Shown here one piece after another: positions 1-64,000 of a stretch of DNA of 64,000 bases. The notes under the pieces are model-generated. The model was not told where the DNA came from. It made no database searches and was given only the letters and a program-made list of their open reading frames with translations. A program made the position numbers and the translations under genes. The DNA is taken from positions 589,001-653,000 of the forward strand of contig NZ_CP097329.1 of NCBI RefSeq assembly GCF_030323025.1, in the 5' to 3' direction. Every line of letters starts with the position of its first letter. Within the stretch, counting starts at the first letter, position 1. This stretch comes from Pseudanabaena mucicola str. Chao 1806. GTDB taxonomy: Bacteria; Cyanobacteriota; Cyanobacteriia; Pseudanabaenales; Pseudanabaenaceae.

Positions 1-1
1 G

Positions 2-433
2 ATTAATGCGCTTTTGAGTTGGGGCTATGGGGTTTTGTTGGCTAGAGTTTTTGCGGCGGCAGCGATCGCTGGGCTTGATCCCTATTTGGGTTTCTTTCAC
101 GTGATGCAGCCCTATCGCCCGAATTTGGCGCTTGATTTGATGGAGGAGTTTCGCCCTGTGGTGGTGGATGCGGCGGTAATTGCGGTGATTCAGGCTAGTT
201 TACTCACTTCTGATGATTTTGAGCCTTCGCCTGATGGTGCTGGGATTTGGCTTGGGGCGATCGCCAAAAAGCTGTTTCTTGCTGAGATTGAGCGTCTGTT
301 TAATACTTCTTTCCTTTATCCTGCTCAAAACCGTAAGTTGCGTTTGAGTCACATTCTTTTGGAGCAAGTGCGTTCTCTAGGTCGTTGTTTGCTGGAGCGA
401 TCTCTTGATTATCAACCCTATGTCATTAAATAA
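2..433 (+). CDS. cas1: CRISPR adaptation nuclease Cas1 (C-terminal part, cut by window start)
   Basis: Reading frame 2 is open from the window edge and ends at a TAA at 431-433, so only about the last 143 residues are present. They match the all-helical catalytic domain of Cas1: the segment NALLSWGYGVL is the typical family stretch, followed by AGLDPYLGFFH and LMEEFRPVVVD, which carry the conserved His and Glu metal ligands of the integrase active site. Cas1 with Cas2 inserts new spacers next to the leader. The gene lies 63 bp upstream of cas2 in the same direction, and the array follows, which is the usual adaptation-module layout. The subtype cannot be told from this fragment. Confidence 0.93.
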   Translation: MNALLSWGYGVLLARVFAAAAIAGLDPYLGFFHVMQPYRPNLALDLMEEFRPVVVDAAVIAVIQASLLTSDDFEPSPDGAGIWLGAIAKKLFLAEIERLFNTSFLYPAQNRKLRLSHILLEQVRSLGRCLLERSLDYQPYVIK

Positions 434-496
434 GTGGAGAATGATAACACTTGATTTACAAGTTCTTATCATTCTCCCTAAGTTTACGAGTTCTGT

Positions 497-775
497 ATGT
501 TGTGGTTGGTTTGTTATGATGTGGCGGATGATCGCCGCCGTCTCAGGTTGGCAAAGCGTCTTGAGCAGTCTTGTCAAAGGGTGCAGCGTTCGGTTTTTGA
601 GTGTCCTTTGAGTGAGGCGGTGCTAGAAAAAAAGTTGCAAAAGTCTTGGCTGCCTTTGTTGAAGTTGGATGAGGATAATCTGCGGGTCTACCCTCTTGAT
701 GCGATCGCTAAGCAAAAAACTAGGGTGTTCGGTAGTCCGCGTCCCTATGAGCCGCCTGATTTTGTAATTCTCTAG
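497..775 (+). CDS. cas2: CRISPR-associated protein Cas2
   Basis: This is a 92-residue protein of normal Cas2 length. It begins MLWLVCYDVADDRRR, the ferredoxin-like first strand ending in the conserved Asp (D8), and is followed by the amphipathic helix RLRLAKRLEQ and QRSVFEC, the second-strand signature. Cas2 dimers bridge two Cas1 dimers during spacer capture. The ATG at 497 is chosen because it places the first strand at the N terminus. Overlapping frames at 377-611 are shadows. It is co-directional with cas1 and is followed by the array leader. Confidence 0.95.
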   Translation: MLWLVCYDVADDRRRLRLAKRLEQSCQRVQRSVFECPLSEAVLEKKLQKSWLPLLKLDEDNLRVYPLDAIAKQKTRVFGSPRPYEPPDFVIL

Positions 776-1053
776 TTCTGTTTGCTGTTATTTTAAGATT
801 TGTAAATCACGTCTGTTTTTTGTCGCGTTGAGTCATGCTGTGCTGTCGCTTGTTTTATAGTATTTTTTTGCGTAAATAGTATATTTTTGGTTGTATTCAT
901 TCATTAATTTAATCCAATTTGTCTGTTATAGTTGTTTTAGAGACTTTTTTGTTTTTAATTTGTCGTGTTTGTCTCCTTTGTAACTAAGTGTTAAACTTAT
1001 TGCAAAATCTGTACCTTGAAAATCAAATCATATATACTTTTCAGAACTATAGG
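776..1053 (+). promoter_or_regulatory. CRISPR leader region
   Basis: This is 278 bp of AT-rich, non-coding sequence rich in T runs between the cas2 stop and the first repeat. Position next to cas1-cas2 and the repeat orientation (3' end GGAAAC, typical of a crRNA 5' handle) make this the leader, so new spacers should enter at 1091. A possible -10 hexamer (tatact) lies at about 1032-1037, but the exact promoter is inference. Confidence 0.75.
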
Positions 1054-4000
1054 ATTTCCGACTACCTTTACCCCGCAAGGGGACGGAAACTAAAGATTTA
1101 ATAACGTCTCTAGCAATGCTTTTTGAAGAAATTTCCGACTACCTTTACCCCGCAAGGGGACGGAAACTCGCCCCATTGACGTGCTGCTGTTCGCCAATCA
1201 ATATTTCCGACTACCTTTACCCCGCAAGGGGACGGAAACGAGTCTGCTGGTGTAGTCAACCCCGTAACAGAAACGCTGATTTCCGACTACCTTTACCCCG
1301 CAAGGGGACGGAAACATTACCACATGATCGCGCTATTAGGAACACAAAAAAAATTTCCGACTACCTTTACCCCGCAAGGGGACGGAAACAGCTTGAATAT
1401 CATGGCAACCGATACGGATACCCCAATCAAAATTTCCGACTACCTTTACCCCGCAAGGGGACGGAAACACCATATTGCACTGACAAGACAAAACGGGGTG
1501 CTGAGATTTCCGACTACCTTTACCCCGCAAGGGGACGGAAACAGTTGCCCAGTGTAGCTAAGTTTGAAATTGGTTGAGTATTTCCGACTACCTTTACCCC
1601 GCAAGGGGACGGAAACTACTAATTAACAGTTTGATTTATGACCGAGGCACTTCAAATATGACATTTCCGACTACCTTTACCCCGCAAGGGGACGGAAACT
1701 TTTTCCTGTCTTCAAGCTTAGCCCTCAAGCGTTGACTTGATTTCCGACTACCTTTACCCCGCAAGGGGACGGAAACGATATTGACCGTCACCATAATCGC
1801 CAATATCTACAAGGTCAAATTTCCGACTACCTTTACCCCGCAAGGGGACGGAAACCCCTGACAAGGTAGAAAATAGTTTAGTGTAGGAATTAATTTCCGA
1901 CTACCTTTACCCCGCAAGGGGACGGAAACTGATAGTCATCATTCCATTGAGGTGGGAGAGGCAGTCATTTCCGACTACCTTTACCCCGCAAGGGGACGGA
2001 AACCCCTGCAAGTGGTATCCAAGTTGGTGATATCAGTTCTGTTATTTCCGACTACCTTTACCCCGCAAGGGGACGGAAACAACTGGACTTTCGGCATGGA
2101 CTTCATCTTCGCTTACAATTTCCGACTACCTTTACCCCGCAAGGGGACGGAAACGAATACATCTCGCGCCGTGAGTTCGCAACTCTTGAGATTTCCGACT
2201 ACCTTTACCCCGCAAGGGGACGGAAACTTGATACTGGATGATGCGATAGGATGAGGAGACTTTATTTCCGACTACCTTTACCCCGCAAGGGGACGGAAAC
2301 TACCAACAGATTCATTGAAGTCATCAGCACAATAAAATTTCCGACTACCTTTACCCCGCAAGGGGACGGAAACCTAAATAGAATTTGAACAAAGAGATAA
2401 AAATCACTCCATTTCCGACTACCTTTACCCCGCAAGGGGACGGAAACCTTTCTATCACCAATACAGCGAGTATGCAGTTGGTATTTCCGACTACCTTTAC
2501 CCCGCAAGGGGACGGAAACAGTGACTTCTGTGCGTGTGCGAGTAGCGCGAGTTGTATTTCCGACTACCTTTACCCCGCAAGGGGACGGAAACCAGACCAT
2601 GGGGAAAAAATATCGAAACTTACCCGCGAATTTCCGACTACCTTTACCCCGCAAGGGGACGGAAACAAGGGAATGGGTAGAGTTTTTCACCCCACTACTG
2701 CCAATTTCCGACTACCTTTACCCCGCAAGGGGACGGAAACTGCCAAAACTCATCAAATCAACCCACAGAGCATTTTTTACCGAATTTCCGACTACCTTTA
2801 CCCCGCAAGGGGACGGAAACCAAGCATCAAAGCCATCGTTATAGCCCCAACGGACTTGTATTTCCGACTACCTTTACCCCGCAAGGGGACGGAAACAGAC
2901 TTTGCGACATCAGAAATAGTCTTGACTACCACTATTTCCGACTACCTTTACCCCGCAAGGGGACGGAAACTGAGTGGATGCCATACCTAGGTGAGAAGCT
3001 TCGCTATTATTATTTCCGACTACCTTTACCCCGCAAGGGGACGGAAACGTAGAAGCCGTCCACAGTCCGATATGTGTGACTGCGAATTTCCGACTACCTT
3101 TACCCCGCAAGGGGACGGAAACCGAACCATTCTTTGGCGGTGGCGCGGTACTCTATGCCAAGGATTTCCGACTACCTTTACCCCGCAAGGGGACGGAAAC
3201 CATTCTGTAAGCCGTGAACGCCCATGGTAGTAAAGCTGACGACATTTCCGACTACCTTTACCCCGCAAGGGGACGGAAACACCAGCAACATGGGTAAATC
3301 GCGCCTCTAGGTTGCCAGAAATTTCCGACTACCTTTACCCCGCAAGGGGACGGAAACCCCAAGTTTCGATCATCACGTACCACATTGCTTTGCTGATTTC
3401 CGACTACCTTTACCCCGCAAGGGGACGGAAACCATCTTTAGACTCTTCAGTAAAAAGTTTTGACAATTCAATTTCCGACTACCTTTACCCCGCAAGGGGA
3501 CGGAAACGAAGATGGTAAAGCTTGAGGACTAGAGATTTTGATGTTGCCATTTCCGACTACCTTTACCCCGCAAGGGGACGGAAACCGTCTAGGAGGCGAA
3601 TTATTGATCGGTGAAACCGCAGTAAGATTTCCGACTACCTTTACCCCGCAAGGGGACGGAAACCCAAGAACGCCTGAAGGAAATTCTGTCATAGGATTGT
3701 GAAAATTTCCGACTACCTTTACCCCGCAAGGGGACGGAAACTTATTTGACTTGGATTTTGAGATTATTGCAGGCGAATTTCCGACTACCTTTACCCCGCA
3801 AGGGGACGGAAACTTCTAATACTTCTTCTTTGCTGTTGTAGAAATAGATATTTCCGACTACCTTTACCCCGCAAGGGGACGGAAACAAGCGATCGCGGAG
3901 ATCGACAAGCACATGGAGGAAAATTTCCGACTACCTTTACCCCGCAAGGGGACGGAAACATCTATGGCTAGATGGAAAGCCCTTTATAAAAAACATATTT

Positions 4001-5412
4001 CCGACTACCTTTACCCCGCAAGGGGACGGAAACCTAAGAGACCTAATAGCACTTTCAATACTATTAATATAATGATTTCCGACTACCTTTACCCCGCAAG
4101 GGGACGGAAACCATGTCGGAGTTAAGTTCAAGGGCGAGTTGATTGATCCTCCGAATTTCCGACTACCTTTACCCCGCAAGGGGACGGAAACGAACCAAGA
4201 CAAATAAATAAGAAGTGATTAAGACAATAAAATTTCCGACTACCTTTACCCCGCAAGGGGACGGAAACGGATACCATGGTCACCAGAGATATAACCTCTA
4301 ACGACAATTTCCGACTACCTTTACCCCGCAAGGGGACGGAAACTATTTAAAGTGGATTCAGGGATCTCTAGCACATCTGATTTCCGACTACCTTTACCCC
4401 GCAAGGGGACGGAAACCAACGCACAGCACGGCGAAAGCCCCTAGTTGAAGGCTCATTTCCGACTACCTTTACCCCGCAAGGGGACGGAAACCTGAAAATA
4501 TGGATTCAAGATCCTAAATGCTTGCCCGCAAATTTCCGACTACCTTTACCCCGCAAGGGGACGGAAACTACTTAATCCCGAAAAGCAAAAGCTTGAGAGA
4601 GAACTACAAAATTTCCGACTACCTTTACCCCGCAAGGGGACGGAAACATACCAAGGCAGTGCAGGAAATTGTTAAACGGGATGAATTTCCGACTACCTTT
4701 ACCCCGCAAGGGGACGGAAACGTAGCTCTGTGGGGATTGGCTCAGGTATCTCAAATATCATTTCCGACTACCTTTACCCCGCAAGGGGACGGAAACGATA
4801 AATCTATAGGCTCGGTGGCTAAAACTAATTCCGCCTTATTTCCGACTACCTTTACCCCGCAAGGGGACGGAAACTACGTTCCTTTTGTAAATAATGCTCA
4901 ATCAACCGCAAACCAATATAGGATTTCCGACTACCTTTACCCCGCAAGGGGACGGAAACTCCGCGTTTTTGGATGTCTTTTAGTTGATGGCTGAGAATTT
5001 CCGACTACCTTTACCCCGCAAGGGGACGGAAACGGCTTTCTAGTAACTCTAAGTCAGAACCGCGCAGTAGGTCGATTTCCGACTACCTTTACCCCGCAAG
5101 GGGACGGAAACCTGCTTCGGTAATAACTTTGGTGAAAGCGCGTCCAGAAATTTCCGACTACCTTTACCCCGCAAGGGGACGGAAACTCCCCTTTATTCTC
5201 TTACAAACATCATCGGCGCATCAAATTTCCGACTACCTTTACCCCGCAAGGGGACGGAAACCTTTAGCCAAGAGTAGTATGTTTGCAGTTGACCGTCAAT
5301 TTCCGACTACCTTTACCCCGCAAGGGGACGGAAACATCGCTATTATTAAAGCCAGATATCCAAGCGCTGCGACCCATTTCCGACTACCTTTACCCCGCAA
5401 GGGGACGGAAAC
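1054..5412 (+). CRISPR. CRISPR array, 58 repeats of 37 bp and 57 spacers
   Basis: The 37-bp repeat begins ATTTCCGACTACCTTTA and ends CCCCGCAAGGGGACGGAAAC. I located 58 copies (first 1054-1090, last 5376-5412) and saw no variant among them, including the last one. Spacers are 35-48 bp, most 36-42. CCCC-GCAA-GGGG forms a short stem with a GNRA tetraloop, which is a suitable site for Cas6. Cleavage 3' of the stem would leave an 8-nt handle ACGGAAAC, assuming the usual geometry. The array reads away from cas1-cas2. Spacer-length variation suits type I-D or III systems, but the effector genes are not in the window. Open frames across the array translate the repeat and are not genes. Confidence 0.99.
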
Positions 5413-5461
5413 ACTCTGACGAAGGTTGGGGAATTTCCTGATAAATAGAGGAGAATCAACC

Positions 5462-5782
5462 GTGAAAAAATTATTAACTTCCCTGTGCTTGTTCTTGGCT
5501 GTGGCTACATTAAGTATAGTTCGTCCCGCTTTAGCTGGTGGGGCTTCGATTTTCAGTGCTAACTGCGCTTCCTGCCACATGGGCGGTAAAAACGTGGTTA
5601 ATGCCGCTAAAACCCTGAAAAAAGAAGATTTAGCTAAATACGGCAAAGATTCTGTTGAAGCTATCGTTACCCAAGTTACCAAAGGTATGGGTGCGATGCC
5701 CGCTTTCGGTGGTCGTCTCAGCGCTGAAGATATCGAAGCTGTAGCTAACTATGTCCTCGATCAAGCGGAAAAAGGCTGGTAA
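5462..5782 (+). CDS. petJ: Cytochrome c6 (soluble photosynthetic electron carrier)
   Basis: This is a lumenal c-type cytochrome carrying electrons from cytochrome b6f to photosystem I, or to the terminal oxidase. The GTG at 5462 follows a good ribosome site (GAGGAG at 5449-5454) and gives a 106-residue precursor: a Lys-Lys n-region, a hydrophobic core, an ALA cleavage site, then mature [17 protein letters not shown]. The heme motif is CASCH, and the distal Met ligand lies in [10 protein letters not shown]. An upstream in-frame ATG at 5426 is possible but lacks a signal-peptide shape. The start codon lies only 49 bp after the last CRISPR repeat, so there is little room for a private promoter. 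Confidence 0.95.
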
Positions 5783-5874
5783 AAATTAGTTATCGGTGGC
5801 GAGTTATCCTTTGTCAGTCTGGTAAGAATTGTAGTGATCGAAATTCTTGGGTCATTTGCTGATTCACCACGATA

Positions 5875-5898
5875 TTTACCCCGCAAGGGGACGGAAAC
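5875..5898 (+). repeat. Detached partial CRISPR repeat
   Basis: These are the last 24 nt of the array repeat (TTTACC then CCGCAAGGGGACGGAAAC), matching without mismatch. It lies 462 bp beyond the last full repeat, with petJ in between and in the same orientation. The first 13 nt of the repeat are not recognisable. It is probably a remnant of a formerly longer array or a recombination scar. Confidence 0.85.
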
Positions 5899-6003
5899 TG
5901 TCGATCAAGGAAAAAGGCAAAAGTAGAAAGTCAAAAATTGATAGCAGCACAAAGAAACAAACCAAAATCTATCCTAAATTTCCCCTTTTTCTCCGATAAG
6001 GGG

Positions 6004-6157
6004 GACGAAAACATCTATGCTAGACTTGCTAGGCTCATCGCCCAAATTCAAACCATACCCATGACTAAAGGAGAAACCGAACCCACAAGAGAACATTCGA
6101 TTTGACTATGAAATTGTAGTCGATCCCTACGATGCAGCAGAAAGAGCAATGGGTTAG
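6004..6157 (+). pseudogene. Possible remnant of a CcbP-like calcium-binding protein gene
   Basis: Two short frames follow one another: one reads ENIYARLARLIAQ and ends in TGA at about 6105, and the other reads FDYEIVVDPYDAAERAMG before a TAG. The second resembles the start of small acidic cyanobacterial calcium-binding (CcbP-type) proteins, which normally continue for about 70 more residues. The first piece may be unrelated. This is recognition from memory of a short motif, so it is tentative. Confidence 0.35.
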
Positions 6158-6202
6158 TATTAATATCTCCAACACAAAATCTCCCACCCATTTCTTGCTA
6201 AA

Positions 6203-6285
6203 TAGGACTTACGCAAACCGAACAAATTTATTAGGCTTGAGGTAGATGTGGTGCGGGCTTCGCCCGCACCAATGCGTAAGTCCTA
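6203..6285. mobile_element. MITE-like element, family A copy 1 (83 bp)
   Basis: Ends are TAGGACTTACGCA and its inverse TGCGTAAGTCCTA. The centre contains AGATGTGGTGCGGGC and a GC-rich hairpin. Other copies are at 9414-9506, 10333-10425 and 22440-22532. This copy lacks about 10 bp of the right arm of the stem. The TA at both tips suggests TA target duplication of the IS630/Tc1 kind (inference). Confidence 0.85.
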
Positions 6286-6441
6286 CTAAATAGAAGCAAA
6301 AATCTTTAAAAACAGGCGTGATCGCCCAAAAAAGAAGTTGAAGTATTAGACATGACCTTAGCAAAAGATTGTGAAAGCAATATGTATATGGATTATGGAT
6401 TTTAGATCCAGCAATCAATAGGTAAAATAAACAAAACGCAA

Positions 6442-7578
6442 ATGTCACACTCAAAAACATCAGCGATCGCCAACTGGACAGATGATATCGAAATCGTCAG
6501 CATCACTCTGACCTTAAGAGCGATCGCCGACATTGAATTATCTCACAACTACACCACCGCACTCCATGCATGGTTTCTCCATCAAGTCCGCGACAGCGAT
6601 CCACAACTTTCTGCATATCTCCATGACAAACAATCCGAAAAAGCCTTTGCTATATCTCCACTCAATGGCAACCTTAAACCCATAGTCAACTCATTCCTTG
6701 CTAAAGTAGATAGTACCTATACTTGGACAATATCAGCCCTATCCGAGTCTCTATGCACATGGTTACAGACTTGGTTCATTAATCATCCAAAGACAATTAA
6801 CCTCTACAAAGGAAGCTTTGCGATCGAGCAGATTCGCATTAATCAACCACCTACAACCTACAATAATCTCTGGTCATCTTCATTAAATCTAGATCCCAGA
6901 TTTACACTCGCTTTCCTAACCCCTACTTGCTTTCGCAGCAAAAATCACCATTTACCCTTACCGATTCCCGCCAATATTTTCCATAGTTATCTCCGTCGTT
7001 GGAATGACTTTGCTCCCGAAGCCTTTCCTCAAGAGGAATTTTTAGCATGGATTGAAAAGGTGGTTTATATAACTAACTACGAACTTAACTGCACTAAAGT
7101 TGCTGTTGCCAAACAGGGCTATGTGACTGGTTTTACAGGTACTGTCGAATTTGCGATCGATCTCAAAACTTCCCGTAATTCTGATTTTGAAAAGTTGCTC
7201 TCAGCATTAATTAAACTTGCTAATTATTGCGGTACAGGACATAAAACCACCTTTGGATTAGGACAAACGAGACTAATTAGGAAAGATGAGGTTGGGAACT
7301 GGAAAAACGAAAAACAATCAATAGTAGTAACTCCAATTCAAGAGCATTTAATTAAGAGAATCGCAGAGCTAACGGAGCTATTTCTCCAAACAAAAAAAAG
7401 GCAAGGCGGCGATCGCGCTCAAAACACCGCTACTATCTGGGCAACCATCTTAGCCCGTCGCGAATTGGGCGAAAGCTTGACAGATATCGCGATCGACCTC
7501 GACTTACCATACGAAACAGCCAAAGGTTATGTCAAACGCGCCCGTAAAACCTTAGATAATATTAAGTCAGTTCCATAA
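6442..7578 (+). CDS. cas6: CRISPR pre-crRNA endoribonuclease Cas6 with C-terminal helix-turn-helix
   Basis: This is a 378-residue RAMP-fold protein. Residues 261-278 (NYCGTGHKTTFGLGQTRL) form the glycine-rich loop that closes the second ferredoxin-like domain of Cas6. His42 or His47 in the first long helix is the likely catalytic residue. Cas6 cuts the array transcript within each repeat to make crRNAs. After the Cas6 fold, residues 325-372 add a segment with the pattern ARRELGESLTDIAIDLDLPY followed by ETAKGYVKRARKTL, which looks like a sigma-region-4/LuxR-type helix-turn-helix. Typical Cas6 proteins stop near residue 280-300. The gene stands alone, 1 kb after the array, in the same direction. 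The ATG at 6442 gives a normal N terminus. Confidence 0.85.
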   Translation: MSHSKTSAIANWTDDIEIVSITLTLRAIADIELSHNYTTALHAWFLHQVRDSDPQLSAYLHDKQSEKAFAISPLNGNLKPIVNSFLAKVDSTYTWTISALSESLCTWLQTWFINHPKTINLYKGSFAIEQIRINQPPTTYNNLWSSSLNLDPRFTLAFLTPTCFRSKNHHLPLPIPANIFHSYLRRWNDFAPEAFPQEEFLAWIEKVVYITNYELNCTKVAVAKQGYVTGFTGTVEFAIDLKTSRNSDFEKLLSALIKLANYCGTGHKTTFGLGQTRLIRKDEVGNWKNEKQSIVVTPIQEHLIKRIAELTELFLQTKKRQGGDRAQNTATIWATILARRELGESLTDIAIDLDLPYETAKGYVKRARKTLDNIKSVP

Positions 7579-7609
7579 ACTCAGTTTTCAAAGTTTTATA
7601 TTTTGCACC

Positions 7610-7714
7610 TATAGCGGTTTTCATTTTGCCTAAGGCAAAATGAAAACTCAAAACTCTTACTGGGACTGATTTTTTGTTTTCAAATGAGTACACACTCATT
7701 TGAAAATCGCTATA
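7610..7714. mobile_element. Palindromic element family B, copy 1
   Basis: This is 105 bp with inverted ends TATAGCGGTTTTCA and its near-inverse. It holds two inner hairpins (CATTTTGCC/GGCAAAATG and CAAATGAGT/ACTCATTTG). A near-identical copy is at 25852-25956. It fills most of the gap between cas6 and the next gene. Confidence 0.85.
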
Positions 7715-7781
7715 GTAGTATCCATCGAGAAGCAACTAGTAATCAGTGCTATCAATCCATTTTCTCGCACAAGGAATATTT

Positions 7782-9413
7782 ATGAATGCGATCGCCATTG
7801 ATTTTGGTAGCAGTAATACAGTAATTGCTCGATGGAATATTGCCACTAATCAACCTGAAACCTTAAATTTTGAAAGCCTTAATCGTCCAGCCCCTTTAAA
7901 AGCACTTGTGCCATCACTGCTCTATGTGCAGAATGCTCAGGAGGAAATTGTCGATATTGGACAATATGTAATCGATAGGGGGAAAGATTATCCTCAGCTA
8001 CGATTGTTTAATCAAATCAAGCGCCGATTGGTGGCAAATGTTGGCTATAGCCCTAGAATTGATGAAGTCAAAGTCACACCAGAATGGGTGGGTAATCATT
8101 TTTTGAGAGAACTGCTCAATAAATTGCGATCACAACAAATCTTTCCATCGGAAGTAATTTTGACAGCTCCTGTCCAAGCTTATGAGAAATATTTACGCTG
8201 GTTAGAAGAATGTAGTGTAGAAATATTTGCTTCCAATTTACCGACTTTAGAAGCGCCTCGCATTCGGATTATCGATGAGCCAACGGCGGCTGCACTGGGC
8301 TATGAGGCGATCGCCCCTAGTGCCTTGGTACTAGTGATTGATTTTGGGGGTGGAACTTTAGACCTATCACTGGTGCGCTTGCCTAAGAGTGACAATGTGG
8401 TGAAATGGGGTGACCAGATTGGGGTCAATCGGAGTCAATGGACAGAACATAAAGCTGAAGCGATCGCCAAAACTGGCTATACCCTGGGTGGTGAAGATAT
8501 TGATCAGTGGCTAGTTCAGGATTATTTAGATAGTCGCGAAGATATTGATAATTGTCATGGATTAAGAAATTCGAGTATTCTGAAATTATTAATGGAAAAA
8601 ATTAAAATCCAGCTTTCAGAGACAGAAACAGCTTCCGCAATATTTTTCGATGTCAATACCCAATCAGCAGTTGAGATTAGCTATACTCGCCAACAGCTAG
8701 AACAGTTACTCAATCGCAAAGGTTTTTATCGAATTCTGCAATTAGCGATCAATGAATTAATTAACCGTGCTTTTAATAAAGGAATCCTTAAAGGTGATAT
8801 CAAGCATATTCTCTTAGTCGGTGGTTGTACGCTCATTCCCTCAGTACGGACTTTTGTGGAATCCTACTTCACGATGGGGAAAGTCTATAGTCACAAACCC
8901 TTTGAAGCGATCGCGCATGGAGCCTTACTGCTCAGTCAGGGCATGAGTGTGCAGGACTATCTCTTCCATTCCTATGCAATTCGCTATTGGAATCGGATTA
9001 CAAAACAATGGCAATATCAGCCTCTATTTCGGCGTGGTCAGATCTATCCCACCCGTCGCCCTATCGAGTTAGTACTCAGAGCTACACAACCCGATCAATC
9101 CGAAATTGCTCTCACCATTGGCGAACTCGAAAGTTGTCCTAAAGGTTTTGCCGAGATTAGCTTTGATGGCGATCGCATCGTGATGCAATTTAACCAAATG
9201 GAGAAAGAGAATTTTCAACCCTTACAAGCTGATATTAATGGGGAAGGTATTCCACAGGCGATCGCCATGCTCGATCCTCTCGGTCAGCCCGACTATGATC
9301 GCCTCAAGGTTTTATTTAGCATCAGTGAAAAGCGCGAGTTATTAGTTACCGCGATCGATCTACTCACGCAACGCCAATTATTAACCGATTATCCTGCCGC
9401 AAAATTGCATTAA
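7782..9413 (+). CDS. Hsp70/DnaK-like actin-fold ATPase
   Basis: This is a 543-residue protein with the Hsp70 nucleotide-binding domain: phosphate-1 loop AIDFGSSNT (residues 4-12), connect-1 IDEPTAAALGYEA, phosphate-2 VIDFGGGTLDLS (about 185-196), and a late adenosine motif ILLVGGCTLIPSV. The tail after about residue 390 is short and has no DnaK-like substrate domain or EEVD end. It is probably a cytosolic chaperone-like ATPase of unknown client, common beside true DnaK in cyanobacteria. The ATG at 7782 has AAGGA upstream; an earlier GTG at 7746 is less likely. The neighbours give no functional clue. The stop codon abuts a MITE. Confidence 0.8.
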   Translation: MNAIAIDFGSSNTVIARWNIATNQPETLNFESLNRPAPLKALVPSLLYVQNAQEEIVDIGQYVIDRGKDYPQLRLFNQIKRRLVANVGYSPRIDEVKVTPEWVGNHFLRELLNKLRSQQIFPSEVILTAPVQAYEKYLRWLEECSVEIFASNLPTLEAPRIRIIDEPTAAALGYEAIAPSALVLVIDFGGGTLDLSLVRLPKSDNVVKWGDQIGVNRSQWTEHKAEAIAKTGYTLGGEDIDQWLVQDYLDSREDIDNCHGLRNSSILKLLMEKIKIQLSETETASAIFFDVNTQSAVEISYTRQQLEQLLNRKGFYRILQLAINELINRAFNKGILKGDIKHILLVGGCTLIPSVRTFVESYFTMGKVYSHKPFEAIAHGALLLSQGMSVQDYLFHSYAIRYWNRITKQWQYQPLFRRGQIYPTRRPIELVLRATQPDQSEIALTIGELESCPKGFAEISFDGDRIVMQFNQMEKENFQPLQADINGEGIPQAIAMLDPLGQPDYDRLKVLFSISEKRELLVTAIDLLTQRQLLTDYPAAKLH

Positions 9414-9506
9414 TAGGACTTACGCAAACCGAACGAATTTCTTAGGATTGAGGTAGATGTGGTGCGGGCGAAGCCCGCACCACATCTACCCAATGCGTAA
9501 GTCCTA
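9414..9506. mobile_element. MITE-like element, family A copy 2 (93 bp)
   Basis: Ends are TAGGACTTACGCA and TGCGTAAGTCCTA, with inner stem GTAGATGTGGTGCGGGC and its inverse. It starts on the base after the stop codon of the Hsp70-like gene. It is the same as the inverted copy at 10333-10425 except for one base that I can see. Confidence 0.9.
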
Positions 9507-9548
9507 ATTAAAAAACAGGTTGTTGAAAAGCAACAAACTATTTAGTTC

Positions 9549-10229
9549 TTAAAGTGCTAGCTCTAATAAAAAACCAACTCGGCTGTCATAAATTAAAGGC
9601 GATCGCCGCCATTCAACCTTTGTACCAAGCCGTAAATTATTCGTAATTGCATAGCTAGTGGAAAGTGTCGTGGTACTCATCTCCAGATTGCCACTAGGAG
9701 AGGTAAAGGTATGGCTCATCCGCAAGTCAGAGCTATGGGGCGACAATACTAAAACCCCCTGCAAGCCCACATCTAGCCCTGAAATTTGCGGACGATCAAG
9801 TTGATTGAACTGACGATAACCAACTATGGGCGCGACATTCCAATAGGAACCTAGGGGCAAAAGATAGTAGCGGAAATTTGCCTGTAGCTCACTTTCGCGA
9901 CCGCTAAATTCGGTCTGATAGCTACCATTTACAGTTAAAGGCGATTGCCCCACAAATAAGTCTTCAAACCCCGCTTCAATCCCCAGTGAGTTATTCCGTG
10001 ATGTAATGCCTAGCTTCAGTTTTTTATCAAAGCTCGGCACATTGTAAATATCATCTAAAAGATTGGGTGGATTCTCTAGCCAACGGCGCAATACAGGGCT
10101 ACTTTCGATCACTTGGCGATCGATTTCGATGTCCCTAGCTCGCCGTGCCATTTTGGTATCACCATAGGCTGCTACGCTAATACCAAAATATAAAAATGCA
10201 GCTATAGCGATCGCCAATTTGTTTGCCAT
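9549..10229 (-). CDS. Exported protein, probable outer-membrane beta-barrel, function unknown
   Basis: This 226-residue protein begins MANKLAIAIAAFLYFGIS, a good signal peptide with cleavage near AAYG. From about residue 70 it has alternating polar/hydrophobic strands rich in Ser, Thr, Gly and Tyr (LGIEAGFEDLF, ELQANFRYYLLP, LRMSHTFTSPS, LRLGTKVEWRRSP), and it ends in a strand finishing with Leu (VGFLLELAL). This is the shape of a small outer-membrane barrel, though the exact family is not recognised. It is flanked on both sides by inverted copies of MITE family A, so it stands apart from its neighbours. Confidence 0.7.
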   Translation of the reverse strand: MANKLAIAIAAFLYFGISVAAYGDTKMARRARDIEIDRQVIESSPVLRRWLENPPNLLDDIYNVPSFDKKLKLGITSRNNSLGIEAGFEDLFVGQSPLTVNGSYQTEFSGRESELQANFRYYLLPLGSYWNVAPIVGYRQFNQLDRPQISGLDVGLQGVLVLSPHSSDLRMSHTFTSPSGNLEMSTTTLSTSYAITNNLRLGTKVEWRRSPLIYDSRVGFLLELAL

Positions 10230-10332
10230 AACTTTTGCAAGAGTTTGCTAGAGGTGAGGTAACACAGATAATTATGCCTTATTAAAAGATTTTCGCCAAT
10301 GTAACCCTTATATCCCATCCGCAGATTATCTT

Positions 10333-10425
10333 TAGGACTTACGCATTGGGTAGATGTGGTGCGGGATTCGCCCGCACCACATCTACCTCAATCCTAAGAA
10401 ATTCGTTCGGTTTGCGTAAGTCCTA
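10333..10425. mobile_element. MITE-like element, family A copy 3 (inverted)
   Basis: This 93-bp element carries the same terminal inverted repeats as copy 2 but lies in the opposite orientation, about 100 bp upstream of the exported-protein gene. The pair brackets that gene. Confidence 0.9.
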
Positions 10426-10472
10426 ATCTTGTCTTTGGCACAAGCAATGAAACTGAAAACAGCCCTATCGAG

Positions 10473-10519
10473 AATCCCAAGAACTGTGGCGCACAGCGTG
10501 CACCACAGTTCTTGGGATT
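10473..10519 (-). terminator. Hairpin terminator after the HHL1-like gene
   Basis: A 17-bp perfect stem (AATCCCAAGAACTGTGG and its inverse) has a 13-nt loop. It lies just past the stop codon at 10526 of the minus-strand gene. Confidence 0.65.
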
Positions 10520-10525
10520 TTGCTT

Positions 10526-10969
10526 CTATTTACTATCTGGCTTCTTTGTTATGCTATTAAAATACTGTTTAGCCTTCGTGAAAGCATAATTCAACTTATC
10601 ACCAATGGTAGGTTCAGGAAGTACGGCAACAGTAATTTCTTCATCGGGAAATTCCTTGAGGCGATAGCCATACTCAAGATTTTCGTTATACTTCCGTAGA
10701 ATTGGATAGAGTCGAATTGCGCCCTTAAGCAAAGCATCCTCTTGCTGGAAAATAGCACGACTAATCAGATTACTTCTTTCTACTGCCATCGAACCCGCAG
10801 GAACCCATTCTTTTCCCTTAATGCGAATGTAAATATTGAACTCAGGCAATCCATTCTCTTTCATCTCATCATACTTACTGGCCGCAATCTGATGTTTATT
10901 AGGAGCCTTTTTCTTCTTCTTCGACTGACTCGAACCTTGAGCAAATCCACTTGGTTTAGTTGCAGGCAT
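10526..10969 (-). CDS. HHL1-like protein (photosystem II protection family)
   Basis: This 147-residue protein has a basic, disordered N terminus (QSKKKKKAPNKHQ, residues 15-27) followed by a compact domain: KYDEMKENGLPEFNIYIRIKG, WVPAGSMAVERSN, ISRAIFQQEDALLKGAIRLYP and LEYGYRLKEFPDEEITVAV. This order of motifs matches the plant HHL1 thylakoid protein and its cyanobacterial relatives as I recall them; plant HHL1 helps repair PSII under strong light. There is no signal peptide or membrane segment. The ATG at 10969 is preceded by a GGTGAAG ribosome site. The family call rests on memory of the motif pattern. Confidence 0.65.
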   Translation of the reverse strand: MPATKPSGFAQGSSQSKKKKKAPNKHQIAASKYDEMKENGLPEFNIYIRIKGKEWVPAGSMAVERSNLISRAIFQQEDALLKGAIRLYPILRKYNENLEYGYRLKEFPDEEITVAVLPEPTIGDKLNYAFTKAKQYFNSITKKPDSK

Positions 10970-11194
10970 AGCTTCACCTTTGTTTTTTTAAATAGTTTTA
11001 ATGAATTTGATATGTGCTAACTCACAGCAATTACCAAATCTTGAGGTTATTAAATGCTTTTACAAAAGTTTACTTTAGCGGATGCCCCAAACACAATCAT
11101 TCTTTTAGTAGGTAAGCTTATCCCTGTCTAAAACTCTCGTATTCACGAGTATTCGCCATCGATCAAGATACACTTACTCTAGTACAGCTTACGA
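10970..11194. other. Intergenic, no feature seen
   Basis: AT-rich sequence upstream of the HHL1-like gene and downstream of the LRAT pseudogene. No convincing ORF, tRNA or repeat was seen. Confidence 0.5.
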
Positions 11195-11679
11195 TTAGAT
11201 TCTAAAGACCTTTTTTCCACTACGGCAGTAATTAGCAAAATGTTCGCAATTTTCAAATGCTAAGTTGTACTTAAAATCTTGATCTTTTATAACTTTTTTG
11301 GCTTGTCTTACCACCTTATCTCGTGATTCTTTACAATTGCTATGAATGAGACCATAACGCTTATTTTTAGACATCCTACAAAATTGTTCTAAACTAGTTT
11401 CTCATACTCCTTTTTTATCATTCAGAAAATGGATTACTCGGCTATCTCCAATGTAGATACCATGATGCTGATACCTAACACCATGACGTTTTTGATTGAT
11501 AAAAATATGTGCGCCTTCATAGGGCGGCTCTGTATATTTCCTTCTAGGTTTCGAGGAATCTAGTAGATTACGAATAACTACAAGAGTAGTCAGATTGGGG
11601 GATTTTGATTTGACTAACCTAACAATATTTTTAGGTTGTTTAACGATTTTGCGTACAGTTTTTTGATTAAAAATGCCAT
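11195..11679 (-). pseudogene. Decayed LRAT/NlpC-P60-type papain-fold gene
   Basis: On the minus strand the frame opens MAFLIKK, then shifts in an A run at about 11660-11665. It continues TVRKIVKQPKNIVRLVKSKS, then EGAHIFINQKRHGVRYQHHG and IYIGDSRVIHF, meets an in-frame TGA at 11402-11404, and reads on in the same frame ETSLEQFCRMSKNKRYG to NLAFENCEHFANYCRSG and TAA. The HHGIYIG His block and the NCEHFANYC Cys block are the catalytic signatures of LRAT-domain acyltransferase/hydrolase-like proteins. One frameshift and one nonsense codon make it non-functional, unless the sequence is in error. Confidence 0.8.
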
Positions 11680-11721
11680 AGCCTATCCTTTAGTTCAGAC
11701 TTTACTATGCATAACAAATTT

Positions 11722-11765
11722 CAGAAATTAAAAAAGCCACCTATAGTCGGCTTTTTTAATTTCTG
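11722..11765. terminator. Bidirectional hairpin terminator after hemA
   Basis: A 17-bp perfect stem (CAGAAATTAAAAAAGCC and its inverse) has T runs on both strands. It sits 4 bp past the hemA stop at 11770. Confidence 0.85.
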
Positions 11766-11769
11766 TTGA

Positions 11770-13071
11770 TTACCCTTCTTTTAATTGACTAGACGGTGAA
11801 TCTAAATCAAAGAGGACTTGTAACATTTGCATCGCACGGCGGCGGGACTCGATATCTTGCTGGGCGCGAAGCTGCACCATCGGATCATGCAAGATTTTAT
11901 TGATGATGCCGCGAGTCATGCTCTCGATCACATCCTGATGCTTATCTGCAAAATCATTACCGAGACGAGATAGAGCCTTCTCCATCTCCTGCTCGCGGAT
12001 GATTTCCATTTTTTGACGGAGCTTGCTGATCGTGGGGACTGTTTCCAGCGATCGCCACCACATATCAAACTCAGCAACACAACCTTCGAGTAAAATCTCC
12101 GCTTGCATTGCCATTTGGCGGCGGCTTTCTTGATTCTCGGCAACTACAGCTTGGAGATCATCCACATTGTAAGCCTTGGTATTGGGCAACTCGTTGACAT
12201 CAGCACTGATGTTGCGGGGGACAGAAATATCAACGAGGGTTAAGCCAATATGGTTGGGAGAAATTTCTTCAAGATGCTTGCGGCTAATAATCACCTCAGT
12301 AGATGCCGTACTGGTAAACACCAAGTCAGAAACTGCCACACAGTCAAACATCTGCTCTAGCGGATGAATATCAAACTGAGCGCCACTAGCTTCAAATTCC
12401 TTCAGCATTGCCTCAGCTCGGGCACGGGAGCGATTGACAATCGCAACTTTTTGTGCGCCCTTAGAAATTAAATGCTTGACCAATAGGCGCGACATTTTGC
12501 CAGCACCGATGATCGTAGTGTGCTTATCCGATAGATCTTGCAGCTTAATTTGAGCAAGCTCTACGGCTGCCGAACTAATCGACACTGCACCCGTACCAAT
12601 TTCAGTTTCCGTGCGGACTCGTTTACCAGCCGAAAGAGCTTGTTTAAAAAGTTGGTTGAGAATGCGACCTGCACCGTTATATTGCTGGGCAAGACGATGG
12701 GTATTTTTGACTTGGGCTAGAATTTGTCCTTCACCAAGCACGAGACTGTCTAGGCCTGAAGCAACCCGCATCAGGTGAGTCACTGCATCTTGACGGAGCA
12801 GAATAAACAGATAGCGACGGAGGAACTGTAGAGGTAGTTGGCTAAATTCCGCAAGAAACTGCATAATTTCGCGAATGCCACCTTCGGCTTCGCTGGTGAC
12901 TACATACAACTCTAAGCGGTTACAGGTGCTTAAAATTGCAGCTTCTTCGATATTCGGATAGCTCATGAGTTGAGCGATCGCAGCTTCCATACGATCCTCT
13001 GGAATACTCAACTTTTCTCTTACTTCCACAGTCGCCGTTTTGTGACTCAAGCCAACAACTGCAATATTCAT
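11770..13071 (-). CDS. hemA: Glutamyl-tRNA reductase
   Basis: The enzyme reduces Glu-tRNA(Glu) with NADPH to glutamate-1-semialdehyde, the first committed step of heme and chlorophyll synthesis. The 433-residue length is normal. The N-terminal catalytic domain has [13 protein letters not shown] (residues 9-21), the nucleophile Cys50 in [11 protein letters not shown], and GEGQILAQV. The Rossmann NADPH domain has [17 protein letters not shown] (about 185-201). A helical dimerisation tail ([20 protein letters not shown]) follows. The ATG at 13071 fits the family N terminus [10 protein letters not shown]. It is a monocistronic unit with a terminator after it. Confidence 0.98.
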
Positions 13072-13201
13072 ATCGTAAATGCGTTTCTTATTTAGGAATT
13101 GGACTAGAAATAATTATCTTATTGGTAGAGCTTATCAGGAGATAGCTACCACTGTAGTAGGTACTTATTACTCCTTAATGTTCTGTAACGTACACATAAA
13201 A

Positions 13202-13223
13202 ACAAGGGGCTTAAGCCCCTTGT
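13202..13223 (-). terminator. GC-rich hairpin between glpX and hemA
   Basis: ACAAGGGGCT and AGCCCCTTGT form a perfect palindrome with A/T-rich flanks. It lies downstream of glpX and upstream of hemA, so it could end the glpX transcript. Confidence 0.5.
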
Positions 13224-13254
13224 AGTAAGGTTAAATTACCGAATTTAATATTGA

Positions 13255-13335
13255 GGTAGTCATACTATGTAATTGTGTTGCGGGCGCTTTGCGCCCGCAA
13301 CACAATTACTAAAAAAATTACTTTGCAGAACTACC
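13255..13335. mobile_element. Palindromic element family E, copy 1
   Basis: GGTAGT and ACTACC ends enclose a stem AATTGTGTTGCGGGCGC with its inverse, followed by ACTAAAAAAATTACTTTGCAG. Copy 2 at 24683-24763 is nearly identical except for stem bases. Confidence 0.8.
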
Positions 13336-13427
13336 AATATTGACAGGGACAGGCTATGTGAGAGAGCAAGGATCGAACGAATATACTCTCTCTTAGCCAT
13401 TAGGATTACTAGAAGTATCGTTAGCAA

Positions 13428-14471
13428 TTAGCGCAAGTTAATGGTCTTAGGACTTTTGCCAGTCAAGTGAATGGTGTCAACGAAACGAGCAGTCTTAGAT
13501 TGAGTAGAGATCACCAAAGATTGAGTACGGCAGCCACCACCAAAGAAGCGGACACCATCCATCAAAGTACCAGGGGTGATACCACAACCAGCGAATAGTA
13601 CATCCTTACCGCAAGCCAATTCGTGGGCATTATAGACTTTATCACCATCTTCGATACCCATTTCCTTGAGGCGAGCCAAGTTACCTTCACGAGTCCACTT
13701 AGCACTTTCAGGGGTATTAACTTCGGCTGGGTCATAAATCAGACGACCTTGAAAGTGACCACCCAAGCAACGCATTGCGGCAGCAGAGATCACTCCTTCA
13801 GGAGCTGCACCAATACCCATCAGCGCATGGATGTTTGTACCAGCGAAACCACAGCAAATTGCCGCAGATACGTCACCATCACTGATCAATCGGACACGTG
13901 CACCCGCAGCACGAATTTCCGAAATTAAGCCTTTATGACGAGGACGATCCATCACAACTACGACCAATTCTTCGATCGCACGGTTCAAACATTCAGACAG
14001 GATCTTTAAATTTTCAGTAGGGGTTTTGCGGATATCTACATGCCCCTTAGCTGCAGGAGGTGCAGCTAATTTGTCCATATAGAAATCAGGAGCGCGGAAC
14101 AAACCATTACGCTCAGAAATTGCCAAAACTGCCATTGAACCATTTTGACCATAAGCAACTAGGTTTGTACCTTCACAAGGGTCAACAGCAATATCAATTT
14201 CTTGTAATTCTTCAATTGTGCAAAATTCAGCAGCATTTGGTTGTGTGCAAACACCAACTTCTTCACCGATATATAGCATTGGTGCTTCGTCGCGCTCACC
14301 TTCACCAATAACGATGCGTCCACGCATATGAATTTTGTTCATGCGCTCACGCATTGCTTCAACTGCCGCCTCATCGGCTTCATCTTTTTTACCCAATCCC
14401 ATCCACTTAGCTGAGGCGATCGCAGCCTGTTCAACGACCTCAATAATCTCAAGGCTGATTGTATTATCCAT
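13428..14471 (-). CDS. glpX: Class II fructose-1,6-/sedoheptulose-1,7-bisphosphatase
   Basis: This 347-residue GlpX-type phosphatase is the bifunctional FBPase/SBPase of the cyanobacterial Calvin cycle. Visible motifs are [21 protein letters not shown] (metal-binding Glu/Asp), DPCEGTNL (substrate loop), [29 protein letters not shown] and the Cys-containing [15 protein letters not shown]. The N-terminal stretch [19 protein letters not shown] is the standard family start, fixing the ATG at 14471. It stands alone between AT-rich gaps. Confidence 0.97.
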
Positions 14472-14742
14472 GCGTAGGAATCCCTATATTTATCTAAATT
14501 TTACAACTATTAATTTTTTTGCTACATTCTAGAAATTTTCTAGAAGCAGAAAACCAAATTAAGTTTAGTTGTGACTTACTACACAACCTCGTAACTAAGT
14601 TTACAGGTCAGACTGTCACCAAACCTATAAGAAGACTAAATGAGTCATATTAAGTTTTCATAAGATCAAATTATGGCTCTTGATTCGCTTTACTTCCATC
14701 AAAAATATAGCAGTAGCAAATGATATGTTATGACAAAACCAA
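14472..14742. other. Intergenic, glpX promoter region
   Basis: 271 bp of AT-rich sequence upstream of glpX. It contains a short palindrome TTCTAGAAATTTTCTAGAA around 14526-14544. No gene was seen. Confidence 0.4.
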
Positions 14743-14782
14743 AACCCAGAGGAGAGTTACGTTGCAACTCTCCTCTGGGTTT
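14743..14782 (-). terminator. Hairpin terminator
   Basis: AACCCAGAGGAGAGTT pairs with its inverse through a short loop. On the minus strand it is followed by GGGTTTTGGTTTTG, as expected for a terminator of the membrane-protein gene at 14856-15501. Confidence 0.75.
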
Positions 14783-14855
14783 ATAGCTATAAAACGGGAT
14801 TAATGACTTTTGCCGCTTGATCTCGTTAGTAAATAGTTTGCTTTAGCGCCGATAA

Positions 14856-15501
14856 TTATGCTTCTTCTGTTGCACTATTGAGTGTATTGCCAGCAATATC
14901 GTTATACAAACAAACGATAATGCAGATACTCAGGGGCGCAGTCACAAAAATGCCCACGCCTAGTAAAAGCAATCCTAAAATATTCATTAACCCAATCAAT
15001 ATGAGTAGGACAAATACTTGTAGCCATTGTCTCGAAACCAACTTACGACTTGCCTCTAAAGCCTGAAAGAATTCTAAATCCCAATCAACAGCAAACGGCA
15101 CTGCAAACACATAGCTAACAAATAAATAAATTCCAGGAATCAAAAAGAACAAAACGCCAACAATAGTCAGCAATCCGCCTACTAGAAAGATTAGAAATAA
15201 CTGTAAGAAATACTTATTGCTCAGCCCTTTAAAAAAGTCTTTAAACTCAAATGACTGTCCCCTCAAGATAGCCAATACAACAAATAGAGCCAGCACTCAG
15301 AGGTGCATTGATTACTCCAGAAGCGATTTTTCCTACGACAGGAATGTTAGCTAAGACTACATTAATCAAAAAAATTACTAAGAAAAAGCCCACCATGGGA
15401 CCAAAACATGGCTGAAGTGTTGCCCAGCCTTTCTTAAAATACTTACTAATATCGACTTCGTAGTCTCTCTGTAAAACAGCATCTAACTCATTAGCATTCA
15501 T
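14856..15501 (-). pseudogene. Multi-pass membrane protein gene, split by a frameshift
   Basis: Two overlapping minus-strand frames make one protein. The first (15501 to 15247) begins MNANELDAVLQRDYEVDISK and ends soon after VINAPLSAG. The second (15296 to 14856) resumes with LALFVVLAILRGQSFEFKDF and carries three more membrane segments to the stop. Joining them near 15290 with a one-base shift gives about 210 residues with a soluble head and four to five hydrophobic segments, like cyanobacterial DUF975-type membrane proteins. The shift could be a real mutation or a sequencing error, and no slippery site is obvious. Function unknown. Confidence 0.7.
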
Positions 15502-15742
15502 TATTGCTTCATTCCTCTTAATATTTCAAGGTAAATTCAGTTAGAATTTTGAATACCTCTAAGACTACTACAGTGTAATTCAGTTAAACTTCAATTTAAT
15601 ACAAAACTCTGACTTGTTGATTTTGAAATAAGTTTTAAGGTAATTCATTTACTGATTTTGGTTAAGAAATGCTTAACACTGGTACGATCTTTAGGATGGG
15701 CTTTTCTCTTCTACCCAACCTAAAGTATTGCGTATAACTGCT

Positions 15743-17263
15743 ATGTTGCCAGACTCTTCTGCCCATTCTGTTTTTGCTGATGAGATGCCTAAAGACCTTA
15801 TAAATTCTAATGTTCTTGATAATCTATCTCCTGAACCTGAAGGTGAAGACAAGCCACAAGAAGCCTGTGGTGTCTTTGGAGTATTAGCGGCAGAAGGGGA
15901 TGTTGCTAAACTTATATATTTTGGACTGTATGCTTTGCAACATCGTGGTCAGGAGTCCGCAGGTATTACTGTTTATGATGATCGCGGTACAACAAACACC
16001 CATAAAGCAATGGGGTTAGTATCCCAAGTTTTTAACGAAACAGTTTTGTCACAGCTTAAAGGGGCTTTAGCAATCGGGCATAATCGCTATTCAACTACAG
16101 GTTCCAGTAAGGTGTGCAATGCTCAGCCGATTGTGATCAATACCCGACTTGGTGATTTTTCGCTTGCCCATAACGGCAACTTGGTAAACGCCACAGAGTT
16201 ACGTGCTGAACTCTCAGCGCAAGGTCATGCCCTCGAATCAACTACTGATTCTGAAGGGATTGCTTTTGCAGTGGGTGAGGCGGTGGAAGATGGCAAAGAT
16301 TGGCAAGCCGCAATCGTTGTGGCTTTGCGTCGATGTTATGGCGCTTTTAGCTTAGTAATGGCAATGCCGAATGCGATCGCTGGTGCGCGAGATGCCTATG
16401 GTGTGCGCCCCTTAGTAATTGGCAAAACTCCTGATGGTTCCTATGTATTATCTTCAGAGACCTGTGGTCTAGATATTATCGGTGCTGAGTATGTCCGTGA
16501 AGTGCAACCAGGAGAACTAGTAATTATTACGATGGCAAATGGTATTCAATCAGTGCAATGGGAAGAATCGAAGCCAAAGCTTTGTGTATTTGAGATGATC
16601 TACTTTGCAAGACCTGATAGCGTCATGCATGAAGAAAGTCTCTACAGCTATAGAATGCGAATTGGACGAGAGCTTGCTAAGGAAAATTTTGTCGAGGCTG
16701 ATATTGTTATTGGTGTGCCTGATTCGGGTATACCTGCGGCGATCGGCTTTTCCCGCGAGTCAGGGATCCCTTACGCAGAAGGACTAATTAAAAATCGCTA
16801 TGTGGGGCGTACTTTTATTCAGCCGACACAAGCTATGCGTGAGTCTGGTATTCGGATGAAGCTGAATACATTACGCGATGTTTTGCAAGATAAGCGTGTA
16901 ATTGTAATCGATGATTCGATCGTAAGAGGAACGACGAGTCGTAAAATAGTAAGAGCATTGCGTGAGGCTGGTGCGACTGAAGTACATATGCGTATTTCTT
17001 CACCGCCCGTTACTCACCCTTGTTTTTATGGTATTGATACGGACTCCCAAGATCATTTGATTGCTTCACATAATTCCGTAGAAGCGATCGCTAAACAGAT
17101 TGAGGTTGATACGCTTGCGTATCTTAGTCACGACGCAATGTTAACAGCGACACAAATTGATACCACGCATTTTTGCACAGCTTGCTTTACAGGAAAATAT
17201 CCTATTGACGTTCCTGATAAGCTCAAGCGCACCAAACTTATGCTAGAAAATACTGCACCATGA
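15743..17263 (+). CDS. purF: Amidophosphoribosyltransferase
   Basis: It makes phosphoribosylamine from PRPP and glutamine, the first step of purine synthesis. A roughly 41-residue propeptide is followed by EACGVFGV, whose Cys is the N-terminal glutaminase nucleophile after processing. Other motifs are LQHRGQESAGI, GHNRYSTTG, the PRPP loop VIVIDDSIVRGTTS, and a late Cys pair (HFCTACFTG) matching the Fe-S-containing type. I prefer the ATG at 15743; a TTG at 15728 would add five residues. It overlaps the next gene by 4 bp (ATGA), implying translational coupling. Confidence 0.97.
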   Translation: MLPDSSAHSVFADEMPKDLINSNVLDNLSPEPEGEDKPQEACGVFGVLAAEGDVAKLIYFGLYALQHRGQESAGITVYDDRGTTNTHKAMGLVSQVFNETVLSQLKGALAIGHNRYSTTGSSKVCNAQPIVINTRLGDFSLAHNGNLVNATELRAELSAQGHALESTTDSEGIAFAVGEAVEDGKDWQAAIVVALRRCYGAFSLVMAMPNAIAGARDAYGVRPLVIGKTPDGSYVLSSETCGLDIIGAEYVREVQPGELVIITMANGIQSVQWEESKPKLCVFEMIYFARPDSVMHEESLYSYRMRIGRELAKENFVEADIVIGVPDSGIPAAIGFSRESGIPYAEGLIKNRYVGRTFIQPTQAMRESGIRMKLNTLRDVLQDKRVIVIDDSIVRGTTSRKIVRALREAGATEVHMRISSPPVTHPCFYGIDTDSQDHLIASHNSVEAIAKQIEVDTLAYLSHDAMLTATQIDTTHFCTACFTGKYPIDVPDKLKRTKLMLENTAP

Positions 17264-17724
17264 CTAAGATCCTCTTTCATCTCGCATTCCCAGTAAAAGA
17301 TATTCCAAGCACCAAGGCTTTTTATATTGACGGATTGGGCTGTCTTGCGGGGCGCGAGTCAAATGACTCACTGATCATGAGTTTGTACGGACACCAGTTG
17401 GTAGCGCACGTTGTTCACGAATCACTCGAAGTACAACGTGGAATTTATCCTCGTCATTTCGGCTTAGTGTTCTATTCTGAAAGTAACTGGATGGCTTTAT
17501 TAGAAAAAGTACATGATAAGCGATTGAAATTTTATCAAAAGCCTAAAGTTCGCTTTGTTGATACCCCCTTAGAGCATCGAACTTTTTTCTTAGCTGATCA
17601 TTCGGGTAACATTCTTGAGTTTAAGCATTACAAGTTTGAGACAGCTATTTTTGGTGAGACTGATTTTCATGAGGTTGGTGATGTAGATTTTGCTCAACAA
17701 GTAGCAGTTGGTACTTATAAATAG
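17260..17724 (+). CDS. VOC (glyoxalase/dioxygenase-fold) family protein
   Basis: This 154-residue protein begins ILFHLAFPVKDIPSTKAFY, the typical first beta-alpha unit of the vicinal-oxygen-chelate fold with a metal His at residue 7. Residues around 96-127 read LEHRTFFLADHSGNILEFKHY, with a C-terminal metal Glu. The fold binds a divalent metal, but the substrate cannot be inferred. Its ATG overlaps the purF stop, so it is co-transcribed with purF. Confidence 0.85.
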   Translation: MTKILFHLAFPVKDIPSTKAFYIDGLGCLAGRESNDSLIMSLYGHQLVAHVVHESLEVQRGIYPRHFGLVFYSESNWMALLEKVHDKRLKFYQKPKVRFVDTPLEHRTFFLADHSGNILEFKHYKFETAIFGETDFHEVGDVDFAQQVAVGTYK

Positions 17725-17767
17725 TAAGTAAGACTAATGTTTTGGAATGAAACTATACTTCATAGCC

Positions 17768-18004
17768 TTAACTACAAAATCCGATAGATGTTTGGAGAAT
17801 CGCCCAAGTATAGCCACGCTTAGGTGAATTAATACAAAAAAAGGAGATAGCGCTAGCGCTATCTCCTTTTTTGTGTGATTTTAATTTGTTTCGCAACATC
17901 TGAAATTGTTTTCTTTTTTGGCGCTGGCGTGCTGAACCACCTTTACCTTTGTCGTTACGACCTTCGCTGCGTGGGGATTCCCAACGCTTAAGTCTTTGAT
18001 TCAT
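17768..18004 (-). CDS. Small basic protein, unknown (3' end runs through a terminator)
   Basis: This is a 78-residue frame. Its first 47 residues are strongly basic and look real (MNQRLKRWESPRSEGR, GSARQRQKRKQFQMLRNKL). The last 30 residues are encoded by a perfect hairpin terminator and the sequence beyond it (DSASAISFFCINSPK), so the original stop may have been lost. No family is recognised. It may be RNA- or ribosome-binding by composition only. The ribosome site is weak. Confidence 0.45.
   Translation of the reverse strand: MNQRLKRWESPRSEGRNDKGKGGSARQRQKRKQFQMLRNKLKSHKKGDSASAISFFCINSPKRGYTWAILQTSIGFCS
17839..17873. terminator. Hairpin terminator (bidirectional)
   Basis: AAAGGAGATAGCGCT and AGCGCTATCTCCTTT form a perfect 15-bp stem with A/T runs on both sides. 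It would end the purF-VOC transcript on the plus strand and also lies in the 3' end of the minus-strand small basic ORF. Confidence 0.85.
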
Positions 18005-18131
18005 ACATAATCTCTAATTTAGGGTATGTTCAATATTAAGTTGAGCTACTTTAGAATTACTATCACTCTTTAGAATGAAAGCATAAATATCTAATTAACG
18101 TCAGTTCGGTTTAAGCTGGCAAATTTTCAAA

Positions 18132-18287
18132 GTCTAAAAGTAAAAGCCTTGCTAAGTAAGGCTTTTACTTTTAGGCTTTGAGAGAGGGTTTGCGTAGCAA
18201 ACCCTCTCTCAAAGCCTGTTTCAAATTATCCCGAACTCGCGTTAACTAAATAATTGCTATGCTCTGCACAGCAATTATTTAGTTAGA
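18132..18287. repeat. Three tandem long hairpins
   Basis: The first hairpin pairs AGTCTAAAAGTAAAAGCCTT with an almost exact inverse, the second is GAGAGAGGGTTTGC/GCAAACCCTCTCTC, and the third is TAACTAAATAATTGCT with its inverse. They run head to tail into a family C element (18288-18400), filling the gap between two minus-strand genes. There is no coding potential. Confidence 0.7.
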
Positions 18288-18400
18288 TATAGCAATCCTA
18301 AATCAGTTTTAGAAATCAATGGCTTCGACTTCGCTCAGCTATTGTTTATAGGTGGCTGAGCGAAGTCGAAGCCACTTACATCTCATTTAGGACTGCTATA
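18288..18400. mobile_element. MITE-like element family C, copy 1
   Basis: Ends are TATAGCAATCCTAAA and TTTAGGACTGCTATA. The centre is a hairpin GGCTTCGACTTCGCTCAGC with its inverse. Related copies are at 48917-49005, 60671-60744 (left end missing) and 42601-42660 (right end missing), all with a different central stem. It overlaps the last codons of the following minus-strand gene. Confidence 0.8.
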
Positions 18401-18746
18401 TTAGTTTTTGTTTAAGATTTTCAGAGTTTCTAAATCCTACCGCAATCGCTTTACCATCTTTGACAAATAAAGGACGTTTTAGAAGCATGGCATCCTTGGC
18501 ATAGACTTCAATCCATTGAATATGTGTCCATGTTTCCTTTGCAGAATTCAGGGCACGGTAAGACTGCCCTGAGGTATTTCTCATCGCTCTTTCTCCTAAA
18601 ACATTCACCCATTCTGCAATCGTGGTTCTAGATGGTGGATAGTCTTTAGTATTTATAAATTCATATGCAATGCCTTGATCTTCTAGCCAAGCGATCGCTT
18701 TTTTGCAAGTTCCACAACTAGGAATGCCATAGACTTGAATAGGCAT
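18396..18746 (-). CDS. ArsC/Spx-family thioredoxin-fold protein
   Basis: Starting at the ATG at 18746, this 116-residue protein begins MPIQVYGIPSCGTCKKAIAW, which has the CxxC motif (Cys11, Cys14) and the ArsC-fold helix. It continues with an Spx/ArsC-like middle (RNTSGQSYRALN) and LLKRPLFVKDGKAIAVGFR, the family's cis-Pro region. Members are either glutathione-linked arsenate reductase-like enzymes or redox regulators (Spx/MgsR); the sequence does not decide. An upstream ATG at 18791 is also in frame. The last codons lie inside the end of a family C element. Confidence 0.85.
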   Translation of the reverse strand: MPIQVYGIPSCGTCKKAIAWLEDQGIAYEFINTKDYPPSRTTIAEWVNVLGERAMRNTSGQSYRALNSAKETWTHIQWIEVYAKDAMLLKRPLFVKDGKAIAVGFRNSENLKQKLI

Positions 18747-18827
18747 GAATTTTGTCGATATAAATGCTAACTTTCTAGTGAAGTATAGCATTTTCCCACC
18801 TTCGGTGGGAATAGCACTTGTTTAAAA

Positions 18828-18882
18828 AGTTCTATAGTTTATGGAAGCCCACCCCTTCGGGGTGCACTTCCACAAACTGGTG
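18828..18882. repeat. Hairpin element (related to family C stem)
   Basis: GTTTATGGAAGCCCACCCC pairs with GGGGTGCACTTCCACAAAC. The stem resembles the one in copies 2-4 of family C but lacks the family ends. Confidence 0.55.
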
Positions 18883-18910
18883 AGAGAGATGAGATGTACT
18901 TTTGCCTAAA

Positions 18911-20131
18911 TCAATCATGAATCGTCGTAAAGTCTAATTGATTGCCAATAGGCCTTAGGTTTGACACGGTATAGTTAGGTATCATAATCGTATGCCTATG
19001 GTTATGGAGAATTTCCAGTACTTCAGGGGAATTGATATAAATTAAGGCTTTCTCTACAGCTTTACGTACAGAGAGATCACAATCCTTGAGGAATTGCGAA
19101 AGATAAAATACGGCATCATGTGTACCAATTTCCCCTAATGCGGATGCTGCATCACAACGAACATAGGCATAATCGTCTTCCTTCAGCACTTGAGCTAGCA
19201 GTGGCACTACTTCCTCCATGCCAATTTGTCCTAGAGTACGAGCGGCGACACTGCGGGTATGACTAGAAGGATTTTTAAGCATTTGAGCAACAGGCGCGAT
19301 CGCCGGAACACCAATACTTTTTAGGGCTTGAACAGCTTGCGATTGCACACAGATATCATTTTCGGTTAAAAGGCTAGCGAGGGGATGAGCTGATAGCGGT
19401 GATTTAATCTGTCCTAGTGCCCAAGCTGCTTCAACCCTGACATACTTACTGCCATGTTTGAGAGCTTCGATCAGGGTAGTAACTGCTAGGGGTGAGTTAA
19501 TCTGTCCTAGTGAATGGGCTGCATGGACTTTGACAATGTCATCGCTATATTTGAGAGCATCTACTAAGGGTGATACTGCAGGTAGGCTTGCTCGCCCCAA
19601 AGCTTTGGCTACGGCTGCTTGGACTTGGATCGATGGGTGACTTAATAAACTGATTAAGGCATTAATGGCTTCAGCACTACCAATCCAGCTTAGAGCCGAG
19701 GCTGCCTGCCAAATTATTTTTCGATTCGGATCTTTAGTGGCTTCGATGAGTGGGGCTATTGCTAAAGGTGATCGCAAATAACCTAAAGCGATCGCGGCTT
19801 TTTGGGAGATGGGAACTTCGTTACTTTCTAATCGATCTAGCAAGGCAGGCACAACATTTTCACGACAGCGAATGATTTTTTGCAAGGCGATCGAAAAATG
19901 ATCAGAACGCACAGCTGCATCAAATTCAGCTAAAACTGCTGCCCCTCCTCCTAATTCAGGAGCAGACTGGATATGATGATTGTCGGAGAATGCATACCCA
20001 GGAGATACAGGAATCCGATAGTCTTCAAGTTTTGGTGGCGTAAATTTTGAATTAGACGGGATTTTGGGTATTTCAGTTGGTTCTTGAGCATTCATATCGG
20101 CTGTCCCATTAATTATGTTGTTCAGTCCCAT
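18911..20131 (-). CDS. HEAT-repeat (PBS-lyase-like) protein
   Basis: This 406-residue protein has a Pro-rich head (about 1-60) followed by roughly nine HEAT-like repeats of about 31 residues: APLIEATKDPNRKIIWQAA, ALISLLSHPSIQVQAAVAKA, ALGRASLPAVSPLVDALKY, ALGQINSPLAVTTLIEALKH and more. Each has the buried A-x-A-L-G pattern. Such proteins serve as scaffolds or, in cyanobacteria, as bilin lyases or chaperones for phycobiliproteins, though the exact role is unknown. An alternative start at 20095 drops 12 residues. It is divergent from the permease gene. Confidence 0.88.
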   Translation of the reverse strand: MGLNNIINGTADMNAQEPTEIPKIPSNSKFTPPKLEDYRIPVSPGYAFSDNHHIQSAPELGGGAAVLAEFDAAVRSDHFSIALQKIIRCRENVVPALLDRLESNEVPISQKAAIALGYLRSPLAIAPLIEATKDPNRKIIWQAASALSWIGSAEAINALISLLSHPSIQVQAAVAKALGRASLPAVSPLVDALKYSDDIVKVHAAHSLGQINSPLAVTTLIEALKHGSKYVRVEAAWALGQIKSPLSAHPLASLLTENDICVQSQAVQALKSIGVPAIAPVAQMLKNPSSHTRSVAARTLGQIGMEEVVPLLAQVLKEDDYAYVRCDAASALGEIGTHDAVFYLSQFLKDCDLSVRKAVEKALIYINSPEVLEILHNHRHTIMIPNYTVSNLRPIGNQLDFTTIHD

Positions 20132-20222
20132 TACCCATTAATTAAGCCAAAGGTTAGCTATATTTAACATTACATTTTGCGAACAGAGTCTGCAACACTG
20201 AAATAATTCTAGTAGCTAATTT

Positions 20223-21212
20223 ATGAACCAACTTTTAAGCGCATTTACTTTATTCTTAAGCCTCCTTGTTGAAGCAATTCCCTTTTTGATGATGGGAGTT
20301 CTACTTTCTGGAGCTTTATTAATATTTGTAGATGAACGCAGGCTTATTAAGATTTTGCCCAAAAATCCTTTTCTAGGATCGTTGGCTGGGAGTTTACTAG
20401 GATTTATGTTTCCTGTATGTGAATGTGGCAATGTACCTGTGGCAAGACGATTAATTTCGCAGGGTGCGCCAATTTCGGTGGCAGTGAGTTTTTTGCTGGC
20501 AGCTCCGACGATTAATCCTGTGGTAATTTGGGCGACTTGGACTGCCTTTCGCGATCAACCTGAAATTGTGGTACTACGGGTAGTTTTATCCCTCGCTAAT
20601 GCAGTAATCATATCTATGATATTTAGTACTCAAAAAGATTTACGTCCGATTTTAAAGAAAAATATAGCGATCGCCTTGCCTGCTCCTAAGGTCAAAGCGG
20701 GTGTCGTGCCTACGGGAACATTTTTTTTAGGAGAAGATCGTAGCCAGCCTTTAGATTTGTCAGGCTATAACACTGAAAGTAATCAAATTATTACGAAATC
20801 TTTGCCTGATCGCCTAAATCTATTGTTAGACAATACGCTTGCCGAAATGCGCGAATTAGGGGCGATTTTGGTATTTGGTAGTGCGATTGCGGCGATCATT
20901 CAGGTATGGGTTCCCCGCGATATTATTCTCAATTTGGGGCAGGGACCAATTAGTTCGATTGTGTCCATGATGATTTTGGCTGCGATCGTCTCTATTTGCT
21001 CAACGGTGGATGCATTTTTTGCCCTGTCCTTTGCGTCAACTTTTACAGGTGGCTCGTTGCTAGCCTTTCTTGTGTTTGGTCCGACAATCGATCTCAAAGC
21101 AATCGGCTTAATCTTAACGATTTTTCAAAAACGCGCCGTTATCTATATGTTTTTACTAACTGCTCAACTTACTTTTTTAAGCTGTCTATTCATCAATTTC
21201 CAAGTTCGCTAA
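20223..21212 (+). CDS. YraQ/ArsP-type permease
   Basis: This 329-residue membrane protein has two blocks of four or so hydrophobic helices. Block 1 holds the signature FPVCECGNVPVARRLISQG and AAPTINPVV. Block 2 begins near residue 210 (ELGAILVFGSAIAAIIQVWV) and has the matching ICSTVDAFFALSFAS. A soluble linker lies between. This is the DUF318 permease family, whose ArsP members export organoarsenicals; the substrate here is unknown. The ATG at 20223 follows a 91-bp divergent intergenic region. Confidence 0.87.
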   Translation: MNQLLSAFTLFLSLLVEAIPFLMMGVLLSGALLIFVDERRLIKILPKNPFLGSLAGSLLGFMFPVCECGNVPVARRLISQGAPISVAVSFLLAAPTINPVVIWATWTAFRDQPEIVVLRVVLSLANAVIISMIFSTQKDLRPILKKNIAIALPAPKVKAGVVPTGTFFLGEDRSQPLDLSGYNTESNQIITKSLPDRLNLLLDNTLAEMRELGAILVFGSAIAAIIQVWVPRDIILNLGQGPISSIVSMMILAAIVSICSTVDAFFALSFASTFTGGSLLAFLVFGPTIDLKAIGLILTIFQKRAVIYMFLLTAQLTFLSCLFINFQVR

Positions 21213-21359
21213 AAATGCTGATTTATGAGGGGGCAATTTCGAGGGGATACTCTTTCATCAATCATTGAGGATTGCTATAAAATGAGGATCGCTTTGATGT
21301 CTTACATCAAAACTTATTTCCGCCGATACTCAATTTATACTCAATTTATAAGGTTGCCC

Positions 21360-22421
21360 GTGTCTGTTAGTGAATCTGTGCTTGAATCTCCTTCTATCGA
21401 ATCTATTACTAATGCATCTTTAACCAATATCGATCCCACAGATTTTTCGCTGTCCTTACCTGATCCCCACGATGAAGGTTTAGCGGAGGGACAATTTCTC
21501 GCAGAAGTTGATCAAGCATGGCAGGTATGCGATCGCTTTGATTTACAAACAGATATTTGGCGTGGCAGAATTTTACGAACTGTGCGCGATCGCGAAAAGA
21601 CGAATGGTGAAGGTCGTGGCATGGGTTTCTTAAAATGGTTACAAGAGCGCGAAATCAGTAAATCTCAAGCCTATTCATGGATTCAACTAGCGAATAGTGC
21701 GGATACCCTCATGGCGGATGGTCAGTTAGATGCCGATGATATTCGTCAGTTTAGTAAACGTGCTTTTGTAGAAACTTCCCAAGCTTCTCCTGAAATACAG
21801 CAATTAATAGTCGATGCGGCTCGCAATGGCGAAAAGATTACCCGTCGCGAGGTGCGCCAACTTTCTGATGAATGGACTGCCATGAGTTCCGATCATCTTC
21901 CCGATGATTTAAAAGAGAAGGTTGCTGCCCATACAATTCCCACGCGCTATGTGGCTCCATTGGTGCGTGAAATCGATAAATTACCTGAAGCGTATCAAGC
22001 GCCAATCAAACAGGCGATCGCGGATGGCTCCGATCTGGACAATATCAAACTCGTCACGGCTGATGCTCAAAGGCTGACTAAGTATCTATCGAATACTAGT
22101 CAAGTCCAAGCAATTGCCCAACGTTCTGTAAATATCGATCTTGCTCTCGAAGAAGCTCTCCGCATCGGATGTCTTAAGCTTGCATCGGATCTCGTTAGCC
22201 AATCCTCACAACTGGAACAGGCGATCGCCAAACTATACAGCACATGGAAGCGTGTAGCAATGTCCGCCGATCAACTATATGTAGAAGCAGGTGCAAGTAC
22301 TCCTAATTTAATTGATTTACTCAATTCTCTGGATTCCCTTGCTAGTCATAATATTGCGGTGCAAATTGGGAATGATCAATCAGGGCGCACTATTCGTTTA
22401 CAAATTACAGAAGAGTCATAA
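21360..22421 (+). CDS. Cyanobacterial protein of unknown function, helical
   Basis: The GTG at 21360, preceded by AAGG, gives 353 residues; the frame is open further upstream to 21225 but that part is not protein-like. It is an acidic, mostly helical protein. The stretch GFLKWLQEREISKSQAYSWI followed by ADDIRQFSKRAFVETSQ resembles the helical DNA-binding part of ParB/DUF3102-type proteins, and LPEAYQAPIKQAIADG is repeated-helix-like. No catalytic motif was seen. Function unknown. It follows the permease by about 150 bp. Confidence 0.75.
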   Translation: MSVSESVLESPSIESITNASLTNIDPTDFSLSLPDPHDEGLAEGQFLAEVDQAWQVCDRFDLQTDIWRGRILRTVRDREKTNGEGRGMGFLKWLQEREISKSQAYSWIQLANSADTLMADGQLDADDIRQFSKRAFVETSQASPEIQQLIVDAARNGEKITRREVRQLSDEWTAMSSDHLPDDLKEKVAAHTIPTRYVAPLVREIDKLPEAYQAPIKQAIADGSDLDNIKLVTADAQRLTKYLSNTSQVQAIAQRSVNIDLALEEALRIGCLKLASDLVSQSSQLEQAIAKLYSTWKRVAMSADQLYVEAGASTPNLIDLLNSLDSLASHNIAVQIGNDQSGRTIRLQITEES

Positions 22422-22439
22422 ACTTTTTTTCATAAAATT

Positions 22440-22532
22440 TAGGACTTACGCAAACCGAACGAATTTATTACGCATTGGGTAGATGTGGTGCGGGCAAAGC
22501 CCGCGCCACATCTACCCAATGCGTAAGTCCTA
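22440..22532. mobile_element. MITE-like element, family A copy 4
   Basis: 93 bp with ends TAGGACTTACGCA and TGCGTAAGTCCTA. Its internal sequence ACGCATTGGGTAGATGTGG shows the long stem extended compared with copies 2 and 3. Confidence 0.9.
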
Positions 22533-22541
22533 AAATTTTGA

Positions 22542-22579
22542 CAAATAAGGTTCTCAATTTCATTGAGAACCTTATTTGT
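22542..22579. terminator. Bidirectional terminator after acsA
   Basis: CAAATAAGGTTCTCAAT and its perfect inverse are separated by 3 nt. It lies 6 bp past the acsA stop codon and also faces the plus-strand gene. Confidence 0.85.
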
Positions 22580-22584
22580 TTGAT

Positions 22585-24555
22585 TTATGCGCCCTCACGC
22601 AATTTATCTAAAATCGAACGATCTTCTAAAGTGGAAGTGTCGCTAGTGATTTCTTGACCAGAGGCTAGCGATCGCAATAAACGCCGCATAATTTTGCCCG
22701 ATCGAGTTTTAGGCAAAGCCTCCGCAAAGCGAATCTCACTGGGACGTGCGATCGCACCAATTTCTGCAACAACGTGTTTCTTCAATTCCTTAGCAAGTTC
22801 ATCACTAGGTTGACGATCACCTTCAAGAATCACAAAGGCAAAGATATCCTCACCCTTGACTTCATCTGGTTTACCAACTACAGCCGCTTCTGCCACCGCA
22901 GGATGGGAAACTAGAGCTGATTCAATTTCCATTGTGCCTAAACGATGTCCTGCAACGTTGATCACATCATCGACACGACCCATTACCCAGTAATAGCCAT
23001 CCTCATCCTTGCGAGCGCCATCCCCCGCAAAGTAAACATATTTACCATCCTTCGGTGGAATATGCTCCCAATAGCTCTTACGGAAGCGATCAGGATCGCC
23101 GTATACCGTTCTCATCATCCCCGGCCAAGGATGACGCAGGATGAGATAACCACCTTGATTAGATTCTGCTGGATCACCTTCTAAATCAACAATATCGGGA
23201 ATGATTCCAGGGAATGGTAGAGTTGCTGAGCCTGGCTTCGTAGGAATTGCCCCAGGTAATGCAGTAATCATAATACCACCCGTTTCCGTTTGCCACCATG
23301 TATCGACAATTGGGCAACGCCCCCCCCCAATGACGCGGTGATACCACATCCAAGCTTCAGGATTAATCGGTTCACCGACCGTTCCCAATAGACGAAGAGA
23401 AGTTAAATCGCGAGTATTCGGATGATGTTCACCCATTTTGATAAAGGAACGAATCGCAGTCGGTGCGGTATAGAAAATTGTGACCTGATACTTCTCAATC
23501 ACATCCCAGAAACAGCCGAGATTAGAGGCTCTGGGTGCGCCTTCATACATTAAGGTCGTAGCTCCATTGGAGAGAGGTCCATAAACAATGTAACTATGCC
23601 CTGTAATCCATCCCACATCAGCAGTACACCAATAGACATCCGTATCCTTAAGATCAAAAATCCATTTAGTAGTCATGTGGCTATAAAGGTTATAGCCTGC
23701 GGTGGTATGCACAACTCCCTTGGGTTTACCTGTACTGCCCGAAGTGTAGAGAACGAAAAGCATATCTTCGCTTTCCATGGGTTCGGCTTCGCATTTTGCG
23801 GAAACGCCTTGCTGGAGGTCATGCCACCAATGATCGCGACCTGCGCTCATGTGGATATTCTGACCTGTGCGCTTCACGACTAATACATCGGTGACAGAAG
23901 GAACTGCGCCATTCGCGATCGCCTTATCCACTTGATCTTTTAACGGCACGATTACATCCTTACGCCAGCCCCCATCCGCAGTAATCACTAATTTTGCCTC
24001 AGCATCAACGAGGCGATCGCGCAAAGCTTCGGCACTGAATCCGCCAAAAACCACCCCATGCACTGCACCGATTCTGGCACAGGCAAGCATGGCGATCGCT
24101 GCTTCAGGAATCATCGGCATATAAATGCCCACGCGATCACCTTTTTGGATTCCTAGTTGCTTGAGTGCATTGGCAAACTGGCATACTTCCCGATGTAGTT
24201 GAGCATAGGTGAGTGTCCGTGAATCTCCGTTTTCCCCTTCCCAAATTAACGCAGCCTTATTTTTGCGCCAAGTCGTCAAGTGGCGATCGAGGCAGTTATA
24301 GGAAATATTAATTTTGCCGCCATCAAACCATTTCACCGATGGGGGCTGCCAATCGAGAACGGTGTTCCATTTCTCAAACCAATGTAATTCTTTATCCGCA
24401 AGATCTGCCCAAAAGGCAGCAGGATCGGCGGCAGCACGGTCATATATTTGTTTATATTCTTCTAAGCTTTTAATATGAGCAGCTTGTGAGAACTCAGCCG
24501 ATGGCTGAAATAAGCGCTTTTCTTGTAAAACTGATTCAATCGTAGGTTGAGACAT
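22585..24555 (-). CDS. acsA: Acetyl-CoA synthetase
   Basis: This 656-residue AMP-forming ligase turns acetate into acetyl-CoA. It shows the ATP loop [19 protein letters not shown], the A5-type motif TWWQTETGG, the hinge [20 protein letters not shown] and the C-terminal catalytic Lys in [15 protein letters not shown], which is the site acetylated by Pat-type enzymes in other bacteria. The N-terminal ACAS domain ([20 protein letters not shown]) is complete. The ATG at 24555 gives the full family length. It is monocistronic. Confidence 0.98.
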
Positions 24556-25093
24556 AGGTATTGCAAGATCTATATTTACATCAATTTCAATTTATAGTGT
24601 TTCCCAATCTTGTGAAGTACAGTGTTGTTTCCTCGTTTGCGTGAAAAGCACTATATATCAGGAAAAATTTGATAGTTAACTTGGTAGTCATGCAATTTAA
24701 TTGTGTTGCAGGCGCGAAGCGCCTGCAACACAATTACTAAAAAAATTACTTTGCAGCACTACCATTAACTTACAGCCTATTGAGGCTTTGAGTAGTACAG
24801 AAATATTTTGAAAGTGGCGCAAAGCGCCACTTTCAAAATATTTCTGGGTTTTGAGTAAGCGCAAAGCGCTGTATATAGGGTGGTGGTGATAACACTAGTG
24901 TAATTTACGAAGATTATTTAATCGAGAAATACTAAGATTCTGCAATAATCGGCAACATCAGCGATTATTGCTGGGTTGCTCTTAGGTAAAAGGTTAGCGC
25001 AATCGCAAATGGATCACTTTTCCTTCGAGAGTAACTGAGGCTGATGTGGGCTTCTCTAAACCTGCCAAATTCGTAACTATTATTAATGCCCAG
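24556..25093. other. Intergenic region with hairpin elements
   Basis: It holds the family E element at 24683-24763 and a long hairpin at about 24803-24845 (AGAAATATTTTGAAAGTGGC with inverse). No intact gene was found. A frame at 24994-25194 overlaps the dipeptidase gene and has no family resemblance. Confidence 0.5.
24683..24763. mobile_element. Palindromic element family E, copy 2
   Basis: GGTAGT and ACTACC ends, stem AATTGTGTTGCAGGCGC with its inverse. The right part ACTAAAAAAATTACTTTGCAG is identical to that in copy 1 at 13255-13335. Compensating changes in the two stem arms keep the pairing. Confidence 0.8.
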
Positions 25094-25792
25094 TTATGTA
25101 AATCCTCCATAAATAGCGATTTTCTCATGACTAATCCATGCCCACATTTGATCGCCATAGGAGAAATGCCACCATTCATTTGGATGTCGCACAAATCCGC
25201 TATGGGTCATTACTTCGTTTAATAATTGGCGATCACCATGAAACTCCATATCTTGCTCATCGATGGAATTAGCAAAGTAATCTGGTAAAGAGCGATCACT
25301 AATTTCATCAATCGGTGAACCCATATTTACTTCTAGAAGCTCAGAATCAAACAAAGTTACATCGATCGCTGCACCTGTGCTGTGAGGAGGAGGAGTTTTC
25401 GGATCATGACTAGGAATTGCCCAAAACTTCATTACTTCGGCATTAAGTGAAATTTTTTGATCTTCAGTAAGCGAATCTATTTCTAAGCCTTTACTTGCCA
25501 CTAACTGAGAAAAGCTATAGTCCACCATAAACTGCTGCACAGAAATCGGACGATAGGCATCAAAAATAGCAATTTTCCAATTGGGGCGAAGGATTTGCAA
25601 ATAGGCTTGGGATTTTTGTAATTTTTCTAAAATTCCTTGGCGAACAAAAAAAGGAGAGCGATCGCCATATGGTGCGCCTAAAGACATATATGGATGCGGA
25701 TCGATTGTTATGATACCTGAGTTGAGATCAGAGGAGAGTGCAACAAGTGGCTCATTACAATCGGCAATAGGAATGTGTTGATAGGGTTTCAT
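25094..25792 (-). CDS. D-alanyl-D-alanine dipeptidase (VanX/DdpX family, M15)
   Basis: This 232-residue zinc dipeptidase has HSTGAAIDVTLFD, the SxHxxGxAxD zinc motif, and NEWWHFSYGDQMWAW, the ExxW/H motif with the catalytic Glu and third zinc ligand. The central IFDAYRPISVQQFM is the conserved Arg helix. Outside resistance clusters these enzymes recycle D-Ala-D-Ala or other dipeptides from cell-wall turnover. No signal peptide is seen, so it is probably cytoplasmic. No vanH/vanA-like neighbours are present, so this is not a resistance cluster. Confidence 0.93.
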   Translation of the reverse strand: MKPYQHIPIADCNEPLVALSSDLNSGIITIDPHPYMSLGAPYGDRSPFFVRQGILEKLQKSQAYLQILRPNWKIAIFDAYRPISVQQFMVDYSFSQLVASKGLEIDSLTEDQKISLNAEVMKFWAIPSHDPKTPPPHSTGAAIDVTLFDSELLEVNMGSPIDEISDRSLPDYFANSIDEQDMEFHGDRQLLNEVMTHSGFVRHPNEWWHFSYGDQMWAWISHEKIAIYGGFT

Positions 25793-25851
25793 AGAACAAC
25801 CGTATTGCTAAATTTGCAAACCGATGACATCATAGCCCCCTTCTCAAAAGC

Positions 25852-25956
25852 TATAGCGGTTTTCATTTTGCCTACGGCAAAATGAAAACTCAAAACTCTT
25901 AATGGGACTGATTTTTTGTTTTCAAATGAGTGTGTACTCATTTGAAAACCGCTATA
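25852..25956. mobile_element. Palindromic element family B, copy 2
   Basis: This is the near twin of 7610-7714: the same TATAGCGGTTTTCATTTTGCC start and GAAAACCGCTATA end, differing at a few positions. It lies between the dipeptidase gene and murA. Confidence 0.85.
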
Positions 25957-26172
25957 AAAGCTAAAAGCTAATTATCAACAGCTATAGCCATATACGGCTT
26001 GATCACTAATAATGAGTAAATACACTTACTGTACAAAAGTTAACAGTTTATCGGATATACTCCGCTAGACTCTTAGCCACGTTAATTCTGATGTGAGGAG
26101 GATAAGGCGATCATTTCTACAAACCATTTAACCAATGCAGGTACAAGCACTCTACAGCCAACATTACAGCCT

Positions 26173-27552
26173 ATGCAACCGACGATGGATCTCGGCACAG
26201 TTTCACAAATTATTGAGCCATTAGCATCAACCACGCTCGAACTTTCGCAAATGCCACAAATTGAACCCAACGCCCCAGTCCTCCGCATCATCGGTAAAGC
26301 CCCTTTATCTGGTCATGTCCCCATTAGCGGTGCAAAAAACTCGATCCTTGCTCTCATGGCAGGTACACTCTTATCATCCGAAGGCTGCCGCATTCGCAAT
26401 GTCCCTAAACTCGCTGATGTAGAGCGAATGAGCGACATCCTAGAAACCCTCGGTGTCAAAATTTCTCGCACAGATGAAGTCCTCGATCTCGACACTAGCA
26501 ACCTGACCACCAACTCTGCGCCCTATGAATTGGTTAGCAAAATGCGGGCGAGTTTCTTTGCCCTAGGCTCATTACTTGCTAGATTAGGTTCAGCAAAAAT
26601 GCCTCTCCCCGGAGGTTGTGCGATCGGGGCACGTCCAGTTGAATTGCATGTTCGTGGTTTACAAGCTTTGGGGGCAGATGTCCAAATTGAGCATGGCATC
26701 GTGATTGCCCATGCCAAGAGCCGTAATGGACGTTTGCAAGGTACGAAAATTTATCTCGATTGCCCCAGTGTTGGTGCGACGGAAACCTTGATGATGGCGG
26801 CAACATTAGCTGAAGGTCAAACGATTATTGAAAATGCTGCCCAAGAACCTGAAGTGATCGATTTGGCGGATCTTTGCATTGCAATGGGAGCCAAAATTCA
26901 TGGTGCTGGTACAAATACCATCATCATTGATGGTGTCGATAGGCTCCATTTTGCTGACTTCACCGCTATTCCCGATCGCATTGAAGCCGCAACTTTCATG
27001 GTTGCCGCCGCCATTACGAGATCGACCCTATCAATGTCACCAGTAGTTCCCGCGCACCTCACGGCTGCGATTTCTAAATTGCAAGATATTGGTGTAACCG
27101 TGCAGATTGATGCCCCCGATAAAATCACCGTTATTGGTGGCGATCGCTATCGAGCCGTTGACATTGAGACACTGCCTTACCCTGGGTTTCCCACGGATAT
27201 GCAAGCCCAGTTCATGGCTTTGCTGACTATTTGTGAAGGTAACGGTGTAGTTACTGAAACTGTGTTTGAAAATCGCTTGCAGCACGTTGCAGAACTCAAT
27301 CGCATGGGTGCAAATATTCGCCTCAAGAATAATGTGGCGGTAGTAACAGGTGTACCTCAATTATCAGGTGCTCCCGTGATGGCAACGGATTTACGCGCAT
27401 CGGCAGCATTGGTTATTGCAGGACTAGCTGCTGATGGTGAAACTAAAGTTATGGGACTGCATCACCTTGATCGCGGATACGATCGCATTGAAGAGAAGTT
27501 ACGCAATGTTGGCGCGAAGCTCTACCGTACTATAGAAACAGTAAATGCCTAG
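26173..27552 (+). CDS. murA: UDP-N-acetylglucosamine 1-carboxyvinyltransferase
   Basis: This is the first committed enzyme of peptidoglycan synthesis, transferring enolpyruvate from PEP to UDP-GlcNAc. The EPSP-synthase-like fold opens with [20 protein letters not shown]. The catalytic Cys is at residue 149 in [15 protein letters not shown]. Late motifs are [16 protein letters not shown] and [19 protein letters not shown]. The listed start (ATG 26173) leaves a 35-residue non-conserved tail. It has no ribosome site, whereas GAGGAGGATAAGG at 26094-26106 stands in front of an in-frame ATT at 26113, which may be the true start. The frame is open across that interval. Confidence 0.96.
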
Positions 27553-27560
27553 CTAAGTTT

Positions 27561-27697
27561 GGACTTACGCAAAATAGCCAAGAACTTGAGTTCTTGGCTC
27601 AAAGCTAAAGCGGACTCTAGAACGTCTGTAATCAACCCGTTTTAACGGGTTTAAGCTTTCAGCCAGTAATTTATTACAGTGATATTGCGTAAGTCCT
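27561..27697. mobile_element. MITE-like element with family A ends and a different interior (137 bp)
   Basis: Ends GGACTTACGCAA and TTGCGTAAGTCC match family A, but the interior carries GCCAAGAACTTGAGTTCTTGGC and CAACCCGTTTTAACGGGTTT hairpins instead of the GC-rich stem. Confidence 0.75.
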
Positions 27698-27975
27698 AAA
27701 ATTTTTCCGCTTCGTCGAACTGAAGTCTTTTTAGCATTTATTATTAGTTTTTTCCTCTAAGGTGCGATATTCGGGATTATAGCCAAAAGGTCTTTAGGAA
27801 CTTGCGATTAATTAAAGTACCTGTGGCTTAGACTCCTCTCAGCCAACGTCAGTTGAGCGAAGTCTAAGCAAGATAACTTTGGTTGGACATTATTTATCAA
27901 CGAGAGCATTAGTAGAGTCTCAGGTAAACGCTGTTGGAGCATCTTCTACATCTGACTTTCTCACAAGCAGTCATC
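27698..27975. other. Intergenic, little seen
   Basis: AT-rich. It contains one imperfect hairpin with arms GCTTAGACT and AGTCTAAGC at about 27827-27871. No gene or tRNA was seen. Confidence 0.4.
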
Positions 27976-30600
27976 TCAAATCACCTCATTCACAGGGAAT
28001 CGGTCAATGAGTTGAGCAGCTTGCTTAGCGGATTGATACATTTTCGTTGTCAAGTGGGGAACGTGGGGGATTTGATAGAGTAAGTCAATGGTGCGCCTCA
28101 TCAAGCGGACAATATCACCTTCATCAAGATTAGTATTTTGACATAGCTCCACCCATTCAATTCCCAAAGCCCATTGCTCAACAAGTCCTGTTAATTCATA
28201 ATCGAGCCATGCAGGAATATCCACTAAATGACGACGCTGGACTTGAGTTAACTCACGACGACGTTCACGTAAACCATCAAGGGCATCCTCAACTGTTGGT
28301 GATAAACCAAACTTAATCCAGTTATCAGGTCGGCTATTTTCACTGACGATCGCCGCGCAGACAGTAGCAAGGTGGTGTGGCGCAAGATTGTCTAGTTCTC
28401 CTGAGAGTAAGGCACAGGCTAGCCAAAGTTCATTTTCACCGCGTAGTGCTGCCACGACTTGACCAACATCGGTGGGCTGGGTTTCTTGGAGGCAACCATA
28501 GATTTGGAGAATATTAACTAGACTCATAAACTCCTGCCAATGTCTTTGACGGCGATCATCAACCACCTTCTGCTGAAATTCAATCTGGCGTTGTAACTGT
28601 TCGAGACGATTGACTTTTTTGAAGATAGAACCGCGATCGCTCATCTTAGCAACAGGATGGCGCTCCATTTCCGATTCGATCGCCACCACTCTTGCCTGTT
28701 GTTGCAGGACTTCAGGAGCTAAATCTGGCGGTGGCAAAGTGGTAATGGTTTGCGCGATCGCCAAGCTGGTTTCGTCGCCATCAATGGATTGTCCAAGACG
28801 CAATGTCAACTTGGCAGGATATTCGATATCGCCATCTAGCAATAAATCACTTCCGACTAAGACAATATCTTTATAGCCTGCGACATACCAGCGATTGTCC
28901 CGACCAAGACAGACAAACCAAGGGAACTGTCCAGAGCCTTGTACCTTTGCAGCTAGCACTGTATGGACAATCAAGCCCTTATTTGTACGAATGGTCAATG
29001 GTGAACCTGATAATAAATAGGGCGCATAGGAAGCTAAGTCATGTAAACGTGTTTCTTCAGCTTGTTGGGCAAGAAGCTTGAGCAAGCGCTTTTCCTCACG
29101 GAGGCGATCGCGCATCTTATCATAGGCTTCCAATTGTTTTAGATCGACAACGGCTAAATCCTTCTCTAGCTTCGCAATTTGTTCAATTACTGCTTCTAAA
29201 TTCTGGATTTGTGGAGCTAGATTGAGATCCGCAAGATATTGTCCAAAACTGCGTTCTACCAGATCTCTCGCTTGATCAAGGGAATGGGTTTGCAAGAGAT
29301 TCATCACCATGCCATAGCTCGGTGCAAACTGACTAATCAGAGGATCAGCGTTGGAGGTGGCAAGATGGGCAGCTTCTTTGGCTCCCTCAAAGGGTGTTTG
29401 CACAGTAACAACATAGCCCACTTCATCCATGCCTCTGCGTCCTGCTCTACCAGCCATTTGTAGAAATTCTGAGGCAGTTAGTAAGCGATGTCCGCGATCC
29501 GTGCGCTTAGAGATACTAGAGATCACCGTTGTACGAGCTGGCATATTAATTCCCGCCGCCAAAGTCTCTGTCGCAAAGACAACTTTAATCAGTCCCTGTT
29601 GAAACAGTTCCTCAACAAATCCTTTCCATGCGGGTAAAATTCCTGCATGATGAGCGGCAATACCACGATAGAGAGCATCAATATGCAAAGGTTTGCCAAT
29701 ATCGGGATTGATAGCAATAAAAGCATCAATTTGTGGCTTTAGACGTAGAGACTCTTCAGCGTTGACAAGGGAGACATTGCCCAATTCCGTAATCGCTTTA
29801 TCACAACCACGACGACTAAATATAAAGTAAATTGCAGGCAACATGTCACGCTGCCGTAAATGCGAAACAACTGTCACTATCGAGGGAACGATTTTATGGC
29901 GTTCTTCCTTAGTTGGAGGCTTGTTAGTAAGAGGTTTGAGTCTCGGATTAATCTTGCTATTGGAACTATCTAATAGTGGGAAAAAACCTTTGCTATTGCA
30001 GAAAGAATGTTGGAGAGGAACGGGACGAAAATCGGAATAGATTAATTCAGTTTTACCATGAACTTTGTTTAGCCAATCGGTTAATTGCTGGCTATTGGCT
30101 ACGGTTGCTGAGAGAGCTACCAACTGGACTTCGGCAGGACAATAGACGATGGATTCTTCCCAAACTGTTCCTCTTTGGCGATCATTCATGTAGTGACATT
30201 CATCGAGAACTACCACTTCCACCCCCGTAAGTGATGTTCCCACTTCACCTATGGGAGTACCATAGAGCATATTCCGAAAAATCTCCGTGGTCATTACCAA
30301 AATTGGCGCATCACGATTGACAGACAGATCGCCTGTTAGGAGTCCCACCTTGTCATCACCAAACTGTTGACGAAAATCCCGTAATTTCTGATTTGAGAGT
30401 GCCTTGAGGGGAGTGGTATAAAAAACGCGGCGATTATCAGCTAAGGCTGCATGAATGGCATACTCACCGATGAGGGTTTTCCCTGAACCAGTGGGTGCAC
30501 AAACAACAACCGACTTACCCGCTTGCAATGCTGTGATCGCCTGTAGTTGAAACTGGTCAAGTAAAAACGGATATAGTTCTTGTGGGTCTAATGCTTGCAC
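27976..30600 (-). CDS. Ski2-like DEAD/DExH-box RNA helicase
   Basis: This 874-residue helicase has Q-like FQLQAITALQAGKSVVVCAP, Walker A APTGSGKTLIGEYA, motif Ia TTPLKALSNQK, Walker B as DECH (VVVLDECHYMNDRQRG), motif III LSATVAN, motif V TETLAAGINMPART and motif VI QMAGRAGRRGMD. A long C-terminal half with a coiled region (IENLEAVIEQIAKLEKDL on) ends in a DSHCT-like domain (DEGDIVRLMRRTIDLLYQIP). This is the Ski2/Mtr4 family form common to cyanobacteria and plastids (ISE2-like), probably acting in RNA processing. It is a single gene with no clear operon. Confidence 0.92.
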   Translation of the reverse strand: MQALDPQELYPFLLDQFQLQAITALQAGKSVVVCAPTGSGKTLIGEYAIHAALADNRRVFYTTPLKALSNQKLRDFRQQFGDDKVGLLTGDLSVNRDAPILVMTTEIFRNMLYGTPIGEVGTSLTGVEVVVLDECHYMNDRQRGTVWEESIVYCPAEVQLVALSATVANSQQLTDWLNKVHGKTELIYSDFRPVPLQHSFCNSKGFFPLLDSSNSKINPRLKPLTNKPPTKEERHKIVPSIVTVVSHLRQRDMLPAIYFIFSRRGCDKAITELGNVSLVNAEESLRLKPQIDAFIAINPDIGKPLHIDALYRGIAAHHAGILPAWKGFVEELFQQGLIKVVFATETLAAGINMPARTTVISSISKRTDRGHRLLTASEFLQMAGRAGRRGMDEVGYVVTVQTPFEGAKEAAHLATSNADPLISQFAPSYGMVMNLLQTHSLDQARDLVERSFGQYLADLNLAPQIQNLEAVIEQIAKLEKDLAVVDLKQLEAYDKMRDRLREEKRLLKLLAQQAEETRLHDLASYAPYLLSGSPLTIRTNKGLIVHTVLAAKVQGSGQFPWFVCLGRDNRWYVAGYKDIVLVGSDLLLDGDIEYPAKLTLRLGQSIDGDETSLAIAQTITTLPPPDLAPEVLQQQARVVAIESEMERHPVAKMSDRGSIFKKVNRLEQLQRQIEFQQKVVDDRRQRHWQEFMSLVNILQIYGCLQETQPTDVGQVVAALRGENELWLACALLSGELDNLAPHHLATVCAAIVSENSRPDNWIKFGLSPTVEDALDGLRERRRELTQVQRRHLVDIPAWLDYELTGLVEQWALGIEWVELCQNTNLDEGDIVRLMRRTIDLLYQIPHVPHLTTKMYQSAKQAAQLIDRFPVNEVI

Positions 30601-30690
30601 ACACTTTTGCCTGAGTAAGTATACTTGATGGTAGTGGGCAATAATAATGGTTAAATGTTTGCCTAGTCTTCTATAGTATCCTATAGCAAA

Positions 30691-30723
30691 TAGGAGTGAC
30701 GGTGCGAAGCACCATCACTCCTA
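30691..30723. terminator. Hairpin terminator after the TPR gene
   Basis: TAGGAGTGACGGTGC and its near-inverse lie 10 bp past the stop of the minus-strand TPR gene. Confidence 0.65.
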
Positions 30724-30732
30724 TCTTGTGAT

Positions 30733-31467
30733 TTATTTCTCAAGTGCTTTGACTACCATTTTGTAATGTTCACTATTGCCTTGTTGCTTAAAAAGTTCGG
30801 CAGCTTTCTTTAAATCTGCTTTTTCCCCTTCCTTATCTCTTAAGATTGACTTGGCAATTCCGCGATTGTAGTAAGCAGCAGCAATACCTCTACCTCCCCA
30901 ATTACGATCAATTTTGATTGCTTCGTTATAATCCGCGATCGCATCTTTCATATTGCCTGAAACATATCTCACGATTCCTCGGTTGAAGTAGGCAAGCGAA
31001 AAATCAGGCTTAAGTCGAATCGATTCACTCCAGTCTTCGAGTGCTCCCTGACGATCTCCTAGGGTGTACTTAACTAAGCCGCGATCGCAGTAGGCTTTGG
31101 CATCATCCAATTTGATGCTAATAGCTTGTTTGTAATCAGCAACGACTGGATCACCTGCTTTTTCCTTCTGGGCAATCTCATACTTCTGGTAATAACGAAA
31201 ATATTCAGGGTTCAGACGAATGGAATCACTCCAGTCTGCGATCGCACCTTTGTAATCTTTTTTCATCACCTTATCATTACCACTATTCACAAAAGATTGC
31301 GCTTTTGAATCTTGTTCCGACTTAGGTGTTGGAGATACTTTGCTGATTGGGGTTAAAGGGGAATTGTCTGTCTTTGGTTGCAAGAGAAAGTAGCCGACAA
31401 GTGCCACCCCCCCGAAGAGGAAAAAAGCGATGAATATAACTACAAACTTTTGATTACTTTTTACCAT
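30733..31467 (-). CDS. Membrane-anchored TPR protein
   Basis: This 244-residue protein has an N-terminal signal-anchor (FVVIFIAFFLFGGVALVGYF, residues 8-27), a short Ser/Pro linker and then four TPR-like units (KDYKGAIADWSDSIRLNPE, GDRQGALEDWSESIRLKPD, GNMKDAIADYNEAIKIDRN). The repeats probably face the periplasm or thylakoid lumen. It starts 4 bp after the cyclase stop, so the two are likely one operon, suggesting a link to cAMP signalling (inference only). Confidence 0.85.
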   Translation of the reverse strand: MVKSNQKFVVIFIAFFLFGGVALVGYFLLQPKTDNSPLTPISKVSPTPKSEQDSKAQSFVNSGNDKVMKKDYKGAIADWSDSIRLNPEYFRYYQKYEIAQKEKAGDPVVADYKQAISIKLDDAKAYCDRGLVKYTLGDRQGALEDWSESIRLKPDFSLAYFNRGIVRYVSGNMKDAIADYNEAIKIDRNWGGRGIAAAYYNRGIAKSILRDKEGEKADLKKAAELFKQQGNSEHYKMVVKALEK

Positions 31468-31471
31468 TACT

Positions 31472-34141
31472 TTATTTCTCCGTCAGTTTCCAGACTCCGT
31501 CCCAATTATCTTCAGGAGCATTCAGCAAGAAATGCTGACAACGGGTGATGTGAATATTGGCTGCTTTGTTGTCCTTATCGAGTTCTAGGACTTCAGCAAA
31601 TTCAGCTATAGCTTTACTAAACTTGCGCGTCAGATAATACTTACGTCCTGCATGGTAATGCTCGATAATGCGAGTTTGATTTTCACTGAGCGGATCGGAC
31701 TTTAGACCGATTAACTCGTAAACATTCACAGGTTGATTTTTGCCCTTGACTTGAATGCGATCCAGTTCACGTACCCAGATGCGATCGCCACAAAGTTTAT
31801 AAGTAGATTCACTAATAATCGCATCTGTACCATATTGCTTACTAGCTCCCTCCAGTCTCGATCCAAGGTTCACACCATCACCAATCGCCGTAAATTCCAT
31901 CCGTCTGGTGGAGCCGATATTGCCACTGATCACGGTGTCAGAGTTAATTCCGATGCCAATTTTGATCGTTGCCATATCAATCTCTTTTAGGGTTTTGGGC
32001 TTTAGTTTCTCAATACGCTTGACATTAAATTCTTTGAGGCGATGACGCATATCGATCGCAGTTTGTACCGCCATCCAAGCGTGATCAGGAATCGGCAAAG
32101 GTGAACCAAATACCGCCATGATCGCATCACCGATATACTTGTCGAGCGTACCTTTGTAGTTAAAGACTGCTTCCACCATGGTTTCAAAATACTCATTAAG
32201 CATTAACACCACATCTTCGGCGGCGAGGGATTCCGTGATTGTAGTGTAACTACGAATATCAGAAAAAAGTACAGAAACTTCTTTATGTTCGCCTCCCATC
32301 TTGGCATCACCACCTGCTAAGAGCTGTTCTGCTAATTCTTGGGTCATATAGCGATACATCGTACTTTTGAGCCTCTTCTCTTGGCTGATGTCTTCCATTA
32401 CCACCAGCGCCCCACGGACACTTCCTCCCTCATCCCCCTCGGACATAGTATTAATGGAGATATTAATGCTGTGCTGCTCACCGTCAGTAGAGCGGAGAGT
32501 TTGGTCAGGATAATATTGTTTCCGCGATTTATCGTCATTGCCTGCCAAGCTATTTTCAAACCATTTAGTAAAGTTGGCGGTCTCAATGTCAATTAGTTCA
32601 TAAACTGATCGCCCTTCAAGGGAAGTATTACCCACACCCAGTAATTCATAGGCGCGTTCGTTAGCAGCAATAATTTTGCCATGCTTATCAGTTGAGATCA
32701 CGCCATCAGACAGACTTCGCAAAATGTCCTTTTGCATTTGCTGCTCCTGCTTCACCTTAGCAAATAGCTTAGCGTTTTCTAGAGCTACCCCAGCTTGCAC
32801 GTTAAAGACTTTCATAAATTCTTCATCGTTATTATTAAAGCTTGCCTTAAAGAGATCGGGGGCTACGGGCCAAGTGATAGGATCATATTCTGGGAAATCG
32901 CCACGCTGTAATTTGTTAACTAGCTGCGTGACCCCAATCAACTCTTTATTGAAATTAAAAATTGGCATACACAGTAAGCTACAGGTGCGATAACCGTTAG
33001 CTTGGTCAAATTTTTTGGAGTTATCTGCATCGGAATGTTCGTATAGGTCAAAGGGAATATTCAATACTTCCCCTGTAATTGCCACGCGCCCCACATAGCC
33101 TATTCCCATGGGTACACGCAATTCTTTTGTTGTCCCATCGTGGTTAACAATCTGTGTCCAGAGATCATTGCGATCACGATCAATCAGCCATAGGGTACTG
33201 CGATCAGCATTCATCAAGAGCTTGGCTTCATCCATCACCTTTTTTAGGGTTGTCTCTAGATCCAAGCTTTGTCCCAGAGACATGGCAGCTTTCATCAAGG
33301 CATCAGCAGCCCTTTGTTTTTGAGCCGCAGAATAAAAAGCCTGGGAGCTTTCTAAAATGAGGCGCATTGATGGCACAAATTGAGCAAATAGAGCCTGATC
33401 TTCTTCCGTAAAGCCGACTTTATCGACACGCTTTTCAATGGGAATTGAGGAATCACTAATCCGTAATTTATTGATTAATTGAACTACAGCTACTAGCTGA
33501 TCATTATCGTTCAAGAGGGGCATCGCCAGCATAGAATAGGTGCGATAGCCTGTGCGCTCAAATTGTTTCTTTGCTTGAGAAGATCGCGGATCATCAAAAA
33601 AATCGAAGGGAATGTTAACAGTTTTGCGATAGGTGGCTACCTCGCCCGCAATGCTGGTCGGCTCCGTAGAAATACGAATTTCAATACTTTTACCGTCTTC
33701 ACTGGGTACATTTGTCCAGAGTTGATTTTTGTCGGAATCAAGTAGAAAAATAGTGGTGCGATCAGCTGAGAGCAATTCACCAACTTTGCCGCGAATTGCT
33801 TGGAGCATCTCGTCAAGGATCGCATCAAAATTGGTATTGAGCATTCCGAGGGTTTGATTGACAATCCGTAGACGTTGCTCAACATCGTTGACGACTTGGC
33901 TAAACTTTTCGGGAGTCAATGGCGCTAACACTGAGGCAAAATTGCCGCTAGTGCTCACAACCAAAGCACTAGAAGGCTCAGAGTTTTCTTGAAAAGACGA
34001 AGTTGGGGCAGGTTTGCTGTGCTTGGCAGGTGGAAATTCACTCTCTGCAATCACATCAATCGTCGCGTGGGAGTCTATGGATAGTATGCGAGAAGGGGAT
34101 GATTGTGTCATATCAGCACTAAGATTTTCGGTTAGTCCCAA
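31472..34141 (-). CDS. GAF-GAF-PAS class III adenylate cyclase
   Basis: This 889-residue sensor-cyclase has a GAF domain at about 85-265 (ADRTTIFLLDSDKNQLWTNV), a second GAF at about 285-465 (ADRSTLWLIDRDRNDLWTQI), PAS at about 480-590 (GVISTDKHGKIIAANERAYE) and a cyclase domain at about 625-800. Metal Asp residues lie in VSVLFSDIRSYTTI and YIGDAIMAVFG. The substrate Lys is in LDKYIGD, favouring ATP. The second specificity position is Thr (EFTAIGDGVNLGSRLE) instead of Asp, the class IIIb pattern seen in bicarbonate-stimulated cyanobacterial cyclases. The tail carries a TPR-like segment. The tandem GAFs may bind cyclic nucleotides. It has an operon partner, the TPR gene 4 bp downstream. Confidence 0.93.
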   Translation of the reverse strand: MGLTENLSADMTQSSPSRILSIDSHATIDVIAESEFPPAKHSKPAPTSSFQENSEPSSALVVSTSGNFASVLAPLTPEKFSQVVNDVEQRLRIVNQTLGMLNTNFDAILDEMLQAIRGKVGELLSADRTTIFLLDSDKNQLWTNVPSEDGKSIEIRISTEPTSIAGEVATYRKTVNIPFDFFDDPRSSQAKKQFERTGYRTYSMLAMPLLNDNDQLVAVVQLINKLRISDSSIPIEKRVDKVGFTEEDQALFAQFVPSMRLILESSQAFYSAAQKQRAADALMKAAMSLGQSLDLETTLKKVMDEAKLLMNADRSTLWLIDRDRNDLWTQIVNHDGTTKELRVPMGIGYVGRVAITGEVLNIPFDLYEHSDADNSKKFDQANGYRTCSLLCMPIFNFNKELIGVTQLVNKLQRGDFPEYDPITWPVAPDLFKASFNNNDEEFMKVFNVQAGVALENAKLFAKVKQEQQMQKDILRSLSDGVISTDKHGKIIAANERAYELLGVGNTSLEGRSVYELIDIETANFTKWFENSLAGNDDKSRKQYYPDQTLRSTDGEQHSINISINTMSEGDEGGSVRGALVVMEDISQEKRLKSTMYRYMTQELAEQLLAGGDAKMGGEHKEVSVLFSDIRSYTTITESLAAEDVVLMLNEYFETMVEAVFNYKGTLDKYIGDAIMAVFGSPLPIPDHAWMAVQTAIDMRHRLKEFNVKRIEKLKPKTLKEIDMATIKIGIGINSDTVISGNIGSTRRMEFTAIGDGVNLGSRLEGASKQYGTDAIISESTYKLCGDRIWVRELDRIQVKGKNQPVNVYELIGLKSDPLSENQTRIIEHYHAGRKYYLTRKFSKAIAEFAEVLELDKDNKAANIHITRCQHFLLNAPEDNWDGVWKLTEK

Positions 34142-34321
34142 CTTTAAGAGTCTTGATGTTAATCCAATCGCTCTTGTTCCACTTGCATAGTTCTTACTTT
34201 TAGACTATGCAAAGCCGCTTTTAGTCAAACTGAAAAAGCTATATTAGCATTCATCAGATTGAGATCGCAAACTCAGAGGATCAAGACGACACTTAAAGAC
34301 ACAACCTTAGTATCAATTCAA

Positions 34322-34870
34322 TTAATGATCGAGCTTGAGTCGATCTGGCTCAATGCGATTCAAGATCATGTCAAAAAGTCGATCACTAACGGCTTCGGGA
34401 GTTTCATCGGCATTAACCATAATCGAGATGTCAGCTTGGGCATAGCGATCGCGCCTTTGCTCATAGAGATTATTGAGGCGTTGGAAAGGATCTTTTGTTT
34501 GCAATAGGGGTCGTTGTTCAGATTCAGTCTTGAGGCGATCATACAAAACTTCTACGGGTACATCGATCCATACAACTATGCCGTCATGCAAATGTGCCCA
34601 ATTCAGCGATCGCATGACGATACCGCCACCTGTGGCAATCACTAAACGAGTATAAGCGGATACTTGCGAGAGAATCTGCTGTTCAAGATCCCGAAAACCA
34701 TCTTCCCCTTCATTGGCAAAGATTTCGGGAATTGATTTACCTGCACATTGCTCAATGAGTGCGTCGGTATCCACAAAGCTGTAATGTACTTTTTGTGCAA
34801 GTAGCTTACCGATGGTACTTTTGCCAGCACCCATCATTCCAATCAAAAATATATTTGTTCCGTTGAGCAT
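34322..34870 (-). CDS. aroK: Shikimate kinase
   Basis: This 182-residue kinase phosphorylates shikimate on the way to aromatic amino acids. It has P-loop GMMGAGKSTIGKLLA (residues 11-25), DTDALIEQ (Mg and shikimate Asp), the Arg in FRDLEQQIL, ATGGGIVMR and the lid Arg in EQRPLL. The length is normal. It reads MLNGTNIFLIG from the ATG at 34870. A hairpin with arms AAGAACCGAATTTTT lies upstream at about 34884-34939. Confidence 0.96.
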   Translation of the reverse strand: MLNGTNIFLIGMMGAGKSTIGKLLAQKVHYSFVDTDALIEQCAGKSIPEIFANEGEDGFRDLEQQILSQVSAYTRLVIATGGGIVMRSLNWAHLHDGIVVWIDVPVEVLYDRLKTESEQRPLLQTKDPFQRLNNLYEQRRDRYAQADISIMVNADETPEAVSDRLFDMILNRIEPDRLKLDH

Positions 34871-35050
34871 GTGTTTAGTTTATAAAGAACCGAATTTTTG
34901 TAGTACAGATTGACCGAACCATAAAAATTCGGTTCTTAATTTTACTGCACAGCCCGAAGCGCAAAAAAAACGAAAGTTGTTTAAAAATCACCTAGAATCA
35001 TTTATTGTCATCAGACGCTTGTAGTGAAACAGTAGAAGAGTACGTTGTGA

Positions 35051-36601
35051 ATGCTGAACTTGCACATGGTCTTGTCTCGTAAAAATTGGTTGATCGGTCT
35101 AGGAATAGTCAGTGTTGCCGCGATCGCTAATGCGCTGTTTTCACTGGAACATGATTGGCACTTACTAAGCATCAGTACCCTAATGGTCGGCGGGACATTG
35201 CTGTTTGTGAATGTGCGCCAAAGTTTTGCAACGGTCATTGAGCAACCAACGATCACTGATCGCAGTTTTTTATTTAAAGAATTGCAACAAGCCCAAAAGT
35301 CGATCGCCAAAATTGCCGATATCAGTAAACGTGAAGCTCTATACGAACAAGCACAGCAAATTACTAGTAATTTACAAAAAAATAACTTTCGGATTGTCGT
35401 TTTCGGGACAGGATCCGCAGGAAAAACCTCAGTGATTAATGCCTTATTGGGACGCAAGGCAGGTCAAACGGCAGCAACCATTGGCACAACACTCACACGC
35501 GAAGAGTACAGCTATCAAGGTATTGATTTTTCGCCTGTGGGCATTACCCCCATTCATACCGAAAAGATTAAGCGGCAAGTTTCCTTAATAGATACATCAG
35601 GGATTCAGGAAATGGGTAAGATGGGGCAGCAACGGGAGCTAGAGGCAATCAAACTGGCTCAAAATGCTGATCTGATGGTATTTGTCACCGCAGGGGATTT
35701 GACTAATACCGAATACTGCGAACTAGATCGCCTTGTGAGTTCAGGTAAGCGTGTCATTCTTGCCTTTAATAAAACTGATTTATATTTGCCCAGCGATCGC
35801 GAATATGTAATGAATCAACTCAAGGCGCGTACACAGAAATTTTTAGCGATTAATGACATTGTGGCTATAGCCGCCAATCCTAGTCCCATTAAAGTCCGTC
35901 AGTATGCTAACCCTGAAGCTGAGGCAAGTCATAAGGCAACGCAAGAATGGTGGGAGAATGTACCACCTGAAGTGGCAACTTTGAAAGAACGGATTGAAAT
36001 GATTTTGTCTAATGAGTGGGAAGATTTGCTGATTCAAAATACCCATCTCCAGATCCAAAACTTGCTACAGGAAATTAATGGCACGATTAATCAGGAGCGT
36101 CGCCAAGATGCCCATACGATTATTAATCGTTACCAAATTCTGGCAGCGACTACAGTTTTTGCAAATCCGATTCCTGCCCTTGATTTATTGGCAGGAACTG
36201 CGATTAATACACAAATGTTGCTTGATATCGCCAAAATCTATGATCGAACCTTAAATTTGAAACAAGCGCAACAATTGGCAGCCACGATCACACAGCAATT
36301 ATTACAACTTGGGTGCATCGAGATTGCGACTTCAGCGATCGCCGCTTGCTTTAAAGTCAATGCGATTACCTATGCAATCGGTGGCTCGATGCAGGCGGTG
36401 ACGGCGGCATACTTGACCCATATCGGCGGTATGAGCTTTGTGGAATATCTAGAACAACAACCCGAAAGCACCATTGCAAATTGTGATGCAAGCAGTACTT
36501 TACAAAATTTATGTCAAAAGACTTTCAAATCACTCCAAAGCGATCGCTTCTTCCTTGATTTTGTCAGCAAAATTTCCAGACGTATTGCCGCCACGGTCTG
36601 A
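35051..36601 (+). CDS. Membrane-linked Era-like GTPase with C-terminal DUF697-like domain
   Basis: This 516-residue protein has two N-terminal hydrophobic helices (WLIGLGIVSVAAIANALF and LLSISTLMVGGTLLFV), then a GTPase domain: G1 GTGSAGKTSVIN (about 124-135), G2 region GTTLT, G3 DTSG, G4 FNKTDLY. The C-terminal region (ANPIPALDLLAGTAINTQML and AITYAIGGSMQAVTAAYLT) matches the DUF697 hydrophobic pattern found in YcjF-like and cyanobacterial GTPases. It probably acts at a membrane, role unknown. Its TGA stop directly abuts an insertion sequence, and its probable terminator lies on the far side of that element, at 37905. Confidence 0.85.
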   Translation: MLNLHMVLSRKNWLIGLGIVSVAAIANALFSLEHDWHLLSISTLMVGGTLLFVNVRQSFATVIEQPTITDRSFLFKELQQAQKSIAKIADISKREALYEQAQQITSNLQKNNFRIVVFGTGSAGKTSVINALLGRKAGQTAATIGTTLTREEYSYQGIDFSPVGITPIHTEKIKRQVSLIDTSGIQEMGKMGQQRELEAIKLAQNADLMVFVTAGDLTNTEYCELDRLVSSGKRVILAFNKTDLYLPSDREYVMNQLKARTQKFLAINDIVAIAANPSPIKVRQYANPEAEASHKATQEWWENVPPEVATLKERIEMILSNEWEDLLIQNTHLQIQNLLQEINGTINQERRQDAHTIINRYQILAATTVFANPIPALDLLAGTAINTQMLLDIAKIYDRTLNLKQAQQLAATITQQLLQLGCIEIATSAIAACFKVNAITYAIGGSMQAVTAAYLTHIGGMSFVEYLEQQPESTIANCDASSTLQNLCQKTFKSLQSDRFFLDFVSKISRRIAATV

Positions 36602-37890
36602 TTGACACTCCCCGCACTGAAGTGACGGGGATTCCTGATTCAGCGAGACAACTTACCAGATAGACTTGCATCTATTTGGCAGAGGTCGAACTCTCCACAG
36701 GCGTGAATTTGGGTATGCCCTACCCTATTTAGACCAATAGCTAAAATATTCAGAGCCGCATTGTGGTCACGGTCTAATACAGTGCCACAAAGCCCACAGT
36801 GATGAGTACGCTGACTCAAAGTTTTGACAACTTGCTTACCGCAGTTTGAGCAATTCTGGCTTGTATATTGGGGCGGTACAGCCACAGTAACCTTGCCAAA
36901 TACCTTGCCAAAATATTCAACCCAATCTCGAAACATAGACCAGCTTGCATCTGAAATAGACTTAGCCAATTTATGATTTTTGACCATATTCCGCACTTGC
37001 AAATCTTCATAAGCAATCAGGTCGTTAGACCGAACCACGCACCTTGCGGTCTTAACTGCAAAGTCTTTACGCTGCCTTGATACTTGCAAATGCTTTCTGG
37101 CTAACCGCTTAATTGCTTTCCTACGATTAGCAGATCCCTTTTTACGCTTAGAAACCCTGCGCTGCAATTTTTTGAGTTGACGCTCTGACTTTCTAAGATA
37201 GCGAGGATTCTCAACTACTTCGCCTTTTGAGTCAGTGTAGAAGTGATTAAGTCCAACATCCAATCCGATTGTGGTTTGAGTCGGCTCTATTTCTTCTCTC
37301 CGATCAACATCAACACAGAATTGAGCATAGTAACCATCAGCCCGTCTTACCAGTCTGATTCGTTTTATCTGCTCTATCTGGTAGAAATTAAGGTCACGTG
37401 AACCAATTAATTTGAGTCTGCCAATCTTAAAGCCATCAGTCAAAGTTAGATGTTTCCGATCTTCACTAAGCTTCCATCCTGAAGTTTTGTATTCCACAGA
37501 ATGACCACGCTTCTTGAATCTGGGAAAACCTTTCTTCCCTGATACTTTCTTCTTGCAATTTTCAAAGAACCGATTAATCGCTGACCAGGCCCTCTCCGCA
37601 CTGGCTTGCCTTGCCTGTGAGTTTAGCTTTTTTGCAAATTTAAACTCTTTGGCAAGTACAGCACAATACTTATTGAGATCGTACTTGTCGCTATCCTTTA
37701 CATCCATCCATAGCTTCAAAGCTTTATTCCGCACAAACAAAGCAGTACGAATTGCCTCATTGATGAGGTTGTACTGTCCTGTTTTGCCTTTTAGTTTTGC
37801 TTCGAGGACTAACATCGATTTGTAGAATCTTATGCTGTATATTATAGCATAGATTAATACAAAGCCGTCCTAGAAGGACGGGGTTTTAGA
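36602..37890 (-). mobile_element. IS200/IS605-group element of IS1341 type (tnpB only)
   Basis: The element holds tnpB and no tnpA. The 3' end (low coordinates) has the hairpin CTCCCCGCACTGAAGTG..CGGGGA at about 36608-36632 ending TTGACA. The 5' end (high coordinates) has the hairpin GCCGTCC/GGACGG at about 37864-37880 followed by GGGTTTTAGACCC. The 3' end of the tnpB transcript plus the terminal hairpin is where the omega RNA of TnpB elements lies; a guide would extend into the flanking GTPase sequence (inference). Exact ends are approximate. Confidence 0.8.
36640..37815 (-). CDS. tnpB: TnpB (OrfB) RNA-guided nuclease
   Basis: This 391-residue protein, intact for the family, has a helical N-terminal part with the typical RHH/wedge region and a RuvC-like nuclease with Asp186 (TIGLDVGLNHFY), Glu270 (LIAYEDLQVRNM) and Asp350 (VLDRDHNAALNIL). 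The zinc ribbon has Cys322, Cys325, Cys340 and Cys343. All catalytic and zinc residues are present, so it may be active. TnpB uses an omega RNA from the element end to cut DNA at sites resembling the empty donor site, helping the element persist. Without tnpA it needs a transposase in trans. Confidence 0.95.
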   Translation of the reverse strand: MLVLEAKLKGKTGQYNLINEAIRTALFVRNKALKLWMDVKDSDKYDLNKYCAVLAKEFKFAKKLNSQARQASAERAWSAINRFFENCKKKVSGKKGFPRFKKRGHSVEYKTSGWKLSEDRKHLTLTDGFKIGRLKLIGSRDLNFYQIEQIKRIRLVRRADGYYAQFCVDVDRREEIEPTQTTIGLDVGLNHFYTDSKGEVVENPRYLRKSERQLKKLQRRVSKRKKGSANRRKAIKRLARKHLQVSRQRKDFAVKTARCVVRSNDLIAYEDLQVRNMVKNHKLAKSISDASWSMFRDWVEYFGKVFGKVTVAVPPQYTSQNCSNCGKQVVKTLSQRTHHCGLCGTVLDRDHNAALNILAIGLNRVGHTQIHACGEFDLCQIDASLSGKLSR

Positions 37891-37904
37891 CCCAATTTCC
37901 CGAT

Positions 37905-37933
37905 AAAAAAGCCTCGCAAAGCGAGGCTTTTTT
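37905..37933. terminator. Hairpin terminator (GCCTCGC/GCGAGGC)
   Basis: AAAAAAGCCTCGC-AAA-GCGAGGCTTTTTT is a strong bidirectional terminator. It ends psb30 on the minus strand and probably served the GTPase gene before the IS inserted. Confidence 0.9.
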
Positions 37934-37949
37934 GTAGACTTAGCGAAAA

Positions 37950-38081
37950 TTAAAGGTCTCCGCTGTTTGCGGATAGCAAGAAGATGATGACAGGACCAGA
38001 TAGAACGATCAAAGCTAAGCTAGTTAATTGGAAAATTAGCTGAAAGTTGATACTCGATAAGGCAGATGTTACAAAATCCAT
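37950..38081 (-). CDS. psb30: Photosystem II protein Psb30 (Ycf12)
   Basis: This small gene encodes 43 residues: MDFVTSALSSINFQLIFQL then TSLALIVLSGPVIIFLLSA and NSGDL. The single transmembrane helix with ALIVLSGPVIIFLL matches Ycf12/Psb30 (ALIVxSGPLVIALL in plastid versions), a peripheral PSII core subunit near PsbJ and cytochrome b559. The ATG at 38079-38081 and TAA at 37950-37952 are on the minus strand, followed by a strong terminator. Confidence 0.9.
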   Translation of the reverse strand: MDFVTSALSSINFQLIFQLTSLALIVLSGPVIIFLLSANSGDL

Positions 38082-38284
38082 AGCAGTTATCTTAACAATA
38101 TGACTAAATTAATCGGACAAAAAATCTAGAGCTATTCTAGCAAGCATCGCCACTCAAAAAAACGTCTCAGTCCAAATTCCGATATATCAAATTAGGGTAT
38201 GGCAATTCGTATCACCTCCCAATTTGATAAAGAAGCGCTATCATTTGAAATACAATACATCCACAATTGGTAAGAGTTATACCT

Positions 38285-39178
38285 GTGCGTTATCGAATTT
38301 GGTTGCTGTCAGTTCTTGCTTCTGTTAGCGTTGGAGCCTCTCCACTACCCGCTCAAGCCCTTCTACCCCATACAACTCGGATCAATTTTGGCAATCTAGA
38401 AGAGCAGGCGCTCAACTTGGCAAGGGAAGCAGCTCAACTTGCTCAGTTTGAGCAGTATGATTTGGCTTTACCCCGTGCACGACTAGCCGCACAATTAGCA
38501 CCCAAAGCCTATCAAACTCAAGGGATTTTGGGGAGTATTTACCTGCGCCAAGAGAAATATGCTGAGGCGATCGCGGCTCTCAATACAGCAAATACTCTCA
38601 AGAAAGATGAACCGACGATTTTATTTAGTCTCGGAGCAGCCTATCTACGTAATAAGAATTATCCTGAAGCAATCAGTAACCTAAAAAAGGGTTTAAATCT
38701 TGAACCCAAAGCTGCTTCAGCGATGTTTGATTTAGGCAATGCTTACTTTTTGACAAAACGCTACGATGAAGCGGTCACGACTTTCAATGACGTACTCAAC
38801 CTTGATAACAAGTTTTGGGCTGCTACTAATAATATTGGTCTGGTTGAGTATGAGCGTGGCAACATCGATCAAGCAATCACTAAATGGCAAAACTCCCTCA
38901 AGCAGGCTGAGAAAGTAGAGTTCCTCGCGGCTGAGCCAACTCTTGCCCTTGCTACAGCTTTTTACCGTAAAGGTGATCGTGACAAGGCAATTCAGTTAGC
39001 AGTGCAAGCAATGAAAATTGATCCACGCTATGGCAAGATCCCCTATTTAGTGGAAAACCTCTGGGGCGATCGCTTAGTTGCCGATGTCCAAGTCATTTTA
39101 TCCCACCCTCAAGTTAAGCAAATTCTTGACGAGAGCGATCTCTCTACTCGCCAAGTTACCAAAGTACGTCCTAGATAA
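38285..39178 (+). CDS. Exported TPR protein
   Basis: With the GTG at 38285 this is 297 residues. The N-terminal hydrophobic stretch (IWLLSVLASVSVGASPLP, cleavage near AQA) is a signal peptide. It then has about six TPR units: YDLALPRARLAAQLAPKAY, EKYAEAIAALNTANTLKKDE, KNYPEAISNLKKGLNLEPKA, KRYDEAVTTFNDVLNLDN and GNIDQAITKWQNSLKQAE. It is probably a periplasmic or lumenal assembly scaffold. A TTG 18 bp upstream is an alternative start. Confidence 0.87.
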   Translation: MRYRIWLLSVLASVSVGASPLPAQALLPHTTRINFGNLEEQALNLAREAAQLAQFEQYDLALPRARLAAQLAPKAYQTQGILGSIYLRQEKYAEAIAALNTANTLKKDEPTILFSLGAAYLRNKNYPEAISNLKKGLNLEPKAASAMFDLGNAYFLTKRYDEAVTTFNDVLNLDNKFWAATNNIGLVEYERGNIDQAITKWQNSLKQAEKVEFLAAEPTLALATAFYRKGDRDKAIQLAVQAMKIDPRYGKIPYLVENLWGDRLVADVQVILSHPQVKQILDESDLSTRQVTKVRPR

Positions 39179-39247
39179 CGCGAGTTGGGGATAATTTAAA
39201 CTGAATTTGAGAGAGGTTTTGCTCCTATTTCTACAACACCTGCATCA

Positions 39248-40024
39248 TTGGCATCACCTGCTACACAATCTCGTAAACTAGCAAAAGTTCAAACTTCTGC
39301 TGTACTCTCAGACTTACAAACAGAGTTACTAGCCCTTGCAAATCCTGAGAAAGCGATCGCACTGGTCCGCTACTTCAAGACAGGCAAAGGTGAATATGGC
39401 GAAGGTGATCGCTTTTTAGGAGTTACAGTACCTGCTCAGCGGCAACTTGCCAAAAAATATCACAACTTGGAACTTAGTGCGATCGCTAAATTACTGGATA
39501 GTGAATGGCACGAGGAAAGGCTCACTGGTTTATTGATTCTCACCTATCAATTTCCCAAAGCGAGCTTTGAGCAAAAGCAAGTGATCGTTGAGTTTTATCT
39601 TGACCATACCAAAGCTATAAATAATTGGGATCTTGTGGATATTAGTTGTCGCCCCATTTTAGGAAAATATCTTTTATTCCGTGATCGCCAAATTCTCTTT
39701 CAATTAGCTCAGTCTGCTAATTTGTGGGAACAACGTATTGCGATTGTCACGACAGGTGAATTGATTAAACATCAATCCTATGAAGCTACTCTAGCGATCG
39801 CTCAAATATTGCTAAATCATCCCCATGTTCTCATTCACAAGGCTGTGGGCTGGATGCTGCGAGAGGTTGGTAGACAGGATCAGCAGGTTTTGATCAACTT
39901 CCTAGAGAAATATGCACCACAGATGCCTAGAGTAATGTTACGTTATGCGATTGAGCATTTTGAGCAACCACAGCGACAGGCTTATTTACAACGTATAGCA
40001 GTTTCCAAATCCACATTGCGCTAA
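39248..40024 (+). CDS. AlkD-family DNA glycosylase-like protein
   Basis: This is a 258-residue alpha-helical repeat protein. The core GEGDRFLGVTVPAQRQLAKKYH is the conserved N-terminal element of DNA alkylation repair (AlkD) enzymes, and KAINNWDLVDISCRPILGKY contains the Trp/Asp pair used in AlkD catalysis. Further helices (WEQRIAIVTTGELIKHQ, LIHKAVGWMLREVGRQD) complete the HEAT-like fold. AlkD removes N3- and N7-alkylpurines. The only usable start seen is TTG at 39248; the frame is open back to 39200. It follows the TPR gene by 69 bp, perhaps as one transcript. Confidence 0.88.
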   Translation: MASPATQSRKLAKVQTSAVLSDLQTELLALANPEKAIALVRYFKTGKGEYGEGDRFLGVTVPAQRQLAKKYHNLELSAIAKLLDSEWHEERLTGLLILTYQFPKASFEQKQVIVEFYLDHTKAINNWDLVDISCRPILGKYLLFRDRQILFQLAQSANLWEQRIAIVTTGELIKHQSYEATLAIAQILLNHPHVLIHKAVGWMLREVGRQDQQVLINFLEKYAPQMPRVMLRYAIEHFEQPQRQAYLQRIAVSKSTLR

Positions 40025-40049
40025 AGATTGCGCTAAGGATATTAGTTTT

Positions 40050-40703
40050 ATGAGCGATTGCCCCACTCCCTACAGCAGTAATAAATTTGAAACAAAAGAC
40101 TCCAGCCCCTTGTCGGGATTTAGTTATGAACAGGGATCGCTATTTAGTGAAGGAATTCAGAGAAGCGCAAGAGTATATGATAGTGGCATGAATTACGAAA
40201 TGGGAAGCCAATCATTGCAATTATGGAAACAGGCGATCGCGAAATATCAAGATTCCATTACCAAAATGCTCCCCGTTTCCCAAACTTCTCTATTTAAAAT
40301 CCCATCTAATCACTGCGATCCCCATGCAATCAATCCTTTTTCCCTAACATTTCAACCCGCTGAATTCTATCGTTTACCAAGTGCCGATGCTGGTGATGCA
40401 TGTTTATACTTTGTTATCGATTTAGTCGCATCATCTCAATTACCCGTGCTACTGTATATAGGAGAGACCTATCGTTCTCATAAACGATGGAAAGGGCTTC
40501 ATGACTGTAAGCGATATCTTCTAAATTATCGAGAACTACATAATACCCACAATCTCCCCAACCAAGTTGTGATGACTTTTTGGTGGGATGCACCTTCATC
40601 CACTCGCCCTCGACAGCAGCTAGAAAAAAGCCTGATTGCCAAGTGGCGATCACCATTTAACAAAGAAAATTGGAACTTTTGGGGAACTCCTTTTGTAAGC
40701 TAA
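40050..40703 (+). CDS. GIY-YIG-like nuclease-fold protein
   Basis: This 217-residue protein has a Ser/Asn-rich non-conserved head (1-60). The second half has the GIY-YIG pattern: ACLYFVIDL (first strand), LLYIGETYRSHKRWKGLHDC (YIG strand and catalytic Arg/Lys helix) and LEKSLIAKWRSPFNKENW (metal Glu helix). Cyanobacteria carry such solitary proteins of unknown target. It starts 25 bp after the AlkD-like gene, so an operon for DNA repair is possible (inference). Confidence 0.72.
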   Translation: MSDCPTPYSSNKFETKDSSPLSGFSYEQGSLFSEGIQRSARVYDSGMNYEMGSQSLQLWKQAIAKYQDSITKMLPVSQTSLFKIPSNHCDPHAINPFSLTFQPAEFYRLPSADAGDACLYFVIDLVASSQLPVLLYIGETYRSHKRWKGLHDCKRYLLNYRELHNTHNLPNQVVMTFWWDAPSSTRPRQQLEKSLIAKWRSPFNKENWNFWGTPFVS

Positions 40704-40798
40704 TCCGTCTGTAATCATAGATAGTTAAATTTTGTCGTAAACAAAATTCAACCTCAATCCTAAGCTACCTAACTCAACACATTTTCCACAAGATTAAT

Positions 40799-41005
40799 AT
40801 GGCTCCTCAAAACTTGCATTCTGATCGAGATATCAATGAGTTATGGTTTACCAAATTCTTTATTGGCAGCATGGCCGCGATCGCTTGTCTCACAGTAATT
40901 TTGTCTTTTTTGCCATCACCATCAGGATTACGCCAACAGTCACCCAATAAGTCAACACTTTTGCCTACCCACTCTTTACCAGCAAATACTCGGCAACTTG
41001 TGTAA
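40799..41005 (+). CDS. Small single-span membrane protein, unknown
   Basis: 68 residues: a short polar head, one hydrophobic helix (FIGSMAAIACLTVILSFL, about 21-38) and a Ser/Pro-rich tail. There is no known family and no clear ribosome site before the ATG at 40799. A hairpin terminator follows, which supports a real gene. Confidence 0.5.
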   Translation: MAPQNLHSDRDINELWFTKFFIGSMAAIACLTVILSFLPSPSGLRQQSPNKSTLLPTHSLPANTRQLV

Positions 41006-41076
41006 CTTCACTCGCAAAGTGTCATGAATAGAGATAAACAAATCAAAAATCAAAAAGTTATTAACTTCAATTCAAC

Positions 41077-41128
41077 AAAAGCAGAAAATTGTAAAAATTG
41101 CTAAGCGATTTTTACAATTTTCTGCTTT
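41077..41128. terminator. Long perfect hairpin terminator
   Basis: AAAGCAGAAAATTGTAAAAA with its exact inverse and a short loop ends in T-rich sequence on both strands. It lies between convergent genes. Confidence 0.85.
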
Positions 41129-41187
41129 AGCGCGACGCAAATGGCGCTATCAAACTCGCGTTAATTAGCTAAATGAAGGAAGCATCT

Positions 41188-42375
41188 CTAGTTCTTTAAT
41201 ACTTTTAAGAATACCGATTCAGTTTGAGCCGCAAGTCGATCCCATGCAAAGCGCTCCTTGAGGTCAGTTTGGGCATTATTGATCAAAGATTGACTATATT
41301 CGCGATCACGCAAAACCTGAATTATGCCATCAGCTAAAGAATTCGCATCATTAACCAATGTGACAATTCCTGTAATGCCATGACGCACAACTTCAGGTAA
41401 GCCACCTGTATTTGAAACAACAAGAGGGATCTTGGCAGCAAAACTCTCTAATGCCACAATGCCAAAGGGTTCATATAGGCTTGGGAAAACTGCACAATTG
41501 GCGATCGTTTGAAACTTCCACAGATCAGCATCTGCCATAAATCCTGTAAATACAACCTTGTGGTAAATTCCTAAATCCCAAGCTTGGCGATGCAATAGAA
41601 TCGAATAAGCATCACCCGTACCAATAATCACAAGGCGAACGCAATCACCCATTGCCGCAATTATCTTTGGCATGGCATTGAGCAATACATAAATCCCTTT
41701 CTCAAAAGTGATTCGTCCTACATAGTAAATAATTGCTTCTTCGGGTTTGGCGTATTGCTCACGCAGAGCAAGGCTATCAAAGGTAATTTGATGGGCATCA
41801 GTAATATTTTTCCAACGCTCAACGCTCAAACCGTTGTAAACCACATCTGTCTTGGCTGCTGGACAGTCGAGGGCTCGTTGCAGTTCGCCCCGCATATATT
41901 CTGAACAGACAATCACTCTCTGAGCAAATTGCGTTAGCTTAATTTCTTTTTGATGGATATATCTTTGCGTATCATTATGAATTCCGTTACATCTGCCATA
42001 TTCCGTAGCATGAATAGTGGCAACTAAGGGTATTTGCAATTCTGTAGTTATAGCGATCGCAGTCTCTTCAACGAGCCAATCATGAGCATGAACAAGTTCA
42101 ACAGGATTTTGAGCTAAAAAATTTCTGGCAAATTTAGACATATTAATGTTCATTTGCACCACCCATTGAAAAAAATCATGATTTTTTTCAACACCAACAC
42201 GGTGTACATAAATCCCATCAACGATTGCTTCTAATGGCTCATTTTCAACCGCAACGGTGATTAAATGCACCTCATGTCCGCGCTTAACAACTTCAGGATA
42301 TAGCTCCGCTACGTGACGAGAAATTCCTCCTATGATGCGCGGGGGGAATTCCCAAGCTAGAGCAAGAATACGCAT
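41188..42375 (-). CDS. Family 4-type (GT-B) glycosyltransferase
   Basis: This 395-residue enzyme begins MRILALAWEFPPRIIGGISR, the glycogen-synthase-like N terminus (donor/acceptor Gly-Gly loop). VHAHDWLVEETAI follows, then the C-terminal Rossmann half with YYVGRITFEKGIYVLLNAM, and the EX7E motif in PSLYEPFGIVALESFAAK. It is close to GT4 enzymes that act on ADP- or UDP-sugars (including glycogen-synthase-like enzymes), but the substrate is not determined. It is monocistronic. Confidence 0.9.
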   Translation of the reverse strand: MRILALAWEFPPRIIGGISRHVAELYPEVVKRGHEVHLITVAVENEPLEAIVDGIYVHRVGVEKNHDFFQWVVQMNINMSKFARNFLAQNPVELVHAHDWLVEETAIAITTELQIPLVATIHATEYGRCNGIHNDTQRYIHQKEIKLTQFAQRVIVCSEYMRGELQRALDCPAAKTDVVYNGLSVERWKNITDAHQITFDSLALREQYAKPEEAIIYYVGRITFEKGIYVLLNAMPKIIAAMGDCVRLVIIGTGDAYSILLHRQAWDLGIYHKVVFTGFMADADLWKFQTIANCAVFPSLYEPFGIVALESFAAKIPLVVSNTGGLPEVVRHGITGIVTLVNDANSLADGIIQVLRDREYSQSLINNAQTDLKERFAWDRLAAQTESVFLKVLKN

Positions 42376-42461
42376 GATATTTCAGGTAATGTTGGGTAGG
42401 AACGTTAGTAGATATGCTTAATTAACTATAAAGCTAAAAGATGTAGTAACAACCCCTGTAT

Positions 42462-42518
42462 TTGCCACTAATTCTTTATATTTTGCATATTTTGCAAAAT
42501 ATAAAGAATTAGTGGCAA
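42462..42518. repeat. Long perfect hairpin
   Basis: TTGCCACTAATTCTTTATAT pairs with its exact inverse 13 nt away. It lies in the 383-bp gap between two divergent genes, so it is more likely a mobile palindrome than a terminator. Confidence 0.65.
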
Positions 42519-42600
42519 TCAATAATATTTACTCTCTTAAATACTAGTCCTAAAGGAAATAGAAAGTGCTATTTGGCTACACTTTCGATTTTTGCCTTAT

Positions 42601-42660
42601 TATAGCAATCCTAACTGGTTTATGGAAGCGTATCCCTTCGGAGTGCGCTTCCATAAACCA
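42601..42660. mobile_element. MITE-like element family C, truncated copy
   Basis: It starts TATAGCAATCCTAACTGG and has the stem TTTATGGAAGCGTATCCC with its inverse, but the right end (TTTAGGACTGCTATA) is missing. Confidence 0.7.
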
Positions 42661-42758
42661 TTGTCAATGCTTAAGAAACTACTCAAGATATGCTATCCTC
42701 CCTCCATAATTTATGATACTTTACATGGCATTCGTGTGAATTGTGACAGGAGGCAGAT

Positions 42759-43946
42759 GTGTCTGATAACAAAACTAAAGAAGTAATTGATCGTGTTTCT
42801 CAGCAAGTGGGGCAAACTTGGACAAAAGTTCAACCACATTTGCAAACACTATTATTAAAGCTGATTAAAAGTTTGCTCCCTGCCTTGCAGAATCTGCAAA
42901 CTAAGTTAACGTCATCAGATGCTGTAACTGACTCAAGCAAAACTAGTGATAATCCAACCTTGGATAAGGCTCTTGAAACTGGCAAAGGTATTGCGGCTAA
43001 GGCGATCGCAGCTTTGATTGTGGCTTTGACAAAACTCCAACAAAGCCTAGAGAATCAAGAGGTCTCTCTTGATACAACAGGAGAACCTGCAGCGCTACTC
43101 AATGCTTCGACTGAAGACTCAGAATTAGCGGCTCAGGTTAAGCAAGAATTCGGTATTGCTTGGAAATTTGTCAAAGAACAGGTCACACCCAAAATTTTGG
43201 AATTCTTGCAATTCTCCGTAGATAAGCTTGATCCGATCGCTAGCAATATTTGGCAAAAGGTTTCGACTAAAGCAGCAGCAACCCCATCACTAGTTGAGGC
43301 TTGGGAAAAACTCCAAGAAAATGATGCTTGGAAAAAAACTGTAACGGCAACGGCTCCGATCTGGCGCTCAATTAGTGGTATTGCATCACAGATACCTCTA
43401 TCTGACAATGTGAAGCGCATTTTGGATAAGCGAGCGGGAACCATTGCCCTATTAACTTTATTCTCACTACTAATCATCCTCAAACCTTCCCATGCCCTTA
43501 GCCAAAATTTCAGAACTGCTGCTAAGAATTCAGCGCCAGTAAGTAATGTTGCCCAAAAGCAACCTAATGCAATTAAGACTAATCCTGTTGCCAAGCCAGT
43601 CCAATCGGTTAATGACTTGGTAAAACCAGAACGGGGCGATGCTCCATTAACGGCTGAGCAAATTGAGATCGCCAAGATCCAAGCTCAAGTCTCAGAAGTC
43701 GCGAACCAATATGGTGAATCTTTGTTAGGTTCTGTGCAAACTAACTTTAAGCGTGGTCGCTTGATTGTGGCTCTTAATGATGATTGGTATCAATTAGATC
43801 CCCAAAAGCAAAAACAGTTAGTAACAGACTTGCAGAATAGGACGCGATCGCTCAATTTCAAGAAGTTATTAGTTGCTGATGCTCAAAGTAATTTAATTGC
43901 TCGCAGTCCAGTTACTGGTAATGAAGTAATCATTTTGAGAAATTAA
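42759..43946 (+). CDS. Cyanobacterial membrane protein of unknown function
   Basis: This 395-residue protein starts at a GTG with GGAGG upstream. A long helical, coiled-coil-like N-terminal half (VSQQVGQTWTKVQPHLQTLL, AKAIAALIVALTKLQQSLE) is followed by a membrane span at about 228-246 (TIALLTLFSLLIILKP) and a soluble C-terminal domain (KIQAQVSEVANQYGESLLGS, WYQLDPQKQKQLVTDLQNR). The last domain looks like a small compact fold, but I do not recognise it. No enzyme motif was seen. Confidence 0.75.
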   Translation: MSDNKTKEVIDRVSQQVGQTWTKVQPHLQTLLLKLIKSLLPALQNLQTKLTSSDAVTDSSKTSDNPTLDKALETGKGIAAKAIAALIVALTKLQQSLENQEVSLDTTGEPAALLNASTEDSELAAQVKQEFGIAWKFVKEQVTPKILEFLQFSVDKLDPIASNIWQKVSTKAAATPSLVEAWEKLQENDAWKKTVTATAPIWRSISGIASQIPLSDNVKRILDKRAGTIALLTLFSLLIILKPSHALSQNFRTAAKNSAPVSNVAQKQPNAIKTNPVAKPVQSVNDLVKPERGDAPLTAEQIEIAKIQAQVSEVANQYGESLLGSVQTNFKRGRLIVALNDDWYQLDPQKQKQLVTDLQNRTRSLNFKKLLVADAQSNLIARSPVTGNEVIILRN

Positions 43947-43973
43947 TAAGTAATTTTTGAACCAGTTTTTGTA

Positions 43974-44022
43974 GTGAAGCAGTAAGGTAGGAAATATCAT
44001 TTCTTATGCCTTATTGCTTCAC
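43974..44022 (+). terminator. Imperfect hairpin after the membrane protein gene
   Basis: GTGAAGCAGTAAGG and CCTTATTGCTTCAC lie 27 bp beyond the stop at 43946, followed by T-rich sequence. Confidence 0.55.
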
Positions 44023-44038
44023 TCTTTATTAAGAATCT

Positions 44039-44326
44039 ATGGTAGAAATTAAAGATCAAAGACATCCCCAATACACAAAGGATCGACAAGTCCTCAACAA
44101 TTTGTTAGCACAAAATTCACCTAGTAATCGTGATTTTGCTGACCTTGCACGTTTAACTATCCGTTACAAAGGATTTATGGGAGCAAAGGATATACAAGAA
44201 GATTTGATTAAAGTGCTTATCAACTGGCAAATTACAGAAGAAGAGTTGTTTACTAAAACCAGAGTAATTCATGCGATCGGCAAAGTTTACATGGCTCAAG
44301 ATGAAGGTCAAGACGATTGGGCTTAA
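44039..44326 (+). CDS. DUF3288 family protein
   Basis: This 95-residue protein matches the small cyanobacterial DUF3288 pattern: RHPQYTKDRQVLNNLLA, FADLARLTIRYKGFMGAKD, IQEDLIKVLINWQITEEEL and FTKTRVIHAIGKVY. It is cytosolic and acidic, with unknown function. It follows the 42759 gene by 92 bp with a hairpin between. Confidence 0.85.
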   Translation: MVEIKDQRHPQYTKDRQVLNNLLAQNSPSNRDFADLARLTIRYKGFMGAKDIQEDLIKVLINWQITEEELFTKTRVIHAIGKVYMAQDEGQDDWA

Positions 44327-44462
44327 ACAATTATCTTTTGGGTGTGACCAAAATTTAATGTAAGAGGGAAAATCTGATAAGGCTATAAAGTCTAGGGAAT
44401 CTTTATTCTGAAAGATTAATGCATGAGTGTATTAATCTTTCAGAATAAAGAAAGACATATAA

Positions 44463-44490
44463 CGGGAGCATCTCAATTAGGCACTGAGTA
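44463..44490. repeat. Copy of ISKra4 fragment end sequence
   Basis: GGGAGCATCTCAATTAGGCA followed by CTGAGTA repeats the sequence at 44846-44872 (GGGAGCACCTCAATTAGGTA, CTGAGTA) in direct orientation with two differences, so the IS630 piece lies between two copies. Confidence 0.75.
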
Positions 44491-44510
44491 TATAGCTAGC
44501 GTCAAGTGTA

Positions 44511-44843
44511 TTAGGACGCAGAAGCAACAAGAACCGATTCCATGGCATCACGTAAATTGTCAGAATTGCGTAAAAGTTTGCGAATTCGATGCTTCAACCA
44601 AGCCCAACATTTTTCAATACGATTGAGGTCAGGAGAATAAGCAGGTAAATAGACTAATTTGCATCCAGCCGCTTCAATTAATTCGCGAATCCTACCACCG
44701 TGATGAAAGGTAGCATTATCGATAATTACCCACTCCTTAGGTTGGAGTTTTGGGATTAAACAAGTTACTAGCCAAATTTCAAAAACAGTGCGATTACAGG
44801 CTCCTTCAATAGTGAAGGGAGCAATTATGTGTCCATCCCAATA
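44511..44843 (-). pseudogene. IS630-family transposase, C-terminal fragment
   Basis: About 110 residues of a DDE transposase C terminus: WVIIDNATFHHGGRIRELI (second catalytic Asp), KLVYLPAYSPDLNRIEKCW (catalytic Glu) and a natural stop. The N-terminal two thirds, with the first Asp, are missing. The upstream edge joins directly to the ISKra4 fragment. Confidence 0.85.
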
Positions 44844-44854
44844 TTGGGAGCACC

Positions 44855-45181
44855 TCAATTAGGTACTGAGTAGAAATACTTAGGAGAATAGAAATAGCCA
44901 TTGAGATAAGCACAACGATGTTTCAAAACTTGAGCAACATTGTTTCTATGCCACTGAGCGCCAGAAATCTTGACCCGACGACCAATCTGCTTAATAGTTG
45001 ATTCCACAGAGCCAGAGCCAATGGTAAGTCCCTGTTTCTGTAAATAACCATACTCAGGAATACGATGACGATGATTGCGTAAATAAGCCAGAAATTTGAT
45101 AAATCGTCTGGATGTACACCCTGCAAATAGGTTAATAGCCTGCTCAACATCACCTTGCCATAGCAGAGACTGTATTTCCAA
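44855..45181 (-). pseudogene. ISKra4-family transposase, C-terminal fragment
   Basis: About 108 residues ending near RCAYLNGYFYSPKYF. GLTIGSGSVESTIKQIGRRV and ISGAQWHRNNVAQVLKHRC match the C-terminal part of ISKra4 transposases. The N-terminal part is absent; the sequence upstream belongs to an IS256 piece. Confidence 0.8.
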
Positions 45182-45198
45182 AAACTCAGGTACAGTTA

Positions 45199-45430
45199 TG
45201 CATTGTCCACATGCTCAGAAATTCGGTCGCTTTTGGACTTTGGCAACAACGCAAGCAATTTTGTGCTGACCTCAATGCGATTTATAGCGCTGCTACGGAA
45301 ACCGAGGCAAAGTTTAACCTCGAACTCTTTGCTGAAAAATGGGACAAACAATATCTATCGATCTCCAAGTTTTGGCATAATCATTGGACGAATATTATCC
45401 CCTTCTTTGCTTTCCCGTCCGAGATTCGTC
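45199..45430 (+). pseudogene. IS256 (Mutator-type) transposase, internal fragment
   Basis: The frame reads CIVHMLRNSVAFGLWQQRKQ, then IYSAATETEAKFNLELFAEK and WHNHWTNIIPFFAFPSEIR. This matches the region before the catalytic Glu of IS256-type transposases, which normally continues to a KVIYTTNAIES-like motif that is missing. Both ends are joined to other IS fragments. Confidence 0.85.
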
Positions 45431-45439
45431 TATTGTGTC

Positions 45440-45565
45440 GGTTAGATCATCAAAGTTAGTGTTACAAGTTTTACACTGGTATCGTTGACGGGCAGGATGG
45501 GTTTCATCTTTGCCCCGATTGATCGCCTCTGAAATTTTGCATTTTGGACAGCTTACTCATCCTGT
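45440..45565 (-). pseudogene. Zinc-ribbon transposase (IS1/IS1595-like), N-terminal fragment
   Basis: On the minus strand a short frame reads CPKCKISEAINRGKDE, then RQRYQCKTCNTNFDDLTDT. Two CxxC pairs followed by NFDDLT are typical of the zinc-beta-ribbon at the N terminus of these transposases. No catalytic domain follows. Confidence 0.6.
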
Positions 45566-45731
45566 CCATCGCATCTGAAGCACTGTTTCGTAACTTTTTG
45601 CATCATTGATTAGATGGGTTAAGTTCACGCTCAGCATAGTTTTCGCTGCTTTTGCTGTTCGCTACAATTTTATCAATTTCTGCCTTTCTTTACCTCCCCG
45701 ATTTACTTATTGAGCCGCAACTATTTGATTT

Positions 45732-46388
45732 ATGTCTAATAAACTTGGATTTTGGTTGATTTGGATTTTATTTTCCGTCTATGCCTTCATCTTCGCACCG
45801 CCTGATCGCCCTGATACCTTACAACTAATTCTCAAGTTGAGCACAGGCGACTGGCAAAGTACAAACGCCTTAATTGTTGCCTTGTTTAACCTCATGGGTG
45901 TATTTCCCTTCATCTATGCCTGTATGCTAGTCAGCGACGGGCGTGGACAAAAAGTACCCGCTTGGCTATTTGCCAGTCTCTCATTTTTGGTTGGAGCATT
46001 TGCCCTACTTCCCTACTTTGCCCTGCGTGAACCAAACCCTACCTTTATCGGCAAAAAGAACCGCCTAATTTCTGCATTAGAGTCACGCTGGACTGGGATT
46101 GGACTGACTGCGATCGCCTTTTATTTTTTAGTCTATGGATTTGCCAATGGCAACTGGGCAGATTTTGTGCAGCAATGGCAAACCAGCCGATTTATCCATG
46201 TGATGACCTTAGATTTCTGTATGTTGTCACTACTATTTCCATGGTTACTTAGTGATGATATGGAAAGACGAGGCATGACTGATGATCGTTTTTTTACATT
46301 TATTTCCCTAGTTCCCCTAGTTGGCGCATTGATTTATCTCTGTTTGCGATCTCCTTTAATCGAAAGCGAACAAGAGTCAGCCGTCTAG
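45732..46388 (+). CDS. Multi-pass membrane protein, conserved in cyanobacteria
   Basis: This 218-residue protein has about six hydrophobic segments (GFWLIWILFSVYAFIF, LIVALFNLMGVFPFIYACML, LFASLSFLVGAFALLPYF, GIGLTAIAFYFLVYGF, VMTLDFCMLSLLFPWLL, FISLVPLVGALIYLCL). It resembles plastid/cyanobacterial DUF2834-like proteins. No catalytic motif was seen and function is unknown. A hairpin terminator follows at 46401. Confidence 0.78.
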   Translation: MSNKLGFWLIWILFSVYAFIFAPPDRPDTLQLILKLSTGDWQSTNALIVALFNLMGVFPFIYACMLVSDGRGQKVPAWLFASLSFLVGAFALLPYFALREPNPTFIGKKNRLISALESRWTGIGLTAIAFYFLVYGFANGNWADFVQQWQTSRFIHVMTLDFCMLSLLFPWLLSDDMERRGMTDDRFFTFISLVPLVGALIYLCLRSPLIESEQESAV

Positions 46389-46400
46389 AATATTAACGTA

Positions 46401-46442
46401 AAATAAATAAGAAAGGGCGCTTTGCACTCTTTCTTATTTATA
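46401..46442 (+). terminator. Hairpin terminator
   Basis: AAATAAATAAGAAAG and CTTTCTTATTTA flank a short loop 12 bp past the membrane-protein stop, with T-rich sequence on the right arm. Confidence 0.7.
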
Positions 46443-46892
46443 AGCCTAACCTAATACCTCTTGCCATTATAGAAGCTAAGAGGGGAGTTAAATTGAATCC
46501 CAAAAGCTCTACATGGTTGATCGTTCTGAGAAGTTTAATTTTCTCTGAAATGACTTCTGGTTACTTATCAGCACACAGATTTTTAATCCACATCAAAAAC
46601 GAAAAGGTAGGGTATAAAGACAATAGCCCGACGACAATAAATATCGATATTTCTATCTAGAAAACAGTCTGAAAGATATATTATTCTAGGCTTTTCTCAA
46701 AATATAAAACCCTTAAAATTCGCGTTGTTAAGACAGTAATTCCTGCAATTCAATACTATCTGCAATCAAAACTCGTCATGCATCTTTATTGGTTAGGTCT
46801 TGTTTGAGGGTAAATAATTCTGTAGATAAAGACGCAAAAATCAATCCCAAACTTAAATAATGCAAATAGGCAGTGATCACACTAGCCCACAT
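46438..46892 (-). pseudogene. Decayed DUF2214 membrane-protein gene
   Basis: On the minus strand MWASVITAYLHYLSLGLIFA and ELFTLKQDLTNKDA are followed by TGA where the family has Trp, then RVLIADSI. A frameshift leads to IAGITVLTTRILRVLYFEKS, then IVVGLLSLYPTF, SFLMWIKNLCADK, a TAA, and PEVISEKIKLLRTINHVELL, ending at 46438. Piece by piece this follows the whole length of DUF2214 proteins. Two nonsense codons and at least one frameshift make it a clear pseudogene. Confidence 0.8.
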
Positions 46893-46907
46893 TAGGGACT
46901 TGACGAG

Positions 46908-46972
46908 AAAAAAAGGTACCACCGAGTACCTGCGACTTTGACTTCGCTTAGTCAAAGTCGTAGGTACTTTAA
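46908..46972. repeat. Palindrome upstream of the DUF2214 pseudogene
   Basis: Arms AGTACCTGCGACTTTGACTT and AGTCAAAGTCGTAGGTACTT form a long imperfect hairpin that occupies the expected promoter of the dead gene. It may be a mobile palindrome that helped inactivate it. Confidence 0.6.
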
Positions 46973-47106
46973 TTAATCGTAAGTCCCTCAAGATTCTCCT
47001 AAATTAAAAAGTTCAACTGCTGCTACATTTTTGGTAAGTGCAAGATCGGCTTTAGGCAATCACAAGGTTATCATCAAAGATAAGTGTAAAGATTTTTAAA
47101 GAGAGT

Positions 47107-47520
47107 ATGACCAATATTATTGACATCATTAAGGCAGATTACGCCAAATTTCCCCAAGCGCAAACCTATAGCATCTATAGCGAAGATGTCTATTTTAAAG
47201 ATCCTGTCTACAACTTTCGCGGAATTAAGCAATATCAAAAGATGATTGGGTTTATTACATTTTGGTTTAAAAATCTCAAGCTCGAACTTCATGACATCTC
47301 CCGTACCGACAGTCTGATCACCGCAAATTGGACAATGAGTTGGGATGCCCCATTTCCATGGAAACCACGCATTAGTGTGACTGGATGGAGTGACCTCACC
47401 CTTGGCAAATTTGCAGATCAATCAGGCGATCGCGAATTAATCGTTTCCCACATCGACTATTGGAAATGCAGCAAATTTGATGTAATCAAGCAACATTTCG
47501 TCTTTAGCAGAAACAATTAA
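47107..47520 (+). CDS. DUF2358 family protein
   Basis: This 137-residue protein has a SnoaL/NTF2-like pattern: IIDIIKADYAKFPQAQTYSI, YSEDVYFKDPVYNFRGIKQY, LELHDISRTDSLITANWTMS and ISHIDYWKCS-like HIDYWK. It matches the DUF2358 family of cyanobacteria and plants, with unknown role. A hairpin (AAAAGCCTGTGG and inverse) follows at 47519-47560. Confidence 0.83.
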   Translation: MTNIIDIIKADYAKFPQAQTYSIYSEDVYFKDPVYNFRGIKQYQKMIGFITFWFKNLKLELHDISRTDSLITANWTMSWDAPFPWKPRISVTGWSDLTLGKFADQSGDRELIVSHIDYWKCSKFDVIKQHFVFSRNN

Positions 47521-47664
47521 AAGCCTGTGGTGCTAGCAATGTAAGCCCCACAGACTTTTAACTTTAAGTAAAGGATTGGGCTTATGCATTTCTCACTTTG
47601 CATAAATTCTGTACACTGAATCTAGCTACCAGCGATTAAAATCTAAAAAATAGCGAGAAAAGCA

Positions 47665-48471
47665 ATGTTTGCAGATACGAGAGAATTTTCGGCTACGCAG
47701 TTTGCTAAAACCAGATGTACGACCAATGGGACAGCATCATATTTAGCTTGGAGTGGCTATCTCTATTCCTTCATGCCTGATGAGCCAAAGCGCAAGCTAT
47801 TTAAAATCCTTGGTATGAGTGTGGGGCGATGTATCGATCAGGGTGATGGAGTTTGGGATTTTACCTCGCGGGAAGTATTGCTATATCTTGATCCTGACAC
47901 TGGCGAGATGCTGCGTTATTGGCAAAATCCTTGGACGGGGAAAATGTTGCCTGTGATGCATGTGGCAAATAGCCCCATTCAAGGCACATTTCGCCGCAAT
48001 ATCCCTGCTGAGGTTGATGGAGATACGACTACTTTTATTTTTGATCTCTTTGCCCAATATCCTAATCCCCTCGCGAATGAACCGCAGTTTGCCGAACATT
48101 GCGATCGCCCAATCTATAATGCTGTGGAATTGTTCAAACTCTCAGTCCCCACTGCCGATCTTGAAGATCCTAATACTACGACTGTTTCCAAATTAGACCT
48201 ATCTTGGAATCGGGTCGGACCTTGGCTACCTTGGATGAAAATGGGACAACGCGAGGGGTATTTAATCTATAGCGCCCACGGAAAAAAGGTCAATGATTTT
48301 CATGCCTTACCAGCAATTTTAAAGAAGGAAATTGAAACCCGAATTCCACTTTTTAAAGATGCTCCAGCAGAAAAAATTGAAGGTACAGAAATGACTTCGT
48401 GGGAATACTTCAAACAGCATTTTGACGCTTACGCTCAGGGGGCTACTTTCCCAATACCGACGCAACTGTAA
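47665..48471 (+). CDS. DUF1838 family protein
   Basis: This 268-residue protein matches DUF1838: AWSGYLYSFMPDEPKRKLFK, FTSREVLLYLDPDTGEMLRYW, QNPWTGKMLPVMHVANSPIQ and SWNRVGPWLPWMKMGQREGY. The family is Trp/Pro-rich and found in cyanobacteria and proteobacteria; the function is not established. There is no signal peptide. It lies 145 bp after the DUF2358 gene. Confidence 0.88.
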   Translation: MFADTREFSATQFAKTRCTTNGTASYLAWSGYLYSFMPDEPKRKLFKILGMSVGRCIDQGDGVWDFTSREVLLYLDPDTGEMLRYWQNPWTGKMLPVMHVANSPIQGTFRRNIPAEVDGDTTTFIFDLFAQYPNPLANEPQFAEHCDRPIYNAVELFKLSVPTADLEDPNTTTVSKLDLSWNRVGPWLPWMKMGQREGYLIYSAHGKKVNDFHALPAILKKEIETRIPLFKDAPAEKIEGTEMTSWEYFKQHFDAYAQGATFPIPTQL

Positions 48472-48540
48472 ATACAATTAAAGAACAATTAAAGGCTGGT
48501 ATTGAGGTCACATTTTCTAATTAAATTAATCTATGTATTT

Positions 48541-48915
48541 ATGTCTAAGCACACCAAATCAAAATACGATCCAATCAAAAAGTTAAAAGTTATATTTTCG
48601 GGGCTTCATTTTGCAGTATCTGATTTTAGTGTTGCTTACAAACTTGTTTTATCAGTTCCAGTCCTTATTTTGTCTTTTATTGTTCAGAAATGGGTTGATG
48701 TTACATTGATTTTACTAGCAACAGGAATGATGTTAGTTTCGGAGTTATTTAATAGTGCGATCGAGATTTTGTGCGATTTTGTGCAACCGAGCGAGGACAT
48801 GCGAATTGGCATTATTAAGGATATTGCGGCATCGGCGGCTGGCATCAGTATCTTTGTATGGGCTGCAACACTAATCCTTGAGTTAAATCATCTTTGGCAT
48901 TTATATAAAAACTAA
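48541..48915 (+). CDS. dgkA: Diacylglycerol/undecaprenol kinase (DgkA family)
   Basis: From the ATG at 48541 this is a 124-residue integral membrane kinase with three helices. The signature ELFNSAIEILCDFVQPSEDM has the catalytic Glu and Asn, and IGIIKDIAASAAGI is the conserved Asp-Ala helix. It is closer to the Gram-positive/cyanobacterial undecaprenol-kinase type than to E. coli DgkA. The preceding in-frame start at 48502 adds 13 unlikely residues. Confidence 0.92.
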   Translation: MSKHTKSKYDPIKKLKVIFSGLHFAVSDFSVAYKLVLSVPVLILSFIVQKWVDVTLILLATGMMLVSELFNSAIEILCDFVQPSEDMRIGIIKDIAASAAGISIFVWAATLILELNHLWHLYKN

Positions 48916-48916
48916 C

Positions 48917-49005
48917 TATAGCAATCCTAAAGGGTTTGTGGAAGCGCACCCCAAAGGGGTGCGCTTCCACAAACCCAAAAATCTACAAATGATTTAGGAC
49001 TGCTA
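48917..49005. mobile_element. MITE-like element family C, copy 2
   Basis: TATAGCAATCCTAAAGGG start, central stem GTTTGTGGAAGCGCACCCC and inverse, end TTTAGGACTGCTA. It is followed directly by a family D element. Confidence 0.85.
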
Positions 49006-49007
49006 AG

Positions 49008-49104
49008 TAGCTCAACTTAATTAAAACCCAAGCCAGAGTTTTGTTCCGCCCGCTTAGCGAACGGAACAAAACTCTGGGCTTTTAGTTTATTTATGTCTAG
49101 CTAC
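49008..49104. mobile_element. Palindromic element family D, copy 1
   Basis: TAGCTCAACTTAATTAAAAC and TTTAGTTTATTTATGTCTAG with CTAC flank a hairpin AGAGTTTTGTTCCGCCCGC. Copy 2 at 60537-60633 has the same flanks with a slightly different stem. Confidence 0.8.
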
Positions 49105-49112
49105 CTATATAC

Positions 49113-49904
49113 TCAGGTCGTAATTGCAAGAATTTCATCAAAACTAGGTGTAGTAATTTCTGAATCTTGATCACTGAGCCAGAGCCAATATTCATAGTTG
49201 CCAGTACGACCTTGAATCGGAGAAGGTGTTAATCCCTTAAATTGCCATCCTAAACCTTTGGCTGTGGTTAGGACATTTGCGATCGCCTCAGCCCTAACTT
49301 TTGGTTCCCGCACAAGACCATTTTTTCCCACTTGTGTTTTACCTGCCTCAAATTGTGGCTTGACCAGCAGTAAAATCTCGCGGGGCGATCTCAACAAATT
49401 CCACAACGCAGGCAAAATTTTAGTTAGGGAAATAAACGACAAGTCCAAAACGGCAAAGTCAGGCACAATATCTCCATCACAATACAAATCTTCGGGGGTA
49501 AGATGCCTTAGATTAGTTCGCTCTCGCAGTACGACCCTCTCATCACTGCGAATTTCCCAAGCGACCTGACCATAACCCACATCAATGCCATAGACCTTAG
49601 CGACTCCCTGCTTCAGCATACAGTCCGTAAAGCCACCAGTCGAGATCCCGCCATCCAAACAAGTGCGATCGCGTAAGTTCATACCAAACTTAGACAAGGC
49701 TCCCGCCAGTTTCTCTCCACCACGGGACACAAAAGGCGATTGTTGCTTCACCAAAATTGCGGCATATTCCTTAACTTCCGTTCCCGGTTTATCAATTACC
49801 TGTTGATTGACCTGTACCCAGCCTGCCCTAATAAATTTTTGAGCCTGCTCCCGTGATGGCGCAAGCTCCAGATCAACCAATAAAACATCTAAACGCTTTT
49901 TCAA
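49113..49904 (-). CDS. tlyA: TlyA-family rRNA methyltransferase
   Basis: This 263-residue protein has an S4 RNA-binding domain (residues 1-60, RLDVLLVDLELAPSREQAQK and FIRAGWVQVNQQ). It is followed by a FtsJ-type methyltransferase with the SAM loop CLDGGISTGGFTDCML, the catalytic KDKE set including VSRGGEKLAGAL, FAVLDLSFISL and LLLVKPQFEAG. TlyA 2'-O-methylates 16S and 23S rRNA. Its ATG lies 4 bp after the higA stop on the same strand, so it is probably the last gene of a higB-higA-tlyA transcript. Confidence 0.93.
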   Translation of the reverse strand: MKKRLDVLLVDLELAPSREQAQKFIRAGWVQVNQQVIDKPGTEVKEYAAILVKQQSPFVSRGGEKLAGALSKFGMNLRDRTCLDGGISTGGFTDCMLKQGVAKVYGIDVGYGQVAWEIRSDERVVLRERTNLRHLTPEDLYCDGDIVPDFAVLDLSFISLTKILPALWNLLRSPREILLLVKPQFEAGKTQVGKNGLVREPKVRAEAIANVLTTAKGLGWQFKGLTPSPIQGRTGNYEYWLWLSDQDSEITTPSFDEILAITT

Positions 49905-49908
49905 ACTT

Positions 49909-50220
49909 TTACGCCACCGTCAATACTTTCTCGTATTCTTCTTCATACTTCTGTAATGCATCCCAAAGATCAACTTTCTGCTGAAGATTCAGCCATGATT
50001 CAGGACCATTGCCCAAAGCTTTACCAATTCTAATTGCCATATCCACAGTCACTGGTCTATGTCCCCGAATAATTTGATTAACTGTTCGGCGAGATACTCC
50101 TAGCATTTTGGCAAACTGAGTTTGGGAAATCTCTATATCTTCTAGAATATCTAGGATTACCTCCCCAGGATGAACGGGTCTAGTTTTTCTGTTCTTTAAA
50201 CTTTCTAATAATTCGTTCAT
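49909..50220 (-). CDS. higA: HigA-type antitoxin (XRE family)
   Basis: This 103-residue protein begins with PVHPGEVILDILEDIEISQT, the VapI/HigA signature. The helix-turn-helix is QFAKMLGVSRRTVNQIIRGH and continues AIRIGKALGNGPESWLNLQQ. It represses its own promoter and neutralises HigB. It is placed after the toxin, the HigBA order, with an unusual 90-bp gap containing an inverted repeat. It overlaps no gene; tlyA follows by 4 bp. Confidence 0.92.
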   Translation of the reverse strand: MNELLESLKNRKTRPVHPGEVILDILEDIEISQTQFAKMLGVSRRTVNQIIRGHRPVTVDMAIRIGKALGNGPESWLNLQQKVDLWDALQKYEEEYEKVLTVA

Positions 50221-50266
50221 AAAAGTACCTCTTCTTTGCGTTATAAATACGCTACTCCTAGAAGTC

Positions 50267-50298
50267 AGGGACGTAATTTAATGTAAAATTACATCCCT
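50267..50298. promoter_or_regulatory. Inverted repeat between higB and higA
   Basis: AGGGACGTAATTT and AAATTACATCCCT are imperfect inverse arms with a short loop in the 90-bp gap. It could be an operator for a separate higA promoter, or a transcript attenuator. There is no T run, so it is a poor terminator. Confidence 0.5.
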
Positions 50299-50310
50299 AA
50301 TTTCTATTTT

Positions 50311-50583
50311 TTAGTGATAATCCTCGTGATTTACGTCATAAGCGTGACCATCTTCAAACCTAAATGTAATTAGCCAATTTCCAGTTGTTTTGATCGACCA
50401 AACACCTTTCTTATTTCCCTTTAGTTTATGTAAATCATATCTAGGTAGCTTAAGATTCTCTATTTTTGAAGCTGAGTCTATATGCTCAAGTCTTATTTGC
50501 ACCTTTTTGTGTTCTTTAGTAGTTGGTTGCATATCACCGTTTAGCAAACTTTCTAGTAGTTTATTTTTAAAATTTTTAATCAT
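50311..50583 (-). CDS. higB: HigB/RelE-type toxin
   Basis: This 90-residue protein follows the RelE/HigB fold: KVQIRLEHIDSASKIENLKL, PRYDLHKLKGNKKGVWSIKT, TGNWLITFRFEDGHAYDVNH. The W-x-I-(R/K)-x-x-G-x-W-R-I-x-F pattern is clear. It is a ribosome-dependent mRNA endonuclease in the family. It is the first gene of the minus-strand unit. Confidence 0.92.
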   Translation of the reverse strand: MIKNFKNKLLESLLNGDMQPTTKEHKKVQIRLEHIDSASKIENLKLPRYDLHKLKGNKKGVWSIKTTGNWLITFRFEDGHAYDVNHEDYH

Positions 50584-50691
50584 TATTTGTCTTACTTCAA
50601 CCTACTTATGATTAACCGATGTACTCATTAAAACCTCCTATTTAGCAAATGGTTAACTATGTATTTATTATGTATTTATTAAGTATAAACA

Positions 50692-50718
50692 CAATTGTAA
50701 CCTTATAGGTTACAATTG
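50692..50718. promoter_or_regulatory. Palindromic operator upstream of higB
   Basis: CAATTGTAACC-TTATA-GGTTACAATTG is an exact 11-bp inverted repeat with a 5-bp spacer, 109 bp upstream of the higB start. The size and symmetry suit a HigA dimer operator. No terminator features are seen (inference). Confidence 0.6.
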
Positions 50719-50838
50719 CCAATCACAAATACTAAGCGTTTTCACTTGAGCGTTTCTGGACTGCTTGACCCTTAATAATTTCAGATTTTTTATGCAGTAG
50801 TCTTGATCAAATATGCTTTTAATTTATTAAAACTCTAG

Positions 50839-51501
50839 CTAAACTCCCTGCAAATAGGCATTTATGCCAAAAATGATAAATAAAACTCCGCCGATCGCAG
50901 TAATTACACGTTCGGAAATTCTGCCTGCAATGAAGCGGCCTCCGATTACTGCGATCGCTGTGCAAATGCCATGACCTAAAATCGCGCCGATAGTCACAAA
51001 TATAGGATTATTGGCCGCCGCTAAAGCGATCGTGCTAATTTGCGTGCGATCGCCCCACTCCGCCACAAAGGTCATTACAAAGGCTTGAGTCCATATTCCT
51101 AACCAAGAATAGCGCGATGCAATGCTGCTCAAAAATTTACCGATAATTGGTAATTTAGCCATCTCCCCAGAAGCATCCTGTGTGTCTAAAGTTTCCTCTG
51201 CTTCATGTACCACTTCATATTCCGACTTTGCCGACATCTGTGATGCATCGTAAATTAACTTGGCTCCAAAGATTAGAAATAAAGCAATTTCGCCGTAGTG
51301 AATATAAATTTTTGGGAATAGGGATAAAGCTTGTCCCAATAGGACAGAAAGAATAGTCATCATTGCAAGGGCCGCTAACACTGCGGAAAACACTGTACGG
51401 CGGGGATGACGCATCGCCAAAATCACGGCAATAAAGAAAGTTTTATCGCCTAGTTCAGAAATTGTAATCAATAATAAACTTGCAGTAAAAGCGGTTAGCA
51501 C
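50839..51501 (-). CDS. GDT1/UPF0016-family cation (Mn2+/Ca2+) exporter
   Basis: This 220-residue membrane protein has two copies of the E-x-G-D-(K/R)-T motif: ELGDKT (residues 16-21) and EWGDRT (148-153), each in a three-helix bundle, with an acidic linker (EVVHEAEETLDTQDASGEM) between. The family (TMEM165/GDT1, Mnx in Synechocystis) moves Mn2+ or Ca2+ in exchange for H+, protecting photosynthetic cells from Mn excess. The start is fixed by MLTAFTASLLLITISELG. A 340-bp leader precedes it. Confidence 0.92.
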   Translation of the reverse strand: MLTAFTASLLLITISELGDKTFFIAVILAMRHPRRTVFSAVLAALAMMTILSVLLGQALSLFPKIYIHYGEIALFLIFGAKLIYDASQMSAKSEYEVVHEAEETLDTQDASGEMAKLPIIGKFLSSIASRYSWLGIWTQAFVMTFVAEWGDRTQISTIALAAANNPIFVTIGAILGHGICTAIAVIGGRFIAGRISERVITAIGGVLFIIFGINAYLQGV

Positions 51502-51840
51502 TCTGACAAACTCCTTCAGGTTTTGAAAAGTCCTGATTGAGCTTGATAGAGATACACAAAGACCTCACCAAGCTCACATCAGGTGTGAACTCAGTGAAAG
51601 TCTCGCTGCCAAGCTTTGAGATGATATCTCTAAATAAAACTTGTCACTTGAACCAGTCGGCGAAGACAGTATGTTGACTCAAGTGGTCTGATTGTTATCT
51701 AATTTAAACTCTAAATTCATTTAGATTTCAAATTAGTTACTCAGTAGCTACTCCCTTTCATATAGTCCTTAGCTTACTACAAAGCTGAAGACTATGCATA
51801 GATTTCTCGACTAATTGCCTTAATTTGGAGATTCATCTCT
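51502..51840 (-). promoter_or_regulatory. Long structured leader of the GDT1-family exporter
   Basis: On the minus strand it holds CACTTGA with TTCAAGTG enclosing CTGTCTTCGCCGACTGG, then TCACACCTGATGTGA, then a purine-rich ribosome site (CTGAAGGAG) before the ATG. These could form a regulatory RNA. The yybP-ykoY Mn2+ riboswitch consensus (GGGGAGTAGC) was not seen. Classification is open. Confidence 0.4.
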
Positions 51841-51899
51841 CTTGAGGTACAACCTAATTACTACTTTTGGTAGCATAAGTGCCTGTGCTAAACAAATTA

Positions 51900-51950
51900 C
51901 CAAAACCCGTAAAGTTGCTCCTCTACAGGGAGCAACTTTACGGGTTTTGG
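51900..51950. repeat. Perfect hairpin of family D type
   Basis: CCAAAACCCGTAAAGTTGCT and its inverse are followed by AATTATGCCTAGCTAC, which resembles the right flank of family D elements. The stem is unrelated to copies 1 and 2. Confidence 0.65.
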
Positions 51951-51976
51951 TTTGTAACTAATTATGCCTAGCTACT

Positions 51977-52059
51977 TATAGCATTTCTCAAGCAAGTGAG
52001 GTACGTCGCTTTGTTTCCCTGACTTTAGCAGGCAAACAAAGCGACTGGTAAACGCTATA
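51977..52059. repeat. Palindromic element with TATAGC/GCTATA ends
   Basis: 83 bp with short inverted ends TATAGC and GCTATA, inner pairing CGCTTTGTTT with AAACAAAGCG. Possibly another member of the family B/C group. Confidence 0.55.
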
Positions 52060-52289
52060 AAAATATTTTTGGGCTTAAATCATTAGTTAGCAACATTGGC
52101 TTCGGCTTCGCTCAGTTATAGTTAGAAACTTCCACGTAACGTCAGCACCTAATTAATGGGCTTAAGCCCCCTCTAAAAAAAGCTTTCCAAGGGGATGAAT
52201 TTGTTTGTGCCTAGCTAACCAATGCCTCTTAGAATTAAAGCAAGCCTAAAAGCATGGGCATTTTTGCGTTTATTCTAGAGCATGGTTAA

Positions 52290-53936
<1,647 letters not shown>

Positions 53937-53938
53937 AT

Positions 53939-53968
53939 CAAAAAAGCGGCGCATCGCGCCGTTTTTTA
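53939..53968. terminator. Bidirectional terminator between pgm and the aminopeptidase gene
   Basis: AAAAAAGCGGCGC-atc-GCGCCGTTTTTT lies between convergent genes and touches both stop regions. Confidence 0.9.
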
Positions 53969-55864
53969 GAATTTACAAGCATTTTGTAACCAATTTCTTT
54001 CTGAATCAGTAAGTAGTGGTGAGAGTTTCTCTATTACTTTCTTATAGTAATTTTCTAGCCATGCAATCTGCTGAGCATTAAGCTTGCTGCGATCAATTAA
54101 TTTCTTGTCAAATGGAATGTAGGTCAAAGATTCAAACTCATACCAAGGTGTTTTATTAGGATTATCACTTACAGACTTCGGATATTCTTGCTTAACTTCC
54201 TTCACAAAATAGAGATTCTCCAAACGGATACCACCCCATTTCGGTTGATAGTACCCCGGCTCAATGCTATTGATTGTTCCGAGATCGAGGGATTGACTCA
54301 CGCGCTTACTGATGCCATTAGGTCCTTCATGGACATTGAGAAATACGCCCACGCCATGCCCAGTACCATGTCCATAGTCCAGCCCACTTTGCCAGAGAGA
54401 AGAACGGGCAATACCATCGATTTGACTGCCTGTCGTACCTTTAGGGAACTTCTGCATCGCACAATTGATATGGGATTTGAGAACCTCTGTGTAGCGATCA
54501 CGTTGTTCCGCAGTCGGTTCACCAATGCTAATAGAGCGCGTGTCATCGGTCGTACCACCATAAAATTGCGAGCCTGAGTCTAATAGGAGCAAATCACCAT
54601 TGATCAGTTTACAATCTGGGTTGGGATTGCTGTAATGCACAATCGAGCCATTCGCACCCGTGCCTGCGATCGTCGGGAAACTGAGTTCGATAAAACCTTC
54701 CTGATGCTTATATAATCTTTCTATTTTATGAGCAACATCTCTTTCGCTAATGACATTACCTGCGGTGATCTGTTCTTCAATCCATTTAATCGTTAGAGTC
54801 TTTGCCCAGCTAGCCTTGAGATTGGCTTGTTGCATTTGAGCGATTTCGATAGCATTCTTATGGGATTTGAAATTCTCAATTGGATTGTCCCCATCAACAA
54901 TTTTTGCCTTAACTTCCTTAAGTTGCAAATAGGTTCCGTAGGTGTTTTGCGGTGCGGCGATCAGTACATATCGATGATTGGCGGCAAGCGATCGCAATGT
55001 TGGTAAATATTGCTCATAGTCAAGGATTTGCACTTGCCCAGTTAGAAATTGTCGCACTGCTTCATCAATACGTGAGGTATTAGTAAAGAGATAAGCATCG
55101 GTCAAAGTGACGATCGCATAGCTAATAAATACAGGATTGCACTCGACATCATGACCCCGCAAATTGTAGAGCCACGCAATCTGATCCAACTTGGTGACAG
55201 GTAAAATCGCTGCCTTCTTTTTCCCTAATGCCTCACGTACCCGTTCTAATTTCTTGGTTAAGCTCTCCCCTGTAATCTCATCAGGCAAAGCAATAACAGG
55301 CTGATCGCCAAAGGCAGGAATCGGTTCACTCTCTGCCCAAGGACTTTGCGATCGCACCGTATCCACCAAATTTTCGAGGATCGGTACAATCTCGACACCA
55401 CTAGCATTTAAGTGATCGGCAAAGCGACGATATTGAGAAATGGTAATCGTAAAGGGATCGATGCCGAGACGAAAGGTTTTCTCTTGCTTCGCGGCATTCG
55501 CCCCCAATTCTTCAAGAACTTCTTCTACGGTCTGGTGATCTTCCAATCCCACTTTACAAACCTTTTGTAACGTTGCATCCACCTGCATATCCGCCTGCTC
55601 GTAATAGCGCGGATCAACAAAGACCCAAGCATGATCAGTATCAATTAAAAAATCTCCAGCCGAACCTGTAAAACCACTAATCCATTGACGACGCTGTTTC
55701 GCTTCGGGCAAGTACTCATTGAGATGTTCATCTGCCGAAGGAACAAAATAGGCATCAAGTTTATGTTTCGCCAATTGCGAACGCAAAGCCGCAAATTTCT
55801 GGGCAACTCCTGTTGATTCAGAGGATTGTGGTGATGTGGTGGTCAAGGGCTGCAATAAAACCAT
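53966..55864 (-). CDS. Xaa-Pro aminopeptidase P (M24B)
   Basis: This 632-residue peptidase (ATG at 55864; the frame extends 12 residues more, to 55900) has a creatinase-like N-terminal domain (FVPSADEHLNEYLPEAKQRR), a middle domain and a C-terminal pita-bread fold. Metal ligands appear in LLLLDSGSQFYGGTTDDTRS (two Asp), YGHGTGHGVGVFLNVHEGP (His) and LGTINSIEPGYYQPKWGGIR (Glu). The three-domain architecture fits AMPP-type enzymes that release an N-terminal residue before proline, cytosolic. It is convergent with pgm. Confidence 0.93.
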   Translation of the reverse strand: MVLLQPLTTTSPQSSESTGVAQKFAALRSQLAKHKLDAYFVPSADEHLNEYLPEAKQRRQWISGFTGSAGDFLIDTDHAWVFVDPRYYEQADMQVDATLQKVCKVGLEDHQTVEEVLEELGANAAKQEKTFRLGIDPFTITISQYRRFADHLNASGVEIVPILENLVDTVRSQSPWAESEPIPAFGDQPVIALPDEITGESLTKKLERVREALGKKKAAILPVTKLDQIAWLYNLRGHDVECNPVFISYAIVTLTDAYLFTNTSRIDEAVRQFLTGQVQILDYEQYLPTLRSLAANHRYVLIAAPQNTYGTYLQLKEVKAKIVDGDNPIENFKSHKNAIEIAQMQQANLKASWAKTLTIKWIEEQITAGNVISERDVAHKIERLYKHQEGFIELSFPTIAGTGANGSIVHYSNPNPDCKLINGDLLLLDSGSQFYGGTTDDTRSISIGEPTAEQRDRYTEVLKSHINCAMQKFPKGTTGSQIDGIARSSLWQSGLDYGHGTGHGVGVFLNVHEGPNGISKRVSQSLDLGTINSIEPGYYQPKWGGIRLENLYFVKEVKQEYPKSVSDNPNKTPWYEFESLTYIPFDKKLIDRSKLNAQQIAWLENYYKKVIEKLSPLLTDSERNWLQNACKF

Positions 55865-56059
55865 GAAGTTTATCTGTGGATAGGGATTTGATCTATCCAA
55901 ATTTTAACCGATTTGGTTTTGTCCTGCTTGCATAGTAGGTGACACAAGCTTTTAGGTCTTTAGCTAGACAAAGGATTAATGGCACATTTGCTATAATTTA
56001 ATTGCATATAGCCACTTTGGGGTAAAAGCCCCTTTTGTCTAAATCCCATAATTATTGCA

Positions 56060-56956
56060 ATGTTAATTACCGAAAATATCAAAACTCGCGATCGTCTCCA
56101 AAGTTCATTATCAACATGGACATGGCAAGGACATCAAATCCAATATTCCGTCACGGGTTCAGGTACACCTCTAGTACTGATTCATGGTTTTGGCGCGTCC
56201 ATCGGTCACTGGAAAAAGAATATTCCCGCATGGGCTGAAGCTGGCTATCAAGTGTTTGCCATCGACCTCCTAGGCTTTGGTGCTTCCGCAAAACCTGCTC
56301 TCAATTATTCCCTTGAAATTTGGGAAGAATTGCTGCTTGACTTTCATCAGGAACTAGTTCAACGTCCTGCAATCTTCATCGGTAATTCTATTGGTGCGTT
56401 ACTTGCCTTGATGCTAACAACGAATTCTCCCGAAATTGCGATCGGTGCAGTTTTGCTCAATGCCGCAGGTGGTCTCAATCATCGTCCTGAAGAATTGAAT
56501 TTGCCTTTACGCTTAGTGATGGGGACCTTTGCCAAGTTAGTTAGCTCCGAAGTCACTGGCAAATTTGTATTTAATCAAGTGCGCCAAAAACGTAACATCC
56601 GTAATTCCCTACGTCAGGTCTATCGCAATCATCAAGCGATCGATGATGACTTGGTGGATATGCTCTATCAACCATCCTGTGATGCAGGCGCACAAAAGGT
56701 TTTTGCTTCCATTCTCACGGCTCCCGCAGGTCCGCGCACCTCTGACCTGTTAGCCAAGGTGGAAAAGCCCTTGCTAGTGCTATGGGGTGATGCCGATCCA
56801 TGGACTCCGATCAATGGTGCAAAGGTTTATCAAGAAGCAAGTAAAATCAAGGATATTCAGATCATTCCCATTCCTAATACAGGACATTGCCCCCACGATG
56901 ATCGCCCTGAGATTGTCAATGCTCTTGTTATTCACTGGTTACAAAAATTACTCTAA
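56060..56956 (+). CDS. Alpha/beta hydrolase
   Basis: This 298-residue protein has oxyanion motif LIHGFGASIGHWKKNIPAWA, nucleophile elbow IFIGNSIGALLAL (Ser in GNSIGA), acid in LLVLWGDADPWTPI and catalytic His in PNTGHCPHDDRPE. It is close to cyanobacterial and plastid hydrolases related to epoxide hydrolases and haloalkane dehalogenases. The substrate is unknown. A tRNA gene follows. Confidence 0.9.
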   Translation: MLITENIKTRDRLQSSLSTWTWQGHQIQYSVTGSGTPLVLIHGFGASIGHWKKNIPAWAEAGYQVFAIDLLGFGASAKPALNYSLEIWEELLLDFHQELVQRPAIFIGNSIGALLALMLTTNSPEIAIGAVLLNAAGGLNHRPEELNLPLRLVMGTFAKLVSSEVTGKFVFNQVRQKRNIRNSLRQVYRNHQAIDDDLVDMLYQPSCDAGAQKVFASILTAPAGPRTSDLLAKVEKPLLVLWGDADPWTPINGAKVYQEASKIKDIQIIPIPNTGHCPHDDRPEIVNALVIHWLQKLL

Positions 56957-57001
56957 AATTTAGATAGGTATTGCAAAACAATATCTATCTAATTCTTAAT
57001 T

Positions 57002-57077
<76 letters not shown>

Positions 57078-57216
57078 AATATTGGCATCACTACAGCAGT
57101 TTTTTGAAAGTGGCGCTTCATGCTGCTTTCAAAATTTTAAAGTCATTGCAAAGCACTATAAAGGCTATATGATTATCTTGCGTTCATCTTTAAGCAGAAT
57201 TTAATCACAAGCCATC

Positions 57217-58113
57217 ATGTTGAGTTCAACTAGGGAACTTCTAGAAACTGCACGCCGTAATGCCTATGCGATCGGCGCATTTAATGTCTATAACTTAGAA
57301 GGCGTAAAAGCTGTGGTCAATGCTGCGGAAATTAGTCGCAGTCCTGCCATGTTGCAATTGCATCCTAGCGCGCTCAAGTATGGCAAACTTCCCTTAGTAA
57401 GAATGTGCATTGAGGCAGCAAAGTCAGCCAATGTCCCCATCTCCATTCATCTCGATCACAGTACTTCGGCGGCGGATATTCGCTTGGCTCTGGATGCTGG
57501 TGTGCGATCAATTATGGCGGATGGTTCACCCATGCCTTACAAAGAAAATTTGCGGTTTACGAGAGACATGACTGTCATCTCTCATAAGTTCCATGCGATT
57601 GTGGAAGCGGAAATTGGCAGAATTAGTGGCACTGAAGATGGACTCACGATCGCTGAGAAAGAAGCTAAGATGACCGATCCGATTCAAGCCTTAGAATTTG
57701 TGCATCAAACTCAGGTGGATGCTTTAGCTGTCACTATTGGTAATGTGCATGGTGAATATAAAAGTCCACCTCGTCTGGATTTTGACCGTCTAGAAAAGAT
57801 TCGGAGCCTTATAGATATTCCCTTGGTTTTACATGGCGCTTCGGGATTACCCAAGGAGATGATCGAAAGATCGATTCAATTGGGAGTGTGTAAATTTAAT
57901 GTCAATACGGAAGTACGTCAAGCCTATATGCAGTCGCTCAAGCTAGAAATTTGTGGTGATAGTCCTAAGGATTTATTAGAAATTGCAGGGGAAGCGATCG
58001 CTGCCATGCAGGAAGTAATCATCGACAAACTCAACCTATTTGGCTCCGTTGGCAAAGCCCATCTCCATGAAACTCCCTATGCAGAGTTATTAGCAACACG
58101 AGCACATAGATAA
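57217..58113 (+). CDS. Class II fructose/tagatose-bisphosphate aldolase family protein
   Basis: This 298-residue (beta/alpha)8 zinc enzyme has IGAFNVYNLEGVKAVV, the SIHLDHSTSAADIRLALD segment with zinc His and catalytic Asp, VEAEIGRISGTEDG, a zinc-His motif TIGNVHGEYKSPPRLD, VLHGASGLP with the third His, and FNVNTEVR as the phosphate site. It is shorter than the main FBP aldolase (about 359 in cyanobacteria) and closer to GatY/KbaY or YdjI-like enzymes, so the exact ketose-phosphate is uncertain. The ATG at 57217 is used. No operon partner is seen. Confidence 0.9.
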   Translation: MLSSTRELLETARRNAYAIGAFNVYNLEGVKAVVNAAEISRSPAMLQLHPSALKYGKLPLVRMCIEAAKSANVPISIHLDHSTSAADIRLALDAGVRSIMADGSPMPYKENLRFTRDMTVISHKFHAIVEAEIGRISGTEDGLTIAEKEAKMTDPIQALEFVHQTQVDALAVTIGNVHGEYKSPPRLDFDRLEKIRSLIDIPLVLHGASGLPKEMIERSIQLGVCKFNVNTEVRQAYMQSLKLEICGDSPKDLLEIAGEAIAAMQEVIIDKLNLFGSVGKAHLHETPYAELLATRAHR

Positions 58114-58256
58114 AAGTACAGATCTGTAGATCTTTATAAGCGATCGCTCAAACCATCATTTCGAGATCTTAACTATTTTGTTATCCTAGCTACAGTGCCA
58201 TAAGCGCACCAATCAAGATTTAATAGTAGCTAACTCATCAGTCAAGACTCACCGCA

Positions 58257-59483
58257 ATGACCACAACGCCGATCGCTCCTAAAACAACGCCTACACTTCC
58301 CAATCGTCCCGACGCATTAGGACGGTTTGGTATATTTGGTGGCAAATATGTCCCCGAAACCCTCATGAGTGCTCTTACTGAGCTAGAAACCGCCTTCTAT
58401 CATTACAAAAACGATCCAGACTTTAACAATGAGCTAGATGGCTACTTGCGGGACTATGTGGGCAGACCTAGCCCCCTATATTTTGCGGAGAGATTGACAC
58501 AGCACTATGGCACGGCTCAGATTTACCTGAAGCGAGAAGATCTCAACCACACAGGTGCACATAAAATTAACAATGCCCTCGCTCAAGTTCTCCTTGCCAT
58601 TCGTATGGGCAAAAAGCGCGTCATTGCCGAGACAGGCGCAGGACAACATGGAGTCGCTACAGCTACAGTTTGCGCTCGGTTTGGTTTGCAATGCGTGATT
58701 TATATGGGTGTGCAGGACATGGAGCGCCAAGCCCTGAATGTCTTCCGTATGAAGCTTATGGGTGCAGAAGTACGTCCCGTCGAAGCAGGTACTGGCACAC
58801 TCAAGGATGCTACCTCTGAGGCGATTCGCGACTGGGTAACTAATGTTGTCGATACCCACTACATTCTTGGTTCTGTTGCTGGTCCCCATCCCTATCCGAT
58901 GATCGTGCGTGATTTCCATGCGGTAATTGGCAAAGAAAGTCGTCGTCAGAGCCATGAAAAGTGGGGCGGATTGCCAGACATTCTGCTTGCCTGTGTCGGT
59001 GGTGGTTCTAATGCGATGGGACTATTCCATGAATTTGTGGAAGAGCCATCTGTGCGCCTCATCGGTATTGAAGCCGCAGGTAAGGGGACAAATACAGAAT
59101 TCCACGCGGCAACTTTAACCCTTGGGCGAGTAGGTGTTCTGCATGGAGCCATGAGCTATCTACTTCAAGATGAGCAGGGGCAAGTCCAAGAAGCTCATTC
59201 CATTAGTGCTGGCTTAGATTATCCTGGAGTCGGTCCTGAGCATAGTTATCTCAAGGATCTTGGACGTGCAGAATATTACAGTGTTACCGATCAAGAAGCT
59301 CTTGATGCTTTCCAACGTCTCTCACGTTTGGAAGGAATTATTCCTGCTTTGGAAACATCCCATGCGATCGCCTATCTCGAAACCCTCTGTCCACAATTAA
59401 CCCCTGATCAGCGCATTATTATTAACTGTTCTGGTCGTGGTGATAAGGATGTCAACACCGTAATTCAGCATTTACATCTCTAA
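58257..59483 (+). CDS. trpB: Tryptophan synthase beta chain
   Basis: This 408-residue PLP enzyme joins indole and serine. It has PLP Lys in [34 protein letters not shown], the glycine loop [32 protein letters not shown] and [12 protein letters not shown]. The N-terminal [15 protein letters not shown] is complete. It is the only trp gene here, typical of cyanobacteria where trp genes are scattered. The stop codon overlaps a bidirectional terminator. Confidence 0.98.
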
Positions 59484-59519
59484 AAATAAAAGCTGCTCTT
59501 TGAGCAGCTTTTATTTTTA
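59482..59519. terminator. Bidirectional terminator between trpB and trxB
   Basis: AAAAATAAAAGCTGCTC and its inverse form a stem with T runs on both strands. It overlaps the stop codons of both convergent genes. Confidence 0.9.
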
Positions 59520-60485
59520 AAATGCCATTTTTGCTGAAAGCCAACGTTCAACTTCTAAGGCAGCCATACATCCCGTTCCTGCTGCCGTAACTGCTTGGCG
59601 ATATTCATGATCTTGAACGTCACCACAGGCATAAACACCTTCAATATTGGTTGCTGTTGATTTTCCCTTGGTCACGATATAACCTGTCGCATCAAGTTCT
59701 ATCTGTCCTGCAAATAATTCGGTATTAGGAGTATGCCCGATCGCGTAAAAAATTCCACCCACGGCTAAATTACGTTCTTCATTGGTGATCGTATCGCGCA
59801 TTTTGACTCCCTGCACAATCCCTTCCCCATAGACATCAATGGCTAGAGAATGCCAATGCACAGAGATCTTGGGATGATTCAATACTCGTTGTTGCATTAC
59901 CTTACTTGCTCTCAGGTGATCACTTCGCACTAACAAATGTACCTTCGAGCCATATTTAGTTAAAAAAAGGGCTTCCTCAACAGCCGTATCACCTCCGCCA
60001 ACAACTGCTAGTTCTGCACCTCGAAAAATGGGAGCCGCCCCATCACATACCGCACAAGCTGAAATTCCCCGATTCCAATATTGCGCTTCACTAGGTAGAT
60101 TTAGCCTTTTTGCAGTTGCGCCTGTGGCAATGATGACACTGTGAGCTTGAACAGACTGAGATGATGAGGTGATCGTAAAAGGTTGATCGCTAAAATCAAC
60201 AGCAACTACATCTTCCATTACTAATTCTGCACCGCAATTTACGGCTTGATCTTTCATATGCATCATTAATTGCGGACCCATAATCCCTTCAGGAAATCCT
60301 GGAAAATTTTCCACTTCCGTTGTCGTCATTAACTGCCCCCCTGGAATGCCTCCTATTTGAAATCCTTCAAATACTAATGGATTGAGGCTAGCCCTCCCTG
60401 CGTAGATTGCAGCCGTGTAACCAGCAGGTCCTGAACCAATAATTACTACATTTCTAATCACAGATTGGGCGATCACATCCGACAT
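59517..60485 (-). CDS. trxB: Thioredoxin reductase (NADPH-type) family
   Basis: This 322-residue flavoprotein has FAD loop [20 protein letters not shown], redox pair Cys144/Cys147 in [19 protein letters not shown] loop [17 protein letters not shown], and the late FAD motif [20 protein letters not shown]. It matches the low-molecular-weight NTR. Some cyanobacterial homologues (DDOR/DTR types) differ in cofactor use, but here the NADPH loop and CxxC pair look standard. It reduces thioredoxin in the cytosol. Confidence 0.93.
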
Positions 60486-60536
60486 AAACTTCCTTTCTAA
60501 AATTACAAAGATTCTCTAGCATAATTTGGCTTTAAG

Positions 60537-60633
60537 TAGCTCAACTTAATTAAAACCCAAAACGAGAGTTTGTTCCGCCCGCGTAGCGGGCGGAACAAAC
60601 TTCTCGGTTTTTAGTTTACTTATGTCTAGCTAC
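60537..60633. mobile_element. Palindromic element family D, copy 2
   Basis: It has the same TAGCTCAACTTAATTAAAAC start and TTATGTCTAGCTAC end as 49008-49104, with stem GAGAGTTTGTTCCGCCCGC. Confidence 0.8.
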
Positions 60634-60670
60634 TTAGTTGCAATCAACTGAAGCCACTCGCATCTCAATA

Positions 60671-60744
60671 AGATGTGGAAGTGCACCCCGCAGGGATGCG
60701 CTTCCACAAATCCAAAAATCTACAAATGATTTAGGACTGCTATA
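60671..60744. mobile_element. MITE-like element family C, right-hand part
   Basis: Stem GATGTGGAAGTGCACCCC with inverse and the right flank AAAAATCTACAAATGATTTA then GGACTGCTATA match copy 2, but the left end is replaced. Confidence 0.75.
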
Positions 60745-61055
60745 TAAAACTTTGAGTTTAGTGTAGAGATGTAGATGTATATTAATTATGTATACATAAA
60801 TTTAAGAAAGTAGATTTTTAAAATAAACATCCTACTAAAGGACATACTCTTAAATTTTTTGCACCTTGTCTAGTAACTAGAGAAACTCTGATTAATCCAT
60901 GAAACTCTCCCTACTGATATTGGTTTCATCGATTATTTAAGATTGCTATACATGACAAAATATATCTTAGATGGTTGATTTTTATAGGACAATGCAATAA
61001 TACTTGCAAAAATGAAGCTACATCAACTCTAAATCGATTTTAGGTCGATAAAACT

Positions 61056-61316
61056 ATGGATATTAAGCTCATCAACATTGGCTTTGGCAATATTGTTTCA
61101 GCAAACCGAGTTGTGGCGATCGTTAGTCCCGAATCTGCCCCGATTAAGCGTATCATTAGCGACGCTCGTGAACATGGTAAGTTGGTTGATGCTACCTATG
61201 GTAGGCGTACTAGAGCCGTAATTGTCACCGATTCAAGTCATGTCGTTTTATCAGCAATTCAACCTGAAACTGTTGCCAATCGCTTTGTGATTAGCAAAGA
61301 GGGTGCGACTGATTAA
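61056..61316 (+). CDS. remA: RemA/DUF370 family regulator
   Basis: This 86-residue protein begins [20 protein letters not shown] and continues [19 protein letters not shown] and [20 protein letters not shown]. These are the family signatures, including the Arg pair used for DNA contact. RemA assembles into rings that wrap DNA and activates matrix genes in Bacillus; the cyanobacterial role is unknown. It sits 92 bp upstream of gmk, as in Firmicutes. Confidence 0.93.
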
Positions 61317-61320
61317 TGGT

Positions 61321-61357
61321 GTATTCGCATACGCCCCTAAGGAGCGTATGCGAATAC
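61321..61357. repeat. Perfect hairpin between remA and gmk
   Basis: GTATTCGCATACGC and its exact inverse are separated by 9 nt. It lies 5 bp after the remA stop without a strong T run, so it may adjust read-through into gmk or protect the remA mRNA end. Confidence 0.7.
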
Positions 61358-61408
61358 ATGATACTAAGTACCAAAAATTGAGCTAAACATTACAGGAATT
61401 TACAAAAC

Positions 61409-61978
61409 TTGAGTGAAGGTAAATTAGGCACAGGCAGACTAGTTGTCGTTACAGGACCGAGTGGGGTCGGTAAAGGTACAATCTTACAAAATTTACTAGA
61501 ACGCTATCCCGATCGCATTCTCTTTTCAATCTCGGCAACGACGCGATCACCCCGCGCAGGAGAAGAACATGGTCGAGAGTATTTTTTTTGGAGTCGCTAT
61601 GAGTTTGAACAAAAGCGCGATGCGGGTGAATTTCTAGAATGGGCTGAGTATGCAGGTAATCTCTATGGCACGCCTCGACAAGCGATTGATCAGGCGATCG
61701 CCCGTGGTCAAGTTGTACTCTTAGAAATTGAATTGGCAGGCGCAAGACAGGTTGCTCAGTCCTTTCCTAGTGCTAAGCGGATTTTTATTGCCCCACCATC
61801 GATGGAAATTCTAGAAACTCGCTTACGTCAACGCAGCACCGATAGTGATGAACAGATTACCAAGCGATTGCGCCATGCGGAACTGGAAATCGCGTCGGCA
61901 AATGAATTTGACATCACCATAGTAAATGACGATTTAGAAATTGCGATCCAACAACTGGAAAGCGCCATGTTTGATTAG
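61409..61978 (+). CDS. gmk: Guanylate kinase
   Basis: This 189-residue kinase phosphorylates GMP to GDP. It has P-loop VVTGPSGVGKGTILQ (about 11-25), GMP-binding SISATTRSPRAGEEHGREYF, FLEWAEYAGNLYGTP and the LID RLRQRSTDSDEQITKRLRHA. The start is TTG at 61409; no ATG or GTG lies in frame before the P-loop. It is co-directional with remA. Confidence 0.96.
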   Translation: MSEGKLGTGRLVVVTGPSGVGKGTILQNLLERYPDRILFSISATTRSPRAGEEHGREYFFWSRYEFEQKRDAGEFLEWAEYAGNLYGTPRQAIDQAIARGQVVLLEIELAGARQVAQSFPSAKRIFIAPPSMEILETRLRQRSTDSDEQITKRLRHAELEIASANEFDITIVNDDLEIAIQQLESAMFD

Positions 61979-62038
61979 AATATTTGTGCTTATGTTGGCA
62001 ACACCAGCAACTGTACAAATCTAATTTTGGTTTTCTTT

Positions 62039-63355
62039 ATGACTATGTGGAGTTTAGTTGGCGCTTTGTTGTTGTCGGTTTCAACCCAAGCTCTTGATGG
62101 TCGTGCTGTTGCGACCGTACCCAACTCACTCATGAGCTATGCTACTCGTCCCGTCTTAGCCTCAGATGTCAGTGCTAACACCACACCTGACCCCGTAGCA
62201 AAACAGGCAATCACGGGAATGCTCAATGAACTCAAACAACTAGGACTAACTAATCCCGATCAAGGTGCATGGATTCAGTCCCATGATGGTGCGATCGCTT
62301 CGGGATATTTATCAAATCGTCCCTTACCATCTGCATCGCTCACCAAAATTGTGACGACTCTTGCCGCATTGCAAGCATGGGGATCAAATTATCGTTTTAT
62401 CACAAATATCAGCACCACAGGTAATCTGGTGGGTGATACGCTCAAGGGCGACTTGATTATTGAAGGCGGCGGCGATCCATTTTTTGTATGGGAAGAAGCG
62501 ATCGCTGTTGGCAATAAACTCAATAAACTTGGTCTTAAACGCATTCAAGGCAATCTGGTCATCACAGGTAGATTCGCCATGAATTTTGAAACAGACTTAC
62601 CAAAGGCAGCTAGCTTTTTGCGTCTCGCTTTTGACAGTAGCCGATGGGACGGCGAAGTTGCTGAGCAATATGCCACCATGCCTGTGGGTACGCCAAAACC
62701 ACAATTGACGATTCTCGGTAATGTGCAGACTGTAGCCAATCTTGGCTCTAGCAATATCTCTAGCAAGTTATTAATCCGTCATGCGTCACTACCTCTGTGG
62801 CAAATCCTCAAACGCATGAATACATTTAGCAATAACGAAATGTCAGAGATGTTAGCTTCACAGTTGGGAGGTGGTCAACAGGTAGCAGCGATCGCTGCCA
62901 ATGCGACGGATATGCCTCTATCGGAAATCAGATTAGTAAACGGCTCAGGGCTAGGACAAGCTAATCAAATTTCCCCCCGTGCAGTGGTTGCTATTTTAAT
63001 GGCAGTGCATAATCGCGCTCAAGTCGAAGGGTTGACCCTTGCCGATCTCTTTCCCATGAGTGATTGTAACTGTGGCACGATCGAGGGTCGCAAAATGCCG
63101 AGATGGGCGATCGTCAAAACAGGCACTCTATCCGATGTCAGTGCTTTGGCAGGCGTGATTCAGACTAAACAGCATGGGGTAATTTGGTTTTCTCTGATCA
63201 ATCGCGGAGAAGGCAATATCGATGACTTTCACCGATCGCAAGATCAAGTCCTCCAAAATTTAGTAGCGAAATGGGGCTTGCCTAAATCACCTAGTCCTAG
63301 TTTTACCGAAACCCCTTGGCGAGATAGCGATCGCAACGAAGTAATCAAACCATAA
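62039..63355 (+). CDS. dacB: D-alanyl-D-alanine carboxypeptidase/endopeptidase (PBP4, S13)
   Basis: This 438-residue protein has an N-terminal signal (MWSLVGALLLSVSTQALDG), active Ser in SASLTKIVTTLAAL (SxxK, Ser about 100), SxN in FSNNEMSEMLASQLG and KTG in AIVKTGTLSDVSAL. The inserted domain LKGDLIIEGGGDPFFVWEE is typical of DacB. It trims or cleaves periplasmic peptidoglycan cross-links. A TTG at 62027 would add four residues, so the ATG at 62039 is preferred. A terminator follows. Confidence 0.94.
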   Translation: MTMWSLVGALLLSVSTQALDGRAVATVPNSLMSYATRPVLASDVSANTTPDPVAKQAITGMLNELKQLGLTNPDQGAWIQSHDGAIASGYLSNRPLPSASLTKIVTTLAALQAWGSNYRFITNISTTGNLVGDTLKGDLIIEGGGDPFFVWEEAIAVGNKLNKLGLKRIQGNLVITGRFAMNFETDLPKAASFLRLAFDSSRWDGEVAEQYATMPVGTPKPQLTILGNVQTVANLGSSNISSKLLIRHASLPLWQILKRMNTFSNNEMSEMLASQLGGGQQVAAIAANATDMPLSEIRLVNGSGLGQANQISPRAVVAILMAVHNRAQVEGLTLADLFPMSDCNCGTIEGRKMPRWAIVKTGTLSDVSALAGVIQTKQHGVIWFSLINRGEGNIDDFHRSQDQVLQNLVAKWGLPKSPSPSFTETPWRDSDRNEVIKP

Positions 63356-63387
63356 AGAGGGAGGCATTAATGCCTCCCTCTTTATGG
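63351..63387 (+). terminator. Hairpin terminator after dacB
   Basis: CATAAAGAGGGAGGCATTAA and its inverse are followed by GGTTTTTATG. The stem overlaps the dacB stop codon. Confidence 0.85.
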
Positions 63388-63578
63388 TTTTTATGATTGT
63401 TATAAAGCTATGACTTCTGATAGATTAGACTTCTTGTAAATATCTTAATAGTATAAATATTGTGAATTGTAAATACTCAAAATATGTACTTAAGAAGAAT
63501 TTATTGATTCAATAAACTATCCTTAACCTGATAGTAATGAGAAACATATAAGATGCTCAATGTGTACCTCACGCTGAT

Positions 63579-64000
63579 ATGACATATACGTTCCCTAATT
63601 TCGATCTTAACTCCACAACTTCTGTAACAGACTGGCGGCGATCGCTCGAAGAAGTTTATCGTGGTCGCACTATGCTCACTTACAAAAGTGGACAAATCAT
63701 TCCCATGTATGCCCATGAAGTCTGGGTAGTTTGCCGTGGAGTGGTGCAGCTTAATACGCTTCATCCATCTGGTGATGAAGTACTGGTTGGTTTTGCGGTA
63801 CAAGCCATGCCCTTTGGTTTACCTCTAACACATCTTGAGCCATATCAGGCGATCGCCCTTTCAGATGTTGACTTGATGCGATTCACACTCACCGAACTAG
63901 AACAATCGCCACAACTGTATCAAGGAATTTTGCAGCACCTCAATCGTCGCCTTCAGCAAACTGAAGCTTTACTGGCGCTAGTCAGTAACAAACGGGTAGA
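63579..64000 (+). CDS. Crp/Fnr-family transcription regulator (N-terminal part, cut by window end)
   Basis: The frame is open from the ATG at 63579 to the window end (about 140 residues). It shows a cupin-like cyclic-nucleotide-binding fold: RRSLEEVYRGRTMLTYKSGQ, HEVWVVCRGVVQLNTLHPSG, DEVLVGFAVQAMPFGLPLTH and ALSDVDLMRFTLTEL, then the dimerisation helix starting HLNRRLQQTEALLALVSNKR. This is the layout of cyanobacterial Crp/Fnr proteins (NtcA-like). The helix-turn-helix is outside the window, so the subgroup is unclear. A minus-strand frame at 63501-63803 is its shadow. Confidence 0.88.
   Translation, partial: MTYTFPNFDLNSTTSVTDWRRSLEEVYRGRTMLTYKSGQIIPMYAHEVWVVCRGVVQLNTLHPSGDEVLVGFAVQAMPFGLPLTHLEPYQAIALSDVDLMRFTLTELEQSPQLYQGILQHLNRRLQQTEALLALVSNKRV

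Follow-up and report, generated by a model that had tools for sequence, protein, structure and literature searches.

The CRISPR locus of the window

The window is a stretch of 64,000 nucleotides from Pseudanabaena mucicola str. Chao 1806 (contig NZ_CP097329.1, positions 589,001 to 653,000), and it opens inside a CRISPR locus. The features of this locus are as follows, with coordinates counted from the first letter of the window:

1-433, + strand: 3' part of cas1, the gene start lying upstream of the window (profile match)
497-775, + strand: cas2 (profile match)
1055-5413, + strand: CRISPR array of 58 repeats ATTTCCGACTACCTTTACCCCGCAAGGGGACGGAAAC, with a CCCC-N4-GGGG palindrome in the repeat
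5876-5898, + strand: solitary repeat copy past the array end, between petJ and cas6
5980-6012, + strand: degenerate repeat-like element TTCCCC...GGGGGACGAAAAC, between petJ and cas6
6442-7578, + strand: cas6-HTH gene, 378 aa plus stop (open reading frame and profile matches)
6499-6786, + strand: Cas6 N-terminal domain PF19308, residues 20-115 (Pfam)
6907-7269, + strand: Cas6 C-terminal RAMP domain PF10040, residues 156-276 (Pfam)
7231-7266, + strand: glycine-rich loop GTGHKTTFGLGQ (residues 264-275), which hardly varies within the clade
7291-7575, + strand: C-terminal tail, residues 284-378, a predicted four-helix domain
7477-7566, + strand: predicted helix-turn-helix (HTH) proper, residues 346-375, with helix 346-352, a turn and recognition helix 357-375

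The gene order in the window's genome (locus L035) is III-D proteins, a Csx1-type CARF-HEPN protein, Cas1, Cas2, the 58-repeat array, a gene that we take to be petJ (it was named by eye) and cas6-HTH. The region upstream of the window matches TIGR03984 (Csx19) with 112 bits against a cut-off of 35 and TIGR03986 with 370 bits, and the Cas7_IIId and Cas5_IIId profiles with E-values of 1e-144 and 2e-22, respectively. With Csx19 and fused III-D Cas7/Cas5 RAMP proteins in the locus, the system is, judged by these profiles, of type III-D (III-Dv-like). The solitary repeat and the degenerate element past the array end give the impression of an array whose end was interrupted by the insertion of petJ and other DNA.

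A Cas6 protein with a C-terminal helix-turn-helix

By its matches to PF10040 (80.3 bits against a cut-off of 25, residues 156-276), TIGR01877 (99 bits against a cut-off of 58.65) and PF19308, the open reading frame at 6442-7578 is assigned to Cas6. An initial annotation had placed the glycine-rich loop at residues 261-278; GTGHKTTFGLGQ lies inside that span, and about 100 residues follow it. Cutting of pre-crRNA by a member of the same clade, Cas6-2a, was reported on the basis of knock-out and complementation (PMC3575380).

The same annotation saw in the tail an HTH of the LuxR/sigma-4 type, and this reading is supported by profiles and a model, with which the top fold matches agree. Sigma70_r4_2 (PF08281) matches residues 336-371 of the window's tail with an E-value of 2.3e-4 and 21.2 bits, which is under the Pfam gathering score of 25.7 bits, and is found at E <= 0.01 in 15 of 16 diverse tail relatives (best 2.7e-7); two tails of the same set match the GerE/LuxR family. 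The PADLOC profile PDLC01151 matches residues 289-371 with an E-value of 5e-23, so the resemblance to an HTH is not due to chance. Tail identity ranges from 39 to 73%, and R339, E341, G343, S345, L346, A350, L353, Y357, T359, Y363 and A367 are invariant. Disorder, which had been named as an outcome that would speak against an HTH, was not predicted: the AF2 model of the tail alone (built with four Pseudanabaena relatives) has a mean pLDDT of 83.6 and a pTM of 0.71, with four helices at residues 298-317, 324-341, 346-352 and 357-375. The full-length model of five Pseudanabaena sequences has a pLDDT of 50 and was left out of docking and surface arguments. In Foldseek searches E. coli SigmaE region 4 on -35 DNA ranks first (E 0.2) and RslA-bound SigL region 4, TraR and RcsB are the other top matches; TraR and RcsB superimpose with an rmsd of 1.0-1.4 over about 42 residues, and no Foldseek E-value falls below 0.2. 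VIA Z-scores against sigma region 4 are 6-7 over 50-60 residues, values that unrelated helical folds also reach.

Sequence and model together support the view that residues ~298-375 form a sigma-region-4/LuxR-type HTH, and the family and fold matches put sigma region 4 first and LuxR second. A nuclease and an HTH thus appear to be joined in one protein, and DNA binding by the tail is predicted from the HTH type. The predicted helix arrangement and the motif of the tail resemble those of ECF sigma region 4 (SigmaE, SigL) and of the LuxR/TraR/RcsB HTH. Unlike ECF sigma factors, the window's protein has no sigma region 2, carries the tail on an RNase and scores under the Pfam gathering cut-off. 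The fusion is not new, since the description of PDLC01151, which lists two HTHs, an N-terminal xre and a C-terminal Sigma70_ECF, states that the latter is often fused to Cas6, i.e. it had already been noticed by profile curators. The N-terminal XRE domain is absent from the window's protein, which matches only profile positions 246-328.

Distribution of the fusion

The tail profile and the Cas6 core were searched for in 386 genomes of the phylum. A Cas6 core score above 190 bits was obtained at about 49 loci, and nearly all of their frames are 354-434 aa long and include the tail; the exceptions are a gene interrupted by an internal stop and another split at the end of a record. The next scores, at 89 bits or less, belong to frames of about 250-330 aa that have no tail, in agreement with the statement of the initial annotation that little normally follows the loop in Cas6. 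The tail is a fixed mark of one clean Cas6 clade and is present wherever the frame is intact. The clade is spread through many cyanobacterial families, and some of its members are on plasmid records, namely slr7068 (Cas6-2a) of Synechocystis PCC 6803 and copies of Nostoc, Anabaena and Phormidium. The survey gave no convincing family of free tails; fusion to Cas6 is the only context in which the tail was found. Viral contigs contained no relative, and phage records gave only a distant partial Cas6 match in which the tail is absent.

Candidate stand-alone tail frames in L037, L038, L039, L041, L042 and L053 were rejected as 3'-end fragments of decayed cas6 genes, and a short tail frame in L018/L040 is a gene split by the origin of the record. 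Two of the decayed fragments, L038:5356-5535 (- strand) and L039:4407-4637 (+ strand), are 3' ends of cas6-HTH located directly upstream of the leaders of orphan arrays elsewhere in the genome, which suggests a lost cas6-leader-array unit. The fragment at L053:4629-4934 (- strand) is about 2.5 kb from a Cas12k-like frame with a MerR-type neighbour and its own array, a neighbourhood that, judged by eye only, is presumably a V-K CAST.

A repeat-like palindrome in the cas6 promoters of relatives

The regions upstream of cas6-HTH genes were searched for conserved dyads, and the first pass retrieved the 3' half of the CRISPR repeat. When the arrays were masked, TCCCC-N4-GGGGA was the top palindrome of an unbiased dyad search, with 8 loci as compared to at most 3 in 20 shuffles. 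This is the palindrome of the CRISPR repeat itself. The cas6-HTH genes that carry it belong to the Nostocaceae and to one further family; in all, 20 of about 45 loci have it, 53-72 nt upstream of the start codon. A TAAAAT, TATAAT, TAGAAT or TACAAT box follows 10-11 nt after GGGGA (28 sites in all). The box pattern was fixed only at the T, the A and the last T, and the letters left free are A in 20, 26 and 24 of the 28 sites. In 19 of the 20 loci, 25-34 nt separate the end of the box from the ATG. With a -10-like box at this distance, the palindrome covers the -35 position of the likely cas6 promoter.

The loops of the palindrome vary (three genomes with TCAC in their arrays have TCCT, TTCT and ATCA at this site) while the stem is constant, which argues for selection acting on the stem. 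A caveat is that the stem was also the criterion by which the sites were collected; only the masked dyad search was free of this choice. A conserved and highly specific promoter palindrome is present in many members of the family. We regard it as an operator candidate, and found no description of it in the available literature, a body of text that omits key papers on Cas6 of Synechocystis and Anabaena.

Palindrome and box occur together in L087, L088, L090, L092, L093, L097, L099-L104, L106 and L108-L110, and further in L113, L115, L127, L128, L157, L163, L168, L174, L175 and L178. L096 and L085 (Synechocystis) have a variant spacing that is longer by about one helical turn. The palindrome was at first taken for a hairpin in the 5' UTR, an interpretation that was dropped once the -10-like box was spotted right after it.

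The palindrome might also act at the level of RNA. If the repeat-like hairpin is transcribed, by read-through from an array or from an upstream promoter, Cas6 could bind or cut its own message, and the HTH would have another role. The element retains the repeat stem together with the GAAA of the repeat, which is also conserved at the palindrome sites, so recognition at the RNA level is possible; in several loci the array runs straight into cas6, and the Synechocystis element GATTTCC-GAAA-GGGGATC can pair as RNA via G-U pairs. However, the -10-like box stands at a fixed 10-11 nt from the palindrome and 25-34 nt before the ATG, a position from which a local transcript would begin after the hairpin. 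Moreover, most sites have no array repeat upstream: a canonical repeat is missing within 3 kb upstream at 13 of the 20 palindrome loci, and repeats are still found upstream at seven, six of them within about 75 nt. We consider such feedback through the message unlikely.

Specificity of the palindrome

When 60 genomes of the Nostocaceae-like family were searched for the palindrome and box pattern, it was found in cas6-HTH promoters, in arrays and at a few unrelated places. All six loci reached in these genomes by the motif alone belong to cas6-HTH, and the box precedes the ATG by 22-30 nt. The TAAAAT version gave 11 matches in 292 genomes of the phylum, i.e. nine cas6-HTH sites (one of which adjoins a truncated copy), one array repeat and one unrelated place, and the reversed pattern gave none in the same genomes. 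A looser pattern was found at about 5 of 475 other open reading frames in the same loci. None of 20 tail-less cas6 genes has the palindrome, a weak control as many of them are inside operons.

Mapped on the Cas6 tree, the operator requires three changes as compared to 15.6 in shuffles, which indicates an old, inherited element that some genera have lost or replaced. The operator is missing from more than half of the cas6-HTH loci, including all those of Pseudanabaena. Several operator-free loci retain recognition-helix letters identical to those of operator-bearing loci, and apart from the diverged helix of Pseudanabaena these letters do not separate the two groups.

One has to consider that another protein may be the ligand of the palindrome. 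Proteins of the TIGR03985 family, named as CRISPR-associated, are found beside III-D loci:

L085:24549-25991: TIGR03985 protein with WYL/WCX domains
L087:15899-17413: TIGR03985 protein with WYL/WCX domains
L088:6288-7712: TIGR03985 protein with WYL/WCX domains

Because of their WYL/WCX domains they look like transcription regulators of these loci. A regulator of this or another kind could bind the palindrome, or else the palindrome could be the remnant of an old terminal repeat at the -35 position; the tail would then aid RNA binding, contact with RNA polymerase or stability. Sigma region 4 touches the beta flap of RNA polymerase, which fits a tail that contacts the polymerase. On the other hand, at least one operator-bearing genome (G039) has no TIGR03985 match, many genomes with TIGR03985 have no Cas6-HTH, and the stem is retained while the loops change. 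There is perhaps some chance that one of these explanations is right, but we think it a low one.

The promoter of cas6 in the window

Two elements were considered upstream of the window's gene:

6396-6410, + strand: weak and doubtful inverted repeat TGGAT-TTTAG-ATCCA, separated by 12 nt from the -10 box that follows
6423-6428, + strand: TAAAAT, candidate -10 box of cas6, with the ATG 13 nt further on

TCCCC-N4-GGGGA is absent before the -10 box in the window's cas6 promoter as well as in those of other Pseudanabaena. The inverted repeat was rejected as an operator and is not counted, since some 5-5 inverted repeat is found at the same place in 26% of control promoters and L002 does not retain TGGAT-N5-ATCCA. 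In Pseudanabaena the recognition helix (TAKGYVKRAR, TVRKYAQAAR) differs from the common TVKTYxKLAR, and such divergence would suit an altered site. The correlation between helix and site is incomplete, however, as the common helix is kept in operator-free loci of other families.

The initial annotation had proposed that the protein may bind DNA, for example its own promoter or that of the array, and in this way autoregulate the supply of crRNA. As regards its own promoter, the proposal receives indirect support from the relatives, where the palindrome covers the -35 position of cas6-HTH promoters and is found genome-wide almost only there and in arrays, but the absence of the palindrome leaves autoregulation of the window's own cas6 unsupported.

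A model of autoregulation and its relation to known systems

Little is known about how the supply of Cas6 and crRNA is balanced in type III systems. We propose that in cas6-HTH loci the RAMP part would cut pre-crRNA at the CCCC-N4-GGGG stem, as reported for Cas6-2a on CRISPR2, while the HTH tail would bind DNA. In lineages that have it, the target would be the palindrome in the cas6 promoter; binding there would block contact with the -35 position and repress cas6, and the amount of Cas6 would be matched to need. Autoregulation through the tail is plausible in the palindrome-bearing lineages. For the model as a whole, i.e. a III-D Cas6 with a fixed HTH that binds a repeat-like palindrome and represses its own promoter, we would put the chances slightly below even. 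The operator is absent in Pseudanabaena, which means that the tail there would use another site or has drifted. Several observations count against the model: the palindrome resembles the terminal repeat of an array that formerly ended at this place, the three changes counted on the tree fit inheritance from few events, and the build-up of precursors after deletion of cas6-2a is explained by the loss of cutting alone.

The closest comparison is Cas6-2a of Synechocystis sp. PCC 6803 (Slr7068, WP_011153737), which is 40% identical to residues 17-375 of the window's protein, tail included, and whose gene adjoins a III-Dv operon with Csx19, Cas1 and Cas2. Its deletion leads to abundant CRISPR2 precursors that are not cut below 200 nt, a defect cured by complementation, so that Cas6-2a is required for the maturation of CRISPR2 crRNA (PMC3575380), and it is absent from the purified III-Dv complex (PMC11026444). 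The main texts of both papers contain no mention of the tail as an HTH or helix-turn-helix. The palindrome upstream of cas6-2a is a variant that contains G-U pairs, and about 24 nt separate it from a -10-like box.

As the palindrome is also in the repeats, it is possible to think of the array itself as the target of the HTH. The tail would then bind the palindrome in the DNA of the repeats and coat or mark the array, and the nuclease would be placed at the site of transcription. The CCCC-N4-GGGG palindrome is present in the repeats of the associated arrays, including the 58 repeats in the window, and Cbp1 of the Sulfolobales sets the precedent of an HTH protein tied to CRISPR repeat DNA (PMC10883916), a tie to repeats that Cas6-HTH would share. 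The presence of the palindrome in repeats proves nothing, however, as it is required anyway for the RNA stem that is cut by Cas6. Besides, Cbp1, a stand-alone archaeal protein, has three HTH domains and lacks a nuclease, and binding to repeat DNA was shown for Cbp1 but is hypothetical for Cas6-HTH. Binding of this kind seems rather improbable to us.

An extension of the autoregulation model is that Cas6-HTH reads the repeat palindrome twice, as RNA through the RAMP fold to give crRNA, and as DNA through the HTH, at a repeat-derived operator across the -35 element of its own promoter and possibly in the array. Free repeat RNA would pull the protein off the promoter and lift the repression, i.e. 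one protein would act as a homeostat. We consider this unlikely. AcrIF24 is described as one polypeptide that unites a CRISPR-related activity with regulation of the operon that encodes it (PMC9638941); unlike the crRNA nuclease Cas6-HTH, it is a phage inhibitor (anti-CRISPR).

If the autoregulation model is true, it would explain what the fusion is for; the comment in the profile library is the only earlier mention of this fusion that we found. With a nuclease, a domain of a DNA-binding type and a promoter palindrome at hand, the question of balance can be addressed directly by experiment in Anabaena or Nostoc and, in a variant form, in Synechocystis 6803, where Cas6-2a has already been cloned and expressed.

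Leaders of the arrays

Binding to the array promoter, the other target proposed in the initial annotation, found no backing: no operator is common to array leaders and cas6 upstream regions beyond chance, except in three loci in which both regions are the same stretch. Leaders of several families share, above chance, a motif (ACCTTGAAAA or CCTTGACAA) that lies about 60-120 nt upstream of the first repeat, with examples in the window (about 900-1054), L103, L111, L119, L124 and L085. It is possibly a promoter or an integration element. A second type of leader, with a pair of direct repeats, is found in L086, L087, L093, L094, L099, L126 and L129; it contains, for instance, GACCTATGGCAAAT twice in L126 and GACCCCC(C)GCGAAA twice in L087, and often begins with TTCGTTGACC.
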